Origin: Tremella fuciformis
Taxonomy: Eukaryota > Basidiomycota > Tremellomycetes > Tremellales > Tremellaceae
Assembly (NCBI GenBank): GCA_032768795.1
Contig: CP136490.1
Location: 2,294,001 to 2,358,000, forward strand
Direction of reading: 5' to 3'
Length of the DNA: 64,000 bases
The position numbers were made by a program, and so were the translations under genes. This document shows positions 1 through 64,000 of the stretch, in pieces (position 1 is the first letter of the stretch; every line of letters starts with the position of its first letter). The notes under the pieces are model-generated. The model did no database searches. It worked only from the letters and a program-made list of their open reading frames with translations, and was not told where the DNA came from.

Positions 1-1466
1 AAGTGACTCTGCCGTCGAGGAAGAAATATTGAGACCAGTCTCTGTGTTATCTGCAAGATCATTAGACCACTTTGAGATGAGCCGTCCAGTTACTGCTCAA
101 GAAATCGACCATCTGTGCGTCCGTATCCAAGCCTGCCCATCCAAAGAACGTCGCTGTGCCTTCGTCCTGTGCGGTCAGGATCTCTCTAGGACCAGGCTTG
201 GAGTGGATGTACCGAATTGGCGCCGATCAAGCTGGCGACCTTGGTGTCGAATTGCCCCGTCCTGAGAAGTTCGCTGGGCCAATCCGGTATCAAATCACCG
301 TCTATGATAGGAGTGAATCCAAAGCTGCTCGAAACATTATAGACGATGTCGAATGGCAATGCACGCAGGCAGTCGAGAGCGCTCGTCATTGTGAGATTGC
401 ATCCGGTCGAGTTGACGATACTCTGATAGATGGGTTCGTAGTGATCGAGGCTCTCTTACCGCATCAGAAGATTCGATACCCTCATATGACTTACGGTATG
501 TCGCCAGAGCAGTCCCACTCTCGTATATCGCCCCGCGAAACAGGCCAGACTGCTGGCCGCCATACGCCAAGACCTGTAACCCGACCGAATACGCGCCGGC
601 AGATTCTCCCCAAATGGTTATCTGCTCGGGATCTGTAGCGTCAAGGACAATAAGCTACAAAGTGCGCACGAACCGCCGCCGAATCCTGCGATGTTCCGTT
701 TGATCCATTGCAAAGCGAGACGCTGATCTTTGATACCGATATTCGTGTTGCCAGTGCGCATTACCTCCTCCGAGGCGATGAACCCGAAGATCGCGGTCCT
801 GGAGTCTGGTCAGCCTTCCCATCGCACCAAAGCCGTTCAAGCACTGCTCACCGATAATTCATGCTGACGGCAAATATTGGTTGACCCATGTCTTGACTCT
901 CTCGCACGATGTACGAGAGGTTGTAGACGGGATCGGAGGTAGCGCCAGCAGTATAACCTCCCCCGTAGATCCAGACTGATATGGACTCAGCTCACATCTG
1001 GGGACTGCCATTAGGGGCTGACCGAGAACAGGAAGTCCCTCGAGACCTCCCGCTGGGCGAATGACATTTAGCGTCAAACAATCTTCAGATTGATTGTCGG
1101 ATGCTGCCGTTCCTACAGCAAACGGCCCGTACTAAACCGTAAGCCCAGTCCCATGGTCCGCAGTGCGGCCTCATTTGGTGAGGTGAGGCAGACTTCGATG
1201 CTTACTTGTGGACAGCTTGCCGAGTATTGAAAGGCGTCATAGCCCCCGGCTGGGAACGACTGGTTGTAGGGGACCGGGTTGGAGAAGCGAAGACCGTTGT
1301 CAGGAGTCGGTGGTATAGCATAGGGTATGCCGAGAAATATGTCCTGGTCGAAATTGGGCAATTGAACACCGTTGACTTGCCCATTCTCGGTGTTGGCGTA
1401 CCAGCGCTTGACGGGACTAGCGCTGGCCAAGCCAACGCAAAAGAGAGAGTAGAAACAAAGCCTCAT
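1..1466 (-). CDS. Secreted type-B carboxylesterase/lipase, C-terminus beyond window
   Basis: Alpha/beta-hydrolase of the carboxylesterase type B family, likely an extracellular ester hydrolase. The start at 1466 gives a signal peptide (MRLCFYSLFCVGLASA). Next come the family's GIPYA..PP..LRF block, the SEDCLTLNV block (about 1045-1085), a VWIYGGGY oxyanion-hole segment, the IGIKDQRLALQWI segment and the nucleophile elbow GESAGA (about 605-615). The reading frame changes only at good intron borders, for example after NYR near 871 and after AGFGG near 665, so the visible part looks intact. The acid and His of the triad would lie left of the window. It is divergent from the aldolase gene at 1806. 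A second, transposon-split gene of the same family lies at 50315-60199. Exact substrate is unknown. Confidence 0.82.
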
Positions 1467-1805
1467 CCTGAAGGAAAGGATGATTGCCCAGGGGAGTCAA
1501 CTGCCATCCTCTTTTGTGGAGACCCGACTGCAGATGAACGAGGAGCTCCGCGCTTGTCTCGGCTGTTCAACGGATGGGTGACTAACAGGACGTTGCCTTC
1601 CGCGCCGGTCCGGCTCAGCAAGGCTGCCGTTGTATATCCAGCTCGGGCACGAGTGCCCCGCCGTCGGGATGGGTCGGCCAGCCGAAAGCAGTCCCGAGCC
1701 CTCCAAGCGCTGCTTTGCGAGTTCCGTAGAAGCCAGTGTAGCTTGTGCGCGGGGAAGGTCCTTCTCACAGCTTTCTCGAGATCCTTGGAGAACAAGTGAA
1801 CCGTC
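1467..1805. promoter_or_regulatory. Shared upstream region of divergent esterase and aldolase genes
   Basis: 339 bp between two divergent start codons. Open frames across it on both strands are not protein-like. No clear TATA box was seen; presumed bidirectional promoter. Confidence 0.4.
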
Positions 1806-3048
1806 ATGGCGGGTAAACGTTGGGCGAATGGGGTGTCTGTGCCAATCGTGACGCCTTTTCTCAATAGCGACGCTCGGCCTGTCGATCACCAAGCATTCGC
1901 CATGCAGGTAGTGAGGATCGCAAAAGCGGGATTGCAAGTCGTTGTCCTTGGGAGCAACGGAGAAGGTGAACCTCATCTAAGGGGCAGCTTGTTGTTGCTG
2001 AGTTCATAGCCGCCCATCTCACCAATGAAGAACGGGCAGAAGTGATCAAGACGGCGCGAAGGGCTCTCGATCAAAACGGGTTCATCGACAGCCCCTTACT
2101 CGCTGGAACGGGAGGTCAGCATGATGGGCGGCAGACACGGAATGTTTGGACTGACGCCAAGGCGGATCCGCGCAAACGACTATCCAGCTGTGTTGCGAAG
2201 CTGCACAATCGGGAGCTTCTCATGCCCTCGTCATCTGTCCGGGCTATTTCGCTTTTGCCATGGGGCGCGATCGGGCAGCCATAAAGCATTTTTTCCGAGA
2301 GGTCATGGACGCATCACCCATCCCAGTCATGCTTTACAATTTTCCGTAAGCAACTCATAGATTCGCTGGCGACTGTACTGATTTTGGGAAAGTGGAGCAG
2401 CGGGTGGGATTGATCTCGACTCGGACGAAATCAATGAGCTTGCCCTCCATCCGAACTGTTTTGGAGTAAAGGTGTGTGCGCCTTCGGGGCCAACATGGTC
2501 ATGCTGAAGACATACCAGCTGACTTGCGCGATGGTCGGTAAAGGTCAGCGCATTGCGGCATATACCCAGTCACCAGAGTATCTCGCGAAGCGAGGTGCTT
2601 CGCTTCAGGCGTGCAATGCTTCCGGCCGCTTCCTTGTTTTGCCTGGCTATGCGGAGTACCTTCTTCCTGCCATCCTCGCACGCCAACACGGGTCAGCATC
2701 CCCCATCAATCTGACTTCAGTAGGACATGCTGACTGCTCAGGTGTATCTCTGGCTCGGGCAACCTTTTCCCCAAGACCTTGAAGCTGTTATACGACGAGG
2801 CGCTTTCTGGCATCGACGGAGACTTCCACGCTTTGAGCCGAGCAATGCAGCTGCAAGACCGTGTTGCAGCATCAGATTTCATACTGGTCAAGGCGGGCAT
2901 CGCAGGGACGAAGTACGCCTTGGATCATTTTGTTGAGGAAGGCCTGGGGGGCATGACCAGGTATCCACTCGGACCGGTCTCCGAGCAAATCAAAGAGCAA
3001 ATCGTGGACGATCTGAAGGAGCATTGGGAGTTTGAACAGTCTTTGTAA
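1806..3048 (+). CDS. DHDPS-family class I aldolase (2-keto-3-deoxy acid aldolase type)
   Basis: Member of the dihydrodipicolinate synthase/N-acetylneuraminate lyase superfamily. It starts MAGKRWANGVSVPIVTPF and continues with the glycine-rich VVVLGSNGEA segment, the YNFP block whose Tyr assists catalysis, and FGVK-LT, whose Lys (codon ending at 2471) would form the Schiff base. Introns are seen after NGE-G (from about 1967) and at 2472-2518 directly after the catalytic Lys codon. The C-terminal exon is long, ending in DDLKEHWEFEQSL. In fungi this subfamily includes L-threo-3-deoxyhexulosonate aldolase of galacturonate catabolism and 4-hydroxy-2-oxoglutarate aldolases. With GH88 and FAH-family genes next door, a 2-keto-3-deoxy sugar acid is the favoured substrate (inference). 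Lysine synthesis is unlikely because fungi use the aminoadipate route. Confidence 0.85.
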
Positions 3049-3431
3049 GGAGAATGAGCGTGATACTGTTGATGCTTTTGGCTCCCTCTCGGCATTGATC
3101 GATGCAGACCCTAAGCAGTCCTGCGACCGCGTAGCCTCGCAGACTGAGGCCATCAGCATCCGTATGCATCGGGACTGCTCGTGTGGCTGAGCTGGGCCAC
3201 GAGGGCGCCGGGCGGTGTCTATGCCGAAGAACCGATGTAACCGTTGTATATCCGACCATGCCTCGGGACGGGGAACGTTGCAAACCCAGCAAGCCCTGTT
3301 GGTGCCATAGCCTATACACATTCCAGCTTAGGGCCATGTAGCTCAACTGCGAGACTTGACCTCTTCGACATCTGACCACATCTTGACCCGCTACCCTACC
3401 TTTGTCTCAATCGGAATCGCACTCTTCAGAG
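3049..3431. other. Intergenic, presumed GH88 promoter
   Basis: 383 bp between the aldolase stop and the GH88 start. No conserved coding segment or obvious TATA box was seen. Confidence 0.4.
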
Positions 3432-5216
3432 ATGCCAGACTGGGAACAGCTAATCGCCTCTATTGCCCCGGTATACGACCCGTCTGTGAGCATCAAGGTG
3501 GTAGAGGCAGCCAAGAAGTATGCCAAACTCGACGTAAGTCAACACTCTTGATGGTGTTCGCGAAATGCTCATATAGCGCAGAGCGACAAGCCTCCGTCTG
3601 CAGTCCCGATCTTCACGGTGCCGGGCGATGACCACACGTACCGTTGTATGCCGAGTAAGTTCGTACAGAGCGGCGGGTCCTGCCGAGACCTAAAATGAAT
3701 GGCAGATGAACGATCATGGACGTACGGCTTCCTGCCTGGATGTCTCTGGCTATTGCTCGAGCAGCGCACCGCTCTGAAAGTCGATATCCCATACGAACCT
3801 GAGGTGCTCGTCTCGGTTGCCCGCCGGTATCAGGCAGGTTTTCGACATCTGACTCAGCCGGCCGAGAACCACGATCAAGGATTCCGCTTCCAGCTGTCGT
3901 TCGGGTAGTAGGTTTGCTCCACACACGCTCGAAGGGCCTGCAGGTTGATAGTCTCCAGTGATATGGCCCTTACAGGCGACGCAACGGCTCGAGATGTCCT
4001 CATCGAAGCGGCTGACTCGCTAGTGGATCGTTCCAATGACAAGGTGCGAGATCTTGTCAACGTGAGGCTCAGGGCTTACCATAGACTGGATGTATCAGAA
4101 GCTGGGACTTCATAGTTGCCCCCACACCTGGGTACGAGCGACTCAACGCATCGAAGGCGGACGAGCACTTCATAACCATCATCGACACCATGGTGGGTTG
4201 TGTGCCAGACTGAAGGGGCTTTACTAGGCTGAGCTGTGCCAGATGAACCTTGATCTCCTGTACCAAGTCTCCGTGATGACTGGGGATGACAAGTACGCTC
4301 GTCTGGCTACGAGACAAGCCGAGCAGTGCATGCGAAATCATATTCGCCCCAACTTCACAACATACCATGTGGTCAACTACGACGCACGCACTGGTCAGGT
4401 TGACGGGCGCTTTACATGGCAAGGTAACGCAATTCACCGCCCTTGAAGGGGGAAGGGGGAGGAAGACCTGATGGTCAGGCTATGCCGACGAATCGACATG
4501 GTCTCGTGGACAGGCTTGGGCAGTCTACGGCTTCGCTCAATGCGGTAAGCTTCCCTATATGCTGCTGATCGACGCTTGGGCTGAACTGGACCTTTCAGCA
4601 ATCCGTACTGGTCGAAAAGACTTCCTTGAGACCTCGGCGAGACTGGCTGATGTCTTCTTCGACCGTCTTGGAGACGACAAAGTACCAGCATGGTCAGCTC
4701 AACACTGATACCCCCTACAAGTTTGACGCCCAGGGACTTCGATTGCCCCAAGCCCACAGCATGGGACGCTTCGGCTGCGTGCGTGGCTGCTCGTGGCTGT
4801 CTCATGCTCTACGAGCTTCTTCTTCCTTCTGATAAGACCCGGGCAGAGAAATACCTCGAGTCGGGCTTCCACTTGATCGCCAACGTTCTTGCGACCTGCT
4901 TGACCCCCAAAGCGAGCCTGAAAGATGGAGTGATGGACTGGGGCGCGGAAGGATGGGAAACGGTGCTCTGCGTGAGTTCCCTGGATAAGTTATGTGGCAG
5001 ACGGTGCTGATGTATGAGCACTCCTCGACCGCTGGCAACCCTATCTGCGGCTGGGCGATGCTGGATCACGGACTTGTCTGTGAGTGACCACGTCCAGACG
5101 ACGACAACTTTCCCCAGTCACCAGTATTTGGCTAAACAATAGTCGCCGACTACTACTTGCTCGAATTCGCCAATCATGCCCTCAAACTGAAGAACAAATA
5201 CGCGGCTGCCTCGTAG
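3432..5216 (+). CDS. GH88 unsaturated glucuronyl/uronyl hydrolase
   Basis: Glycoside hydrolase of family 88, which removes the 4,5-unsaturated uronic acid left at the non-reducing end by polysaccharide lyases. Family blocks seen in order are RSWTYGFLPG near 3712-3740, HDQGF near 3870-3885 (the usual HDxGF), TTYHVVNYDARTG near 4355-4395, GYADESTWSRGQAW near 4480-4515, a PAWDFDCPK..WDASAACVAARG segment split by introns near 4690-4800, and the EHSSTAG..CGWAMLDHG end. No signal peptide is visible, so it probably acts in the cytosol on imported oligosaccharides. Many short introns; one begins after KLD near 3533 with a GTAAGT donor. The last exon ends KLKNKYAAAS and stop. Neighbouring transporter and keto-acid enzymes suit uronide catabolism. 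Confidence 0.87.
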
Positions 5217-5650
5217 AACAGCTGTGCACCAATTATGTGACGTATGCATCTCTGTACTCTCCGTTAACGTTCCCGTCGACAGTTCCAATTTTGGCAGTGC
5301 ATGATTGCTCGTTTACTCACCGGCAACGACGCCCAGCTCGGCCCGACGTTGAGCACGGATATAGCACGGCGCCCTGCACTTGGCTTCGCTCCCCATCTCG
5401 TTGCGGGCGCACCGAAGTCGATCGGCTATACAACGGCGACGTTCCGCGTGGGCCCCTCATTGGGGTCCAACACGACTCCGCAACCTGTTTCCTTCTGTCT
5501 GTCCTGTGTGTATAAAAGACAGGTGGTCGCTCTCCTTGCCGAGATGCACGGCCACCTCAGCAGCCCGCAGAGATCACAAGTCCAGCTATCATCTTCGGTA
5601 TCACTTCGTGCCCGCCCAACGGAATCGCTTGCTTGCTCTCCATCCTCAAC
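5217..5650. other. Intergenic, promoter of MFS transporter
   Basis: 434 bp between GH88 and the transporter. It holds the TATA-like element at 5511-5518; otherwise no coding signal. Confidence 0.4.
5511..5518 (+). promoter_or_regulatory. TATA box (TATAAAAG)
   Basis: TATAAAAG lies 133 bp before the ATG at 5651 of the downstream MFS gene, a plausible core promoter position with a short leader. Confidence 0.5.
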
Positions 5651-7743
5651 ATGAGCACCTATCCAGAGGAAGGCAAAGTGGACGACGTGCACTTCGTCGA
5701 GAACCACCCAGACGTCCCTTCGGCCGTCGACTTGAAGAATCGGGACCTGGTCGTAGACAACGAAGCTCAAGGCTATGTGGATCCGACCCTGCATATCTCT
5801 GAGGCGGAGAGTGCTCGACTGCGCCGACGAATCCACCGCCAGTGAGGGGATCATTTCGTGGATGAGCCGAGACTGACGTGTCCAGCATCCTGCCTCTGAT
5901 GTGTATGGCGTATCTGTGCCAGGCCCTGGACAAGGGAACTCTGGGCACCGCATCGTGCGTTCCATGACCGAGGCAATCTTTATCCGGCTGACACAGGACC
6001 AGTATCATGGGCTGGATTAACGATGTCCACGCTGTCGGCCAAGACTATAGTCTGACTTCTACCCTACTGTGGTGTGGCATCATTGTCGGGGAGCCAGTCG
6101 TGAGCACGCGCTCCGTTTTCCGTAACCGCCGGATGCTGACGGCCCCCCTCCAGGCCAACCAATTCGTCCGTCGCCTGCCGTTGGGCAAGTTGCTAGCTGG
6201 TGGAATTTTCATCTGGTCTGCTGTAAGGCATTACCTCTTTCCATCTGACTTGGAATGACCGTAAGCTGTTGATGGGACTTGCGTTCTCTCTGCGCATCCC
6301 GGCCGTCTTTGGAATACGATTTCTGCTTGGTTTCTTCGAGTCACTCATAGGCCCATGCCTGTTGTCCAGTGAGTCAGGGCGAAGCCTAAAAGTACGGTCG
6401 CTCACGTAACCCAGTCACCGTTCAGTGGTATCTCAAACAAGAGCAGGCGTTTGTCAGCTCTGTCTGGCAGTGTATGCTAGGTGCCAGCTCGGCGATCTCT
6501 GCACTGTTGGGCGTGAGCTCCTTGGCAGCTTTTAGCGCCATGCTCTTGGGCTTACTTGCAATAGTACGGCTTCTATCATGTGCAAGACAAGCACGGCGGC
6601 CTGTACGGCTGGCAATGGATGACGATCGCCATCTCTCTGTTCAGCTTCATCTGCTCCGGGATCATGTTTGTCTTCATGCCGGACTCGCCGACCCGGGCCC
6701 GCTGGGCGTCCGAAGAGGACAAGGTCAAGCTCGTCGAGCGCGTCCGGTCCAACAACCAAGGTCTGAAGCACAAAGTGTTCAAGTCGAAGCAGGCCATCGA
6801 GGCGATCACCGATCCCCTCACCTACCTGCTGTTCGGCATGGCCTTCTTCAACACCATGATTGTCGGCGGCATCAACACGTTCAGCAGTCTGCTTATCAAC
6901 AAGGCGTTCGGCTTCAGCGTTCTCAACTCTCAGCTCCTTTCGATCCCACTGGGGACCATGACGGTTGTCATGTACATGCTGATGGCGTGAGTCGCTGTCC
7001 AGCACTGCTTGACGGGATTGACCGTTGCAGGTTTCTGATCACCAAGACGAGGCAGACGATCTGGTGCATGATCGCATTTTGCATCCCCAACATTGCTGGC
7101 ACCATCGTGCTCTTGACAGTCCCGCCCACGTCCTCCACAAAGGGAGGCCTGGTCGTGGCCTTTTACATCATGCAATGCTTCCAAGCTGTGAGTCTCTACA
7201 GGCACGCGATCGATGAAACGCGCTTGTATCCTGACGAGCAGTGCCAAGCGGGTTATTTCCTCATGTTGTCGCGCAACTCTGCCGGGCAGACAAAGAAGAG
7301 CATCACGTATGCTGTGACATGTGAGTCGTCTTTTGCGTTTCTGCCGAGACCCAAGTTGATGGCTGCGCAGACATTGGGTGGTCGGGTGGCAATGCCGTCG
7401 CCCCTCAACTTTTCCAAGCAAGATGGGCGCCGCGATACCTGCACAGTCTTGTCATACATCTTGTCCTATGTACGTTCGCCTCCGCATGCAGCGCCACTTA
7501 GCTGACACCGAACAGACGGGTGCTTCATCGTGACTTGCCTTGCGACCCGCATGCTGCTCCAGCGCCGTAACCGCATCAAGGAGGCCAACCGAGAAGCCAC
7601 AGACCTCGGAGCAGGCGCTCATGCCGACAATCTCCATGCATTTGAGGTAAGCAGAAGGGCGGAGTCGCTCATGCAACCATAGGCTGACTTCTTTTCAGGA
7701 TCTGACAGACCGCGAGAACCCCGACTTCATCTACTCGGTGTAG
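5651..7743 (+). CDS. MFS transporter, allantoate permease (anion:cation symporter) family
   Basis: Twelve-helix major facilitator of the Dal5/allantoate permease family, usually plasma-membrane importers of organic anions. The hydrophilic N-terminus MSTYPEEGKVDDVHF leads into ARLRRRIHRH-ILPLMCMAYLCQALDKGTLG, the classical first-helix motif. Later segments include MGWINDVHAVGQDYSLTSTLLW, a central loop with MPDSPTRARWASEEDK (about 6680-6720) and the family's C-terminal DLTDRENPDF just before the stop. Introns are clear at about 5839-5884 and 5957-5999. An in-frame ATG at 5633 could add six residues; I prefer 5651. Its position between GH88 and a Zn2Cys6 regulator suggests uptake of an acidic sugar (inference). 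Confidence 0.85.
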
Positions 7744-7905
7744 ATCTGCCTGGCCCGTTGAACGCGGTTGGGAGTGAAGTACCATTGTTCGCGGTTTGAA
7801 GATTTGAGGTCTGCTCGTAGCGGCCGTGTGGTGTAACGAGGGAGCGACGAAGTCGTAATGGTATCGGAGTCTCGAGCGGAAACAAGATATGCAGAGTTTT
7901 GGAAA

Positions 7906-10104
7906 TTAAGACTGTGAGATGTGATCGTTGAACACCCATTGCAAATCTGTTTGATCCCCTTCAAAGATCCCCACTCCCGCCGAATCAAAGGAGGATACTG
8001 GTATCGGCATACCGCCGTTGCCCATCGTCCCGGTCGCGAGATCAGGGAGCTCCGCCTGCAGGAAATCGTCCGCTGTGAAAGTATTGGCGAACGGCCAGTC
8101 CAGGCCGGCCGTGTCCCACGGCATGGTCAGGCTGACCGTGAGAGGGTTCAGTACTTCTGACTCTTGAGATGGTGGGACGGCTGTTGTTACATTCGAGCCC
8201 CGTTGGGCATGTTGTTCCGTGGGGAGCATACCCAGACTCAAGAGCAACGTCGTTTTGGCCGCTTCGAATCCCTTTGCCAGGTCGTCTGAGGCCGAACAGA
8301 CGGCTTTGTGCTGCCGGATGATCTCGATGGCCATGTCCAGGAGGTCTTTGGCTTCGGTAGGGTGCATGTGCCCTTCGTCGCAAGTGGAAAGGACAAGCTG
8401 AGCGCAGGAGACGATGCGTTGCAGCTGTATCCAACACGGCTCCAGGTTATTCGACTGAGCTAGATCCCAGTACACCCGCAGGATACACGAAGCGGATCGA
8501 GCCAGCACTGAAAGGGAGGAAGAGGCTAGCAAAGGGTGACGGATCGTAGCGACTCGCAACATTATGCCAAGCCTAGACATGTTAGCGGGTGTGTCTGCCA
8601 AATCTTTGAGACTTGTTTGCGCAAGAAGGGACTGACCAGCTGACCCGGACCAGAGCCCAGCCAAGGAAGCCATGTTTGATTGTATCCTTTTCTCCCATGT
8701 GCACCTGTTGAACCGATTTTCGAAAGCTGTCCCAGCGATTCTCGATGTGCAGCACTGACTCGACATCTCGAGTGTCTTCTGGTCTCGTCAGAGCCAGAAA
8801 CTCAGCTTCAAATCGCATGATCTGCAACGATGTTGTAGAGACGAGTGCGGTTCCGGTGAAGTCCCAATCGATCTCAGGCCAGAGAATGTTGGGCTGGGCA
8901 TCAAGCAGTGTCGTTGCCATGCTGTTCATCAGCCCTGACCTGAGGACAGCCCTTCCCCCGCCCCGGGTCATAGGGTCTGCTGGGCTGAATGAATGGTGGA
9001 CATCGGCGACTAACCTCTCGATATATACCAGCGCCAGTAACATTCTCTCCACCTGGTCGTCTGCCTCGTACAGCATGGCCGTTTCCCGCTTGACCAGGCC
9101 CAGCTGGCGAATCTGCCAAGCCATCTGCTTCATCAAGTTCGACGTTTCTTCCTTCCCTCCGCGTCCGGCCGCATACGTGACGAGGTAATGCAGGGCAGCT
9201 GTCGGTCATTCAGCGACCTTTCTTAGCGGGCGATGTGTGAACTCACAAGCCGCATGCAAAGTAGGCCGGGTCCACAACTCAATGTTGGCCGCAGCCCGCC
9301 TATAGTAATCACCTGCCAACCTCTGCATCGATGATTTCGCTTCCCCCTCTTCCATGGTGAACGCCTTCAGGTCAGCGGACCGGCACAGTGCTGCTTGTAC
9401 TAGCGCAATCTGGTCTTCACCCAGCGTATGCGGTAGCTGGGTGTATCGGCCGAAGAGCGCCAGAATGCGATTCCGATTGATAAAGTCCAGGTGATGCGGA
9501 CTGGTCGTCACGTAGAATGACATGAGAGTAGACTCGATGGCAGAAGAGCGGTGAGGATGGGCAGGTGATGGGTTCGACATGGGCTTCAGGAGTAGCGTAT
9601 CACAATCTATGTATCGGACGAAAGAAGGGTCTAAACCTGCCTGTTAAGCCATCCGTGACTGTTCGATGGGCAGCTGCTTGCGTACCTCGTGATGCAGCCC
9701 ACTCAACAGCTAATTGCTCAATGGCTGCTACCACCGTATGTGCCGAACCGTCATTCGTGTCGTGTACCGGCACCGCTGCTTTCGACGTGACTGGAGGCCT
9801 CAATGTCTGCGGGGACGGAGGGGCCGACGCTGTTGGAGAAAGATTCAACAGGGACAGACTCTTGGCAGGGGTCCTAGACATATGAGCAATCAGTGAGACA
9901 TGGTACAGCTGTGCGTTACCTCGTAGGCCGTGCTTTGACTCGCATGCGACAGGCCTGAGGCCGATCCATGGCGCGACAGGCTTGACACGGCAAGTCACCA
10001 CTGCATTTGACCTTGCGGACACGACACGGGTCGCAAGCGACCGACCGCCTGCTTTTGGTCCTGATGGGCGACCCCGCTGGGCAGACAGCCGATTCTGAAG
10101 ACAT
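7906..10104 (-). CDS. Zn2Cys6 fungal transcription factor
   Basis: Gal4-type regulator. The start at 10104 gives MSSESAV and then a binuclear zinc cluster at about residues 25-55: CDPC, six residues, C, SGDLP, CQAC, then a final Cys. The middle region is the fungal-specific transcription factor domain: MSFYVTTSPHHLDFINRNRI, the helix-rich AGRGGKEET.. segment and the WPEIDWDF segment (8880-8900). The C-terminus is acidic and aromatic, ending GDQTDLQWVFNDHISQS, typical of an activation region. At least four introns. An upstream in-frame start at 10188 would lengthen it by 28 residues. Encoded between the transporter and the FAH-family gene, it is a good candidate local regulator of the sugar-acid cluster (inference). 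Confidence 0.85.
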
Positions 10105-10325
10105 GTCCCAGTGATGGACGATAGCGCGTTGGGCGGCAATGCGAGTGAAAGGTGAGTTGCAGAAGCATAATCGGACACATGCATCCACGAGGTTGCCGGG
10201 ACCGGAAGCGGGGCCGGCCTTCCGAGGGTCTCCAGATCACCTAGGACATCTTTAAGGTCGGTCACGGAGGTTGTCTTCGCGACGCAATGGAATGCATGCT
10301 ACGTGCTATCACGCAAATCCACCGG

Positions 10326-13300
10326 CTACTCCTGCTTCATTTTGTTGATGAGCGTGCCGACCCCATGCGAAACGAAGACGCGGAACTCGTCGCCGTCCTT
10401 GAGAATCCTCCTCGGCGAAGCGTTCCACCCAACTCCCGGGGGTGTCCTATCCGAGTCAGCAGGAGAATAACTCAAGAAGACAAATCCTACGTACCCAGTG
10501 ATGATGACAGTACCGGCTTTCAAGGTGGTACCTTGGGACAGGTGCGAGATGATCTTGGGGATAGAGAATATTAGGTCGCTAGGAGGTCAGTGCACATCGG
10601 TGTGGTGTGTTTTGACAGAAGGGGGCTGCGCACCTGATATCACTCTCTTGGACCTTTTGCCCGTTATACTCTCCCGTCACGCGCACTTTCGATACATCGG
10701 CAATTGACTCCTTGGGTACAAAGGCCGGCCCTATGGGGCAGGATCCGTCGAACCCTTTTCCATGGCACCACTGCGACTGGTTGAACTGGGCTTTTCGCGT
10801 GGTCAGGTCGTTGGCTGCGGTGTAGCTTATGCCATCAGTCAGGTCTTCTGTGGGAGATCATAAGAACCCACCCAGCGAGGTAGTCCAGCGCATCGGCTTC
10901 GGAGACGTCCTTGCACTCTTTCCCAATGATCAACGCCAGCTCAGCCTCGTAGTCGAACGCTTCGTCCGCCGCGAAGCCTTTGGGCAGAATGGAGGGAGCG
11001 GGGAACGGGTCGGCTATAGCATCTTGCGGTTTGAAGAACACGGTCGGGTGTTCCGGGATGGCCAGGTCCATCTCCTTCGCATGAGAGACATACTAGGTGG
11101 ATCGACTCGAAGGCGAGGCGATGCGGCCGGGCGTAGCGATTGACGGATGGCACGATGAGAAGTCAGAAGTGAGTACGATGAGAAGAGGTAAACAACCAAT
11201 GAGCGTCGGGCAGTGGAGCGGCCGATTCTGTGGGGATATTCTGCGAGACCCTGTTTTCAGCCTTTTCCCACCCACTTTCAGAACTGCACTCATCACTGAA
11301 AACATTCTACTCACTATCCCACTGACTCTGCACGCTATCACCATGCCCCTCCGAAGGCGTCGAATCATCGAGAGCGAGTCTGAGTCGAGCAACCCGTCCG
11401 ATCTGTCTGATTTCGAGGCCGTTAGGTCATCCTCGAACCCTGCCGAGACCGCCGAGACCCGCAGCGAGACCCACGAGACCCACGAGACCCACGAAACCGG
11501 TCAGGAGGCCACCGAGGCGGGTGAAAAGGAGATTTTTGAGATTTTGGACTCGGATGAGGAAGGAAAAGATGCTTCGAAGCTGGAGAATGATCGTGAGGAG
11601 ACTCCGGTTGATGGTACGCACTCGTTATTCCACCTTTCCTTCATTTCCACACCTTTTCATGCATACCTTTTTCCACCCTTCCTTCTCATGCATGCATAGG
11701 GCATTGCTGATGCATAGGCGAGTTCTGGACACACTTCATCCACTCCTACCACCCTGGTACGGCCAAATGGCTTGTCCATTACTGGGGCTATGGCTGTGAG
11801 GCGGATGAAGCTGTGTCTCTGGACTTCTTTGTCAAGAACCCAGACAGCCCTCAGCCAGAGGAGTGTCTGGACATCTACCACCACCACTCTGTCAGCAAAA
11901 CTACACCTCTGCCCAAGCATGTCCCCTCTCCTCCAGCCAACCTCGACTTCTCTATACTGGAGCACAAGGATCACCCTGGCTGGGAGAGACCTTTGACTCA
12001 GAAGGAACAGGAGCAGTTCAAGAAGATCTATGCCGACTATGCCAGACAGAGGAAGGAGGAGAGGGAGAAGGAGAAGGAGAGGGAGAAGGAGAAGGAGAGG
12101 GAGAAGAAAAGACAGAGGAAGGACTTGGAGGGCATGGACATTCAGAGCTCAGAGGCCAAGGGGAAGAAGACAAAGAGGCAGTGGAAAGAGCTGTTGGCGG
12201 AGAAGGAGGGTGAGTTGAGCACTGCTCAGGTTGGAGTTGTGCAAGCCAGACTCAACCTTGGTCAAGCCAGAGCAGCTTACAAAGATGTGAAGAGGGAGGT
12301 GCAATGGCTGAAGGCCAAGATTGCACGCTGGGAATAGCTATCTATGCAGACTTAGGCTTGACTCATGCTGATTCTTAGATGAAAGCTTCCCCTCACACAA
12401 TTGTCCTTCAGCAACTGTCGCCACTCCTCTCAGCACCAACGGCACGCCCTTGCCCGGGGCCACTATTGCCAAGGGTAAGCTTTCCCTTCCACCACCCTCC
12501 CAGTCTGCCCCGCTCTCTGTGGCACACCTCTGCAGGTGGTGCTCAGGAGTTTGGGTGTGGTGTGGGCATGGTTTGTCGCCACTGCTCTGCCTGCTCAACA
12601 GACATCACCCCTCTCTGTCTGCACTGCTCTATGTGGCACATCCCTGCGGGTGTTGCTCAAGGGTTTGGGTGCGGTGTGGGCATGGTTTGTCGCCACTGCT
12701 CTGCCTGCTCAACAGACATCACCCCTCTCTGTCTGCACTGCTCTATGTGGCACATCCCTGCGGGTGTTGCTCAAGGGTTTGGGCAAGGTGTGGGCATGGC
12801 TTGTCGCCACTGCTCTGCCTTCCCATCAGGCATTGTCTGGCCTTCTTGCTACAAAAGCTGATGGAGGGCATAGCTCGACACACACGTAGCCAACGACGAG
12901 CATATGCTCGGGCCAAGCTCCAAGCAGAGCAGAAGCAGAATCACACCTTCACCCTCGCACCCCATCTTGCCATACTCCTTGGGCTGGACCGGACCGACAC
13001 ATCAATCCGCATACATCACTGCACACCGCATCCCTCTCGTCTTGCGGCAGCCCGTGATGTTTGTGCCACCAATGCCACCAACCCAGCACGCTATGGCTTT
13101 GTCTCTCTGCCAGAGATCAAGCATAAACTCAAAATGGATGGTATCCCACCGCTTGTCGAGCTGCACGATGGTTACAACATTTTGGTCAATGCAAACACGC
13201 ACGAGGTGTTTGGCATTGTCAACTACCGACTCCTTTCCGATCTGTCTGAAGCTCAGCAGGCCGAGGTCCTCCATGTCATGAGCCTGGTTGACCTTGTCTC

Positions 13301-16300
13301 CCGGACAACCAACAACATCATCTCAACCAATGGAGCCTCTCACGCTCATGGTGCCAAGGCCGCCCCTCACGGTGTGATGGCTGAGTATGGATGGAGGAAT
13401 TCCTACCAAAAGGGGGGAGGCATCACTCGCTACAAAGCTCAGCGGGACGCGCAATGTGTCATGGAGGAGTTGGAGAGGGAGATGCCAACCGCGGCAAAAT
13501 ACTTCAACACTCGCTTCAACACCATCTATCCAAGTGCCTACCGAGCAACAGACGGATATGCTGCTTCTCATCAAATCCCCCGCTTTGATACTCTCCAGCC
13601 CGGGGTTACAACTGGCGCCAACAACTTCACTGTCACCCGTAGTGGCTTCTCCAACACACCCCACTGTGACAAAGACCGATCCCCATTCAACATCGGTATG
13701 TTCTTTGCTGGTCCCGTATTACATGGGAGATTTGGAGCACAACTACCTCGGGTCAGCAAGTCTATCCATGGTGGAGAGTTCTGGTGGCCTGAGCTAGGCG
13801 TGGTGGTTGGACATGCGGCTGCCAATGGCTGGGTGGAAATCATATGGAGAGGACCGACAGACCTTCATGGCACTTTGGCTTGCTGGCTTGAGCCTGGAAA
13901 GACATTTCACGACGTGGACAGGTGGGGCTCTGCCTGTCAGATTACTGGTAAGTTTCAAAGTAGTTGGGACAAAGTCAAGAACAGGCAGCATCAGAAATGA
14001 CCGGCGTACCTGTAGATGCAAGATTGTCCAAGAAGACCGGTTCAATGGTAAATCCCAGCCTCCGTCGACGAGCCTCATCTGCTTTTGCTTTGCTTGCGTT
14101 GTCGGATGACGCTGATCGTTGTTTAGGCTGCAGGCACTGCAATCTCTCCCAGGCAAACCCAGGGCGGAAAGCGATACCATCCAATCTCTTGGAACGCGAG
14201 ACCGCAACAAAAGTCAAACCCCGGTTGAACTCTTTCTCGCCAATGTTGATTATCACCCTGTCAAGGGTGACCCCTTGGGATTTGTGTATTGTGACTGCAT
14301 ATGCGAGCCGAAGGGGTAGCTGACGGCGAGAGCACCTTGCCCCACCTGTCCCCTCCCAGGTTGTGGTATACGGTGTGATTGGAACCAGAGGTTTGCCGTA
14401 AGTATTGTGCCATTGTGATGGTCCCGAGTAGGCTGCAAACTCAACCATTACCACAGCAGGAGTGGTATGCTGCGGCGAGTCCCCAGGGGCAAGGATGATG
14501 GAGTCGACCACTCCCATTGCCCCGTTGGTGAGTCCTTTTGCCGTCCAGATGTTACGTGTCAGCATAACCTTTGCACCCACCATCAGATATATGATTTGGG
14601 CCGCACCTGCCTCATCCTCCGATGCCCTTGTTGCCCCAGGTCCAGTTGACCGTGCAACACATCGAAGAACTGGCTTCTGTGCCCGATGCAGGTTGTCAAC
14701 ATTAATTTCGTGCACCATCTGTTTGGTGGCTGCTAGGCAAAGAGCATTTTCAAAGCGCTGTCGATCTGTGATTGGGAGTGCCGTCCAGAATCGAGATGAT
14801 AGTAGGCGATAGTCGTCCTCGGTTGGCGTACCTTCTCGTAGTCGACCAAGAGTAGTCTTGAAAGCAAGCGTAGTGTCGTCACAATCAGATTGACGCATGA
14901 TGGCTGTGAGCTCAATACTCTCATTGAATGCCAGATATGCCTGTCGACCTTGATTTGAGAGCATTTTGGGATATGTTGTCCCGCGGTCAAGGGTGGTGAC
15001 AAACAACGGGGTGTCGCCCACAGGCGGAAGCTGGCCAAAATCTCCAAACAGCAGGACAGATAGCCCGCCAAAAGGGAGGTGGCTGGCTTGCGGGAAGATT
15101 TGGCGAAACATCCGATCCATGAGACCAAAGGCGCGTCGTCCAACCATGCTCTTCTCGTCGATGATGAGGTATTGTGTGCCCGTCCATGCTTCTTGCAGCG
15201 CACCAAGTCCATCCCCAATGCCATGCTCCTCTGCATCGGCTCCAATTTTCAAGCGTAGAGCTGAGTGATAGGTTTCTCCACCAATGTTGAACGCAGCAAC
15301 ACCTGTTGGTGCCAAGCGACGAACAAGTGGGTTTGCAGCATGAGGCGGGGCCATTTCATTCAGGCTTTGAGATATCGCATCGATCAAGAAGGATTTGCCT
15401 GTGCCTGCTGTACCATCAATGTTGAGCAGGAAAGGTTTGACAATGCGGCCATGAAGTACGGCTTGAGCATGTCGGCACACCTTGCTGTGCACCTGGGATT
15501 GTATGGGGTTCAGACTGGCAATGTTGACGGGCACGCGGGTGATGGTCTGCTGGTCCTACAGCGTCAGCCTCAGCAACTCAACAATCAATCTGCAGAAGCA
15601 CCTACTGAACGTTTTGCGGCGTCAATGAACGCTCCTCTAACAGACAATTCTTCTCCACCAATCCGACCACCGAGGGCATGCCAATCCTCCTCCGCATCAA
15701 TCAGTCGGAAGCCAAATGCAGGACCGTCCATATCATGGCCCGCCAGCCCAGGTGCTATCCCTGCATACACCTGCCAATCCTCCCTCTCTTGCTCCTCCTC
15801 TTCCTCCTCCGGATCTGACCATTCCTCATCTTGAGTGTCCTGCCGAGTGCCGTGTTCCCGAGCAGGCCGCAATGGAAGAGTGTCCTTGTGCCCCTCAGGG
15901 TGGTCCAGAAGACATCGTTGATACGCCGCTTCCCATGTCTCTGCAGGATTTTTGAGATCTGCTGTTGCTCGGTGAGGATGATGAAGGAGTAGCTTTGCTC
16001 GACTCCAATTATCTGCCGCATCCGATCCCTCCGGTCCTGGGTGGTATGGGGGCCAAAGCGTGACAATTGCTGAGTGTTTTCGCTTGCTTATCCTTCTGCC
16101 AACCCGTCGATAGTCTTTGTACCACTCGTAGAGACTGAGATTGATATACTGCTCGTGCCGCTGCTCGTAGGCGTCGCGCATATCACTCTCCTCCAATGCC
16201 TCTGTATCTTGTTCTCCGTCCTCTTGTCCTCTGATGCGCCGCTGCCGGTTCTCCAACAAGCAGAGTGAGACAAACTCCCGCGAGGCAGAGACCATCTTGC

Positions 16301-19300
16301 AAAGAAGCAATTGATGACACACCTCCTGTGCACTGTAGTCCCGTTCCGTCAGGATACGACTGAGCATCTTCTGGAAAACAATGCGGGCAGAGGTGTCCTC
16401 TTCAACCCGCCTTGCAATTGTCATCATAACCTCCCCAAAGGCCAACGAAGGCTTCTCGGCCTTTGACGCATACTTGGCGATGTACGTTGCCACAGCATGC
16501 GGTTCAGTACATGGACTGATGTCAAGGTTTGCGCGCCAGCCAAGGATCAAGACAGGGTTGTAGTGATTGAGCAAGGGGTTGTTCCGTTCGACAACAAGCA
16601 CCTTGTTGCCCGTGCTGCCAATGGTGAGATGTGGAGTGTCGCAGTCTTCTTTGGGGAAAGCAAATCGGCACTGTAGAGGTGCATTTGGCGGGGAACCCTT
16701 CTTGCGTCGGAGGCAGTATGTCGTACATCGGGTGTGGTGCTGGACTCGATTAAGGATCTGGGCCAGGTCTCGATGAGTGAAGGTCAGGTCGGCTGGGGAG
16801 ATGGCACATGGATGTACCGGGGCTGGCTGCTCCTGAGCCTTTGGGTTGACTGCACACACACGCGCACCCCAGTAGTCGAGGAAGGCATTGACTGTCTCGC
16901 TGTTGCTGATATCGAGATTGTCAGGCGATGGTGCCCCATTTAGCCATATGAGACCGTGGACATGGCTTGAACCTCGGTGCTGCCACTCGTAGCGGAACCA
17001 ATGCTCTTGCACGTCGAACAATGGTTTGATCACAAGCCGGAAGAAGAGTGACCATCTTCGTTGAAACCACCACGCTGCAATAGCGGGATTCTTGTTGATA
17101 TTTCGAGCATTGTGACGCTGCCGTTCTGCTTCTGAGAGAGATGGAGGGGTAAGAGTGGGCATGTGCAAATGCAGGTCGGGCCATTGGATGTCGGCAGCAG
17201 AGTGAGTGATGAAAGCGTGAGGTGTGCCAAGTTGTCGGATCATTGCTTGTAGATTTTTGCTCTGCCTGCCCCAATAGGGTCCAGTACCAAGAAGCATGCT
17301 GCCATGCCGGCGTATCCTGGCTGCAAGCTCCCGTGCATCTCCTTCCAGAAGATCTGCAAAGTCGGAGGCGACCAACTCTCGGTCATCATCATGCCGACTG
17401 ACATAGAAGCCTGCAGCTCGCTTTGCCCGCCACCTCATGATGCAATTGAAAGCATAGTATCTTCGCTATCAGCAAAGTGGTTGTTGCTGGATGTGACCTA
17501 CCGGAAGCGAGGGTCCTGTGCAAATCTTCCATCCTTGTAACGTATGAGGTGAGCAAAGTAGTCGGCCTCCGCTACCTTATGGAGGTGCAAAGAGTGAAGA
17601 TCGCCTTGACCACTGGGGAAGAGGAACGGGAAGGCTCTCCTTAGAAAGGGGTTCGAAGGATCGTGCTCGTTGACAAGTGATGCTTGGATGACGGGAGCTG
17701 TCAAAATGAGGTTTTGTTGAACGAGTGGGGCCAGCGCGGCGCGTACATCATCGACCACTCTGATTGGTTCTCCAACATTGGGAATCATTGCTTCGGTGAT
17801 GAGTTCTTCTTCTGCTGAATCATCCATAGTGTTGACCCCAAGCTCGGCATGATCAGGCCCATCTTCCACAGATGTTGACCGCAGTTGTTCAAAGACTGAG
17901 CCATCCTCAGGCAAGCTAGCCAGGACCTCATCATTGACCTCGATTGCCGCGTAATCAGGATGGAATCTTTGGAGGGCTCGAAGGTTGTCGAGTATGCGCG
18001 CACGCCGGACTTGAAATTCAGGTTGACGTGAGATTGTAGTGACTGAGGCAGAGGCTGGGCGGATGACCAGCACGTCAAGATCTGCAGGCGCCATAGGAAG
18101 TTTGGTGATGAACTGCCCAGTGTCGTGTGCAAAGAGGCAAGTGTGGCCGGTGTATTTTGTCTGCCCGCCGTTCACCTGCCATGTTTGCAGGAGTATGTGA
18201 TAAGTTGCAAGAAGCATCTCCTCGATCTGAGATGGTGGTTCGGGAATGGGATAATCATGAGCCTGACAAAGCTGAGCAAGACTCGGCCCTGCAGATCAGT
18301 TGGCTTACTTGAGCACATGAGTGAATGACCAACCAGGATCTGTTCCATTGCTTGCGCCAAAACGCTGCTCATACTGCCCCTTGGCACATCTTCGACATCG
18401 ATCATTTCTCACTTCCATGCCAAACCATCTCTCGTTGCAGCCCAAGCATGTCTCCATTCTCTCCTTCTCAAGCTCGGCATAAAAGTTTTTGATATGCGCA
18501 ATCGCTTCCTCAGACACACAGTTGGATTGATAGTCCTCCTCCTTTGACGAGACTGGTGTGAATGTGTGTGCTGAGGGGGGCGGCAGGGTTGATAGAGACT
18601 CATCTGGAATCTGTTGTTGACGGTGATTCCTTTCATTGACATAGTCCAAGCATTTTCGGCAGGTCAACAGCCTTCGTCCCTCTGCATCATGATCGTAATG
18701 ACCGTTTTCCAGCATCTTGCGGCAGCGAGAACATCTGGACCGGATTGGAGGTCTCTCTTGACCAATATTGTAATCAATCCGCACAGCTGGAGGGGGAGAT
18801 GGTGTCGGCAGAAACCGTTGTGGTGGGCGACGCTGGCGTGGCTGGAGGCTGAGGGGGGCAGGCTCAGGCCTATATGGTGAAGGGGATGGTGCTCGAATCC
18901 GCTGGCGAGGTTGTGCTCGAGCACTGCGTGGGGTGAGCCCAGTGGCAGATGAAGGTGAGAGCGGAGGGGCAGGTCGTCTTCTCTCTGGCATTTGAGATGA
19001 TGCGCTGTGATTGGCATGACAGGAGTCACACATCCGTCGTAGTCGCCCTTGGCTATCTCGAAAATTTGGTGTCTGGAATTGCCAGCCGCAAGTGGTACAG
19101 GTCTGTGTACGCGGATGGACTGGGGTCGCAGGAAGATTGCTTGTCTTGTTGCGGCAAAAGGCGCATTGTTTTCGTATGCTGTGCCCAACTCGAAAGTGAC
19201 GCTCTGACAGGTCAAGAGGTGGTGCTTTGCAGCGTGAGCCTCGGGAGCATTGCCAGACCATAGTGCGTAGAGGTGGCTGGTGTTACGGCAGAGCATATTC

Positions 19301-19733
19301 CAGGCAGCACAACATCTCAAAGAGGAAGAAAGCCACATGCAAATTCCCGCGGGGTTTGGTCTGAATTTTACAGGAACGGTGTAAAGCGAGCCCATAAATT
19401 GACCGGGCTACGCCCGGGACTAACCTGGTCAGCGTCTGTGCGTTTCGGAGGACGGGGAACCGCTGTCCGAGAGGGGCTCACGTTGAGGCCAATACACCTC
19501 ACGGTCCCGCTGTCTGCGCCAGTCACGGGTGACAAGATACGTTTGACCGTCTCCCTCTTACCCGTCTTCGTGCCGGGGGACAGTATAGATGCTCCGGAGA
19601 AGACGTCTGCTTCGATGGTCTGACCGGAGTACGAGGCGAGACCGACATCGAGGTCTCGGTCGACCGGCTCTCCAATGACCGGCGTAGAAGAGGATGCAGG
19701 AATGAAGCGGATGAGGCGGGAGTAGGTGGACAT
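10326..19733 (-). CDS. FAH-family hydrolase, first intron invaded by a Helitron
   Basis: Fumarylacetoacetate hydrolase-family enzyme (acylpyruvase, oxaloacetate decarboxylase or 2-keto-3-deoxy-acid processing types). Exon 1 (19482-19733) encodes MSTYSRLIRFIP, the IGEPVD block, ETVKRILSPV and RCIGLN. Exon 2 starts at 11092 with YVSHAKEM, then PEHPTVFFKP, PFPAP and the metal-binding DYEAELALIIGKE. Later exons give YTAANDLTTRKAQ, SDLIFSIPKIISHLSQG, ITG-TPPGVGW and the end INKMKQE. Joined, RCIGLN-YVSHAKEM is the canonical family sequence. The intervening 8.39 kb is a 62-nt intron (GTGAGC donor at 19481, CTGAC branch point, TTAG end at 19420) followed directly by the Helitron, whose terminal CTAG supplies a replacement acceptor. 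All coding sequence is intact; expression depends on splicing across the element. Confidence 0.85.
11102..11121 (-). repeat. Helitron 3' terminal hairpin
   Basis: TCGACTCG, loop AAGG, CGAGGCGA (plus strand): seven of eight pairs match. It lies 5 bp inside the terminal CTAG, where Helitrons carry their termination hairpin. Confidence 0.75.
11127..11137 (+). repeat. Subterminal inverted repeat of the Helitron, 3' side
   Basis: CCGGGCGTAGC here is the inverted partner of 19407-19417. It is 30 bp from the 3' end, while the partner is 2 bp from the 5' end, so the pair is asymmetric, as described for Helitron2/Helentron-type elements. Confidence 0.6.
11343..12337 (+). CDS. Helitron cargo: acidic, coiled-coil protein with chromodomain-like segment
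   Basis: Two-exon gene inside the Helitron, antisense to its Rep-helicase. Exon 1 (11343-11613) starts MPLRRRRIIESESESS, is Ser/Glu/Asp-rich and has a short ETH repeat (9-bp units near 11467-11495). A probable intron at 11614-11717 joins GATG to GC. Exon 2 has a GTAKWLVHYWGYGCEADEAV segment that resembles the core of a chromodomain (W..Y.GYG..D), a proline-rich linker, then a long charged helix made of EKEREKEK repeats (12055-12120) and a C-terminal coiled coil ending KAKIARWE. I do not recognise the family; a chromatin or nucleic-acid adaptor acting with the neighbouring dioxygenase is only a suggestion. Its 3' half is GA-rich and low in complexity. Confidence 0.6.
12530..12850 (+). repeat. 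114-bp tandem repeat, about 2.8 copies
   Basis: The marker TGTGGGCATGG recurs at 12561, 12675 and 12789, exactly 114 bp (38 codons) apart. The first two units are almost identical; the third is cut short and diverged. It fills the 523-bp space between the two cargo genes (12338-12860). All three plus-strand frames stay open; the frame of 12379-12861 gives a repeated CRHCSAC..CLHC..H pattern. It could be leader or intron of the dioxygenase gene or a Cys-rich peptide. Confidence 0.85.
12861..14000 (+). CDS. Helitron cargo: TET/JBP-like 2-oxoglutarate/Fe(II) dioxygenase
   Basis: About 379 residues from ATG 12861 (MEGIARHTRSQRRAY). It matches the fungal TET/JBP family, which oxidises 5-methylcytosine in DNA. 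Visible blocks are GFVSLPEIKHKLKMDGIP, the GWRNSYQKGGGITRYKAQRD region, FNTIYPSAYRATDGYAA, SGFSNTPHCDKD with the iron-binding HxD (13660-13675), GGEFWWPELGVVV, and IIWRGPTDLHGTL (13840-13875), where the second iron His and a substrate-contact Arg are expected. It overlaps the 3' end of the Rep-helicase gene tail to tail by 26 bp. A strong GTAAGT donor near 13950 may add a further exon. The upstream frame is open back to 12450 through the repeat, so the true N-terminus is uncertain. Family known; location in a Helitron is seen; activity is inference. Confidence 0.78.
   Translation: MEGIARHTRSQRRAYARAKLQAEQKQNHTFTLAPHLAILLGLDRTDTSIRIHHCTPHPSRLAAARDVCATNATNPARYGFVSLPEIKHKLKMDGIPPLVELHDGYNILVNANTHEVFGIVNYRLLSDLSEAQQAEVLHVMSLVDLVSRTTNNIISTNGASHAHGAKAAPHGVMAEYGWRNSYQKGGGITRYKAQRDAQCVMEELEREMPTAAKYFNTRFNTIYPSAYRATDGYAASHQIPRFDTLQPGVTTGANNFTVTRSGFSNTPHCDKDRSPFNIGMFFAGPVLHGRFGAQLPRVSKSIHGGEFWWPELGVVVGHAAANGWVEIIWRGPTDLHGTLACWLEPGKTFHDVDRWGSACQITGKFQSSWDKVKNRQHQK
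13975..19261 (-). CDS. Helitron Rep-Pif1 helicase transposase
   Basis: Rolling-circle transposase of about 1,690 residues in at least four exons: about 18310-19261, 17505-18210, 15590-17438 and 13975-15542. The N-terminal exon has CxxC zinc-finger pairs (CTTCGWQF..CDSCH; CSRCRK..CRKC; CLGC..CRRC). The second has the Helitron N-terminal region (ISRQPEFQVRRARIL). The Rep nuclease follows with its HUH motif in WQHRGSSHVHGLIWL (about 16950-17000) and the two-tyrosine motif YIAKYASK (about 16465-16490). The last exon is a Pif1-type superfamily 1 helicase: DGTAGTGKS (Walker A), LIIDEKSMVG (Walker B), LFGDFGQLPPVGD and IHKSQGVTLD..FVAVSRSK. All catalytic motifs are present and frames change only at plausible introns (for example 15543-15592, branch GCTGAC), so the element may still be active. 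Confidence 0.88.
19407..19417 (-). repeat. Terminal inverted repeat of the Helitron, 5' side
   Basis: On the minus strand CCGGGCGTAGC follows the terminal TC and overlaps a small palindrome (CCGGG-CGTAG-CCCGG). Partner at 11127-11137. Confidence 0.6.
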
Positions 19734-19998
19734 TCTGGCCGTGTTCGACAAGAAACGAGGTGACCTCAATAGCATGCTCTTTGGTGAAGACGAGACCCGA
19801 CTCGGTACAAGTCCGGTCGGTTTTGGCAGGCAGGGTGATCCGGAAGATGCCCCACCACATGTGGGGAAGTCACCGCACAGGGTTTGCGCCATTGCTATTC
19901 ACCGCATACCCAGTTCGCGGCGAGCAACAAAACCCCCTCGTTTCGATCGAGATTTGCATCGTCTACCCATGACACATCTCCTCAGAGCGACACGCAGA
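19734..19998. promoter_or_regulatory. Divergent promoter, FAH-family gene and small gene
   Basis: 265 bp between the FAH start (19733) and the start at 19999. No clear TATA element was seen. Confidence 0.35.
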
Positions 19999-20522
19999 AT
20001 GTCCACCCTTGCCCCCGTCAACCTCGTCTCGGTCAACACGGCTCCTGATAGGGCAAAGAAGGTCATCGGGACGGTTATTGAGAATGTCAAGGATCGGTAT
20101 TCGATCGTCCATGCGGGGAACAGTACGAGTGGGTCTCCTCCTTCTCTCTCCCACGTCAGGTCTTGGCGCTGACATGTGCAGCAATAGAAGGTGTGAAGCC
20201 GCTCCTGCTCTCTGTTCAGCCTCCGCCCGGCATATTGGTGAGACCTAGTCATTCCACATAGGGCGTTGCGCTAACTAGACCAGTTTTGCGCTTCGATGGT
20301 CAGTACCAGCACTCGGCTTAAGGTCTATGAGGGAACGCTGACCCCCAGTGGACACCGGAGCAGCAAGCAGAGATACAACAGATAGCTCGCGACACGATTC
20401 CCGGCATCAAGACACACGGTATCCCGACCGGTCTGCAGGTCCAGGTCGGACCGGACGGCATCGTCAAGTATCTCATGGAGCGGATCGACGAGATCATGGA
20501 GGGCGGAGCAGCCTCTGCTTAA
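19999..20522 (+). CDS. Small protein of unknown function (about 115 residues)
   Basis: Four short exons joined by small introns give one clean frame: MSTLAPVNLVSVNTAPDRAK, KVIGTVIENVKDRYSIVHAG, IEGVKPLLSSVQPPPGILFC, ASMWTPEQQAEIQQIARD and GLQVQVGPDGIVKYLMERID, ending EGGAASA. Introns fall after HAGNST (from about 20128), after PPPGIL (from about 20240) and after ASM (from about 20300). The acceptor-side dinucleotides and frame agreement make it a real gene, though I do not recognise the family. No signal peptide, membrane segment or metal motif is seen. The composition suggests a compact soluble alpha/beta domain. It is divergent from the FAH-family gene and could be co-regulated with it. Confidence 0.65.
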
Positions 20523-20550
20523 CATTATCAATGCTCATACTGCTACAAAG

Positions 20551-23130
20551 CTACCCGCGCATCTCCCAGCATGTGACTCTCAAATGGCCATCCCGTCCGG
20601 ACCGGGGAACAGCATCTTCCTGTCCGGCGTCAGCGCTGATTCCTGCCAGACCATGAGCGACTGACCAGAACTGATCGTCGGCAACGGGAAACAACACCTC
20701 GTCCGCCTGGCCTGCGTCCATCGTCGCGTCGTTGCTCGCGGTACCTCCTCCAGTCCCGAGCGTGTCCATTCCGTTCCAAAGCGTATCATGTATCAGCTGC
20801 TGCGAGCTGATCTCGATGTTGGGGGCCAGCGCGGCGACCGGGAGGTGCTGGGTGATGGGGTCGTTGGGCAATCTATTGGCTCTTTGCTCGATCACGGGAG
20901 ACGCGGTCGGGGGTGGCAGTGGTGGTGTCGCCTCCAGGAGATGTCTGAGGAGACGATGAGTGTACGCCGGCATGTCATCAGAGGTGAGCGAGGCTTGTCC
21001 GGTCGACTGGGACGCTGCGGCAAGAGCTTCCAATGCTCGCAACCTGTCTGGCGGCCGCATGGAGTTGAGGTTCTGCATGCTAAGCCGAATCATCCGTTGT
21101 AGCTTCGGTAGTCGCTCACCCTCATCAGCCATATGGCTGTAATGGCCAGTGCGACCCAGACGAGATTCAGGCAATATGGGAGGTAGTGATTTACCGCAAA
21201 CTCGTTCTGAAAGACCTGGATCAAGGCCAATGCTGCTTCGGCACACTCGACAAAGGCAAACGTGAGAGGAGTCGGGTCGTTGGTATTGAGCACCTCATGC
21301 TTCGCCTGATAGCGAGCGTTGAACAAGAGACGATACTCGCAGATATGAAAGCGGAAGAGAGCGTCGAAGAGCTTGAGGTTGGGTATCTGGTGAGGCAGGA
21401 ACCCAAAGTCCGCTGCTCATCAATTCACCTTAGCGTTGCGGAGGAGACACAAACGAGCCCGTTCGAGCCAACGCTTTCGCCAGCGCTTCCATTGTAGCGT
21501 TGTCCAGTCTAGTAATCTCAAGTTTGCGGGGTCTCCGCTCATGCCCGACAGCATATCCGCATAGAGTCTGCACATCCTGGAGAAAGCCACCCAGGCCGCA
21601 AGAAACGCCTCGCCCGGCGTGTGAATAGACGGGTGCTCATTGATCCACTCCAGTGGGTCGTCGGAAGCCTCATCAACGATCATCTTCGGTAGAGAGTGAT
21701 GGATGGCGAGACTTATGCATGAGCTCAAGTCAAGGATGATGGTCATCAGACTGCTCACTGATAGTCGGCGATCAGAAGATCTATATTGGCTAAGCTTGTT
21801 TCGTGCGGTGATCAAACGATGACTCACACAGCCAAGCTCGCTCTTTGGCCAATACCTCCCTGGCCTGTCTCTCGTTGTTCGGCAAGGGTCTCGGTCCCCA
21901 ACGATCTAGCCTGAGCTCCTGCGCCATCCGTATCGCATATCCCATTCTACGCCAGCTGGTGGTATCGTCCGGCTTCTTCCAGTGCGTCAAGAGGCTTATC
22001 GCGAGTATGGTCTCGAGGGAGCATAGTCCAAATTCCACCGCTTGACCTAGCAGCTTGTTTGCGAGTGCCAAGCAGCCCGTGTAAACCCTCGGCCGTATGA
22101 TTTTGGCCGTCACGGTGAGGACCGCTGTGAAGAGCAGGGTGGATTTGTCGCGACAGGAGGACGGAGTGTGGAGGATGGGGTCGAGGATGGTGACTGTCGT
22201 GTTGAGGTGACGGAAATACCTGGGGGATTGTGAGCACACTTGGCTGACAGGCAAGACAACGCGTACATCTCGAACAGCTCGTAACAGTCCGTCTCACTCA
22301 ACAGCCCGGCGGCGATGGGATCTGGGCTGTCTGTCGCCAGAGTTTGCTCGAACGGTGATCGGTCACTGGGTGAAGGAGCGTTGTTTACTTGCGTAGCGGT
22401 GGTCCTCGAGCCGGGGAGGAAGGCTGCGGGTCAGCGAGGAGGGATATCTGTAGCTCAACCTCTCTCACGCATCGACTCTCCCTCTTGAGGGATGACATGG
22501 GAGAAGTGGATGTCTGGGCGGGGAAGGGTGGCCGTCTGCGGCTCCGGTACAGGTACATTCGTCCAAGGTCTGGACGGCTCAATCGAGCTAGGGCCAAATC
22601 CTGACAGGATGTCGGGGAGGTGTGTCTGATTTGGCAGACCATCCGGACGATCCGACGCTTTCCGGAATTCATCAAACACCTGGGGGTCGTGCTGATTCTC
22701 AAGAAAGACATCGCTGTGCAGCTTCGGACTCTCCATGGGAGGACGTGGTGCTCGGGGCGGCGACGCGGATGGCAACTTGTTGCTGCCCTGGCGTCCCGAT
22801 ATCGAGCCCTTCTTCACCCGTCCCCGACGGTGCTCCTTGTACTCGCAGTCCAGTTGATGCATCAGGCATCTTTTGCAGGTCGTGCTGGCATCGACCGTGT
22901 TGCATTTGCGCTGAGAGTAAGCGCGGGCCCGAGTTCGATATCTATTGCATATGGGTCCACCTTTGCAGCACGACAATTCAGGCAGCTGACTTTACTGGAA
23001 TCAATCAGCTTCAAGCCCTGCCAGGTGGGTAAAGGTAGGCGGGGGCCACGTACGAGGCAGATTTCTCGCCCAGCGAGGTCGAAGTGGATGCGGTGCTCGG
23101 GCCGCCAGAGCTGCTGGTCGCCACCACCAT
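20551..23130 (-). CDS. Zn2Cys6 fungal transcription factor
   Basis: Gal4-type regulator. From ATG 23130 (MVVATSSSGGPSTAS) an intron with branch CTGAT and acceptor ATTCCAG leads to KVSCLNCRAAK. A second intron (GTGGAC donor) splits the zinc cluster before RKCNTVDAST, then CKRCLMHQLDCEY, giving Cys spacing 2-6-8-2-6. A basic RRGRVKKG linker follows, then a Pro/Ser-rich region and the fungal-specific TF domain (KSTLLFTAVLTVTAKI, GLCSLETILAISLLTHW, RLDRWGPRPLP). The C-terminal exon holds a helix-rich stretch and an acidic end (DEVLFPVADDQFW). It is divergent from the DUF3500 gene, with 317 bp between starts, so it may control that gene or the FAD monooxygenase beyond (inference). Confidence 0.83.
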
Positions 23131-23447
23131 GGGATGTGTGACATATAGCGGGGTCTGGATCGAGATGCGGGGCACGCACGGCGCACGGGGACGTGTGTGT
23201 GTGTGGTGGGTGTATTGCGGTTGCACAGTCGTGGAGTGCAAGTGTAGAGGCAGAGGGAAGAGCGGGACTGCGGGGTTTATCCCCACATCGACCTCTGCGG
23301 CGTACAATGCCCCACCTCGGCTTTTCTCCTTTGCCGAGGCGACACCCTACTGTGCAGTACTGGCACAGATACATGCATCAGGATGGTGGTTGAACGGTCT
23401 ATGACAGAACCCTTCTGCTTCTCTTGCACAACATCTTGCTCGCCATC
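23131..23447. promoter_or_regulatory. Divergent promoter of regulator and DUF3500 gene
   Basis: 317 bp between opposite start codons. It holds a GT-rich stretch (about 23193-23215) but no recognisable TATA element or coding segment. Confidence 0.35.
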
Positions 23448-25012
23448 ATGACCGCGGCCCCCGTCAACTCTGGATTCATCCTCTCGGACGACCCCGCGAC
23501 TCCCAAGACTGACGCGACCGTCTCTTTCCGCGACATCATCCCCAAGCCTGATCATCCCAGGATAGCGGGTATCCATACACACGACGCGATATCCTGGTGT
23601 CAATCTCGACGCGAGGTGCCTGCTCCCGCGTGGCTTATCAACCGACTGGACCTACAGAATATCGAGCGGCCGTACAAAGGATTCTCGGCGGACGGGAAAC
23701 CTAATCCTTCATTGATACGGTACGAATCGGACGAGCGTGCGCCGGTCGTAGATGCTGTCAAAGCCGTCGAGGCTTTCTTGGATGGGATACCGGAGAGTCT
23801 ACGAACCGAGGCAATCAAAGGGGATGTGGAGAATGACGATGAATTCAGGGCTTGGTCGAATCCCGAGCTATATGTCAACCCAGGTGGGCCATTCTCCTGA
23901 ACGCTTGTCTGTTGACACATCAGGCGGCATTCGACTAGACGAGGTGGACGACAAGGTCAAAGAGCTTATACATGCCGTCCTCAAGGCTTCACTTTCGCCA
24001 GATGGCTACCGAAAGGCGCTTGGCTGCATGTTGACCAACCACTTCCTTGGCGAACTCGTCAACGGGCTCAAAGTGTTGAACAGGGACTCGTACAACTTCA
24101 GGTATGCTCTATATTGGTGGTTGAGGCTATGGCTGAAGCCTCGAAGGCTCTTCCTCCCCGCCGATACCCGCCGCCCATCGCTCACAGATCCGTGGGGCTG
24201 GACATTCTTCGGCCATCATCTCTGCCTAGCGGTATGCTTTGTGGGAAAGCGAATGGTCATCGGTCCAACATTCATGGGTGCCGAGCCTGACCGGATCGAT
24301 GTCGGTCCACATGCTGGTCTGCGACTGTTCAGTCAGGAGGAGATCCGCGGTCTCAACCTGATGCGGAGTCTCTCTCCGGAAAACCAGAAGAAAGCCCAGT
24401 TGAACGAGGGGATGACAACCTCTGAGGGCCTGAAAGAGGACCGGTGGAACCCATTCGATGAGAGGTTAGCCCTTTCGCTTAGACGACGACGAACAAGGAG
24501 CTGAGCTGCATCAGACATTTGGGCGGTGCTCATCAAGATAACCGAGTTGTGCCGTACGAAGGCTGCCCCATATCGCTCTTCACCCCCGAGCAGAAAGAGG
24601 AGGTTTACGCCATACTTCAAGCCTTCAACACTTACCTCCCCGAACAGCCTCTGGAGCACAAGGTGCGCCGTCTACGAGAGTATGAGGATCAGACATATTT
24701 CGCCTGGATTGGCAAATTTGGTCTGGGAGATCCGTACTATTTCAGGATACACTCTCCAGTGACATTCTGCGAGGTGGGTGGTTGCGTGCAAGCCTTGTCA
24801 GACTTGGCTGACAGACCTTGTAGTTCGACTTTCATTGTGGCAGTGAGTCGCGAATCACCGAGTGCCCAGGGTGTTGATGGCTGACCCGCGCAGTCTTCCT
24901 CACCAACACGTCGCCTGCCAAGTGCCATATACATACAGTGAACCGCCTACCCAACTGCGAGGATTACGGCAAGGCTCTGATCAGGCAATGGAGGGAGGAG
25001 AATCGGAAGTAG
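23448..25012 (+). CDS. DUF3500-family protein
   Basis: Protein of the uncharacterised DUF3500 family, found in fungi and bacteria. Start at 23448 (MTAAPVNSGFILSDDPATPK). Exon 1 ends ELYVNPG near 23883. Exon 2 begins GGIRLDEVDDKVKELIHAVL. The family core WGWTFFGHHLCLAVCFVGKRMVIGPTFMGAEPD lies at about 24193-24290, followed by HAGLRLFSQEE. The C-terminal exons carry YEDQTYFAWIGKFGLGDPYYFRIHSP, then FDFH and the HIHTVNRLPNCEDYGKAL end. His/Asp-rich blocks conserved in the family suggest a metal site, but no activity is established. At least four introns. No signal peptide is evident. It lies just upstream of the FAD monooxygenase on the same strand; a shared role in small-molecule turnover is possible. 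Confidence 0.82.
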
Positions 25013-25410
25013 ACCTGGAGCGTAGTACAGAACGCCAGTTACTCGTACTTCATGCATCTTGTTGTCCAGACTTTGCATCTTCCCTAAGACACTCTCAGGC
25101 ACAACTCTACCCTCGAGGTAACTACGCATGCATCCCTTCCCGTGGCGCGCACAGGCGCAGCGGCTCAGACGAGACAGCGCGCATCGCATTCCCCGGTGCC
25201 CCGCGGGCGGTGGTCGGTCTCCACTTTGCGGCATTCATCTCCCTCTCCTCCGCAAAGCACTAGAACCCGCCGGGGGCCACTCATGTTCTGCCCCACTATG
25301 CATGTCCACTGCGTAGATAACTGATTGAGCTGGAGAGTGCTTCTCATCGTTGTATCACTGTCGTCTCCGCGGCTCCCATCGAAGTTCTTACCGAGAAAAC
25401 GAGCGACAGG
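25013..25410. other. Intergenic, promoter of FAD monooxygenase
   Basis: 398 bp between DUF3500 stop and monooxygenase start. GC-rich, open frames without recognisable protein. No TATA box seen. Confidence 0.35.
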
Positions 25411-27086
25411 ATGACCGCGCATCTTGCCGATGAGCTCAACATCCACATGTGAGTGACGCGCCGACAAGCTGGCTTTTGGGCCCCGCTGACGGGCGCAGTA
25501 TTGGAGGCGGGATGGGAGGGATGGGGTGCGCGTTGGCACTTGCCAAGCAGGGGTTCACAAAGATCAGTGTGTGGGAGTCGGCCAAGGAGATTGGGGAAGT
25601 AGGCGCTGGTATAAACATCACCCCGAATCTCGCCAGGATCCTCGACAGATGGGGGGTCTTGGACATTGCCAAAGCAGAGGCGGTCCCGCTGACCGGCGCG
25701 AGCGTGCTGAGTGAGTTTCTGCTGACTAGCGGCGGCAAGGCGAAGCTGACGCTTCGTTAGATTGCGCTTCCGACGAGACACTCACGACCGTTGACTTCGC
25801 CTATATGGAAAAGGAGTTCGGATGGCCATTCCAGGTAAACCACCCTTATCACTGCCCTCTATGTGCCGTCCTGACTTCAGGTATGTCACCGGAAAGCCCT
25901 ACAGAAGTGTCTGGTGGAGGGCGCGAAGCAGAGCGGCGTTGTCAAGCTCAACCTAAACAAATTGGTGGTGGATTACGACTTTGAAAACACTCGATTCCTA
26001 GTGCAGGATAGACAGTCCTCCCCAACGAAACAGCAGAATGGTTCATCGACGAATGGGGTGAATGGTCACGCGATTGAAGGAGAATGGGTGGAAGCGGACG
26101 TCATCCTTGCAGCTGATGGGGTCAAGAGCAAGGCTCGAGGAAAGATGCTGGGAAGGAAGGGTGAGGTGGATGAGGGTAAGTCGACGACATGATCTCTTGA
26201 CTAGAGATTGCGGTGCTGAAGGGGCAGTGGAGGACACCGGCCAGGCAGCATACCGTATCCTCGTGCGAAGGGATATGATCAACGAGGATCCCGAACTTAT
26301 TCCGTTTTTCGAGGGCTCTCATTCGTACCGTTGGATTGGCGAGAGGCGACACATCATCGTGAGTACCCGCAGCAGCCCAATAGATCTCCAAAAGGTTGAC
26401 CGATCAGGCATACCCCATCGAATCCCATGGGGTGTTCAACATGTCCACCGCTCACCCAGATCGCCGGTTTGTGGAAGCCGACACCTGGACGGCCACGGGC
26501 AGCAAGGACGAGATGCTTCAGGTATTCCACGACTTCTGCCCCAGGGTGCAGAAGCTTCTGAAGCTCGTACCAGAGGGAGAGGTGCTAGAATGGAAGCTGC
26601 GAGTGCACAAGCCTCTATCGCACTGGATCGATAACCGGGTCGCGCTCGTGGGCGACGCCTGTCACCCAACGCTACCTCACCTGGCGCAAGGTGCTGCCCA
26701 AGCAGTGGAAGACGCTGCCGTCCTCGCTGTTGTCCTCGGCAAGATCACGTCCAAAGAGGACATTCCCAAGGCTTTAGAAGTCTACCAGGTGCGTTCCTGC
26801 GGTCTTGACATGTCATTCTTTTTGGCAACGCACTGATCGTAATCAGGCGCTCCGAAAACCTAGGGCGGACTGGTGCGTAGCGAACGCGGCGGCCAATGGA
26901 AAGCAGATGCACCTTGCCAAAGGCTCCGATCAGCAAGCAAGAGACGAGGCGTTCAGATCTGCAAAGCGGGAAGGGGGAGCAAACCCGGACAAACAGATTG
27001 ACCGTGATATACAGAGGATCATCTATAGTCATGATTGCCACCAGGAGGCGGTGGACAAGTTTGACGAGGTATTCACCACGCTTTGA
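25411..27086 (+). CDS. FAD-dependent monooxygenase, salicylate hydroxylase-like
   Basis: Class A flavoprotein hydroxylase using NAD(P)H and O2 on an aromatic ring. The start at 25411 gives MTAHLADELNIHI. The first intron lies inside the FAD-binding start, after which IGGGMGGMGCALALAKQG is the Rossmann GxGxxG motif and GAGINITPNLARIL the substrate-side segment. The ADGVKSKAR motif (DG motif, about 26115-26140) binds FAD and NAD(P)H, and VALVGDACHPTLPHLAQGA (GD motif, about 26640-26700) binds the FAD ribose. The C-terminus holds a charged helix ending DKFDEVFTTL. About six introns. An Asn/Gly-rich insert (SSTNGVNGH, near 26040) looks lineage-specific. Substrate not determinable; salicylate, hydroxybenzoates or other phenols are the family's usual ones. 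Tannase lies 2.7 kb further on. Confidence 0.86.
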
Positions 27087-27531
27087 TGAGCAGACATGCC
27101 ATATGTATCAGTCATCAGTCATCTTGTTCCCGTTTCACGTGCAATATTTGGCGTCTCATGCATCGTCGCTGGCTCGCTACTCGGTTCTCGGCAGACCTGG
27201 AAATCGGCTAATGCGTGCGGCGTTCAAGCTGTAGAAATCCCCGCTGAGCTCTTCGGCAAATGCTTGTCCGGCCTCCGCCCCTCCCGCTGCGGTCTCGACG
27301 TTTGCGGGGTCCACGAGGATGCCTCTCAGATCCCCCTCCCCGCACCCGCATGGGGGCTCCAACTTGTCCTGCCAACCAGCGCCACCTGCTGACACCTCAC
27401 ACGCAGTCTGTCAGCTGCCGCTGCGCAGTCGACACGCGTATATATAACGATGAGGCCCGGACTCTGCGTTTCAATTGCGACCCGCGCTGTCCCGCCTCTT
27501 TCGCTCTAGCCTCACAGCAAGATCACACAGC
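27087..27531. promoter_or_regulatory. Promoter region of DHA1-like MFS gene
   Basis: 445 bp without coding signal. It contains a strong TATA element at 27439-27447 and CT-rich DNA just before the ATG. Confidence 0.45.
27439..27447 (+). promoter_or_regulatory. TATA box (TATATATAA)
   Basis: 85 bp upstream of the ATG at 27532, in a GC-rich surrounding, so a likely core promoter. Confidence 0.55.
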
Positions 27532-29333
27532 ATGGCCACCGACGTCGAAGCCAACGGCTCCCTCGCGGATGTTCAACAGAGCAAGTTGTTCCGCGATAGC
27601 AAAGACTCCACTTTGCCTGATGAACACCCAATCAACGCGCTGGGGGCTTGGCGCAAATTTCTCATCCTTGTCGTGCTCACCTACTCGGGATTCCTTGGCA
27701 ATTTCAGGTGCGTCCAGTCGGCCGGGCGCCCAGACTGCAAGCTGACCGTTGACAGCGTTGCCATCATCCAAGTAGCTTTCCCGTGCGTCTCTTCCCTTTC
27801 TCACCGCCCGGCTGACTCTCAGTGAGCTGGCGGCGTCTTTCAAAGTCCCCGTGCCCAAAATTCCCAACTCTATCGGTTACAATTTGCTTGGTTTCGCAGT
27901 CGGGCCGCTGTTCTGGAATCCTCTCTCCAAGGTCAGGAAAGTGACTCGCATGCCGCCCAGGCGCTGACGTGGTCTTAGACCCTTGGACGCCGCCCCGTCT
28001 ACCTGATCGGCTCCGCGGTCTTCATCCCCATGGTCATCTGGATGGCGCTTTCGAAGAGCTACGTTTCCTTCTGCGTTGCCCGAGTCTTCGCTGGACTCTC
28101 GTCATCATGGTCGCAGACCGTCCCTGCAAGCACCATCGCCGACATCTTCGTCAAGCAGGTCCGAGGCTCAAAGATCTCCATGTACGCAGTGGCAGTCGTC
28201 ATCGCGCCAGCTGTCTCGCCCATCTTCTGCGCCCTGGTGGTGCAATCTCACTCGTGGCGAGTTCTGTTCTGGATCATCCTCGGCATGGCCGGACTGCAAC
28301 TTGCGCTCTTCTTCGCATTCGTCCCCGAGACGCTATGGAACGAGGCTGCACCGTCTACACATACACCTGTGCCTCACCCAGTGTCAGACAAGTCGGCGGA
28401 CGACCAGGTCGAACAGCCCGGCGCCATGTCGTACAACAGCGCCCCTGCCGGTGGATGGGTCGGTTCCGCCTGGATGCCCTGGGAACGACCGGGAGAGTAC
28501 TTGCAGATTTTCCTCTCACCGATTCTCATGGTGAGTTTCGTTGGCATACCCAGGCCCTCAGACTGATCATTGCTCGCAGGTCCGCTACATCGCCATCTCT
28601 CTCCCGTCGTTCTACTATGGATCCATCTTTGCTTGGTCGGTTGGAATCACCATCGTCATGCCGCAAAAGTTCGACGCTGCACCCTGGAACTTCAAGCTGG
28701 TCCCTCTCGGCGCCGCCTTTTTGGCGTTCGGCATCGGCGGCGTGCTCGGCAAGTGGTCTGGCGGCATCGTTGGAGACAAGACCGTGTCGTACTTTGAGCG
28801 CAAGAAGGGTCAGAGGCAGCCCGAGGATCGTCTCTACGCTTTGGTCAGTAGCATCCCTTTCACGTGCCCGCATCGAACCAAGGGCTCACACCCTCACAGC
28901 TTCCTATCTTGCCTTTCATGCTCGCCGGCTGTTTGATCGTCGGGTTCACCGTTGACAAGGAACTGCACTGGATTGCATACCTCATCGGTGGCGGCCTGTT
29001 CTTCTTCTGCCTCTCGGCTGCCACTGGACTGCTGCAGACAGTGAGTACACCGTGTCCCCTCGACGCCGCCACGAGCTGACCGCCAAGTACGTGCTGGAGA
29101 CCTACATCACAAAGTCGATGGACACCCAGGCCGTCTTTGTGTTCTGGAAATCCATGTGGGGCTTTGCCATCGCCTTCTTCGTCTACGAGTGGGGCCTCGA
29201 CAAAGGTTTCGTCTCCGAGTATGCAGTGCAAGGAGCTCTCGCAGCCGGTGGAGGCTTGTTGGTTTGCCTCCTGCTGCTCTGGAAGGGATACGACATCCGC
29301 AAGGCCCAGGGAATGCCGGTGGTCGCGCGTTAG
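27532..29333 (+). CDS. MFS transporter, DHA1-like (multidrug/polyamine type)
   Basis: Twelve-helix H+ antiporter-type major facilitator. The cytosolic N-terminus MATDVEANGSLADVQQ leads to NALGAWRKFLILVVLTYSGFLGNF. The LGRRPVYLIGS loop (about 27978-28015) is motif A, SYVSFCVARVFAGLSSSWSQ is helix 4, and APAVSPIFCALVVQSHSWRVLFWI is the motif C/helix 5 region. A long central loop (about residues 240-290) ends in WMPWERPGEYL. The C-terminal half ends LLLWKGYDIRKAQGMPVVAR. Introns fall at about 27710-27754, 27782-27823, 28531-28579, 28843-28900 and 29042-29089. Family members export drugs or toxins; nearby aromatic-active genes suggest efflux of phenolics, which is inference. Confidence 0.83.
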
Positions 29334-29811
29334 GGGAGAGCTTGGCGCCTGCGATGCTGATCAAAGGGGGACATACTGCAGAAAAACGTTTGAGCCAGAA
29401 ATGTTCTTGTACTAGTGTTGAGGGCGTCGGATATCATCAAATCTGCGAGCATGCACAGAGTAGTGAGAATTTGGCTGCAGAGAATACGATGGCGTCTTGA
29501 GGAATAATCGATGTCATATGAGTGCCACTCTCCCGCTCTGTTTGAGCTTGGAGGTAGCAGAGGACTCAAAGGCTGCATGTTCTATGATCTGCTTGGACTC
29601 CAGCGGTGTTGCGCCCAATTTGCATCCTCTCATCCATCGAGCTTCAGTTGTCGGTGGCCTCGATGACATCGCAGACCCGGACAATTATTGCATTCCAATC
29701 CTAGATACTATACTTTTCTCACTGGTTCACTTCGGCTGGTCACTCGCTCCACTATTCTTTCCGCTTTTCTCATCCTTTGAAAGCCATTTTGGTATCCTTA
29801 CGCCCCCCGCC
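29334..29811. other. Intergenic between convergent genes
   Basis: 478 bp between the stops of the MFS gene and tannase, which converge. AT-richer than the genes, and presumed to hold both 3' ends. Nothing else recognised. Confidence 0.4.
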
Positions 29812-31551
29812 CTAGTAGACTGGGATCTTGAAAGCATCAAGCGTGTAGACGAAGCTGTCCACCGACGACTGGCTGAACTCGCAGGTCATACTTCCGTCGC
29901 TGTTCCAGTAGGGCCTCAGGGGGTACTCGCACAGATCCTGCTCGCCTTGGAACTCGCCGGCAGTAGTGACGTTGGCAGGAAGCTTGTCGGGAACTTGGTC
30001 CTGCTCGACCCACTCGATGAGGGTCTTGAGTGGGGTGACAGGGAACGGTCCGTTGGGCTGATCGGCGGCCTTTCCACAGTGTCCTGCGCCGGGAATCAAG
30101 TAGAGCTTGTACCACTCGCTCAGGGCGGAGACGCTGTCGTTGTACCCCAGACCAGGATACATGATCGTCCGAACCGAGTCCCAATAGCGAACGCTGGAGT
30201 ATACCGGGATGGAAAAGTCGGACTCTCCGTGGTAGTGGATGACCTTCCCGCCGGTCGAGTTGAAAGCGCGAAGGTCTGGCCAGTTGGTCATGAGCGTGTC
30301 GTAGAACTTTTGGTAGCCCTCGTACATCCAGTGAACCAGTGTGTCGTACGTGACTCCGTCAAGTGTCAGGCTAGACGTTTCAAGCTCGGCAAGAGAGCGC
30401 TGGACGAATGGCTGTCCAAGGCCAGAGATGGGCACCTCCCATTTTCCGGTCGAGTTGTCGTAAATGGAGGGAATGGCATCGTCGTAGGTAGAGCTCGGCG
30501 AGTAGAAGAAGTACGCCTGCTGACCTTGAGAATCATGCAGGCCGTTGTACAGGGTCTGAACTAGCTGGGCAGCTTGCTCGGACACAGTTCCGACCTGGGC
30601 GGGCTGAGCTGGGACGACACCGTACGGCTCGGTTACGGCCTCGGTGGCAGGGCAGTTGTAGGGTGTTCCAACGGCCTGGCTCACGTTGTACTGCTGCATG
30701 CAGAGGTCGGTTCGAGAAACGACCCCGTCCGTACGGCCGTCCAGGGGATCACAGGCTTTGATGGTGGCATTGGTGATTGCCGCCAGCTCGCACGGTCCGG
30801 GAACATAGCCGAGGGTCTGTTCGGCCACACCGGCAAAGAGGTGATTGACTTGCTGGAAAGCGAACCGGAACGCTGGAGCACCGATCAGGGCGCCATCCCA
30901 CTCGTCGCCATACCGCTGAACCTGACTCCACCCCTCTCTGCCTCCCTCGGAGCAGCCCTCGTAGTACGCGTACAGCTTGGTCGAGTTTGCCATGGAGTAA
31001 ACGTTCCGCGCAAACGCCTTGCCAAGAAGCGACAACTCCCGATGCGCTTTGTAGCCAAACGAGAACAGGGTGTCGTAGTTGAGCGTACCGTTCGCGAGCA
31101 GGTCGACGCCGTTGACGTTGTAGTTGATTGAGAAAGAGCCGAACCCGCCATCGGTCCGCCCAGCTACGGCACCATACACCACGCCATCTTGAGGTCCGGT
31201 GGCCCCAGAGTTGATGGCATAGCCACCCCCTCCGGTGGACAGGTACCGGTTCTTGAAGTCGTCCGGGGTCGGGAGCCAGTAATTGACTTCAATGTTGTCG
31301 TTTCGCCCGTCGCGCGTGTACGAAAAGGTGACGTTGCAGAAGTCGTATGCTGGACCGGTGGGGAAGTCGGTCGGGGTGAAGTTGTAGATCGGGTCGACGA
31401 TCAGTGACGAGGAGTCCAGGGTGAGGCCCAGCACGGCGTCGTAGGGAAGGGCACTCTGGATGGATCCTGTGTTGCATATAGACTCGAGGGTCCAGGCAAA
31501 GACGGCTGGGGCGGCGAAGATGGCAGGGAGCAGGCTCTTCGAGCGGCGCAT
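29812..31551 (-). CDS. Secreted tannase/feruloyl esterase family enzyme
   Basis: 579 residues in one exon, the usual length for fungal tannase-family enzymes, which hydrolyse gallate or ferulate esters outside the cell. The N-terminus MRRSKSLLPAIFAAPAVFAW is a signal peptide. The catalytic CS-D-HC motif is complete: C200-S201 in EGCSEGGREGW, D445 in HGESDFSIPV and H491-C492 in GAGHCG; the two Cys form the family's structural disulfide that ties Ser and His. STGGGGYAI (about 105-113) and the lid region with paired Cys and a calcium-type loop (about 265-300) are also present. Many N-glycosylation sequons. Lack of introns stands out among the intron-rich neighbours. Convergent with the MFS gene on its left. 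Confidence 0.92.
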   Translation of the reverse strand: MRRSKSLLPAIFAAPAVFAWTLESICNTGSIQSALPYDAVLGLTLDSSSLIVDPIYNFTPTDFPTGPAYDFCNVTFSYTRDGRNDNIEVNYWLPTPDDFKNRYLSTGGGGYAINSGATGPQDGVVYGAVAGRTDGGFGSFSINYNVNGVDLLANGTLNYDTLFSFGYKAHRELSLLGKAFARNVYSMANSTKLYAYYEGCSEGGREGWSQVQRYGDEWDGALIGAPAFRFAFQQVNHLFAGVAEQTLGYVPGPCELAAITNATIKACDPLDGRTDGVVSRTDLCMQQYNVSQAVGTPYNCPATEAVTEPYGVVPAQPAQVGTVSEQAAQLVQTLYNGLHDSQGQQAYFFYSPSSTYDDAIPSIYDNSTGKWEVPISGLGQPFVQRSLAELETSSLTLDGVTYDTLVHWMYEGYQKFYDTLMTNWPDLRAFNSTGGKVIHYHGESDFSIPVYSSVRYWDSVRTIMYPGLGYNDSVSALSEWYKLYLIPGAGHCGKAADQPNGPFPVTPLKTLIEWVEQDQVPDKLPANVTTAGEFQGEQDLCEYPLRPYWNSDGSMTCEFSQSSVDSFVYTLDAFKIPVY

Positions 31552-32324
31552 GGTGGATGAACGCTAGCTGAGGTGTGAGTAGGAGACTCCGAAGCGAGTA
31601 GAGGGATGGTGACTGACGTCTGCTCTGACTCCTATGTGGGCCCAGAGTCGCAAAGTGACGAGGCCAGAGGGGCTTTTGGACTTGTGTCCACTGCTTCTCG
31701 GTCATTCTTGTACCCCAAATCCAGCATAATCTCCCCCGCAATCAGCTCGTCTGCCCCGTCCTGCGGCCCCGCATCACCAGAATCCCCGCAGACTGCGGCA
31801 TCTCCAGAGGAGGTAGGTGGCTGCGCATCACAAAATGTGGATTCGTATGCTTGGTAATTTACCTGGGGTCCTGCAAGCGTCAGGATGGTCATGGGCGAAA
31901 GACCAGATGGCTTCCAGTGAGCGAGCATCAACCGGGTACCTCAACGTCGGCTAAGTCACTCGGAAATGAGAAATCCAGGAGACCGCAGTATGACTCAAGT
32001 TGCCGCAACACACATGTCCTGGATGAACGCCGCCTCGGCACGCATGTGAGACTTTCGCGCGGCCGCAGGTACCACTAACACAGAAACACCGTATGAGCCG
32101 AGCACCCGCTAAGGGCGCGAGCGAAGACTGGTTCCGGCTCCAGCCGCTTTGAATACCTGGTATCTTGTCAGTGTGGTCAAAGTGTACGGGGCCAGATCGA
32201 ATGGAGCGTAGCACGCGCATGGACTGCATTGATCCGACTTCACACATCACTAGCGCCGCTCGAAGAACTGGACGTGGAATAGTCCTCCCGTGTCTTGCTG
32301 ATGATTGGGACCCGGAAGAGGGGA
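31552..32324. other. Intergenic, tannase promoter and sugar-porter 3' region
   Basis: 773 bp. A minus-strand frame at 31629-31928 (MLAHWKPSGLSPMTILTLAG...) has a possible 43-nt intron but matches nothing I know, and would overlap the tannase promoter; not called as a gene. No TATA element seen. Confidence 0.35.
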
Positions 32325-34266
32325 TCAGGCGTGAACAGGAGGGTTGTAAGCTCCAGCCGGCGCCCTGGACTTCTTTCCGGCCTGTTCGGCGAGAGTCTTC
32401 GTGCCCTTGAACTTCCAAGCGGGGACACCTCGCTCGTACAGCTCGTCCAACTCCCAGTACGTTCGGCCGGCGGTCTGTCCCCATGAGCTCCAGACTCAAC
32501 ATGGTGAGAGAAAGGGCCACTGACCTCCGGGTAGTAGAGATACAGGAGGACAGTGGTAGGCACAAGCATGCCGGCCCATATATAGATCGCCTTGACGCCC
32601 ATGTTGGCGGCATCGGGGCTGATCATGTACGACACGGACCAGGTGAAAGTGGTGAAACCGATACCGTAGCACAGCATACAGAAGGCGGTGGTCTTGGCAC
32701 GCAGACGAGGTGTTGATGTCTCACCCGCGGCCACAAAACCGAGGGGACCGGAAGAGAGGCCATACGAGATGACCCAAAGCAGAAGCATGGCGAGGGCAGT
32801 CTTGTTCGCTGCGTCAGTGTCGAAGTAGTAGGTGGTCGCGAGACCGATGTTGAATAGGCAGCAGAAGAAGCAGCCACTGAGACGTCAGGTCCACTCGTGA
32901 GGGTGCAACGGAAACAGCCCACCCGACCAGAAGGGGCCGACGACCGACGGACTCGCAACACAACAGCGCGATGGATGTGCAGATTATGAGCAGTAGGAAG
33001 CTGGCTCGTGAGCAACGAACGAGCGGCCACTAAGGACTGACGTGATGATGGAGACCAAGAAAGGGTTGTCCAGACCGGCAAGCTGGAAGAACAAGGTACT
33101 GTAGTTGAAGACGATCGGCGCTCCAGCGGCCCACTGGGAGCTAAGACCGACGGCGCCAGCAAGAGTTCGCTTGAAGTTGACACCTCTGAAGATCTCGAGC
33201 CATTTCGACTCGGCAGCCAGCGCATTGAAAGCCAGTTCCGCAGCGATACCGTGCTGAATGACGTTGTACTCGTAGTCGACATCGTACCCCGGGGCGTAAC
33301 CATAGAGTCGTGTCATACAGCGCTTGGCTTTCTCGTGGTCGCCTCTCCGGGCGTGGAACAGATGAGACTCGGGGACGAGCCAGAGCAGGATGAATAGCGA
33401 ACCGCTGAAGATGAACTCGGCGGCAATGATGGGTCGCCATTTAGTCGGTTGAGCGTTTTTGACAAGCTGCACGGTGATGGCCATGATCATCTGCCCAAAG
33501 GCGAACATGAGCTGAGGGGATCAGCTGATATCGAATCATCGGGTTGAGCCAAGTACCTGGAAGGTGCCCAACATGAAACCGCGAATCTGGAATGGGGCGA
33601 TCTCAGAGTTGTAGATGACGAGAATACCTTGACCGGCACCACACCCGAATTTGACGAACACGGTGGCGCCCAGCCAGACCTGCCACCTGCTCGAGACGAT
33701 CTCTGTGACGGCGCCCAGCAACATAATGACGCAGGCTATGATCATGGCCGGTCTGTGTATCAGACCACGAGGGCTTACGAACGGCTAGCATGCGACCCGA
33801 CTCACTTGCGTCCAAAACGGTCGGCGACGAAAGGTGAGATGATCATACCCGCCGACCGGGACATCTCCGCAAACCCTTGAAAGAAAGAGGTAACCTTTGC
33901 ACTGATGGCAGGGCTACCGTCGATGGTGGTGTCCGCCATCTGAGCGATGAACGCGGGCAAGGGGATGATGTTGCCCGGAAGTTGCACTTGGAACTATTGA
34001 ACTTCAGCCGGGTTCTGTCGGCCTCATCCGAAGCTGCGCAAACTCACCCCATCCGTGGCGACAGCCCAAGCAAGAATGGTGCAGTAGAGCGTAGCACGCC
34101 AGAAGACACGGAAAGTGGCGAGACGTGAGAGATCTACCCCACGTCAGCCTGAGCGCGAGGCAGTCAGATGTGGCTCACTGGCAAACTTGGTCTCGAGGAC
34201 CTGACCCTCTTCGCCTACATTGCCGATGTCGGCATCTTCGATCTTCTTCTCAATCTCTTTATCCAT
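32325..34266 (-). CDS. MFS sugar porter
   Basis: Sugar porter of the major facilitator superfamily, likely a plasma-membrane H+/sugar symporter. It starts MDKEIEKKIEDADIG, then ATDGFQVQLPGNIIPLPAF as helix 1. It has the VADRFGRKPAM motif (about 33810-33840), ARRGDHEKAKRCMTRLYG in the central loop with the preceding PES (LVPESHLFH), QWAAGAPIVFNYSTLFFQLAG as helix 7 with the QxxxG..YYS-like motif, and the PETAGRTYWELDELYERGVPAWKFKGT ending typical of fungal hexose/maltose-type porters. At least six introns. It is divergent from the GH32 gene at 35035, which suggests uptake of sucrose or of oligosaccharides for that enzyme. Confidence 0.87.
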
Positions 34267-35034
34267 TGCTTTGATCTAAGACAACTAGACAAGACTGGGT
34301 GGGAACAATTGGGAAGTGTGGAGAGATTCTGGGGGACCCGGGCGCGGACGGGCGATTTATATATGTACCAGACAGAGAGGTCAGGTCCCCATGGTGCTCC
34401 CGGGCCCCTGCATTAGTGGCTGCTCGTCGCCATCCTTCTCTTGCCCAACTCTCGCCCAAGCAGGGCTTCCTCCGCGCTTTCACCGGCGTCTCTCAGTCCG
34501 AACCCCGATCGCAGCTTTCACGGCTGTGCGTCGCCCGTTACGGATTGCTTGGACATTGCGCTGACATCGGGGACATCGCTCCAAGGCAAGAGGACAACCC
34601 GGACTTGTACCCCGAAATGGGGGATCAAGTTTGTGGGCTCGTCGAGGTCGAGCGAGAGCAGAGAGCAGAGCGGCCTTCAGGATGATTGCCTGGATAATAT
34701 GATGCTTGGCTTCCCTTAATGGAGCTCCGACTCCGCTCTCTATCCACGAGGTTAGACTTAAATTGTTCGATGGCTGTTCCTGATTACGGGCCGGACTGTT
34801 CCGTCGGACTGGCGCACGGCGCAGGATGGTGCAAGAACAGCGCAATCGGACACTCGGACCGGACACAACACGCGGTTAGGTCTCTCCCTCTTGCGCGAAC
34901 ATCTAAGCACGTGGATAGCAGCTCGATAACTATGTGAACGAGTGGGCAGCTCAATCTAGAGTTTACTCGACCCTTGTAGACCCCACTCTGGCATCTGACA
35001 AGGAGCAAGCTCATCGTCTCAGTATCGACCGAAA
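34267..35034. promoter_or_regulatory. Bidirectional promoter, sugar porter / GH32
   Basis: 768 bp between divergent start codons. A TATA element for the porter lies at 34356-34364. Several CGG/CCG triplets are present, as in Zn2Cys6 binding sites (for example near 34795-34806), but none is a convincing palindrome. Confidence 0.45.
34356..34364 (-). promoter_or_regulatory. TATA box of sugar porter gene
   Basis: ATATATAAA on the minus strand, 90 bp upstream of the ATG at 34266. Confidence 0.5.
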
Positions 35035-36534
35035 ATGCCAGTCGAGACTCAAGAGCAGCTTTTCAAGCTTCTAGAGACCAGCGAGGAGTCGATCCGTGCT
35101 GCTTCTGTGGTCGCCGCAAAGGACCCAAAAAGACCTCGCTATCACTTCCGAGCACCCGCGCAATGGATGGACGACCCCAACGGCATCATATACCATGAGG
35201 GCTACTATCACATCATGTACAGTCTCAACCCAAACAGCTCTGATCAACGAGCTGGAATGGTCTACAAGACGGCAGTCCGGGTATGGGATCCAAACAGCCC
35301 CGATTGGACTGGAGGAATCACCGTCTGGGGACATGCGCGAAGCAAAGATCTCGTCCACTGGGAGCATCTGCCGATCGCCCTGCGACCGTCTATCGAGAAG
35401 GGAGAGCACTTCATCTGGTTCGGGTGCACGGTCATCAACGATGAAGGAATCCCTATGGCAATCTACACGGCCATTGGACCGGACATGCGCCCCGAGGACA
35501 CCGCGGAGCAGTGGGCACAGCTTGGCAGTCCCGATCTCATCCATTGGTCTCCAGTCCCATCCAATCCTCTCATGACGAACGATATCCATCTTGGGCAAGA
35601 CAACATCCGAGAATGGCGCGATCCATTCCTTTTCCGCGAAGCCGGTCGAACATTCATGGTTCTTGGCGCACACGACCGCCGGCCGACCGGCGATGTCCCC
35701 GTCGTATGCCTATACGAAGCGCTCAATCCCGGATACACTCAGTGGCAGTACCGCGGTATCGTCTTCGAGATGCCGCCTACCAAGGCGCCGAGTGCCGAAT
35801 GCCCAAACTTGGTCAAGCTAGGCGACAAGTGGCTCTTGCTCATCTCCCCACATGGACCTGTCGAGTACTTTGTCGGCCAACTCGACCTGGAGACTTACAA
35901 GTTCACAGCTGAGACTTCTGGGTTCGTGGACCGGAGCTCAAATTATTACGCGACCAACCTGCTCTTCGACGACAAGGGTCGCTGCCTCATGTGGGGTGCC
36001 CTTGTAGGATTTACCGGTACTTCGGGTTGGAACGGCTGTGTCTCGCTCCCTCGGGTCGTCGATATCGATTCCGAAGGCGCCCTCGTCCAGTACCCTGTGC
36101 CAGAGCTGGAAGTTCTGCGCGGTCCCGAATCGAAGGCGACTCAGAACGATAGCTCGGCTGGTACCGTAGCGCAGGTCGAGGGGATCAAGACTGGTGGTGC
36201 GTTGGAGCTCCTTGCGAACATCGTGCACGGTGATCATACCTTTACCATCAAGTTCGAAACAGAACTTGGTGAATTGGCCATTGTATCACGACCGAACGGG
36301 ATTGAGATTGGGGGTCGCGAGTTTGCAGGGGCGCGAAGGTACACGAAATCCGAGATCCAGGTTTTCATCGACAACACGGTGATCGAGGTCTACGTCAACA
36401 AGACAATCTGTCACACGCTCATCGTTCCATTGCTGGGCGGGAAGGCCATCGTCTCAGTGACTGCGGAGGGCACAGGAGTCACCGCGGACGTCAAGGTGTG
36501 GGAGTTGCAAGCGGACGATCTGTTCCAGGAGTAA
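35035..36534 (+). CDS. GH32 beta-fructofuranosidase (intracellular invertase-like)
   Basis: 499 residues, single exon. Glycoside hydrolase family 32, which hydrolyses sucrose or fructans. The three catalytic motifs are intact: WMDDPNG with nucleophile D47, WRDP with transition-state stabiliser D196, and ECPNL with acid/base E255. A five-blade propeller is followed by a C-terminal beta-sandwich (about residues 370-497, with NTVIEVYVN near 442). The N-terminus is hydrophilic (MPVETQEQLFKLLETSEES) with no signal peptide, so it should act in the cytosol. The neighbouring divergent sugar porter would supply substrate. Absence of introns and of a secretion signal is unusual for a fungal invertase and would fit acquisition from bacteria, but this needs a tree. 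Confidence 0.92.
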   Translation: MPVETQEQLFKLLETSEESIRAASVVAAKDPKRPRYHFRAPAQWMDDPNGIIYHEGYYHIMYSLNPNSSDQRAGMVYKTAVRVWDPNSPDWTGGITVWGHARSKDLVHWEHLPIALRPSIEKGEHFIWFGCTVINDEGIPMAIYTAIGPDMRPEDTAEQWAQLGSPDLIHWSPVPSNPLMTNDIHLGQDNIREWRDPFLFREAGRTFMVLGAHDRRPTGDVPVVCLYEALNPGYTQWQYRGIVFEMPPTKAPSAECPNLVKLGDKWLLLISPHGPVEYFVGQLDLETYKFTAETSGFVDRSSNYYATNLLFDDKGRCLMWGALVGFTGTSGWNGCVSLPRVVDIDSEGALVQYPVPELEVLRGPESKATQNDSSAGTVAQVEGIKTGGALELLANIVHGDHTFTIKFETELGELAIVSRPNGIEIGGREFAGARRYTKSEIQVFIDNTVIEVYVNKTICHTLIVPLLGGKAIVSVTAEGTGVTADVKVWELQADDLFQE

Positions 36535-36777
36535 TGATAGGGACTGTACGAGCTGGAAACGCGGTCGCTTTTTTCTCGCATGGATGGTCGCATGGACCGG
36601 GTGCATGAACCAAGTCTCATATCGAGTCTACGTGTACAGCCCAGCCACCTCTTTCCAATTCCATACTTCGCTGCAAGTGCAGGTAGAAGCTCATTGGCAC
36701 TCTAATGATGTGTGATAGTGCCCCTTCTCCGTCTCATACTCCCATGACGGAACACGGCCGGAAACTGAGCCCTCTCT

Positions 36778-39654
36778 TCAGAGACCCAGGATAAAGCTGA
36801 GGTCGATGTCTGTCCCCTGATACTGGAGCAGATTTGTGATGTCAAAATCCTCCGGCATCTCGAGTAGTCCCTTCTCAGTACCAACAGCGTTCAGGCGTCT
36901 GGCCCGTCAGGTCAACCCCACATACTGTCCGGCACACTCACGGTGGTCCCGCAACAGGTCCAAGCGTGACATCAAAGCCCGCTACTTTGCAGAGGTCCCG
37001 ACACGTGTTGGCGAGGTGAGTTGAGTTGCGAGCTAACGACAGGTCGGTAGTGCCGAGAACTCTAATGGCGGTTTCAAGCCAGTGTTCCACTACTAAGCGA
37101 TCCACTGGTGCAGGGTAGGAGTCTGGTAGTAGACGCAAACGGATCAGGAACACCGCCGCCTGAGCGAGTGACGACGCTATGTACTAGCTGTAAGCGGCTC
37201 GATGTTACCCAACTGTACGTGCACGCACGTCGATGGCGTACCCCAAATTCAACTCTGCTTTTGATGCACCTTTATGGTGCGCGCGGATCGTGTTGATCGC
37301 CGACTCGGCCGCCCTACGAACCCATTGGCGAAGCTCAGCGTCAAGTTGGGGGGTCATCTCGATACCCGTCAACAGACCGGAACGAAAGGCGAGGGTGTTC
37401 AAGGAGAGTCGGACGTGCTCGGCCTGCAGACGCACGACCCGCATGAGGTCGTCGCCGAGATGAAGGGCTTGCCGGGAGCCTACAATCAGCGTGGTCCCAA
37501 GATTTGCTCTGGCAGTACCATTCCAGAGCCATGTTGATGACCAGTCATCCAGCTGGGCATTTTGCTGCCTCAGTATCGTCCACAGTGGATGTCCGGTCAA
37601 GGGCGGGTTGTCGTTGAGTTTTTGTACGCTCGTTACGAGGCTGTTGACAATCTGGCCTATGAGATGACGCGAAGGAACGACCTATCACAACACGAGACTG
37701 ACATTTGTCAACTGGACCATGCCTGTGAGGTAGGCATCACCCTCCAGCTCAGCTTTCGATATGCCGATACAGTTTTGTGACAGTTGAAGGAAGTTTGACT
37801 CGAACGCGTCAATGCTCGCCGTACGTGGCCGACCGAATCCCAGTGAAAGGAAGCCGTCAAAACTGCCATTCAGTGGATTCTGAAAACCAGGCCATCCAGT
37901 CTCACTGCATCAGGCAAAGCCATGTGCGCCAACGAGGTAGCACCTTTTTCCGCAAATCCTCAGCATTGTGATCCGAATTGAGGTGTAGCCGATGCAGTCC
38001 CAGCCGGAGGGCCATCCGAGCACAGTGCCCAGTCAGAAGCCAAGGATCCCTTCCCCCTCTCTCTGTGCCCCATCCAGCAAGCAAGAGGGTCGCCTGAACA
38101 TCGGCGAGATGATGATCCTGGCGCAAAAGACTAGCGGCTAGATGCCCATTGGCTAATCTGCCAATGGCAAATGAAGCCTCCTCGCCGATTGGAGATAGCG
38201 AACCCTCAGAGGCGTGCTGAAGATGAGAGAAATGACCTCGGGAGAAACGCGAGGCAATAGACAAAATGGACGTAAATAGAAATGCTGACTGCCGCCGAAG
38301 GTCGTCAAATCTGGTTGTTTCGGCAGATTGGAGGGAGAGAATGGGCAGGTACAGATGGCAATTGTCAAAGAACCTGTGCATCAGCTTCCTCTTGGTTCGT
38401 TCAGTCATTGAGCACTCACAGATCGAGCAACTGCTTGGCTGCCTCGAGAGAGAGTATGCCTGTAGTCACAGGGTCATCGGCCGACTCCGGCTGGGCGTCA
38501 AAGAGCCTGACCTTGGATGCGGGCGCATCATTCGGGGGTGCTGGCGTCGGAGCCCGGCTTGGTTCACGGTTGTCCCAGATAGACGGATGATACGCCAAAG
38601 CCTGGAACGGAGCCGCGCGACTGCTTGGAGCGACAGCAATGGCCAATCGGGACTCTGGAGTGCTCTTTGCCCTTTCCGCAGTGGCGAGCACTCGGTTTGG
38701 AGATGGGCAGTTCGGGTTCGGCAAGTCGACGTTGATCATCTCCACCGAGAAGGCTCGGGATCCCGCACCAGCAGAGGTTGTAGCGCTAGGAGGCTGGGGC
38801 GAGACGATCGGAGGCGGCGGGGAGAAGACTGGCTCGGTGAAGGATGCACCATACATTGGATCGACGAGATTGAAAGTGCCACTACTGCTGTTTGACAAGA
38901 AGGTGGTTGGCTGCGGGAAGAGGGTGAATGCGAACGGATCAGCAGCTGTTGCGGGCAATGCCTGGGTATGGGACGCTCCGCCGCCGGAGAGGAAGTCGTC
39001 AACGGTCGAAGGCGGACGAGGGGGCGGTCCCTCCAAGCTCGGATTAACATCACTGTTGATGTTGCTGTAAGGAAGTGGACCGTTACGAGACGGCGTCTGC
39101 GAGGACGATTCGCCAGATTCCCGCCGACCATCGCTCGACAGCTGGCTCCTGAGATCACGCAGAATCGCTTCCAGCTGAGCAAGGCGGCTTGCTGGGTCGA
39201 GACCACCTCCAAATGCATCTTCGACAGAAGTGCTCGTGAGCGCGGACGACGAGTCGGCCAGCCTGGCCCGCTTCTCAGAGCGGCGTTCCGATCTGCGTTC
39301 CACGGCCGCAAACTCGCATTCCTCGTGGAGGCGCTGACATCGCCCACATGGATACTTGCCAGTACAACGTAGCTTCTTCTGCCTGCATCTCTGGCACGCC
39401 TGTGGTGTGCGAAAGATGGGGCCGTCGTACTCGCGTACCCGGCGGTGAGACACTGTTGCCGAGGGCGGGGTCGACGATGACCGACGAGGCGAGTCGGAAG
39501 GACCGGAGTCCTCGCGAACCTGATCGTTGTAGAACTGTCGGATATCTGCCTCTCGGACGACCGACATGAGATCGCTCCTCTTGTTCGGCGCGAGTCCGAG
39601 AGGGTCAGCAGCTACGGCAATTCTGGCAATGAAGCAGATAGATTCGGAAGTCAT
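36778..39654 (-). CDS. Zn2Cys6 fungal transcription factor next to GH32
   Basis: Large Gal4-type regulator. The zinc cluster CQRCRQKKLRC-TGKYP-CGRCQRLHEEC (about residues 86-112) is followed by a basic linker and a coiled-coil start (DPASRLAQLEAILRDLRSQL). A Pro/Ser-rich disordered region follows. The fungal-specific TF domain begins FFDNCHLYLPIL (about 38360) with the usual LLAGWGTERGGRDPWLLTGHCARMALRLGLHRL segment. The C-terminus is acidic: LLEMPEDFDITNLLQYQGTDIDLSFILGL. Five or more introns. The longest start is 39654; 39567 (MSVVREADIRQFYND) looks equally good and lacks the unusual hydrophobic lead. It is convergent with the GH32 gene, so it may regulate sucrose or fructan use (inference). 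Confidence 0.85.
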
Positions 39655-39936
39655 TTAACTAGGCGTCCGAAAGTGTGGTCATATCGGGTGGGGCTGTCAG
39701 TCTCGGCAGTGCCGAACGCTCGCTCCGAGCGAGCAGGGCTTGTTTACCAGATGTGCAGAAGCCGTTTACGTCACTCTCGCTGGTGGGATATGGATGTAGA
39801 TGCATGACACTTTACGGTTTACGCTGCCTTCTGCTGCCTTTCGAGCTCGAGGTATTGCCGAGCGGCTCCTATGACTGAATGAGCGAGTGTCTTCCACTCT
39901 ATACCGAGGTCCCTGGTCGCCCTACATTCTGTCAGC

Positions 39937-41109
39937 TCAAGCCTGATCCGGCTGTCCGAACGGGGCTGACTTGGATCCGTCCCATCTGTACTCCGGGTCC
40001 CATGATTTCTCTTCGACATCCGGAATGCGATGAGCTTGGTCTGGGAACGCCTCTCTCAGTATGTGGGCGATGATCTCTGGCGTGTGGCCATTGACGCCGC
40101 AGAGATACCTCTGACCTGAACACTCTGGCCGTTGCAGCGCTCTGACGTGACATAGAGCCATGTCCTCGACATCGGCAACAGGGGGCGAGATGGGCGGGCG
40201 AGGTAGCTCTTTGCAATCGAAGTAGTCACTTATCCTCGTACAGGACAATGGCAAATCCGCGACGGACTTGACGGGTTGAGAGGTGGGCCCGAATGTAGTG
40301 ACTGGTACGATGCTGACATCAGCACTCGTTCGGGGAATGGCCAGTGTGACGGACGAGACGAGATCGTAACGTGGACTGTGCTTCTTGACGTACTGAACGC
40401 TGTCAGCGCGACGCCTCATCTGGGATAATGAGATCTCACGTCGAAAGCGGCCTGTTCTGCGCACCTCTTTGCGCAGCTTTGTCTCGTGAGCTAGAGAAGC
40501 TCAGACGGAATACACGAACCAGTAAATGAAAGCCATGTCCTTGGTCTCCTTCTTGGCCTGCTCATACGGAATTTGGTTCCAGTCGGCTTCTGTCCAGACA
40601 TGCCCGGGATTGCAAATCTCAGGATAGTTCTCCAAGGCGGCAAGGCTGGAGGTGATCACCACCCTCTTGACCTTCGACCCCTCCTGTGCAGCCGCTGCCA
40701 TGATACCCAGTGTACTGTTTATGGCGGGACTGAGCAGGTCTTGCTCCGCGTCTTTCAGCTTATCTGCCAAAGGCGCAGCCAGATGAATGATGTAGTCGAC
40801 ACCCTTCATTCCCTCAGCCCGGTTCTGATCACGATTGGCCTTACCTGAGCCGCCTGATCATACGCCCTTGGGGCCACTATGTCCGTCACATACGCCCACT
40901 GCAAGTGTTCTTTGTATTGTTGGTACGCCGCTTCCCATCGCTTGGCCTTTGGCTCGTCGCGTACCACTCCCCTCACTGGTATTTAGAGCGTGTTGGATCG
41001 AATCAGGAACCCATGCACCTGTGTATCCATCTTGCAGACACTTGACGGCGACGGCGCTGCCCAGGTATCCAGAAATACCACTGAAGATCAGCCCAGTTCG
41101 GGTCGACAT
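39937..41109 (-). CDS. Extended SDR, dihydroflavonol-4-reductase/carbonyl reductase-like
   Basis: NAD(P)-dependent epimerase/dehydratase-type reductase. Exon 1 from 41109 gives MSTRTGLIFSGISGYLGSAV with the Rossmann GxxGxxG. A 43-nt intron leads to VRGVVRDEPKAKRW (NADP-type Arg/Lys after beta-2). A 41-nt intron leads to GVDYIIHLAAPL, then VKRVVITSSLAALE. A further intron (about 44 nt, from 40536) is needed to recover the catalytic YxxxK as Y-C-C-A-K, followed by AEQAAFD and then YVKKHSPRYDLV. The last exon holds FGPTSQP and the C-terminal substrate domain to GQPDQA. Family members reduce ketones and aldehydes. Introns are among the shortest in the window. Divergent from the alcohol dehydrogenase gene. 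Confidence 0.78.
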
Positions 41110-41413
41110 TCACCTACGTGATGAGCACAGTCTCTCCCTTGTGCGACATAGTTTCCAACCCGATGTATGTGTAACGGGTCAGACGTGTACCTCTGCAGCT
41201 TCTTCACATAATAACGACCGCAACGCCGCGTTTGACCTTCGGGAGAAATGCAAAAGGCAAAGTCGCTTCGCTTCGGAGTCGGCTGTGCCGATTGGCATAC
41301 CGCGAGCTCTGTCCGGACGACTCTGTTCGTAGGGGGTCGTCATGCGCAGAGTCAACCTGCACAGACATAAAACTGGTGCAGATACAGCCGTGCATGAACA
41401 GCTCTGTAGAACC
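41110..41413. promoter_or_regulatory. Divergent promoter, SDR / alcohol dehydrogenase
   Basis: 304 bp between opposite starts; no TATA box or coding signal identified. Confidence 0.35.
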
Positions 41414-42848
41414 ATGATGAGCACCTTGCCGAAATCGCAAACGGCCGCCATAGTGCGGCACCAGCCTGGGCCAGTGGAGCTGGTTCACGACTATCCCGTG
41501 CCTACCATCAAGACGGGCGAGGTGCTGGCCAAAGTGCTGTACTGCGGGGTATGTCAAAGCGGTCAGTGCCTACAGCATCGAGAGGGCGCGACTGATATGA
41601 GACTGGCATACCATGCTTGGGGAAGGTGCCGGGGCGGATGGCAAGAACATCACCAACATCAAGTTGCCTCACGTAGGCGGGCATGAGGGTGTGGGCAGAA
41701 TCCTTCAGATTGCCGATGGTGTGAAGGGTGCCAAAGTCGGCGACCTCGTGGGCATCAGGTAGAGTCTATAGCAAAAGTCAAGGACACCGCACTGATAGGG
41801 CGAGATTCGTCTCGCGCATCTGCAGAAGATGCGAATTCTGCCTCGCTGGACAGGAGCAGCATTGTAAGGGCGGTATGACGAATCATCTCCACCACGAAGA
41901 CGGTTCTTTCCAAGAGTACATAGTACTCGACGGCGACAATCTCACTGTCCTACCTCCTGACGTCGAACCCGCGGAGATTGGGCCAATTCTTTGCGCGGGC
42001 ATCACGGCGTACAAGGTGAGCCAACTCTGAATCTACCTGGTAGTTGGACTCATCTGGTGCAGTGCGTCAAGACGTGCGAAATTGTCCCGGGTCAGTGGTG
42101 TGTTGTCATCGGAGCCGCCGGTGGTATGGGGTGAGCTAGCTCCTTGTCCCGTCCGAACTTGTTACTGACACACGTAGACACTTGGCTGGTAGGTGGAAGA
42201 CTTCTGACGAGCACTCACTCAATTCGTAGTCCAATATGCCAAGCTGCGCGGTGCTCGGGTCATCGCAGTCGATACCGGAGCCAGCAAGAAGGAGTATTGC
42301 CTCAGTCTGGGCGCTACGACGTACCTTGATGCCACGAGCGGCACCGATCTCGTCAGAGAGGTAAGCTCACGGCAAATGACAAATGAGCTAACATTCAGGT
42401 CGAAGGTCTGACGGATGGTGGTGCGCACTCGGTCGTATGCACAGCTGGGAGTCCAAAGGCCTACGCACACGCGGCCGACATGCTGCGTATCGGCGGTGAG
42501 TCATTGACTAGACCCACAACATCACAACGCTTAGTATGCACAGGCACATTGGCCTGTGGCGGGATACCCGGTGGCACGCCTCACCTAGAGACCTCCATCG
42601 GCAAGATCGTCATAAAAGCTCTCAGAATCGTTGGATCCCTAGTCGGCAGTTTGAGCGAGACTTTGGAGGCTGTCGAACTCACTCGTCTTGGAATGGTGAG
42701 TGGTGTGCTCGTGGCCCTGCGGCTGATGAATGAGGTAAAACCAACGATCAAAGTCCGGCCCTTCAGTGATCTGCCTCTGATCTATGATGAGATTGCGCAG
42801 GGCAAAGTACAGGGGAGGACTGTCATTAAGATTGTCAAGGACGAGTGA
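41414..42848 (+). CDS. Zinc-dependent alcohol dehydrogenase
   Basis: Medium-chain dehydrogenase/reductase of the ADH1 type, oxidising alcohols or reducing aldehydes with NAD(H). Start MMSTLPKSQTAAIV. The catalytic zinc ligands are in YCGVCQSD and HVGGHEGVG. The structural zinc lobe ICRRCEFCLAGQEQHC is present (about 41815-41865). Rossmann motif VVIGAAGGMGHLA is split by an intron near 42130. D in IAVDTGASKKEY marks NAD preference. The C-terminus ends IAQGKVQGRTVIKIVKDE, as in the family. About six introns. Adjacent reductases (SDR, aldo-keto reductase) suggest a local redox set, though no common pathway can be proved. Confidence 0.88.
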
Positions 42849-42980
42849 GGTGTGTAGTAGCGAATGGTTTTAGTAGTATGTACGAGTTGCAAAGTTCTCC
42901 CAGCACTCGGATCAGGCTCAAGACTTTGCGCAACGATTGGTGGAAGCCATTCAATGCATGTCTGATTCATAATACCACTC

Positions 42981-44139
42981 TCACGCCGCGACTTTCACAT
43001 CAGAGGGAAGAGGAGGAGGAGGAAAGTCCTTCTCCATATGCTGCGTGTCAGCGAGTAAACTTGGTGATTGACGCACACTCACTTCAGGTTGGTTCCTCCA
43101 GTACACCTTTCGTCCTGCCTGGTCTATATCCTCCACGTCGGCCGGAGACAGTAACTCCAGACTATCCACCTCGACGATCTTCTGGATGTTCATCGGGTTA
43201 CCAGAGGTCGTGATGACGTCGATATTCTTCGATAGCTGCCACAGGTACAGCACTGTGTGGACGTCAATCTTCCGAGCGGCGCCGATGCGCTGTAGCACCG
43301 GAAGGATCGGACCACCAGTTGGATGCTTGATGAGTGGCTGTGCTCATCAGATCGACTCTAACAATGGTGATGCCAGCGCGTACTGAGAGTCCGCCAAATG
43401 ACTGAGTGACGATACCATACTTCGCCTGAAGCGCAAACAGGGCATCGTAGTGCGCCAAGAGATAAGGGTGAAACTCAATCTCTACAGATTCAGCACCGTA
43501 TTGAGCCACAAAAAAACGACGCACGGTTGACAACAGGGATGATCCTGGCTACCTTGAGTACCGCTTCAAGATCTTGTGGTCGGAAGTTGCTGACTCCCAA
43601 GCTGCAGCCTTTCAGGGTGCCGTCGAGCACCAGGTCCTCTACGTAGGTATAGAAGTCGGCGATAGTCTTGGGCGGTTGGGACAGGATCACTTCGTGTAAG
43701 AAGGGATTGTGTAGGAGGTAAAGGTCTGGGATGTATCCCATCGCCTTGATGGACTCGTTGACAGAACGGCGGACATCCTGGGGCGTGCAGGCCGTCTTCG
43801 AGCTCTCCGATACTAAGTGTGAGCCATTGCCCAGGAAGATGTACCGCTTTTGCTAACTCTTCGACGTCAGCCAGATCTGCTCCCTCGGTATCCCACTCTT
43901 CCTGATGGCAGACCCAACCTCTGCTTCAGTCTCATATACCTGTAATTAGCCGAGAAAGGTCGCGAGACGAAAACCTAGAGGCGCACCTGGGCTGTGTCGA
44001 TGTGCCGCACACCTGCCTTGAGAGCCACGAGCGCCTTCTCCTCCACAAGCTTGCCATTGCGGAAGAAGTCGTAGGTGCCCGACCCCCAGCCCATGGCGGG
44101 GATACGCTTGCCATCATTGAGCAGAATCGTTCGCGTCAT
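42981..44139 (-). CDS. Aldo-keto reductase
   Basis: NADPH-dependent AKR with a (beta/alpha)8 barrel. Start MTRTILLNDGKRIPAMGWGSGTY. Catalytic residues: D in RHIDTAQ, Y in VYETEAEVG (the pair is split by an intron at about 43940-43986), K in IWLTSK and H in LYLLHNPF. SLGVSNFRPQDLEAVL and QIEFHPYL-type segment (VEIEFHPYLLAHYDAL) follow. The C-terminal exon contains VHTVLYLWQLSKNIDVITTSG, where the cofactor 2'-phosphate loop would lie, and an unusual proline-rich tail (FPPPPLPSDVKVAA). Four or five introns. It is divergent from the sugar porter at 44507, consistent with reduction of an imported sugar or aldehyde (inference). Confidence 0.85.
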
Positions 44140-44506
44140 CTTGACCAGACGTCAACTCAATGAACGCGCCAATGCTCACGGCGATGTGTGAACTGAGCGA
44201 GAAGTTCTGGGCAGGAGGCGCGCTCAGATCCCACCGTGTTACCCGGCTTGAGCATCTGACCCAACCAGCTCGGACAAACTGACCAAGGGCCGGCCCGTAA
44301 TGTCACCTCGGACGGATCGGAGGCCGTCAACGTTAATCTTCGAAATCGCTAAGCTCGTTGCGGCTCGGACGACCGGCACTGCCGACCCTCCGAGTGACCC
44401 TGTTCACGCCGTGTTGGGATATATGGAGACCCCATGACTCTCCTTGGGCCCCCACTGCCTCTCGACTGCTCAACAAGTACTCTCCACAGTCTAGTCTACG
44501 AACATC
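44140..44506. promoter_or_regulatory. Divergent promoter, aldo-keto reductase / sugar porter
   Basis: 367 bp between opposite starts. GATATATGG at 44419-44427 lies about 80 bp before the porter ATG and is a possible TATA element. Confidence 0.4.
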
Positions 44507-46816
44507 ATGTCGCTCGACCCGACCAAAGCCGAGCTCCAACACATCGACACACCGCACGGCTCGACAGATGACATGCGCCAAGGACATGGGGACCGGCTCA
44601 AACTCGAAAATGTCCTGCACGGTCTGTCAAAAGAGCAGATTGTGTCTGAAGTCGAGGGCTTTCTGCGCAAATACGATCTGCAGGACCAGAAAGAGACCTT
44701 TGTCAAGGGTGCCTTGTTGGCGCAGCGTCCCACGGAGTGGGAACAGATCGACGAGTTGACCGTCGACGAGAAGGCACTCATCGAGTATGAGCACACGCAC
44801 CGGTGAGTACAATAGCTCCCTGCGACCAGTCGACGCGGGCGGCTCTGACGCAATTCAGCTGGAGCATGTCTCGCTCGTTGCTCTTCACCGTTATGGTTTG
44901 CGCCATCGGTGCCGCTGTTCAAGGATGGGACCAGACAGGATCCAACGGCGCCAGTGAGTGCTTGTGTGAGCCGCGAGAGCTCCTACTGACCGCGCGCAAG
45001 ATCTCGGCTTCCCACAAGAGTTCGGGATCAACAAGGGCATCAACGAGCCTGGGGGCAAGGCTGACCAGTGGAAGGTCGGGCTCGTCAACAGTATCGTGTG
45101 GGCCACGGCCGCGGTGTAAGCAGACCACTTAACTTTGGCGTCCCATGATTGATCGGATCACAGCGGCTGTGCGATCTCTGATCCGATCAATCGCGCCATC
45201 GGTCGTCGCGGGGCCATCTTCGTGGCATCTCTCGGTAGGCTCCTCCTCGTTGACTTCTCGCCTCACTCTCTGATTTCAGTCCTAATCGCTTGCCCTATCG
45301 GCATGGCCTTCACGCACTCGTGGCAAGCTCTCACTGGGGTCCGCGCCCTCTTCGGCATTGCCATCGGTCTCAAAGGCGCCACCGTCCCCATACTGTCGGG
45401 CGAAGTGGCTCCGACCGTCATTCGTGGTGCACTCAGTGAGCCATGGTCATACATTCCGCCTTTTCTGTCACTGACAAGCAGTAATGGGCTGGCAATTGAA
45501 CGTCACGGTGGGGATCTTCTTAGGCTTCGGCAAGTACTTCTTGTTTCGCTGGATGTGCGAGCTGAGAGACAGCCGCCAACGCCATTCTGAGGAACTGCGG
45601 CGCCATTACATGGCGACTTCAGATCGCCTCGTCCTTCCTGCCGGCCGTCCCCCTCGCCATTCTCATCTACATGTGTCCCGAGAGTCCGCGCTGGTACATG
45701 CGCCGAGGGGAGATGCAAAAGGCCTTCGCATCAATGCGAAGACTGCGCAAGAGCGACCTCCAAGCGGCCCGTGACCTGTACTACGCCTGGGTCCAGTGGG
45801 AGGCCGAGAAGGACGCGATGCACGGTCGATCTCTCCTCCGCCGCAGTCTCGACCTGTTCACCGAGCCCAGGATCAGGCGGGCTACCCTCGCTTCGTCGGT
45901 CCTGCACGCGGGACAGGACCTGTGCGGTATCAACAGTGAGCATCTCCGGTCATGTTCTACGTAATAACAAGTGCTTATTGGGTAGCCATCGGCTTTTACA
46001 GCTCGACCGTCTTCGTGGACTATGGCGGCGCCAATGTCGCCCAAGCTCTCTATGCCTCTCTCGGTTTTGGCGCGCTCAACTTTGCCTTTACCTGGCCGGC
46101 CGTATTCACGATCGACCTCTGGGGCCGGCGGACGCTCAACTTGATCATGTTTCCTCTCATGGGCATCAGCCTCCTCGCCACTGGCATGGCATTCTACATC
46201 GAAGACAACACGACGCGTCTCGCCATCGTAGCTCTGTGCGTCTGCTCCTGAACTACGACCCGGAAGAGAAGCTCACCCTCCCAGATTCATCTACATCTAC
46301 ACGATCTGGTACTCTATCGGCGAAGGCCCGATCATCTACGTCTACTCGGCCGAATCTTTCCCGCTCACCCATCGCGAGCTGGGCCAGGCTTATAGCGTCG
46401 GTCTCAACTCGACATTCGGGTTCATCCTCAGTTTGGTGGTGAGTCGCCACTCCCGCCATTTGAAGCGAGCAATTGCCTGACGCTATAGTTCCCCTTCCAG
46501 CTCAACAGTCTGGGCCCAGTGGCGACTTTCGGGTTCTACACAGGGACGAACTTCCTCTCCTTCATCTGCTCATTTCTCTTTGTGCGCGAGACAAAGCAGC
46601 TATCACTTGAGGAACTGGACCAAGTGCGCGATCTCGGCCAGATGGGGGAGCCCAGCTGATATTCAGGTCTTCTCCGTCCCGACAAGTACCTTTGTCAAAT
46701 ATCAGGTCACCGAGTGGTTGCCCTACTTCATCAAGCGCTACGTTTTCTTCCAGCGCAGCGCCAAGGTCGCACCTCTCTTTGTGGCTCGCGACATGGATGT
46801 CGGGGAGACTTTCTGA
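44507..46816 (+). CDS. MFS sugar/polyol porter (inositol-transporter-like)
   Basis: Sugar porter with a long charged cytosolic N-terminus (MSLDPTKAELQHIDTPHG to about residue 95). Helix 1 carries AAVQGWDQTGSNGANLGFPQEF. It contains NRAIGRRGAIFVASL (motif A), GVRALFGIAIGLKGATVPILSGEVAPTVIRGAL (helix 4-5), MGWQLNVTVGIFLGF, PESPRWYMRRGEMQKAF, DLCGINIGFYSSTVF and YSAESFPLTHRELG with RETKQLSLEELDQ after helix 12. A final intron (about 46624-46668, branch CTGAT) joins DQ to VFSVPTSTFVKYQV, ending ARDMDVGETF. This arrangement is that of fungal myo-inositol and polyol transporters. About eight introns. Confidence 0.86.
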
Positions 46817-47005
46817 GACCTCGGGCTGTTCAGTTTGGCCAAGTTGGTAGTTCTCATAGTTGAGCAGAATGGAAGCAGTGACGTAACTCAGACCGGGACA
46901 ATGAAAGACGGCGAACCGTCCCCGATGGCCACAGCGAGAGCTGCGCGACTAAGCCTGCAATTACTGCATACCGCTACAAAGCTGCCGGGGCCGCGGCTGC
47001 TAGCT

Positions 47006-48018
47006 TTACAACCACTCCGTGTTTCCTTTGTGAGACAACATCTGACCGCTCTGGTCTGCCTTGACTCCCTCAATCACCTTGAGACACAGGTCCACAGATA
47101 CCTCGGGGGTGAGCGGCACGCCGTCCCACTCGGGGTAGACTGCCTGGAACCTCTCAACCATGACTTTGAACCCTTGCAGTTCTTCCTCGCTCGCTGCAGA
47201 GGTCATGAGCTCGATACACACTGTAAGCGGTGGACACTCACGCGGCTCGGTCGCAGTGTTGACCAGACCGGGACTGAGGGCAAACACAATGAAGCCCTCC
47301 TCCTTCAGGGCCACCGCCTGGGAGACCGTAGCGAGGTTGAGGGCGGCTTTCGACATTGCGTACGCGGGGCCGAGTATGCCGGTCTGGAGGGAGAAGGCGG
47401 GGTCGCTCATGCCCGTCGAGATATTCACGACCTTCTTGCCCGTCCCTTTGCGCAGCAAGGGCAGGAAGATGTTGGTGGTGAGCACGACGGCTGTCGCGTT
47501 GGTGTGGAAGAATGTGCCCAAGTACGTCTCTAGTTCCTCCTCACGGCCGGCCCTATACCCGTCAGTATGTACCAAGCGTGGTTGCCGGCTGCGGCGGCAG
47601 GAGGGAGGGGTGGACGAACCAGCCGGGCAGCGGAATGAAGCCCTGCTTCGAGTCCATGTACGCCGCGTTGTTGATCAAGACGTCCAGCGTCCCGTCTGTG
47701 ATCTTGGCAGTGGCCTCGGCTGCTGCCTACACGGAACCTCAGCCATCCTGACCTGGGTGGAGGGGGAAGCATACCCTGAGAGAGGCGATGTTGTCGATAT
47801 CGGCCTTGACGGCGTGGACGTTGCTCTTCTCCTTGGCAAGAGCCAGGAGACCTTGAGCTGTCCCGTCTGACCGATACAGGCCAATGACGACGTTCGATGG
47901 CTCTTTGCTGAGCGTCTGCACGAATTGGAACTGCAGCCTGTCAGCTCTTCCCTCCGAGTAAAGCGGAAGGGCTGACACCGAGACCACGGCTGGCGCCGGC
48001 GATAAGATACGAAGGCAT
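47006..48018 (-). CDS. Classical short-chain dehydrogenase/reductase
   Basis: NAD(P)-dependent SDR of C-factor/sniffer-like type. Start at 48018 with MPSYLIAGASRGLG, the TGxxxGxG-type nucleotide motif, directly before a short intron (about 47938-47976). Next are LQFQFVQTLSKEPSNVVIGLYRS, KADIDNIASL and LINNAAYMDSKQGFIPL (NNAG-type motif). The Ser of KVVNISTGMSD and YAMSK complete the catalytic S-Y-K set. LSPGLVNTATEP follows. The C-terminus is long (ends MLSHKGNTEWL). Three or four introns. Convergent with the sugar porter. Substrate unknown. Confidence 0.84.
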
Positions 48019-48612
48019 ATTGGGCGGTGGACGACCTTAGGCAGTACTATATGGGACCCGCGGGAGGGCTGTCTGGGGAGTTGCACCCAGTCTGAGTGAA
48101 TTGGACATTTATGTATGCGAGCCTTGCACAGTGGGCGGCAGGGAGATGGTTGGTCACCATGCTCGTTGCCAAGCGCAAGGCACGGGATGACTTTGAGACG
48201 CCTTTGTCATCATCACTAAGACCGTCGGCCGTGCGCGTCCAGATTGCTAATCTATGCTATCAGAGGATCCGAAGAGATTAAGCATGTGTGATTATGACAA
48301 GATCCCGGATCGATGCGCACGAGGGGAACGCCATAGGAACGCGCGGCGCTGATCGAGCATCTCCTGAGCAGCTGACAAAGGCCATGCAGTCTCATTAGCT
48401 GTGGCAACTACCGCTGCATGCTTATACACAGGTATTAGAGTGTTGACTCGTCCTACAGTAGCCTGTCCTCCATCTTGAACGCTCACGACGCCTCGATCAG
48501 ATGCGAGCTTCCTTCCTTCTGGCCTCCCCACACACACCGCCTCAACAACGCCCTCCCTCCCTGACACAGGTCCCATCCCTTTCGGTCGGGGTCCGAGTCA
48601 TGTCGGTTATGA
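48019..48612. other. Intergenic
   Basis: 594 bp between the SDR start and the Ato-family stop, both on the minus strand; it presumably holds the SDR promoter. No gene-like frame or RNA gene recognised. Confidence 0.4.
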
Positions 48613-49552
48613 TCACTTCTTGTTGCCGCTCAGGTCGCCAACAGGGAGGAGGAAGTGAGACGTGTCCCTAGTGAGCATACCCGCGAGGGCGACGTAGAAG
48701 GCGATAAACGCGGTAATCTGTGATCAGCCGCACCGCCCACCATGCAGTCCCTGGCGACACTCACCACACCGAGGATACCGCCAGCCTTGGTTGCGCCAGC
48801 ACTCGGGCCCAGGAAGCCCCCTGCCAGACACCAGAATGTAATGTCGAGGAAGAGGAAGAGGGACACGAGGGCCGCCGACGACTTGAGCGAGGCGATGAGG
48901 AAGATGAACGTGATGATGCCCCACGAGACGAGGTAGATGCCGAGGGCGTTCTCGAACTCTGTGGCCGTCGCGTAGGACGAGCCAATATCGAAGAAGGGGA
49001 TGTACAGCGCTGCGCATCAGAGGCTGTCGAGACTCCGAGAAGGCGACTCACCCCCAAAGGAGAACCAGAAGCCGCCGTAGGAGGAGAAGGCGGTGGCGGC
49101 AAAGGTGTTCCCGCACGCCCACTCCTCGATGCCCGCGATGAGCTGGACGAGACCGCCGTACCCCAGCGCCATGCCCAGTACGACGTTGGGCGTGGTGATG
49201 TTCCTCACGTTGGCATTGTAGAGCGAGAGGACAAAGGTGGTCGCGCCGAAGCCTAGCAGCCCGAGCGGGGACGGATTCGCAAACCTGACGTGAGTCTCAT
49301 GATCATACCCAATGCGCAGAGTGAAGAAGAGACTCACTTGCGGTGGTAGATGGGGAACGCGGGTTGCGACGTGTCGATGGGGTTGCCGCCTGCGCATCAG
49401 CACGCACGAGCAGATTTTCAAGCTGATGGCTCACCTGGTGTGATGAAGCGGCGCACCGTGTCGCCCGAGTTGTAGACGGTCCCGCTGCCGACCGAGGTGC
49501 TGTGACCCAGGCTCTGGCCGTTCTGGTCGGCGGCGACTTTGGTCTCAGCCAT
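48613..49552 (-). CDS. Ato/GPR1/FUN34/YaaH-family acetate transporter
   Basis: Six-helix plasma-membrane channel/transporter for acetate (and linked to ammonia export). Start MAETKVAADQNGQSLG. The family signature NPSPLGLLGF (usually NPAPLGL) lies at the first helix. It is followed by NVVLGMALGYGGLVQLIAGIEEWACGNTFAATAFSSYGGFW with the conserved FSSYGGFW, then helices FENALGIYLVSWGIITFIF, LVSLFLFLDITFWCLAGGFL and ITAFIAFYVALAGML. It ends LPVGDLSGNKK. About four introns. A 17-base G run lies about 95 bp upstream of the start. Confidence 0.9.
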
Positions 49553-49644
49553 GGTGCTGGGTGTTGTTGTGAGTGACAATGGGGTGGGAGAGCAAGTCGA
49601 AGGTGACTGTTTGTGCGGTGCTCAACCGTGGTCTGGCGTTGAAA

Positions 49645-49661
49645 GGGGGGGGGGGGGGGGG
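49645..49661 (+). repeat. Poly(G)17 tract
   Basis: Seventeen consecutive G on the plus strand, in the leader/promoter of the Ato-family gene. Length is error-prone in sequencing and hypervariable in cells. Confidence 0.8.
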
Positions 49662-49687
49662 TGGAGCTAGTTGCGGGGGGTGCAGAG

Positions 49688-49693
49688 TATATA
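49688..49693 (-). promoter_or_regulatory. TATA-like element of Ato-family gene
   Basis: TATATA within GTATATAC, 136 bp before the ATG at 49552 on the minus strand; palindromic, so direction is not certain. Confidence 0.4.
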
Positions 49694-50668
49694 CGAGTAC
49701 CGTACCGTACGATGCACGATGCCCGCTCTCATACTCGTACCCGTGGGTCACTAGCGTCGAACCGACGGTCACTTTGGTCCATCCGGTAAAACATGCAACC
49801 GACTCTTTCCCCCGAGAAGCTACCTACCTGCTCAGGTGTTCAGGTGTTCTGCCCTACCTGGGTACACCTGGGTATGCCTGGGGCCCATGTCTCCAGTTCC
49901 GCCGAAACAAGACTCGGCGGCTGAGACACGGATGATTTGTCATGTTTGTTGTCATGGGTTCCTGCAATCGGCAACAACTACAACCGATTCGATTCGGACA
50001 AACCCTCTCCGAGACAACGTGGAGGCCGATCTTGCACGGACTGCTTCAGCGGATCGAGCTGTGGGGATCCGTGGAGGACTTCGTCACCCCGCTGCTGAGA
50101 GCGGTGACTCGCCCGGTATCTTCGGCACCATCGTCAATCACCGGACGCGACCCAATGATCGAACCGCTTTGACACTTACCAGTGGGTGACTAGTGTTTCA
50201 AGTGCACGCTAAACTACTCTTCGACACACGATTGATGAACATCACCGCCTGGCCGAGCGGCGAGGCATTGACTTCTGGCTTGCTGAACGGTATCTTGATC
50301 AGAGCGCTTCACGGATGATGCTCCTCACGAGTCTGGTGTGGCTGACAGAGGCCACAGCGGTCTTGTCGACCAACAGCCCTGTCGTCGAGCTCACTCAAGG
50401 TACTTACCAGGGCATCTATAACGAGAGCTCCGGAGTGCAGTATTTCCTGGGCATCCCGTACGGTGCAGATACGACTGGTCAGTCCACCTTGCCACTAGAG
50501 GCCTACTCCTGGGACCTGTTGGCAGCAGACACTGACTTGCCCAGGCGAGAACCGCTGGCGCGCGCCAAAGCCTCCAGTCGTGTCCGCAGGGCTGCAAATT
50601 GCCAACGGCACTGGTCTTGCGCAATGCCCCAGCACAGTGATCCCCGGCACCGGGTTCAGCCAGACCAC

Positions 50669-50981
50669 TGTCAAGACCGGACGTAGGATAGTCCGCGTCG
50701 AGCTGGGAAGTCGAGGTTGCCTCGCAGGGAGTATGCAATCGAGTAGGGTTACTAGAAGTAGACTGAGAGTACAAGAGATACATTCGACTAGAGATCTTCT
50801 CTACTCGAATGTCTACTATATGTATTCGAAAACCGTTCAACTATACTAGACAGTCCGAGTGCCGCATTTAGCAGTTCGGCTACTTCACCCGGATGAGGCA
50901 AGTGGGCGGTTGGCTGAGTCAGGCCGTGTGGCACTTGGCCTTGTCTCATTCCGCCACAGTCTCAGTGCCACAGTCCTGACA
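50669..50981 (-). repeat. 3' LTR of the chromovirus
   Basis: 313 bp, same sequence as 57775-58087 when compared by eye. It starts TGTCA and ends TGACA, so its own termini are a 5-bp inverted repeat. Confidence 0.95.
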
Positions 50982-50999
50982 GTCGCCCCCCTCTTCTTT
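50982..50999 (-). other. Polypurine tract
   Basis: On the element strand AAAGAAGAGGGGGG lies 4 bp before the 3' LTR, the usual primer site for plus-strand DNA synthesis. Confidence 0.7.
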
Positions 51000-51200
51000 G
51001 ATGTCGACCCGACATCCTCGGTTGTTGACATCCTTTATTCGACGTTGCGTCCTTTGGCACTGTGTGTTCGGTTCGTTGAGGTAGATGCCACGCCCGTAAG
51101 CCCGAGAGACGCCGTTGTTTACCCCTTCATGCAAGTTGTTGTTCTGGTTGTTGTGTCCGGACTTCGTCTTTCTTGAGTCGTCTTTCGTACTGTTCTCATC

Positions 51201-52880
51201 ATGGTCGACGACGAGCTGGCCGGATTCAATGTTGAGCAGGGCATACAAGATGCCTACGATGAGGCGTACCTCGGTACGGCCTCTGCGGACGACTATCGAA
51301 TTCAACTCCAGGCCGCTCGAGAGAACCTTGAAGCGCAGCCTGAAAATGCCATTTTCAAGTTTGAGGTCGACAAACTGGTTGCTGCGGGGAAGGCGGCTTT
51401 ACGTCGAGAAAGGGATAAATCCGTGAGTCGAATGCCAGTAGACGAACTTCGAGTTAAGCTGTTAGGGTTCCTCTCCCGTAAAGTCGACTCCTGCTCGTGC
51501 TGAGTCGGTATTCCCGCCTATTCAATCGCCTTTCAAGGCTCCCCTTGCTCCCATCGGTCGTCTCTCACCCAAGAAACACATCTTGGATCCCTCTCCTATC
51601 TCTCGTCAACCACCCTTCGGCTCGAGCAGCATTCCCGAGACACCGGCTAGTCAAAAGGGTCATGCTCATCGCCCTTTGGGCTTCCCTAAGGCCGCATCTC
51701 CGTCTGCCAAAGTCGTGTCTTCGGCTACTGAGGTCGGTCTGAGCGACTTGTTCGGCTCGGCCCCCGACTCGAGCCCGGGTCAGCCGATCCCTACTCCTTC
51801 GCCGACCAAGGCAGGTCGAACTCCTAGTGGGGTGTTCCCGAGGGTTGAAGGCGAAGAGTTGGTGGTCAAGCGTCTGAATCGCGTGTTTCGGTACCCGCTG
51901 AAAGAACCGGAGGTCGTTGGACACGACGACTCGAGGATCGAGTCCTTCTACTCGTGGATCGAGTCGTACATTTCGACTCGTACTGGCGACACCGCGGATA
52001 CCGGGTCGAACATCCTCGAAGCGCTCGACTCCGGCTCGTGGGGCGTCCTGATGGGGGCGGAGCGTTGTGCAGCCTGTGTGTCCCATAATCGCCCTCCCAT
52101 GTCGGGCTACTCGGGTCTACTCTGCGTCTGCCCGGTTGTGGAGGTCGATGGTAGGCGGTATGTGGCGCAGAAGTATGTTTTCGACTTACCGCACTCGATT
52201 TTCGCTGACGTATAGGTGTCTTGGGTGTATGCTCAAGTCGAAACACTGCACCCTTTCGCCCAACACCGCTCTTGGGCCCCGAGCTCAACTCGTCCTCCCC
52301 GCCGACGAGGTCGTTCGTCGTAAGGGTGTTATCGCAGGGATTCACCGCCAGGCGGCAGCTCTACTTGCCGACGCGAAACCCGGTCTGGCCCGTAATGCTA
52401 TCTTGGAGATCTATAGAATCAATTACTCCGAATATCAGGTAAGTGTAGTCGGATTTCGTCTTGGTCTTGTCGAGATCTGACTTGCAGCATTTGAACCGGA
52501 CTGCATTCCGCGGCGAGTCTCAAGTCGCTCTGCTAGGCTCGGGTGATCCTCCGTTGGTGTCTACACTCGACTGGAGCTCTTTGGACGACGCGATGGCCGA
52601 AGGCGCTGAGGAGGGGGTTGCGGGTCCCTCGGTGGTCGGTGGGGGTGGTTTGAAGCGGCTATTGGAGGACTCGCCCGCGCCCTCCATTCACTCGTCTCCC
52701 GACCGGCACCACTCGGTTACTCGACTTCTGTCTGCCCGAGCTGAGTCCCTCGAGTCGGAATCCGACCTCCCGCACCGCACGACCCGACTGCAGACCAAGG
52801 AGAAGACTGCCAGTGAGGCGAAGGCGCCACAGCGCGCCGCGCTTGGCGCCCTCAAGACGAAGCGCGGTCGCCGCAAGTGA
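51201..52880 (+). CDS. Spliced antisense gene within the chromovirus, Cys-motif protein of unknown function
   Basis: Runs opposite to gag-pol, between pol and the 3' LTR, ending 33 bp from the pol stop. Four exons, 51201-51422, 51466-52157, 52216-52438 and 52488-52880, join in frame to 509 codons. All introns are 43-58 nt with GT/AG ends, and the second (CTGAC) and third (CTGAC) have good branch points. Start MVDDELAGFNVEQGIQDAYD; an N-terminal helical part; a Ser/Pro-rich linker; a central folded region (VVKRLNRVFRYPLKEPE to SGSWGVLMG) leading to a cysteine set RCAACV..LLCVCPVV..RCLGCMLKSKHC created across intron 2; then RARNAILEIYRINYSEYQ-like helix and a basic tail ending TKRGRRK. I recognise no family; a zinc-binding nuclear protein is plausible. 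Confidence 0.72.
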
Positions 52881-52912
52881 TTGTAGTCCAGGTTGTATTT
52901 TATGCAGAGACC

Positions 52913-55900
52913 TCATGCCGACTCCGTTCTCCAGCGCGGGGCACGCCTTATGCGTTTCGCATCGGATACTAGGGATTCGACTTGGCTGTCCTCGATGCCC
53001 TTCATCCACGACTCGAACCGCGGGTCCCCCTTTAGAGAGTCTGTTGGTTGCCAGGTCGGTTGTTGGTACCCCTTCCATTTCACAAGGACCTGGTCCTCGA
53101 GTTGTCTTGCCTTACCCCGGGATCGTCGAGCTCGTTTCAGTACCCCTTCCACTTCGTAAAGCTCCTCCTCGCTAGTGTGTGGGGCTGGTGGCGGAGCGAC
53201 CAGCGCGGGTTGCGCTTCGACTCGAGCCCCACGAACGTGCGACAAGAGCTCTACGTTGAAGACTGGGTGGACTCGATTGGCGACCAATTCCGGAGGCAGG
53301 TCCAGTTTATATGCGTTCTCGTTTATCCTTTCTAGTATGGAGTACGGTCCTACGTGACGGTGGTCGAATTTCCTAGTCGGACGGAGCGTGCGCAAGTTCT
53401 TGCCATTTAGCCAGACTTTGTCCCCTACTTGGAAGTCCGGTGTACGTCGACGCTTATCATATTGCTTCTTCCACCCTTCTTGGGCTCTGAGCAAGTTCCC
53501 TCGTATTCGATGGTGCAGCTGTTCTAGCTGCTGAACCCGGTCGGCGGCTGCTGGAACTTGCAGGTCGGACAGGTCTCCTGGCGGATCGACTAGGGTCGTA
53601 CGATATGCTCTCCCGGTGTAGGCCTCCAGGGGGCTCATACCCAGCGAGGCGTGGTGCGTGCTATTGTAGCAGAACTCCGCGTGCGGCAGTAGGGGCACCC
53701 AATTGTCTTGTTCGAGGTTCACATAGTTGCGTAGGTACTGTTCCAGCCATTGGTTCGTTCTCTCGGTTTGTCCGTCTGTTTGTGGGTGGTATGCTGTCGA
53801 GTAGCGCAGGTTGGTTCCTAGGCCTTGGCAGAAGGCTTTCCAGAATTTGGATACGAACAGACTCCCACGATCCGACACTATGCTGTCGGGTATGCCGAAA
53901 CGAGTATATACTCTATCCGTGAAGATTTCGGACATTCCTTTAGCGGTGATCGACTTGTGACAGGGCGCGAATACTGCCATCTTCGAGAAGCGATCCACGA
54001 CAACCATGATGGAGTCGTAGGTATTCGAGGTGGGCAGGTCGACTATGAAGTCCACAGACAGGTCTGCCCATGGTCGTAGTGGCGGTTCGAGCGGTCGAAG
54101 GAGGCCGTACGGTTTCTGTCTCGAGGGCTTGTTTCTTTGGCACTTCTCGCACTCCGCCGCAGATTTCTCTACATCCGTCTTGATGTTCGGCCACCACCAG
54201 TGTTGCCTAATTGCCTGATAAGTCTTTCGGGGTCCAGGGTGACCGGCCGAGACTATATCATGATGTGCCTCGATGACCTCTGTCCGAGACTTCGAGGGAC
54301 AGTAGTATGCTTTCGAGTGTCTATAGTATCCTTGCGTGTCTTGGGTTACTTTCCCGTCCGCGATCAATGATCCTAGCTCGTCGTCCCCTTCGTACAAGTC
54401 GGACGGCGTCTTGCCCAGCAGCTGTACTTGTAGGGAGAGTAGCAACTGTTCTGAGGACAGGAGCGGTCGGAAATTGTGTCCGTTGAGTTCCTGAGACAGG
54501 CTCGTGGCTGTCGAGTCGGTGGGGAGGTAATCCGGTCTTCGACTGAGGGCGTCCGGTTTAGTACTTTGCTTCCCCGAACGATAGGAGATCTCGAAGTTGA
54601 AGTCTGCCATCATCTCTGCCCATCGTGCCTGTCGTCGGGTCAGTTGCTTGGTTGACAAGAAGGTTTCCAGGCTGCGGTGGTCGGTGAGCACTTGTGTCCG
54701 GTGTCGGGCACCTTCCAGGTAGTGTCGCCATTCCTTGAAAGCGTACACGATTGCCAAGAATTCCTTGTCGTGTATCGGGTAGTTCAACTCGGCTGGCGAC
54801 ATGACTCGACTCGAATATGCGACTGGGCGCAGTCCATTCTCCCCGTCTTTCTGGGATATGACTGCCCCGATCGCGAAATCGGACGCGTCGGTCTCTACCA
54901 CGCATTCCTGGTCTGGGTCATAGTGTTTCAGGACGGGTCCGGTCGTCATTTTCGTCTTGAGCAGGTCGAACGCCGCCTGGTGCGGTTCCGACCAGGAGAA
55001 CGGGGTCGACTTCCGAGTGAGTTCGTGCAGTGGCTTAGCTACCTTGGCGAACCCTGCTATGAACCTTCGATAGAAGTTTGCGAACCCCAGGAAGGATTGG
55101 ACTTCCTTGACGTTCCGAGGTGCTGGCCATGCCGACACCGCTCGCACCTTGTTCGGGTCCATCGATACGCCCTTCGGGTCGATGATGTAGCCCAGGAACT
55201 CTACGGAGTCGGTATGGAACTGGCACTTGTCGTGTTTTGCGAACAGTTCGAATTTCCGCAGTCGTTGTAGGACTTCTTTGACGTGCCCCTCGTGCTCGCT
55301 CCGTGACTTCGAGAAGATAAGTATGTCGTCCAGATAGACTATGACGAAAATGTCCAGCACATCGCGGAATATGTGGTTCATCAAGTGTTGGAATGAGGCT
55401 GGGGCATTCGTGAGGCCGAATGGCATCACTCGGTACTCGAACAGCCCGAACCGAGTCCTGAATGCGGTTTTCCATTCTTCCCCGGCGGCGATCCGGAGGA
55501 GGTTGTACGCGCCACGTAGGTCTATTTTTGAGTAGATAGTGGCCGCACGGAGTTGGTCTAGTAGATCTCCGATCAACGGTAGGGGATAACGGTTCTTGAC
55601 GGTTATGTTATTCAACTTGCGGTAGTCCACGCAGAGGCGTAAGGATCCGTCTTTCTTCTTTACGAATAAAATTGGCGAGGCCGCTGGCGACTCCGAAGGT
55701 ACGATAAAGCCTTTCTTGAGGTTCGTATCCAAGTAGTCTCGGAGGGCCTCCTGTTCGGTCACGGACAGCGAGTAGATCGGGCCGAATGTCGGCTCAGCGC
55801 CGTCGAGTAGCGGGATGCGGTGGTCGAAAGGCCTATGAGGAGGTAGCTTGGTGGCCTCCGACTCCGAGAAGACATCCAGGAACTCGTGGTATTCCGTAGG

Positions 55901-56455
55901 TACCACTTCCTCCATCCGAGGTGGGTCCACGGAGATGGCTCGTAGGTAGATCGCCCCCTTGGGTTCGTCTGTAATCTGTTCGAATGCCTCGGCCGAGATG
56001 AGGGAGATTGCTTTTAGTTTTCCCGACTTGCCCTGGTGTGATCTCGAGGGAGGAGGTTGAATGGCCAGGTTATCCCAGTCGAGCGTTGGCTTGACTTCTT
56101 TGAAGAATGGCGCCCCAAGGATGATGGGGCCCACATCTAGTCTGGCGACCAGAAATGTAGCTGTGTAGGGCTGGAACCCTTCCCCTAGCAAGAGGGTGAG
56201 GGTAACCTCTTGTTCGATAGCGCTGCGGGAGCCATCCGCTAATCGTAGGGTCTGTTTGATTCTAGAAGGGCGCAATTCGAGTTTCGACTCGATGGCGTAG
56301 GTTTCCTCTATAAAGTTCCGGGAGGCCCCGGTGTCGAGCAGCGCTCGGGAGACTAGTGATTGTTTGTTTGCGATCGCGACGGGTATATGGAAAAGGTCTG
56401 GGGTATCAGGAATAGTTGGCGTCGAGATTGGGAGTGCGGCGAAGGTGGCGGTCAC
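52913..56455 (-). CDS. pol: Chromovirus Pol polyprotein
   Basis: About 1,180 residues in an unbroken frame. Order: aspartic protease (DTGA at 41-44), reverse transcriptase (about 245-430; VDYRK, FGLTNAPASFQ, YLDD at 374-377), RNase H (TDAS at 522-525, then DKEF), integrase zinc domain (HHDIVSAGH...CEKC, about 731-772), integrase core D802, D862, E898, GPY/F segment (VGPYSI) and a C-terminal chromodomain (about 1100-1152; VLVKWKGYQQPTWQP), the mark of chromoviruses. The frame begins GTG rather than ATG at the gag stop (overlap GTGA) and is -1 relative to gag, so Pol is probably made as a fusion by frameshifting. It copies and inserts the element. Confidence 0.95.
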   Translation of the reverse strand: MTATFAALPISTPTIPDTPDLFHIPVAIANKQSLVSRALLDTGASRNFIEETYAIESKLELRPSRIKQTLRLADGSRSAIEQEVTLTLLLGEGFQPYTATFLVARLDVGPIILGAPFFKEVKPTLDWDNLAIQPPPSRSHQGKSGKLKAISLISAEAFEQITDEPKGAIYLRAISVDPPRMEEVVPTEYHEFLDVFSESEATKLPPHRPFDHRIPLLDGAEPTFGPIYSLSVTEQEALRDYLDTNLKKGFIVPSESPAASPILFVKKKDGSLRLCVDYRKLNNITVKNRYPLPLIGDLLDQLRAATIYSKIDLRGAYNLLRIAAGEEWKTAFRTRFGLFEYRVMPFGLTNAPASFQHLMNHIFRDVLDIFVIVYLDDILIFSKSRSEHEGHVKEVLQRLRKFELFAKHDKCQFHTDSVEFLGYIIDPKGVSMDPNKVRAVSAWPAPRNVKEVQSFLGFANFYRRFIAGFAKVAKPLHELTRKSTPFSWSEPHQAAFDLLKTKMTTGPVLKHYDPDQECVVETDASDFAIGAVISQKDGENGLRPVAYSSRVMSPAELNYPIHDKEFLAIVYAFKEWRHYLEGARHRTQVLTDHRSLETFLSTKQLTRRQARWAEMMADFNFEISYRSGKQSTKPDALSRRPDYLPTDSTATSLSQELNGHNFRPLLSSEQLLLSLQVQLLGKTPSDLYEGDDELGSLIADGKVTQDTQGYYRHSKAYYCPSKSRTEVIEAHHDIVSAGHPGPRKTYQAIRQHWWWPNIKTDVEKSAAECEKCQRNKPSRQKPYGLLRPLEPPLRPWADLSVDFIVDLPTSNTYDSIMVVVDRFSKMAVFAPCHKSITAKGMSEIFTDRVYTRFGIPDSIVSDRGSLFVSKFWKAFCQGLGTNLRYSTAYHPQTDGQTERTNQWLEQYLRNYVNLEQDNWVPLLPHAEFCYNSTHHASLGMSPLEAYTGRAYRTTLVDPPGDLSDLQVPAAADRVQQLEQLHHRIRGNLLRAQEGWKKQYDKRRRTPDFQVGDKVWLNGKNLRTLRPTRKFDHRHVGPYSILERINENAYKLDLPPELVANRVHPVFNVELLSHVRGARVEAQPALVAPPPAPHTSEEELYEVEGVLKRARRSRGKARQLEDQVLVKWKGYQQPTWQPTDSLKGDPRFESWMKGIEDSQVESLVSDAKRIRRAPRWRTESA

Positions 56456-57726
56456 GCTGAGGCGTACCTCGCCGCCGCGGGGCTGGGGTACGCCAACTTG
56501 TTTTCCGAATCGTCTTTGTCGAATTTCGTATGATCGAGGTTGGCGTTCGCATTCGGTGATTCGTGTCTAATACCATTGAGGCGGACTGCGTTCGCCCCCG
56601 ATGCGGGGCTGTTTCGAGGAGCTCGCGTTTTCGGGACCGTGGGGCAGTTGGCTACAATGTGATCCGGGCTCTCACAGTATAGACACAGGTTTTTGTCCAT
56701 CCGTCGCTGTCTTTCGCTGGGCGAGATCCTACCCCTCGAGTGTCCGTCGTCCTTCCGATATCTCTGGTTGGTCGGGGGTCGAGAGGGCGGATTCGGGGAT
56801 CGAACGTAGTCCCTCGAAGGTCTGTCGGCGCGGTCGCGAGAGTGAGTTGTCGCCGGCGCCTCGCCGAACCTTTTCGAGGTAGCTCGCTCCGGCTCGCGCT
56901 GCAGCAAGTTGTTGCGGACACTGTCCTGTTGTACATTGAGACGAATCGCTACGTCCGCCAGCTCTTTTAGGGATCTGGGCTCGTGCTCGCGATTCGCTAT
57001 GGCCAGGCGGATCTCGGGTCGCAGACCCGACTCGAACATGTCCCGTAGGCTACGGTCCTCATACTCCACATCGGCTGAGATCGCCAGGAATCGTGCATAG
57101 TATTCCGAGACCGTGCGGGTTTGCGACAGTTTCTTGAGTCGCTGCACCGCAATTCGGTGTCTATCCGGGTCGCCGAACATGTCCTGTAACTCGGAAATGA
57201 AATGGTCCAAGTCGGAACAAAAAAGGGGTTGTTCGATTTTCGGCCTGTTGAAGTACGGTTCCCACCAACGAAGGGCATTTCCTCGTAGGTAGGATGCCGC
57301 CCAAATGACTTGCCTCCGCGAGTCCAGGCCACCGCCTTGCATGCTAAGGTACATTCGTACCTGGGTAATGTATTGCGGTAGCTTATCGCGGTCACCGTGA
57401 TATTCATCTGGGGGGTTCACCTTGAAGGATCTCGTCGCGTTCGAAATCCTCTGAGCGGACTCGAGCGGCGAGTGGTCGTGGTCGAGATCCGTGTCCGTGA
57501 TCTCTTCCAGGGGTGTACCTTGCGCGGCTCCCGTGTGATGAGTGGTTGCCGGGGTGGCCCGTTCGGCCAATGCGAGACGGGCGGCCGCTAGGGCCGAGTC
57601 GCTCTGCTCCTTGGCTTGGCGAAGCTCGAGTATCTGACGTCGGAGTTCCTCAACCTCCGTAGGAGTGTCGAGGTCCTCCGAGTCCGGGTCGACATGCGAC
57701 CGTAGTTGGCGAGTGGAAGCACTCAT
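56452..57726 (-). CDS. gag: Chromovirus Gag
   Basis: 424 residues from ATG 57726 (MSASTRQLRSHVD). An N-terminal coiled coil (EELRRQILELRQAKEQ) is followed by the retrotransposon gag domain (WAASYLRGNALRWWEPYF, QDMFGDPDRHRIAVQRLKKL, FLAISADVEY) and a basic Arg/Ser/Pro region. A single zinc knuckle CLYCESPDHIVANC (CX2CX4HX4C, about 56655-56700) follows. Forms the virus-like particle and binds the genomic RNA. It ends TGA at 56452, overlapping the pol frame. Confidence 0.93.
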   Translation of the reverse strand: MSASTRQLRSHVDPDSEDLDTPTEVEELRRQILELRQAKEQSDSALAAARLALAERATPATTHHTGAAQGTPLEEITDTDLDHDHSPLESAQRISNATRSFKVNPPDEYHGDRDKLPQYITQVRMYLSMQGGGLDSRRQVIWAASYLRGNALRWWEPYFNRPKIEQPLFCSDLDHFISELQDMFGDPDRHRIAVQRLKKLSQTRTVSEYYARFLAISADVEYEDRSLRDMFESGLRPEIRLAIANREHEPRSLKELADVAIRLNVQQDSVRNNLLQREPERATSKRFGEAPATTHSRDRADRPSRDYVRSPNPPSRPPTNQRYRKDDGHSRGRISPSERQRRMDKNLCLYCESPDHIVANCPTVPKTRAPRNSPASGANAVRLNGIRHESPNANANLDHTKFDKDDSENKLAYPSPAAARYASA

Positions 57727-57757
57727 GTTCCTCGACTTGCAATACTCAGTGCGAGTA

Positions 57758-57772
57758 TAGTCGAATGTATCT
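57758..57772 (-). other. Self-complementary primer binding site
   Basis: On the element strand AGATACATTCGACTA lies 2 bp after the 5' LTR. It is the exact reverse complement of a 15-nt stretch inside the LTR (57892-57906), as in Tf1/sushi elements whose RNA 5' end primes reverse transcription in place of a tRNA. Confidence 0.75.
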
Positions 57773-57774
57773 AA

Positions 57775-58087
57775 TGTCAAGACCGGACGTAGGATAGTCC
57801 GCGTCGAGCTGGGAAGTCGAGGTTGCCTCGCAGGGAGTATGCAATCGAGTAGGGTTACTAGAAGTAGACTGAGAGTACAAGAGATACATTCGACTAGAGA
57901 TCTTCTCTACTCGAATGTCTACTATATGTATTCGAAAACCGTTCAACTATACTAGACAGTCCGAGTGCCGCATTTAGCAGTTCGGCTACTTCACCCGGAT
58001 GAGGCAAGTGGGCGGTTGGCTGAGTCAGGCCGTGTGGCACTTGGCCTTGTCTCATTCCGCCACAGTCTCAGTGCCACAGTCCTGACA
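57775..58087 (-). repeat. 5' LTR of the chromovirus
   Basis: 313 bp with TGTCA...TGACA ends, matching 50669-50981. If self-priming is right, the R region starts at the TAGTCGAATGTATCT copy (element strand, 57906-57892). Confidence 0.95.
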
Positions 58088-60319
58088 ACCACCCTCGATG
58101 AGCTCCTCGACCCCAGCATGTACAATGAAGACTGCCTCTTCGTCAACATTTTCATTCCGCCAGAAACGGATATCGCTTCCTCGTCTTTACCAGTGTTCGT
58201 CGACCTTCATGCAGGAGGGTGAGTCTTCGCCAGATGATCCACCGCCGATCAGTGACACTGAGCGGCGGCAGGTATGTCACCTCGGGGACGTCTTCGCCAG
58301 ACACAAGTCAGTCTCTCCCGCGGATCACTATGGAGGGCGCAACCTGATCACAGGTATGTACGTGTTGGAGCAGGCGCTCGGGGACTCTTCCATCTACGTC
58401 GACATCTCGTGGCGCCAGGGGGCATTTGGGTTCCTGGCCGGTCCGGATGTGGGAAGCGATGGGACCTACAACGTTGGCCTGCGTGAGTGCAGATCACCCG
58501 CGCTTGACAGGAGGTGGCTAGAGCGATGTCAGTCGACCAGCAAGCAGCTTTGGGGTGGATACAGGAGAACATCGCTCAGGTGCGGGATGCTTCACTCGAG
58601 CCTGGAAATAAATAGCTGATAACCTGTCCAGTTTGGCGGCGACCCTGGCAATGTAACTCTCTGGGGCGTTTCGGGCGGAGCCGGATCCGTCCTACAGCAT
58701 GTGTGCTCCTCCCCTCTCCATCTGTCCAGTGACTGACGTCTGAAGATAATTGCGAATGATGGTAATACCCAGCCTGCGCTATTCAACGCGGCCATCGCCT
58801 CTGATCCATTCACTCCGGCCCAGTACCCCGCAAGCGACCCCGTACCATCCGTGAGCAGAGCTCCCCCTTCGCAAGCCTGGAAGCAAGCTGACGTCGCCTT
58901 TCACAGGGCATTTACGATACCTTTGTCCAGATGGTCGGCTGCGGCAACTCGTCCGATACACTGAACTGCCTGCGGACAGCTCCACTGGAGAAGCTCGCCG
59001 AGGCAAATTACCGCATGCTTGCCACCACCACGCTAGGGTGCGCTGCTCCCACGGCTTGACTCGTCAGCAGCTGACGCCGCGCAACAGGGACTACGTATTC
59101 CAGCCGGTGGTAGATGGAACGTGTCAGCTGTCGTCCGGCCAGTCAGTACCCGTGGTCGGCTGACAAGTAGTCATTGTTGATCGCCCGTCGGTCCTGCTTG
59201 CCCAGGGCAAAGTGAACGGGAACGTCCTCTGGGCGGAACACACGGTCAACTCGGTCAGGCGTCTCCTTCAATAGGTGACTCCGACAGCGGCGCGATGCTA
59301 AGGCTACAGGGACTCATCTTCAACGGCACTTCCCCCGCGTCGCTGACCAACTTTGTCCCTCTGACCATCGGTGATAATGCCACCGCCCAAGCTGAATGGA
59401 TAGCCGCCAAGTGGCCGAGGTACAATGCGAGCCTTATCGCGCAGATCCAGGCCATATATAACGGGATGACCTTTGGAGATCTGCAGACCGCCACGGAATA
59501 CGTGTTGAGTTTTGCTCTCAGCCGCCTCGCACCACCGAGCCACGCGGTCTGCTGACTTGATTGTGCAGTTACGGAGAGAACGTCTTTCATTGCCCTAGCC
59601 TGTGGATGGTCGAAGCATTCAGTGGTCGTTCCTACTGGGTGAGCACTTGCCGCCTTTCTTGCGAGGCAAGATCAAGCTAAGCAGGTAGAGCGTCTTCGAC
59701 TTTCCGCCTGCGCCCACTCATGCCTCAACGTGAGCTACGAGTCATCTGACTGTAACGCTCGTGGCTGACCCGCGCAGGGCTTACATCGTACTCGGTTAGT
59801 TACATCCTCTGCAGGCCGACCGCCGATCTGGCTCTTCCACTCACCTCATCAGGTCTCGGACAGATCTTTGGACCAGCCGCGATCACCGACTACTATGGCG
59901 CACTGACTAGCTTCGCCACCAGCCGTGAGCTCTGACTGGTATGATCCCAAAGTGGAAGAGCTGAAATAGTGCCTAGAATCGTTCCCCGAGATTCCGCAGT
60001 GGGCGCTATTCGACGCCCAAGATCCCAAGTGCGTCGATCTGAGCACTGTCGACAACCAGACCGACGTCAGCAATACTCTGAAGAAGGTTGATCCAGGTCT
60101 GAAAGAGCGATGCGAGTGAGTGCTTCCTCCCTATAACGATGAGCACCTCGGCTGATGGGATAGGTTCTGGAGATCCATATCGGCCATTACGCCACAGTAG
60201 CTGCTCAGTCAACAGCTACGTACCCGCGTGTGTGCAGGTAGGGTTCGGCCGCTCTTACGACCAAATAAACCTCGTGCAGATAATATGAGTCGTGCAATAT
60301 GTGCAATTTTTCATGATCC

Positions 60320-61390
60320 TCAGACCTTGTAATCACCGCCCGTCTCGTGCTCGATCCAGTCAAACATCTCCTGCGCCTGGAAGTACGCCTCGTCCTCACC
60401 GCCATACTGGCCAAACACAGCCGCGACATCCTGCTCTTCCAACTCCATCGGCTTGCCCAGGGCGTCCGACTCGAGCTGCGACTCGCACAGCTGTTCCAGT
60501 CGCACAAAGTAAGCCACGGCCGCGTCGACCGTCTGGGCCGCTGTCAAGATACCGTGATTGCGGAGTATCACGCCTTTGCCATTGGGCCCCAGGGCGTCGC
60601 AGATGTTGCGGCCCTCTTCGTCGTTGAGCACGATCCCCCCAAAGTCGTCGTACAGCCGTACTGTCTCACCGAACGCAGCGGCGTCCGACTGTCAGCTATC
60701 AAATTTCCTGACTGGAACCGGCTCACCATGCGAGGCCAGGTCGACATTGCGCCCGAGCACGGAGAACGCTCGACCAAAGGTGGTGTGTGAGTGCGCGGCG
60801 GCGTGTAGCCGCGCGCGATGGATGGCCCCATGTATAGCGAAACCAGCCGCGTTGTCTACCCCGTCAGCAATCTAAGCGGGGCTACGTCTCGCTCGCTCGC
60901 TCACAGATCTGTCCGTTACCAGGTTTGCCCGTGCCCTCGAGAATGTTCCCGTCGTGGTCCACAAGCAGCAGGTCGGAGACGGTCATGAGGTCGAACGCCA
61001 CACCGTAGGGGTTCACCCAGAACGCACTGCGTCTCAGCGGCATCAAGCAGTGCCAGGTGCCAGGTCGACTCACTGGGGGTTGACCGTATCCCTCACGGTG
61101 ATGTGCCCTGCGATGCCTTCGTCATAGCCCATGTTGGCGAAGATGCGGAACGCCGCGCATAGCCGCTCTTTGATGTACTGTCTCTGCCATCTGTCAGCCT
61201 TACTCACAGTGCACAGACCGGTCTCCTCACCTCTTCTGCCTCGTTGGTGAAAACCGGTGCAACGAATGGCTTGCTGCGAGGACCGGATGGGCCGCCTCGT
61301 AGCTCGAGGGTTGCCCGCACGGGCGAGCGCACTTGCGTCTGGGTCAGAGAGCTCATCGTCGGGCAGGTCAGGACACTGTGAATGTCTCAT
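60320..61390 (-). CDS. Class II aldolase/adducin-family protein
   Basis: Zinc-type class II aldolase fold. ATG 61390 gives MRHSQCPDLPDDELSDPD, then YIKERLCAAFRIFANMGYDEGIAGHITVRD, SAFWVNPYGVAFDLMTVSDLLLVDHDGNILEGTG, the first metal histidines in HGAIHRARLHAAAHSHT (HxH with following His), GETVRLYDDFGG, GKGVILRNHGILTAAQTVDAAV (third metal His) and the C-terminal MFDWIEHETGGDYKV. Introns fall near 61025-61070, 60860-60910, 60690-60725 and 61185-61235. Family members split or epimerise phosphorylated or free keto sugars; many fungal ones have no known substrate. Convergent with the esterase remnant. Confidence 0.85.
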
Positions 61391-61630
61391 CGAGGGGTCA
61401 TTACTCGAGTTCAGCGACACTGGAGCGTCACTCGGGCCGAGGCTACCGGTCTAGTGCTCTTCGGACAACCCCCGGACTACATACTGGCGGGGCACAGCGG
61501 GGAAACCCCCGAGCCATCGCTATCCCACAAGACAAGTGTCGGGCATGTCCGAGTCTAGGTGCCCTTATATAGCCTGCTTGAGGTTGTACATCTCGCTGCC
61601 CAGGCCACAAAAACCACAGCAAAGCCCGAC
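61391..61630. promoter_or_regulatory. Divergent promoter of two class II aldolase genes
   Basis: 240 bp between starts. TATATA at 61566-61571 is 60 bp before the ATG at 61631 and is a likely core promoter of the right-hand gene. Confidence 0.5.
61566..61571 (+). promoter_or_regulatory. TATA box (TATATA)
   Basis: Lies 60 bp before the ATG at 61631. Confidence 0.5.
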
Positions 61631-62679
61631 ATGGTCGTGCAAGATGCTGAGACAGTTGGGGCGGCGAGACCCAGAGTGGGCAAGTTCAAGCTTGCCATGC
61701 CCCCGACGTTCGACGTGGGTCTGCGTCTCGTGCCCGAGCCTACGCTGAGATTTGCAGGACCCGCATGAGGAGCAGAGGTATCGCAAGAAGAGGTTGGCTA
61801 TGGCTTGTCGTATTGTTGCATCTCAAGGGTGGGGCATCGGCTGCGGCATGTACCTCTCGGTGGGTCGCGGGGAGCTCGAAGCCGTAGCTGATCGCAGTCG
61901 CGGGATCCAGTCGACCCGGCAACGATATGGGTCGTCCCTGCAGGACGGGCGTTGGCAGCCATGAAGTCGTCTGATCTGGTGCACATAAGCGTCAGTGATG
62001 GGCGCGTGGTCGGGGACGATGCGAAATGGGGATGTGGGTCGCACACGAGCCTCTCGCTACAGTACAGTTGCTCATTGCAGATGATATCAATTCTGCCGCC
62101 CTACATCGAGCCATCTACGCCGCCCGGCCAGACGTGGGAGCTATCATCCACGGTCAGACACCCCATGCGCGGTCCTTCTCCATGCAAGATCTCCCGCTGA
62201 AGATGGTCGTGCAAGGTATTCCTGCTGTGCCCACTGCTTGGGAGATCGAGCTGAGGCGCAGATTCCTGCACGTTCTACAAACGTATACACCGCCTGCCCC
62301 TCAAGAGCAGCATCAATGCCTTGAACGACCCTGGGCCGGTCGCAGATGCTCTAGGAGCGGGGAAAGGCCTGATACTGGAGAACAGAGGGATCCTTGTGGT
62401 AGGCACGACCATCGAATGCCCGATCAGCTACTACCGACGCCTCGAGAGCTTGTGCCATATTCAGCTGGCCGCTGAGGCTGCGGCGAAGGGCAGGGGAGGA
62501 GAGCTGGTGCTCATCGGCGACAAGGAGGCTCAAGTGAGTTTAGTTGTTATACACGCACACGTCCTCTCGAACGCTCATTTCAGTTCTCGTTCGAGAACGG
62601 TGGGACTGAGCGACATGCGTGGTTCATGGCCATGCCCTACTTTGCACAGCAGGACAAGCTCATCGGCGACGATATTTGA
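61631..62679 (+). CDS. Second class II aldolase/adducin-family protein
   Basis: Paralogue-like partner of the divergent gene at 60320-61390. Start MVVQDAETVGAARPRVGKFK. An intron with GTGGGT donor (61719 region) joins PPTFD to DPHEEQRYRKKRLAMACRIVASQGWG. A second joins MYLS to SRDPVDPATIWVVPAGRALAAM. Then SDLVHISVSDGRVVGDDAKW, NSAALHRAIYAARPDVGAIIHGQTPHARSFS (metal HxxxxxH region), GAGKGLILENRGILVVG and SFENGGTERHAWFMAMPYFAQQDKL. The usual NHG third metal site reads ENRG here, so one zinc-binding His seems to be missing; the HxxxP start GCGM (usually AGHI) is also altered. It may be inactive or changed in function. Confidence 0.75.
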
Positions 62680-62724
62680 TGGGATGCATGTCGCAGTCCT
62701 TGTGCAGCCCAGGACCGCTCAGCA

Positions 62725-63547
62725 TCAGCCCCGGAACCGCTTCCCTGCCTCGATAAAGGTCATTCCCTCGCTGATGGCCTCCTGCATCTTGGCATCTGCC
62801 GCCTTCTGGCGGTGAGCGAGGTCGGCGACTTTGTCCACCAGGTCGGGGGGAATGATGACGACCCCATCGAGATCCGCCACGATGTAGTCTCCAGGGTTGG
62901 CCGTAACTTCCTGCAGGTCCGTCTTGATGTGAAGGGGAACATCGACCCCGATTACCTTTGCGACATCGTAAAACGCCGTCGTACTAACGTCCCTGGCGAA
63001 AACCTGGCATGAGCGACGGTTCATCTGCTTCTCGATAGCCGAGACGACTCACTGGCATACCCAGCGCTCGGTGCTCGTTGAGGTCCCGTATACGTCCATT
63101 GACTACGGTCCCCACGGCCCCGCTGGCCTTTGCCCGCGCAGACATGAGTCCCCCATAGACCGCATTGGGCACATTCGGCGGCGAGGAGATAAAGACCACA
63201 GAGCCGCTGGGCACACTGTCAATCTAGAATCTCAGTACATGTACACGCGACTTGCTCTGCTCCTGGCTCACATAGTGATTGGCGAGTTTGGGTGCAGGAT
63301 CGTCGAGGAGGGCATATTGGACCGTGTACGCCCTCCCGACGATCTTCGTATCTCCTTCTTGTCGTCTGGGAGACCACATTGTCGGACCTGCCAAGAATCC
63401 GCCAAAGCGCACACCGAGCTTGAGCAGCGCATCGGAGCAGTCGCAACTGCAGTAGGGCTCAGCTCTTCCTCCTCCCAAGACACGCTGTTCTCACCTGCTG
63501 AAGGGCTGTAAGCGAGCGATGCCGGCGTCTGTTTCTGTCGCGGTCAT
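62725..63547 (-). CDS. RraA-family protein (HMG/CHA aldolase, oxaloacetate decarboxylase type)
   Basis: About 240 residues. Start at 63547 (MTATETDAGIARLQPFS), intron, then CSDALLKLGVRFGGFLAGP. The metal/substrate site is present as SVPSGSVVFISSPPNVPNAVYGGLMSARAKASGAVGTVVNGRIRDLNE, where the usual GG..A..A and GxRD motifs occur (NGRIRD). It continues MPVFARDVSTTAF, GDYIVADLDGVVIIP and the C-terminal DLAHRQKAADAKMQE helix. The family includes 4-hydroxy-4-methyl-2-oxoglutarate / 4-carboxy-4-hydroxy-2-oxoadipate aldolases (pyruvate-forming, Mg2+-dependent) of gallate and protocatechuate 4,5-cleavage routes. Three introns. Convergent with the second class II aldolase. Confidence 0.86.
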
Positions 63548-63771
63548 GTTACAAGTCTTGGCAAACCTATCCCAGATTAGTCCCCCATTCGGACTGGGGC
63601 AGTTCTAGTAGTTAGTTAGGATCACACGGTCTGGCTTGGCATGACCCCGGATGAACTCTTCCGGCTTCTAATGCGATCCTTCCGGGGCTTGCATCCTTCA
63701 GGAGGATTGTTGCAGGGCATAGACGGACGAGACACGGCGGGGCGGCTGCAAGCAGGTTGCATACTGATAAA

Positions 63772-64000
63772 CTACGCGTTAAATACACTCTGCCACGACT
63801 GCTCTATGGGCCAGACTGGCTCCGTGTTGAGAGCGTAGGCGCCCATGTCGAACGTATCAAGTCGACCCAAGTCAAGTCCCTCCGTCAACCAGCCATCAAG
63901 GTCGAACGGCTCCGTGACTTGATGGATATCGGTCGCCACACGCTGGTTGGTGTCTAATGAGAAGGCATTCGTGACAGCCTCGGAAGGATCCTCTTCCAGT
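63772..64000 (-). CDS. C-terminus of a probable fungal transcription factor, partial
   Basis: The last 75 codons of a minus-strand gene entering from the right edge; stop TAG at 63772-63774. The frame is open to the edge: EEDPSEAVTNAFSLDTNQRV, FDLDGWLTEGLDLGRLDTFD, MGAYALNTEPVWPIEQSWQ, ending SVFNA. Acidic residues mixed with Phe/Trp/Leu are typical of the activation tail of Zn2Cys6 regulators; the DNA-binding part is outside the window, so the assignment is inference. Confidence 0.5.
   Translation of the reverse strand, partial: LEEDPSEAVTNAFSLDTNQRVATDIHQVTEPFDLDGWLTEGLDLGRLDTFDMGAYALNTEPVWPIEQSWQSVFNA

Follow-up and report, generated by a model that had tools for sequence, protein, structure and literature searches.

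The window, i.e., the whole stretch of 64,000 nt that was analysed, contains a 7.4-kb chromovirus with identical 313-nt LTRs and the 5-bp duplication (TSD) ACCAC on both sides. In the sense direction, the element is ordered as 5' LTR, gag, pol, an antisense gene, and 3' LTR (Table 1). Pol matched RVT_1, RT_RNaseH, Integrase_H2C2, SH3_Tf2-1, and rve above the Pfam cut-offs, while the protease match was below cut-off. The chromodomain (Chromo, E 0.0011) was below its own cut-off yet at the expected place. The features of a chromovirus, i.e., Ty3/gypsy type with RT, RNase H, integrase, and C-terminal chromodomain, were found in this element, and its assignment in the original prediction was upheld. 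Gag translation probably starts at the first ATG, which lies 18 codons into the listed ORF (MSAST...). One scan of viral_contigs with Pol as query gave no match. Just before the element, at 50315-50668, the start of an ORF with a weak carboxylesterase match was found (COesterase, E 0.0055), and the element may interrupt a carboxylesterase-like gene. The ORF on the other side (after 58087) showed no match.

The antisense gene fills the gap from the pol stop (52913) to the 3' LTR without overlapping pol. The two genes are placed tail to tail, and 32 nt separate their stop codons. The gene had been described as lying opposite gag-pol. It is on the antisense strand, but it does not lie opposite the gag-pol coding sequence, since it is placed behind pol. 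A purine-rich tract (sense strand) was found at the LTR end of the leader, and the leader is probably the site of the antisense promoter or 5' UTR.

Table 1. Features of the chromovirus in the window and antisense genes predicted behind pol in the other chromovirus families of the genome.
Feature	Position	Strand	Description
3' LTR	50669..50981	-	313 nt, TGTCA...TGACA; identical to 57775-58087; upstream of antisense gene
Leader, 3' LTR to ATG	50982..51200	+	219 nt
Antisense gene	51201..52880	+	four exons, three introns
Exon 1	51201..51422	+	222 nt; 74 codons, phase 0 end
Intron 1	51423..51465	+	43 nt; 50 nt in L021, L022, and L024
Exon 2	51466..52157	+	692 nt; long Ser/Pro-rich stretch and first Cys group, CAAC...CVC
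Intron 2	52158..52215	+	58 nt; splits the Cys module
Exon 3	52216..52438	+	223 nt; second Cys group, CLGCMLKSKHC, then a further segment
Intron 3	52439..52487	+	49 nt
Exon 4	52488..52880	+	393 nt; tail end KTKRGRRK, basic, NLS-like
pol	52913..56455	-	protease, RT, RNase H, integrase, chromodomain
gag ORF	56452..57780	-	listed start is TTG inside the LTR; Retrotrans_gag, 4.6e-12
5' LTR	57775..58087	-	313 nt
L026 gene 1		antisense	204 codons; two introns (44 and 39 nt)
L026 gene 2		antisense	CEQC...CLRC...C; model incomplete
L046 genes 1 and 2		antisense	related to the L026 genes; models incomplete
L027 gene		antisense	268 codons; three introns (39, 40, and 42 nt), the borders of the second being ambiguous among several
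L029 gene A		antisense	118 codons, no intron
L029 gene B		antisense	286 codons, one 70-nt intron
L030 ORF		antisense	102 codons, start GTG

The four exons were joined to 1530 nt, i.e., 509 codons and a stop. The exon borders of the original prediction were exact to the base. All three introns are GT-AG, with the donors GTGAGT, GTATGT, and GTAAGT and the acceptors TTAG, ATAG, and GCAG in introns 1, 2, and 3, respectively. Upstream of the acceptors of introns 2 and 3, a CTGAC box was found, which we take to be branch-point-like. The cysteine set ERCAACV...LLCVCP...RRCLGCMLKSKHC becomes complete once intron 2 is removed, and this prediction was confirmed in the joined exons. The cysteines are spaced C-x2-C-x15-C-x11-C-x2-C-x6-C, and a seventh cysteine is also present. 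If intron 2 were retained, the reading would meet an in-frame stop, i.e., the acceptor's own TAG, so unspliced RNA would give a truncated protein without the second Cys group. The 509-residue protein showed no Pfam family at E<=1. In protein database searching of limited sensitivity, no relative of the protein was found among the best 8000 candidates scored, and none was found with the exon 2 ORF as query.

The copies of the gene were searched in a genome of 28.1 Mb in 11 contigs, where repeat counts are lower bounds. The gene was found in at least 17 places (20 matching pieces), and all 17 were fetched, L009 being the window copy. When the exon borders of the window were applied, the exon frame was intact in 15 of the 17 copies. 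The two broken copies carry a 20-nt insertion in exon 3 (L022) and a 206-nt deletion across exon 1, intron 1, and exon 2 (L023). The sole exon indel among the 15 intact copies is a 3-nt deletion in L024, which keeps all seven cysteines of the window module. Relatives with randomly broken frames were looked for, as the original prediction had proposed, and the copies did not show this pattern.

All three introns were in ordinary form in 13 of the 17 copies. A 7-nt insertion in intron 1 is common to L021, L022, and L024, and intron 2 of L025 holds a 440-nt insert with the frame intact. The intron 2 donor of L024 is CT instead of GT. Its intron 2 splicing would need another donor, i.e., the in-frame AG/GTGCTA three bases upstream, or would fail. 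No copy lacked all of its introns (0/17), and L023 lost intron 1 inside its larger deletion. This agrees with the proposal that the introns persist by orientation, because the element would be copied through sense RNA, in which they are not introns.

Both LTRs were found within the fetched stretch and were mutually identical in 12 copies, and one LTR was found in each of the other five. Among the 12 copies with LTR pairs, the 5-bp duplication was perfect in nine, matched at four of five bases in L019, and was absent in L023 and L024. Because L023 has identical LTRs and a broken gene, either an element can do without the gene in cis or the gene broke after insertion. Two more partial pol matches (C6:1519610 and C1:713810) with 98-99% identity do not reach the end of pol, and the gene was matched at neither of them.

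The dN/dS ratio across copies was calculated by the Nei-Gojobori method. Between the window copy and L024, which are 14% different, dN was 0.071 and dS 0.455, i.e., a ratio of 0.156, and the comparison with L021 gave 0.145. In the window-L024 pair, pol showed 0.071 and gag 0.106; the selection signal on the antisense gene is only somewhat weaker than on these genes. In exon 2 of the same pair, the ratio was 0.150 in the gene's frame and 0.34, 1.19, 1.91, 2.25, and 2.35 in the other five frames. The substitutions at codon positions 1, 2, and 3 were 49, 29, and 133 (chi-square p about 1.6e-19). The leader region (50969-51200) was 11.6% diverged.

In a set of 12 young copies, i.e., the window copy and L010-L020 with L021-L025 left out, 29 changes were synonymous (392 sites) and 17 were non-synonymous (1135 sites). 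With the variants treated as independent, the Fisher p is about 2e-7. In this set, variable sites were more frequent in introns (9/150) than in exons (46/1530). Between the window copy and L024, introns differed at 16 of 150 sites, less than the synonymous sites (about 132/389), and this does not fit the rest of the picture. The LTR pairs are identical while the copies differ, so the differences would have passed through transposition rounds under selection for the protein. Purifying selection keeps the antisense protein frame intact in most copies. Of the maintained, nuclear-expressed accessory function proposed originally, the maintenance is supported by dN/dS and by the 15 intact frames; the nuclear expression belongs to the model discussed below.

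The origin of the gene was searched with the protein as query. Of 72 pieces in the genome, all but three lay inside the 17 places, and these three were all on contig C10. Two of them belong to L028 (44% and 51% identity, one with stops), a decayed relative with a gene relic followed by pol relics, tail to tail. The pol relic showed 40% identity over the last 84 pol residues. The layout is that of the window, so it must date from before the present family arose. The third piece is a 46-codon frame with 60% identity over 42 residues. No host homolog was found in the 28.1 Mb by this protein query, and the capture of a host gene, which had been raised at first, was not supported.

Six other chromovirus families of the genome were read behind pol, i.e., L026, L027 (second copy L032), L029, L030, L031, and L046. 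Their Pol proteins are 48-52% identical to that of the window element. LTR pairs were located in L026 (679 nt), L027 (198 nt), L029 (605 nt), and L030 (668 nt), and a partial LTR match only in L046. Antisense Cys genes, one or two in each, were found in five of the six families. They show six cysteines in the twin CxxC...C layout, and three of the genes have modelled introns. In the 3' region of L031, no twin-Cys ORF was seen; a different open frame of 344 codons was found there, presumably a copia-like gag.

Nine antisense Cys modules were thus obtained from six families, the window's included. The six cysteines align in all nine, but the modules were picked by Cys pattern, so this invariance is not independent evidence. 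In translated frames, the twin-Cys pattern occurred five times in 20 kb of L026, L027, L029, L030, and L031, always antisense to pol, and once in 600 kb of Markov shuffles of these loci. The background of real DNA is higher than that of the shuffles: apart from those in the element, the 64-kb window shows three patterns, of which two lie in a tandem array and the third at a host-type Zn2Cys6 motif. The tandem array lies at 12495-12820 (period 114 nt, 2.9 copies). The host-type Zn2Cys6 motifs of the window are CQRCRQKKLRC...CGRCQRLHEEC at 39316-39396 (-) and CDPCRVRKVKC at 10003-10035 (-). A further twin-Cys pattern antisense to pol, at 586-681 of L046 in TGCATGCA-rich DNA, was left out of the count.

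Gene 2 of L046 and gene 2 of L026 shared 47% identity over 104 residues (E 4e-30), and their genes 1 shared 23% over 154 residues (E 3e-9). In BLAST among ten proteins, the window protein was weakly similar to L046 gene 1 (E 2e-5, with no composition correction or low-complexity filter). L029 gene A had one near-identical protein in the protein database, on a 903-nt contig. In L029, the coding strand of the gene B region (1960-3170) contains many GCGCCCGC / GCGGCCGC repeats. The 2.8 kb fetched as L048 (G000:C3:8800-11600), close to the end of contig C3, contains a Cys gene with CYRC...CARCVYHGQPC at 1341-1544 (-). It is related to L026 gene 2 (E 7e-11) and no pol match was found near it in the fetched stretch.

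Selection was tested in two of the six families with antisense Cys genes, i.e., the window's and that of L027. In the latter, 15 copies (L027 and L032-L045) of 19 matches covering the gene were compared. The spliced 268-codon frame with GT-AG introns was intact in 14 of the 15, and L035 had one stop. The variants were 24 synonymous and 11 non-synonymous, the L035 stop being among the 11, for 196 and 611 sites.

The Zn(II)2Cys6 cluster has the spacing C-x2-C-x6-C-x5to16-C-x2-C-x6to8-C. The spacing of L029 gene A, exactly C-x2-C-x6-C-x8-C-x2-C-x6-C, fits this range, while the window module is outside it with 15 residues between the second and third cysteines. The modules share the twin CxxC...C groups with the Zn(II)2Cys6 cluster (PF00172; GAL4, AlcR), and in its weak model L029 gene A has a helical segment after the cluster, as they do. 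They differ in long gaps in some modules, in the seventh cysteine of the window module, and in their scores. Zn_clus was the most frequent Pfam match (three of nine modules), but none reached its cut-off of 21 bits, and the best match of 19.1 bits spans half of the profile. The window module showed no Pfam match. In PDB searching with the nine-module profile, AlcR (E 0.12) and Pho7 (E 0.38) were the top two, and neither was significant. GAL4 was the first match of L029 gene A, also not significant (E 0.41). Zn_clus was outscored by NADH-G_4Fe-4S_3 (iron-sulphur, E 0.014) in L029 gene A and by GRXCR1-2_C (E 0.023) in L026 gene 2. In the single-sequence model of L029 gene A, each CxxC lies at a short helix, and a long helical hairpin is also present. 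The model is weak (mean pLDDT 66), and the rows of a VIA-align structural look-up with this model mostly cover the hairpin only. We call the module zinc-cluster-like and do not file it under Zn2Cys6.

In two sister families, the second gene matched DUF3716 weakly (E 0.21 and 0.053), below its cut-off of 22 bits; the window gene did not match it. In the genome, DUF3716 had two weak matches, i.e., C3:10140, which is the L048 Cys gene, and C1:3911081. The latter appears to be a chance match, and kinase-like frames were recognized by eye around it. CGG-type pairs showed no consistent excess in five LTRs; two of 24 tests gave p<0.05 (0.046 and 0.026).

Antisense extra genes in LTR elements are an established kind, fungi included. 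In plants, aORF-3R genes (Grande gene23, RIRE2, and Retand ORF4 with TRP28) are described, in the accessible parts of the sources, as antisense, placed from pol to the 3' LTR, and conserved in most copies (PMC7264820, PMC11963269). The window gene agrees with them in strand, in its place between pol and the 3' LTR, and in the frame kept in 15 of 17 places. In contrast with them, it belongs to a chromovirus, contains three introns and a Cys module, and has no TRP28 (no Pfam match at E<=1). The accessible text reports the Grande antisense product as nuclear (PMC7264820) and suggests DNA binding for TRP28 (PMC11963269); the function of such genes is called an open question there (PMC7264820). The available main text of the Retand paper does not contain the word "intron" (PMC11963269).

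The Boty-like elements of Botrytis carry the antisense gene brtn, according to the available portions of three papers (PMC7264820, PMC8365987, PMC4227169). Boty is likewise described as a fungal Ty3/gypsy element with a chromodomain, and brtn as an antisense gene in the space from pol to the 3' LTR. To the original prediction, an intron-bearing Cys-motif gene in a fungal chromovirus looked new. This holds in part: fungal Ty3/gypsy elements with an extra gene on the antisense strand have a precedent in print, i.e., brtn, as described in the accessible part of PMC7264820. In the literature covered, with few subscription papers, no report was found of intron-bearing antisense genes of LTR retrotransposons, the spliced ones of HTLV being known, nor of antisense genes with a Cys module, nor of such genes being common to several fungal chromovirus families.

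HBZ of HTLV-1 and APH-2 of HTLV-2 are, in the portions available, antisense, spliced genes that start at the 3' LTR and regulate LTR activity, and APH-2 is stated to be nuclear (PMC3185765). The window gene agrees with them in splice sites and position, as read from the DNA. It differs from HBZ in that no Pfam bZIP was found in its protein (E<=1), in that the HBZ start codon is in an exon within the 3' LTR, and in that HTLV is an infectious retrovirus of people.

The many Zn_clus genes and the short introns indicate that the host is probably a fungus. We consider it fairly probable that the chromovirus, then a fungal one, carries an antisense accessory gene for a zinc-cluster-like, HBZ-like nuclear regulator. 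Transcription would start from the 3' LTR or the adjoining 219-nt leader in the direction opposite to gag-pol, and three nuclear splicing events would give the 509-residue protein. At its centre, the seven-cysteine module would probably bind zinc in the general layout of the fungal Zn(II)2Cys6 cluster, and the C-terminus of the protein is basic. The protein most likely would go back to the nucleus and bind DNA or chromatin. It could regulate the element by acting on transcription from the LTR, on silencing, or on what becomes of the pre-integration complex, as may be compared with HBZ of HTLV-1. The related elements with similar genes suggest that such elements make their own nuclear regulator protein. 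It is a more tentative proposal, about which our doubt slightly exceeds our belief, that one or two antisense genes of zinc-cluster-like nuclear proteins, often with introns, are a general feature of fungal chromoviruses beside the 3' LTR. They would form a class of self-encoded regulators analogous to HBZ, old enough for the families to have diverged almost beyond recognition. If the zinc-cluster regulator is true, fungal retrotransposons would encode their own transcription or chromatin factor. The window gene would also illustrate cleanly how introns can be retained in a retroelement by virtue of strand. Since the antisense gene has a domain signature and shows selection, and since five other families of the genome have parallels, the proposal is directly testable.

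A real accessory gene with another function is unlikely but deserves consideration. Instead of belonging to a DNA-binding regulator, the Cys module could be a zinc knuckle that binds protein or RNA and acts together with Gag, or else in the assembly of particles or their nuclear import. The Cys spacing of the window, far from Zn2Cys6 and without Pfam match, and the Ser/Pro-rich stretch of exon 2 are consistent with it, and a retroviral Gag polyprotein chain was also among the five weak PDB matches of the nine-module profile (E 5.2). However, the introns and the strand of the gene imply that it is expressed separately from the genomic RNA, and the same profile matches zinc-cluster factors first, although not significantly. 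Among the nine antisense proteins, which come from six families, six contain the NLS-like stretch K[KR]x[KR], a common motif for which no background was computed; in the window protein it lies near the C-terminus.

The antisense transcript itself might be the main product, forming dsRNA with the sense RNA to limit or tune the element, with the protein secondary. The accessible part of PMC7264820 discusses the formation of dsRNA from antisense transcripts that LTR elements produce. This is improbable, for it predicts no reading frame, yet dN/dS is about 0.15 and most copies keep the frame. A host gene captured once as a passenger, or a nested older transposon, is no less improbable. Introns are typical of host genes, and the 152 Zn_clus matches of the genome, of which all but two of those listed are over the cut-off, are a possible module source. 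However, a passenger does not agree with the purifying selection across copies, the failure of the protein query to find a host homolog in the genome, the same place of the gene in the 14%-diverged copy and the decayed relative, or the like layout in other families.

An Env-like protein would fit the position between pol and the 3' LTR, but is very improbable on the wrong strand and without a strongly hydrophobic stretch (best 19-residue Kyte-Doolittle mean 1.14). The fungal cell wall also speaks against it. A chance open frame, the least credible of all, is refuted by the frame-specific selection signal and the 15 intact copies of 17.
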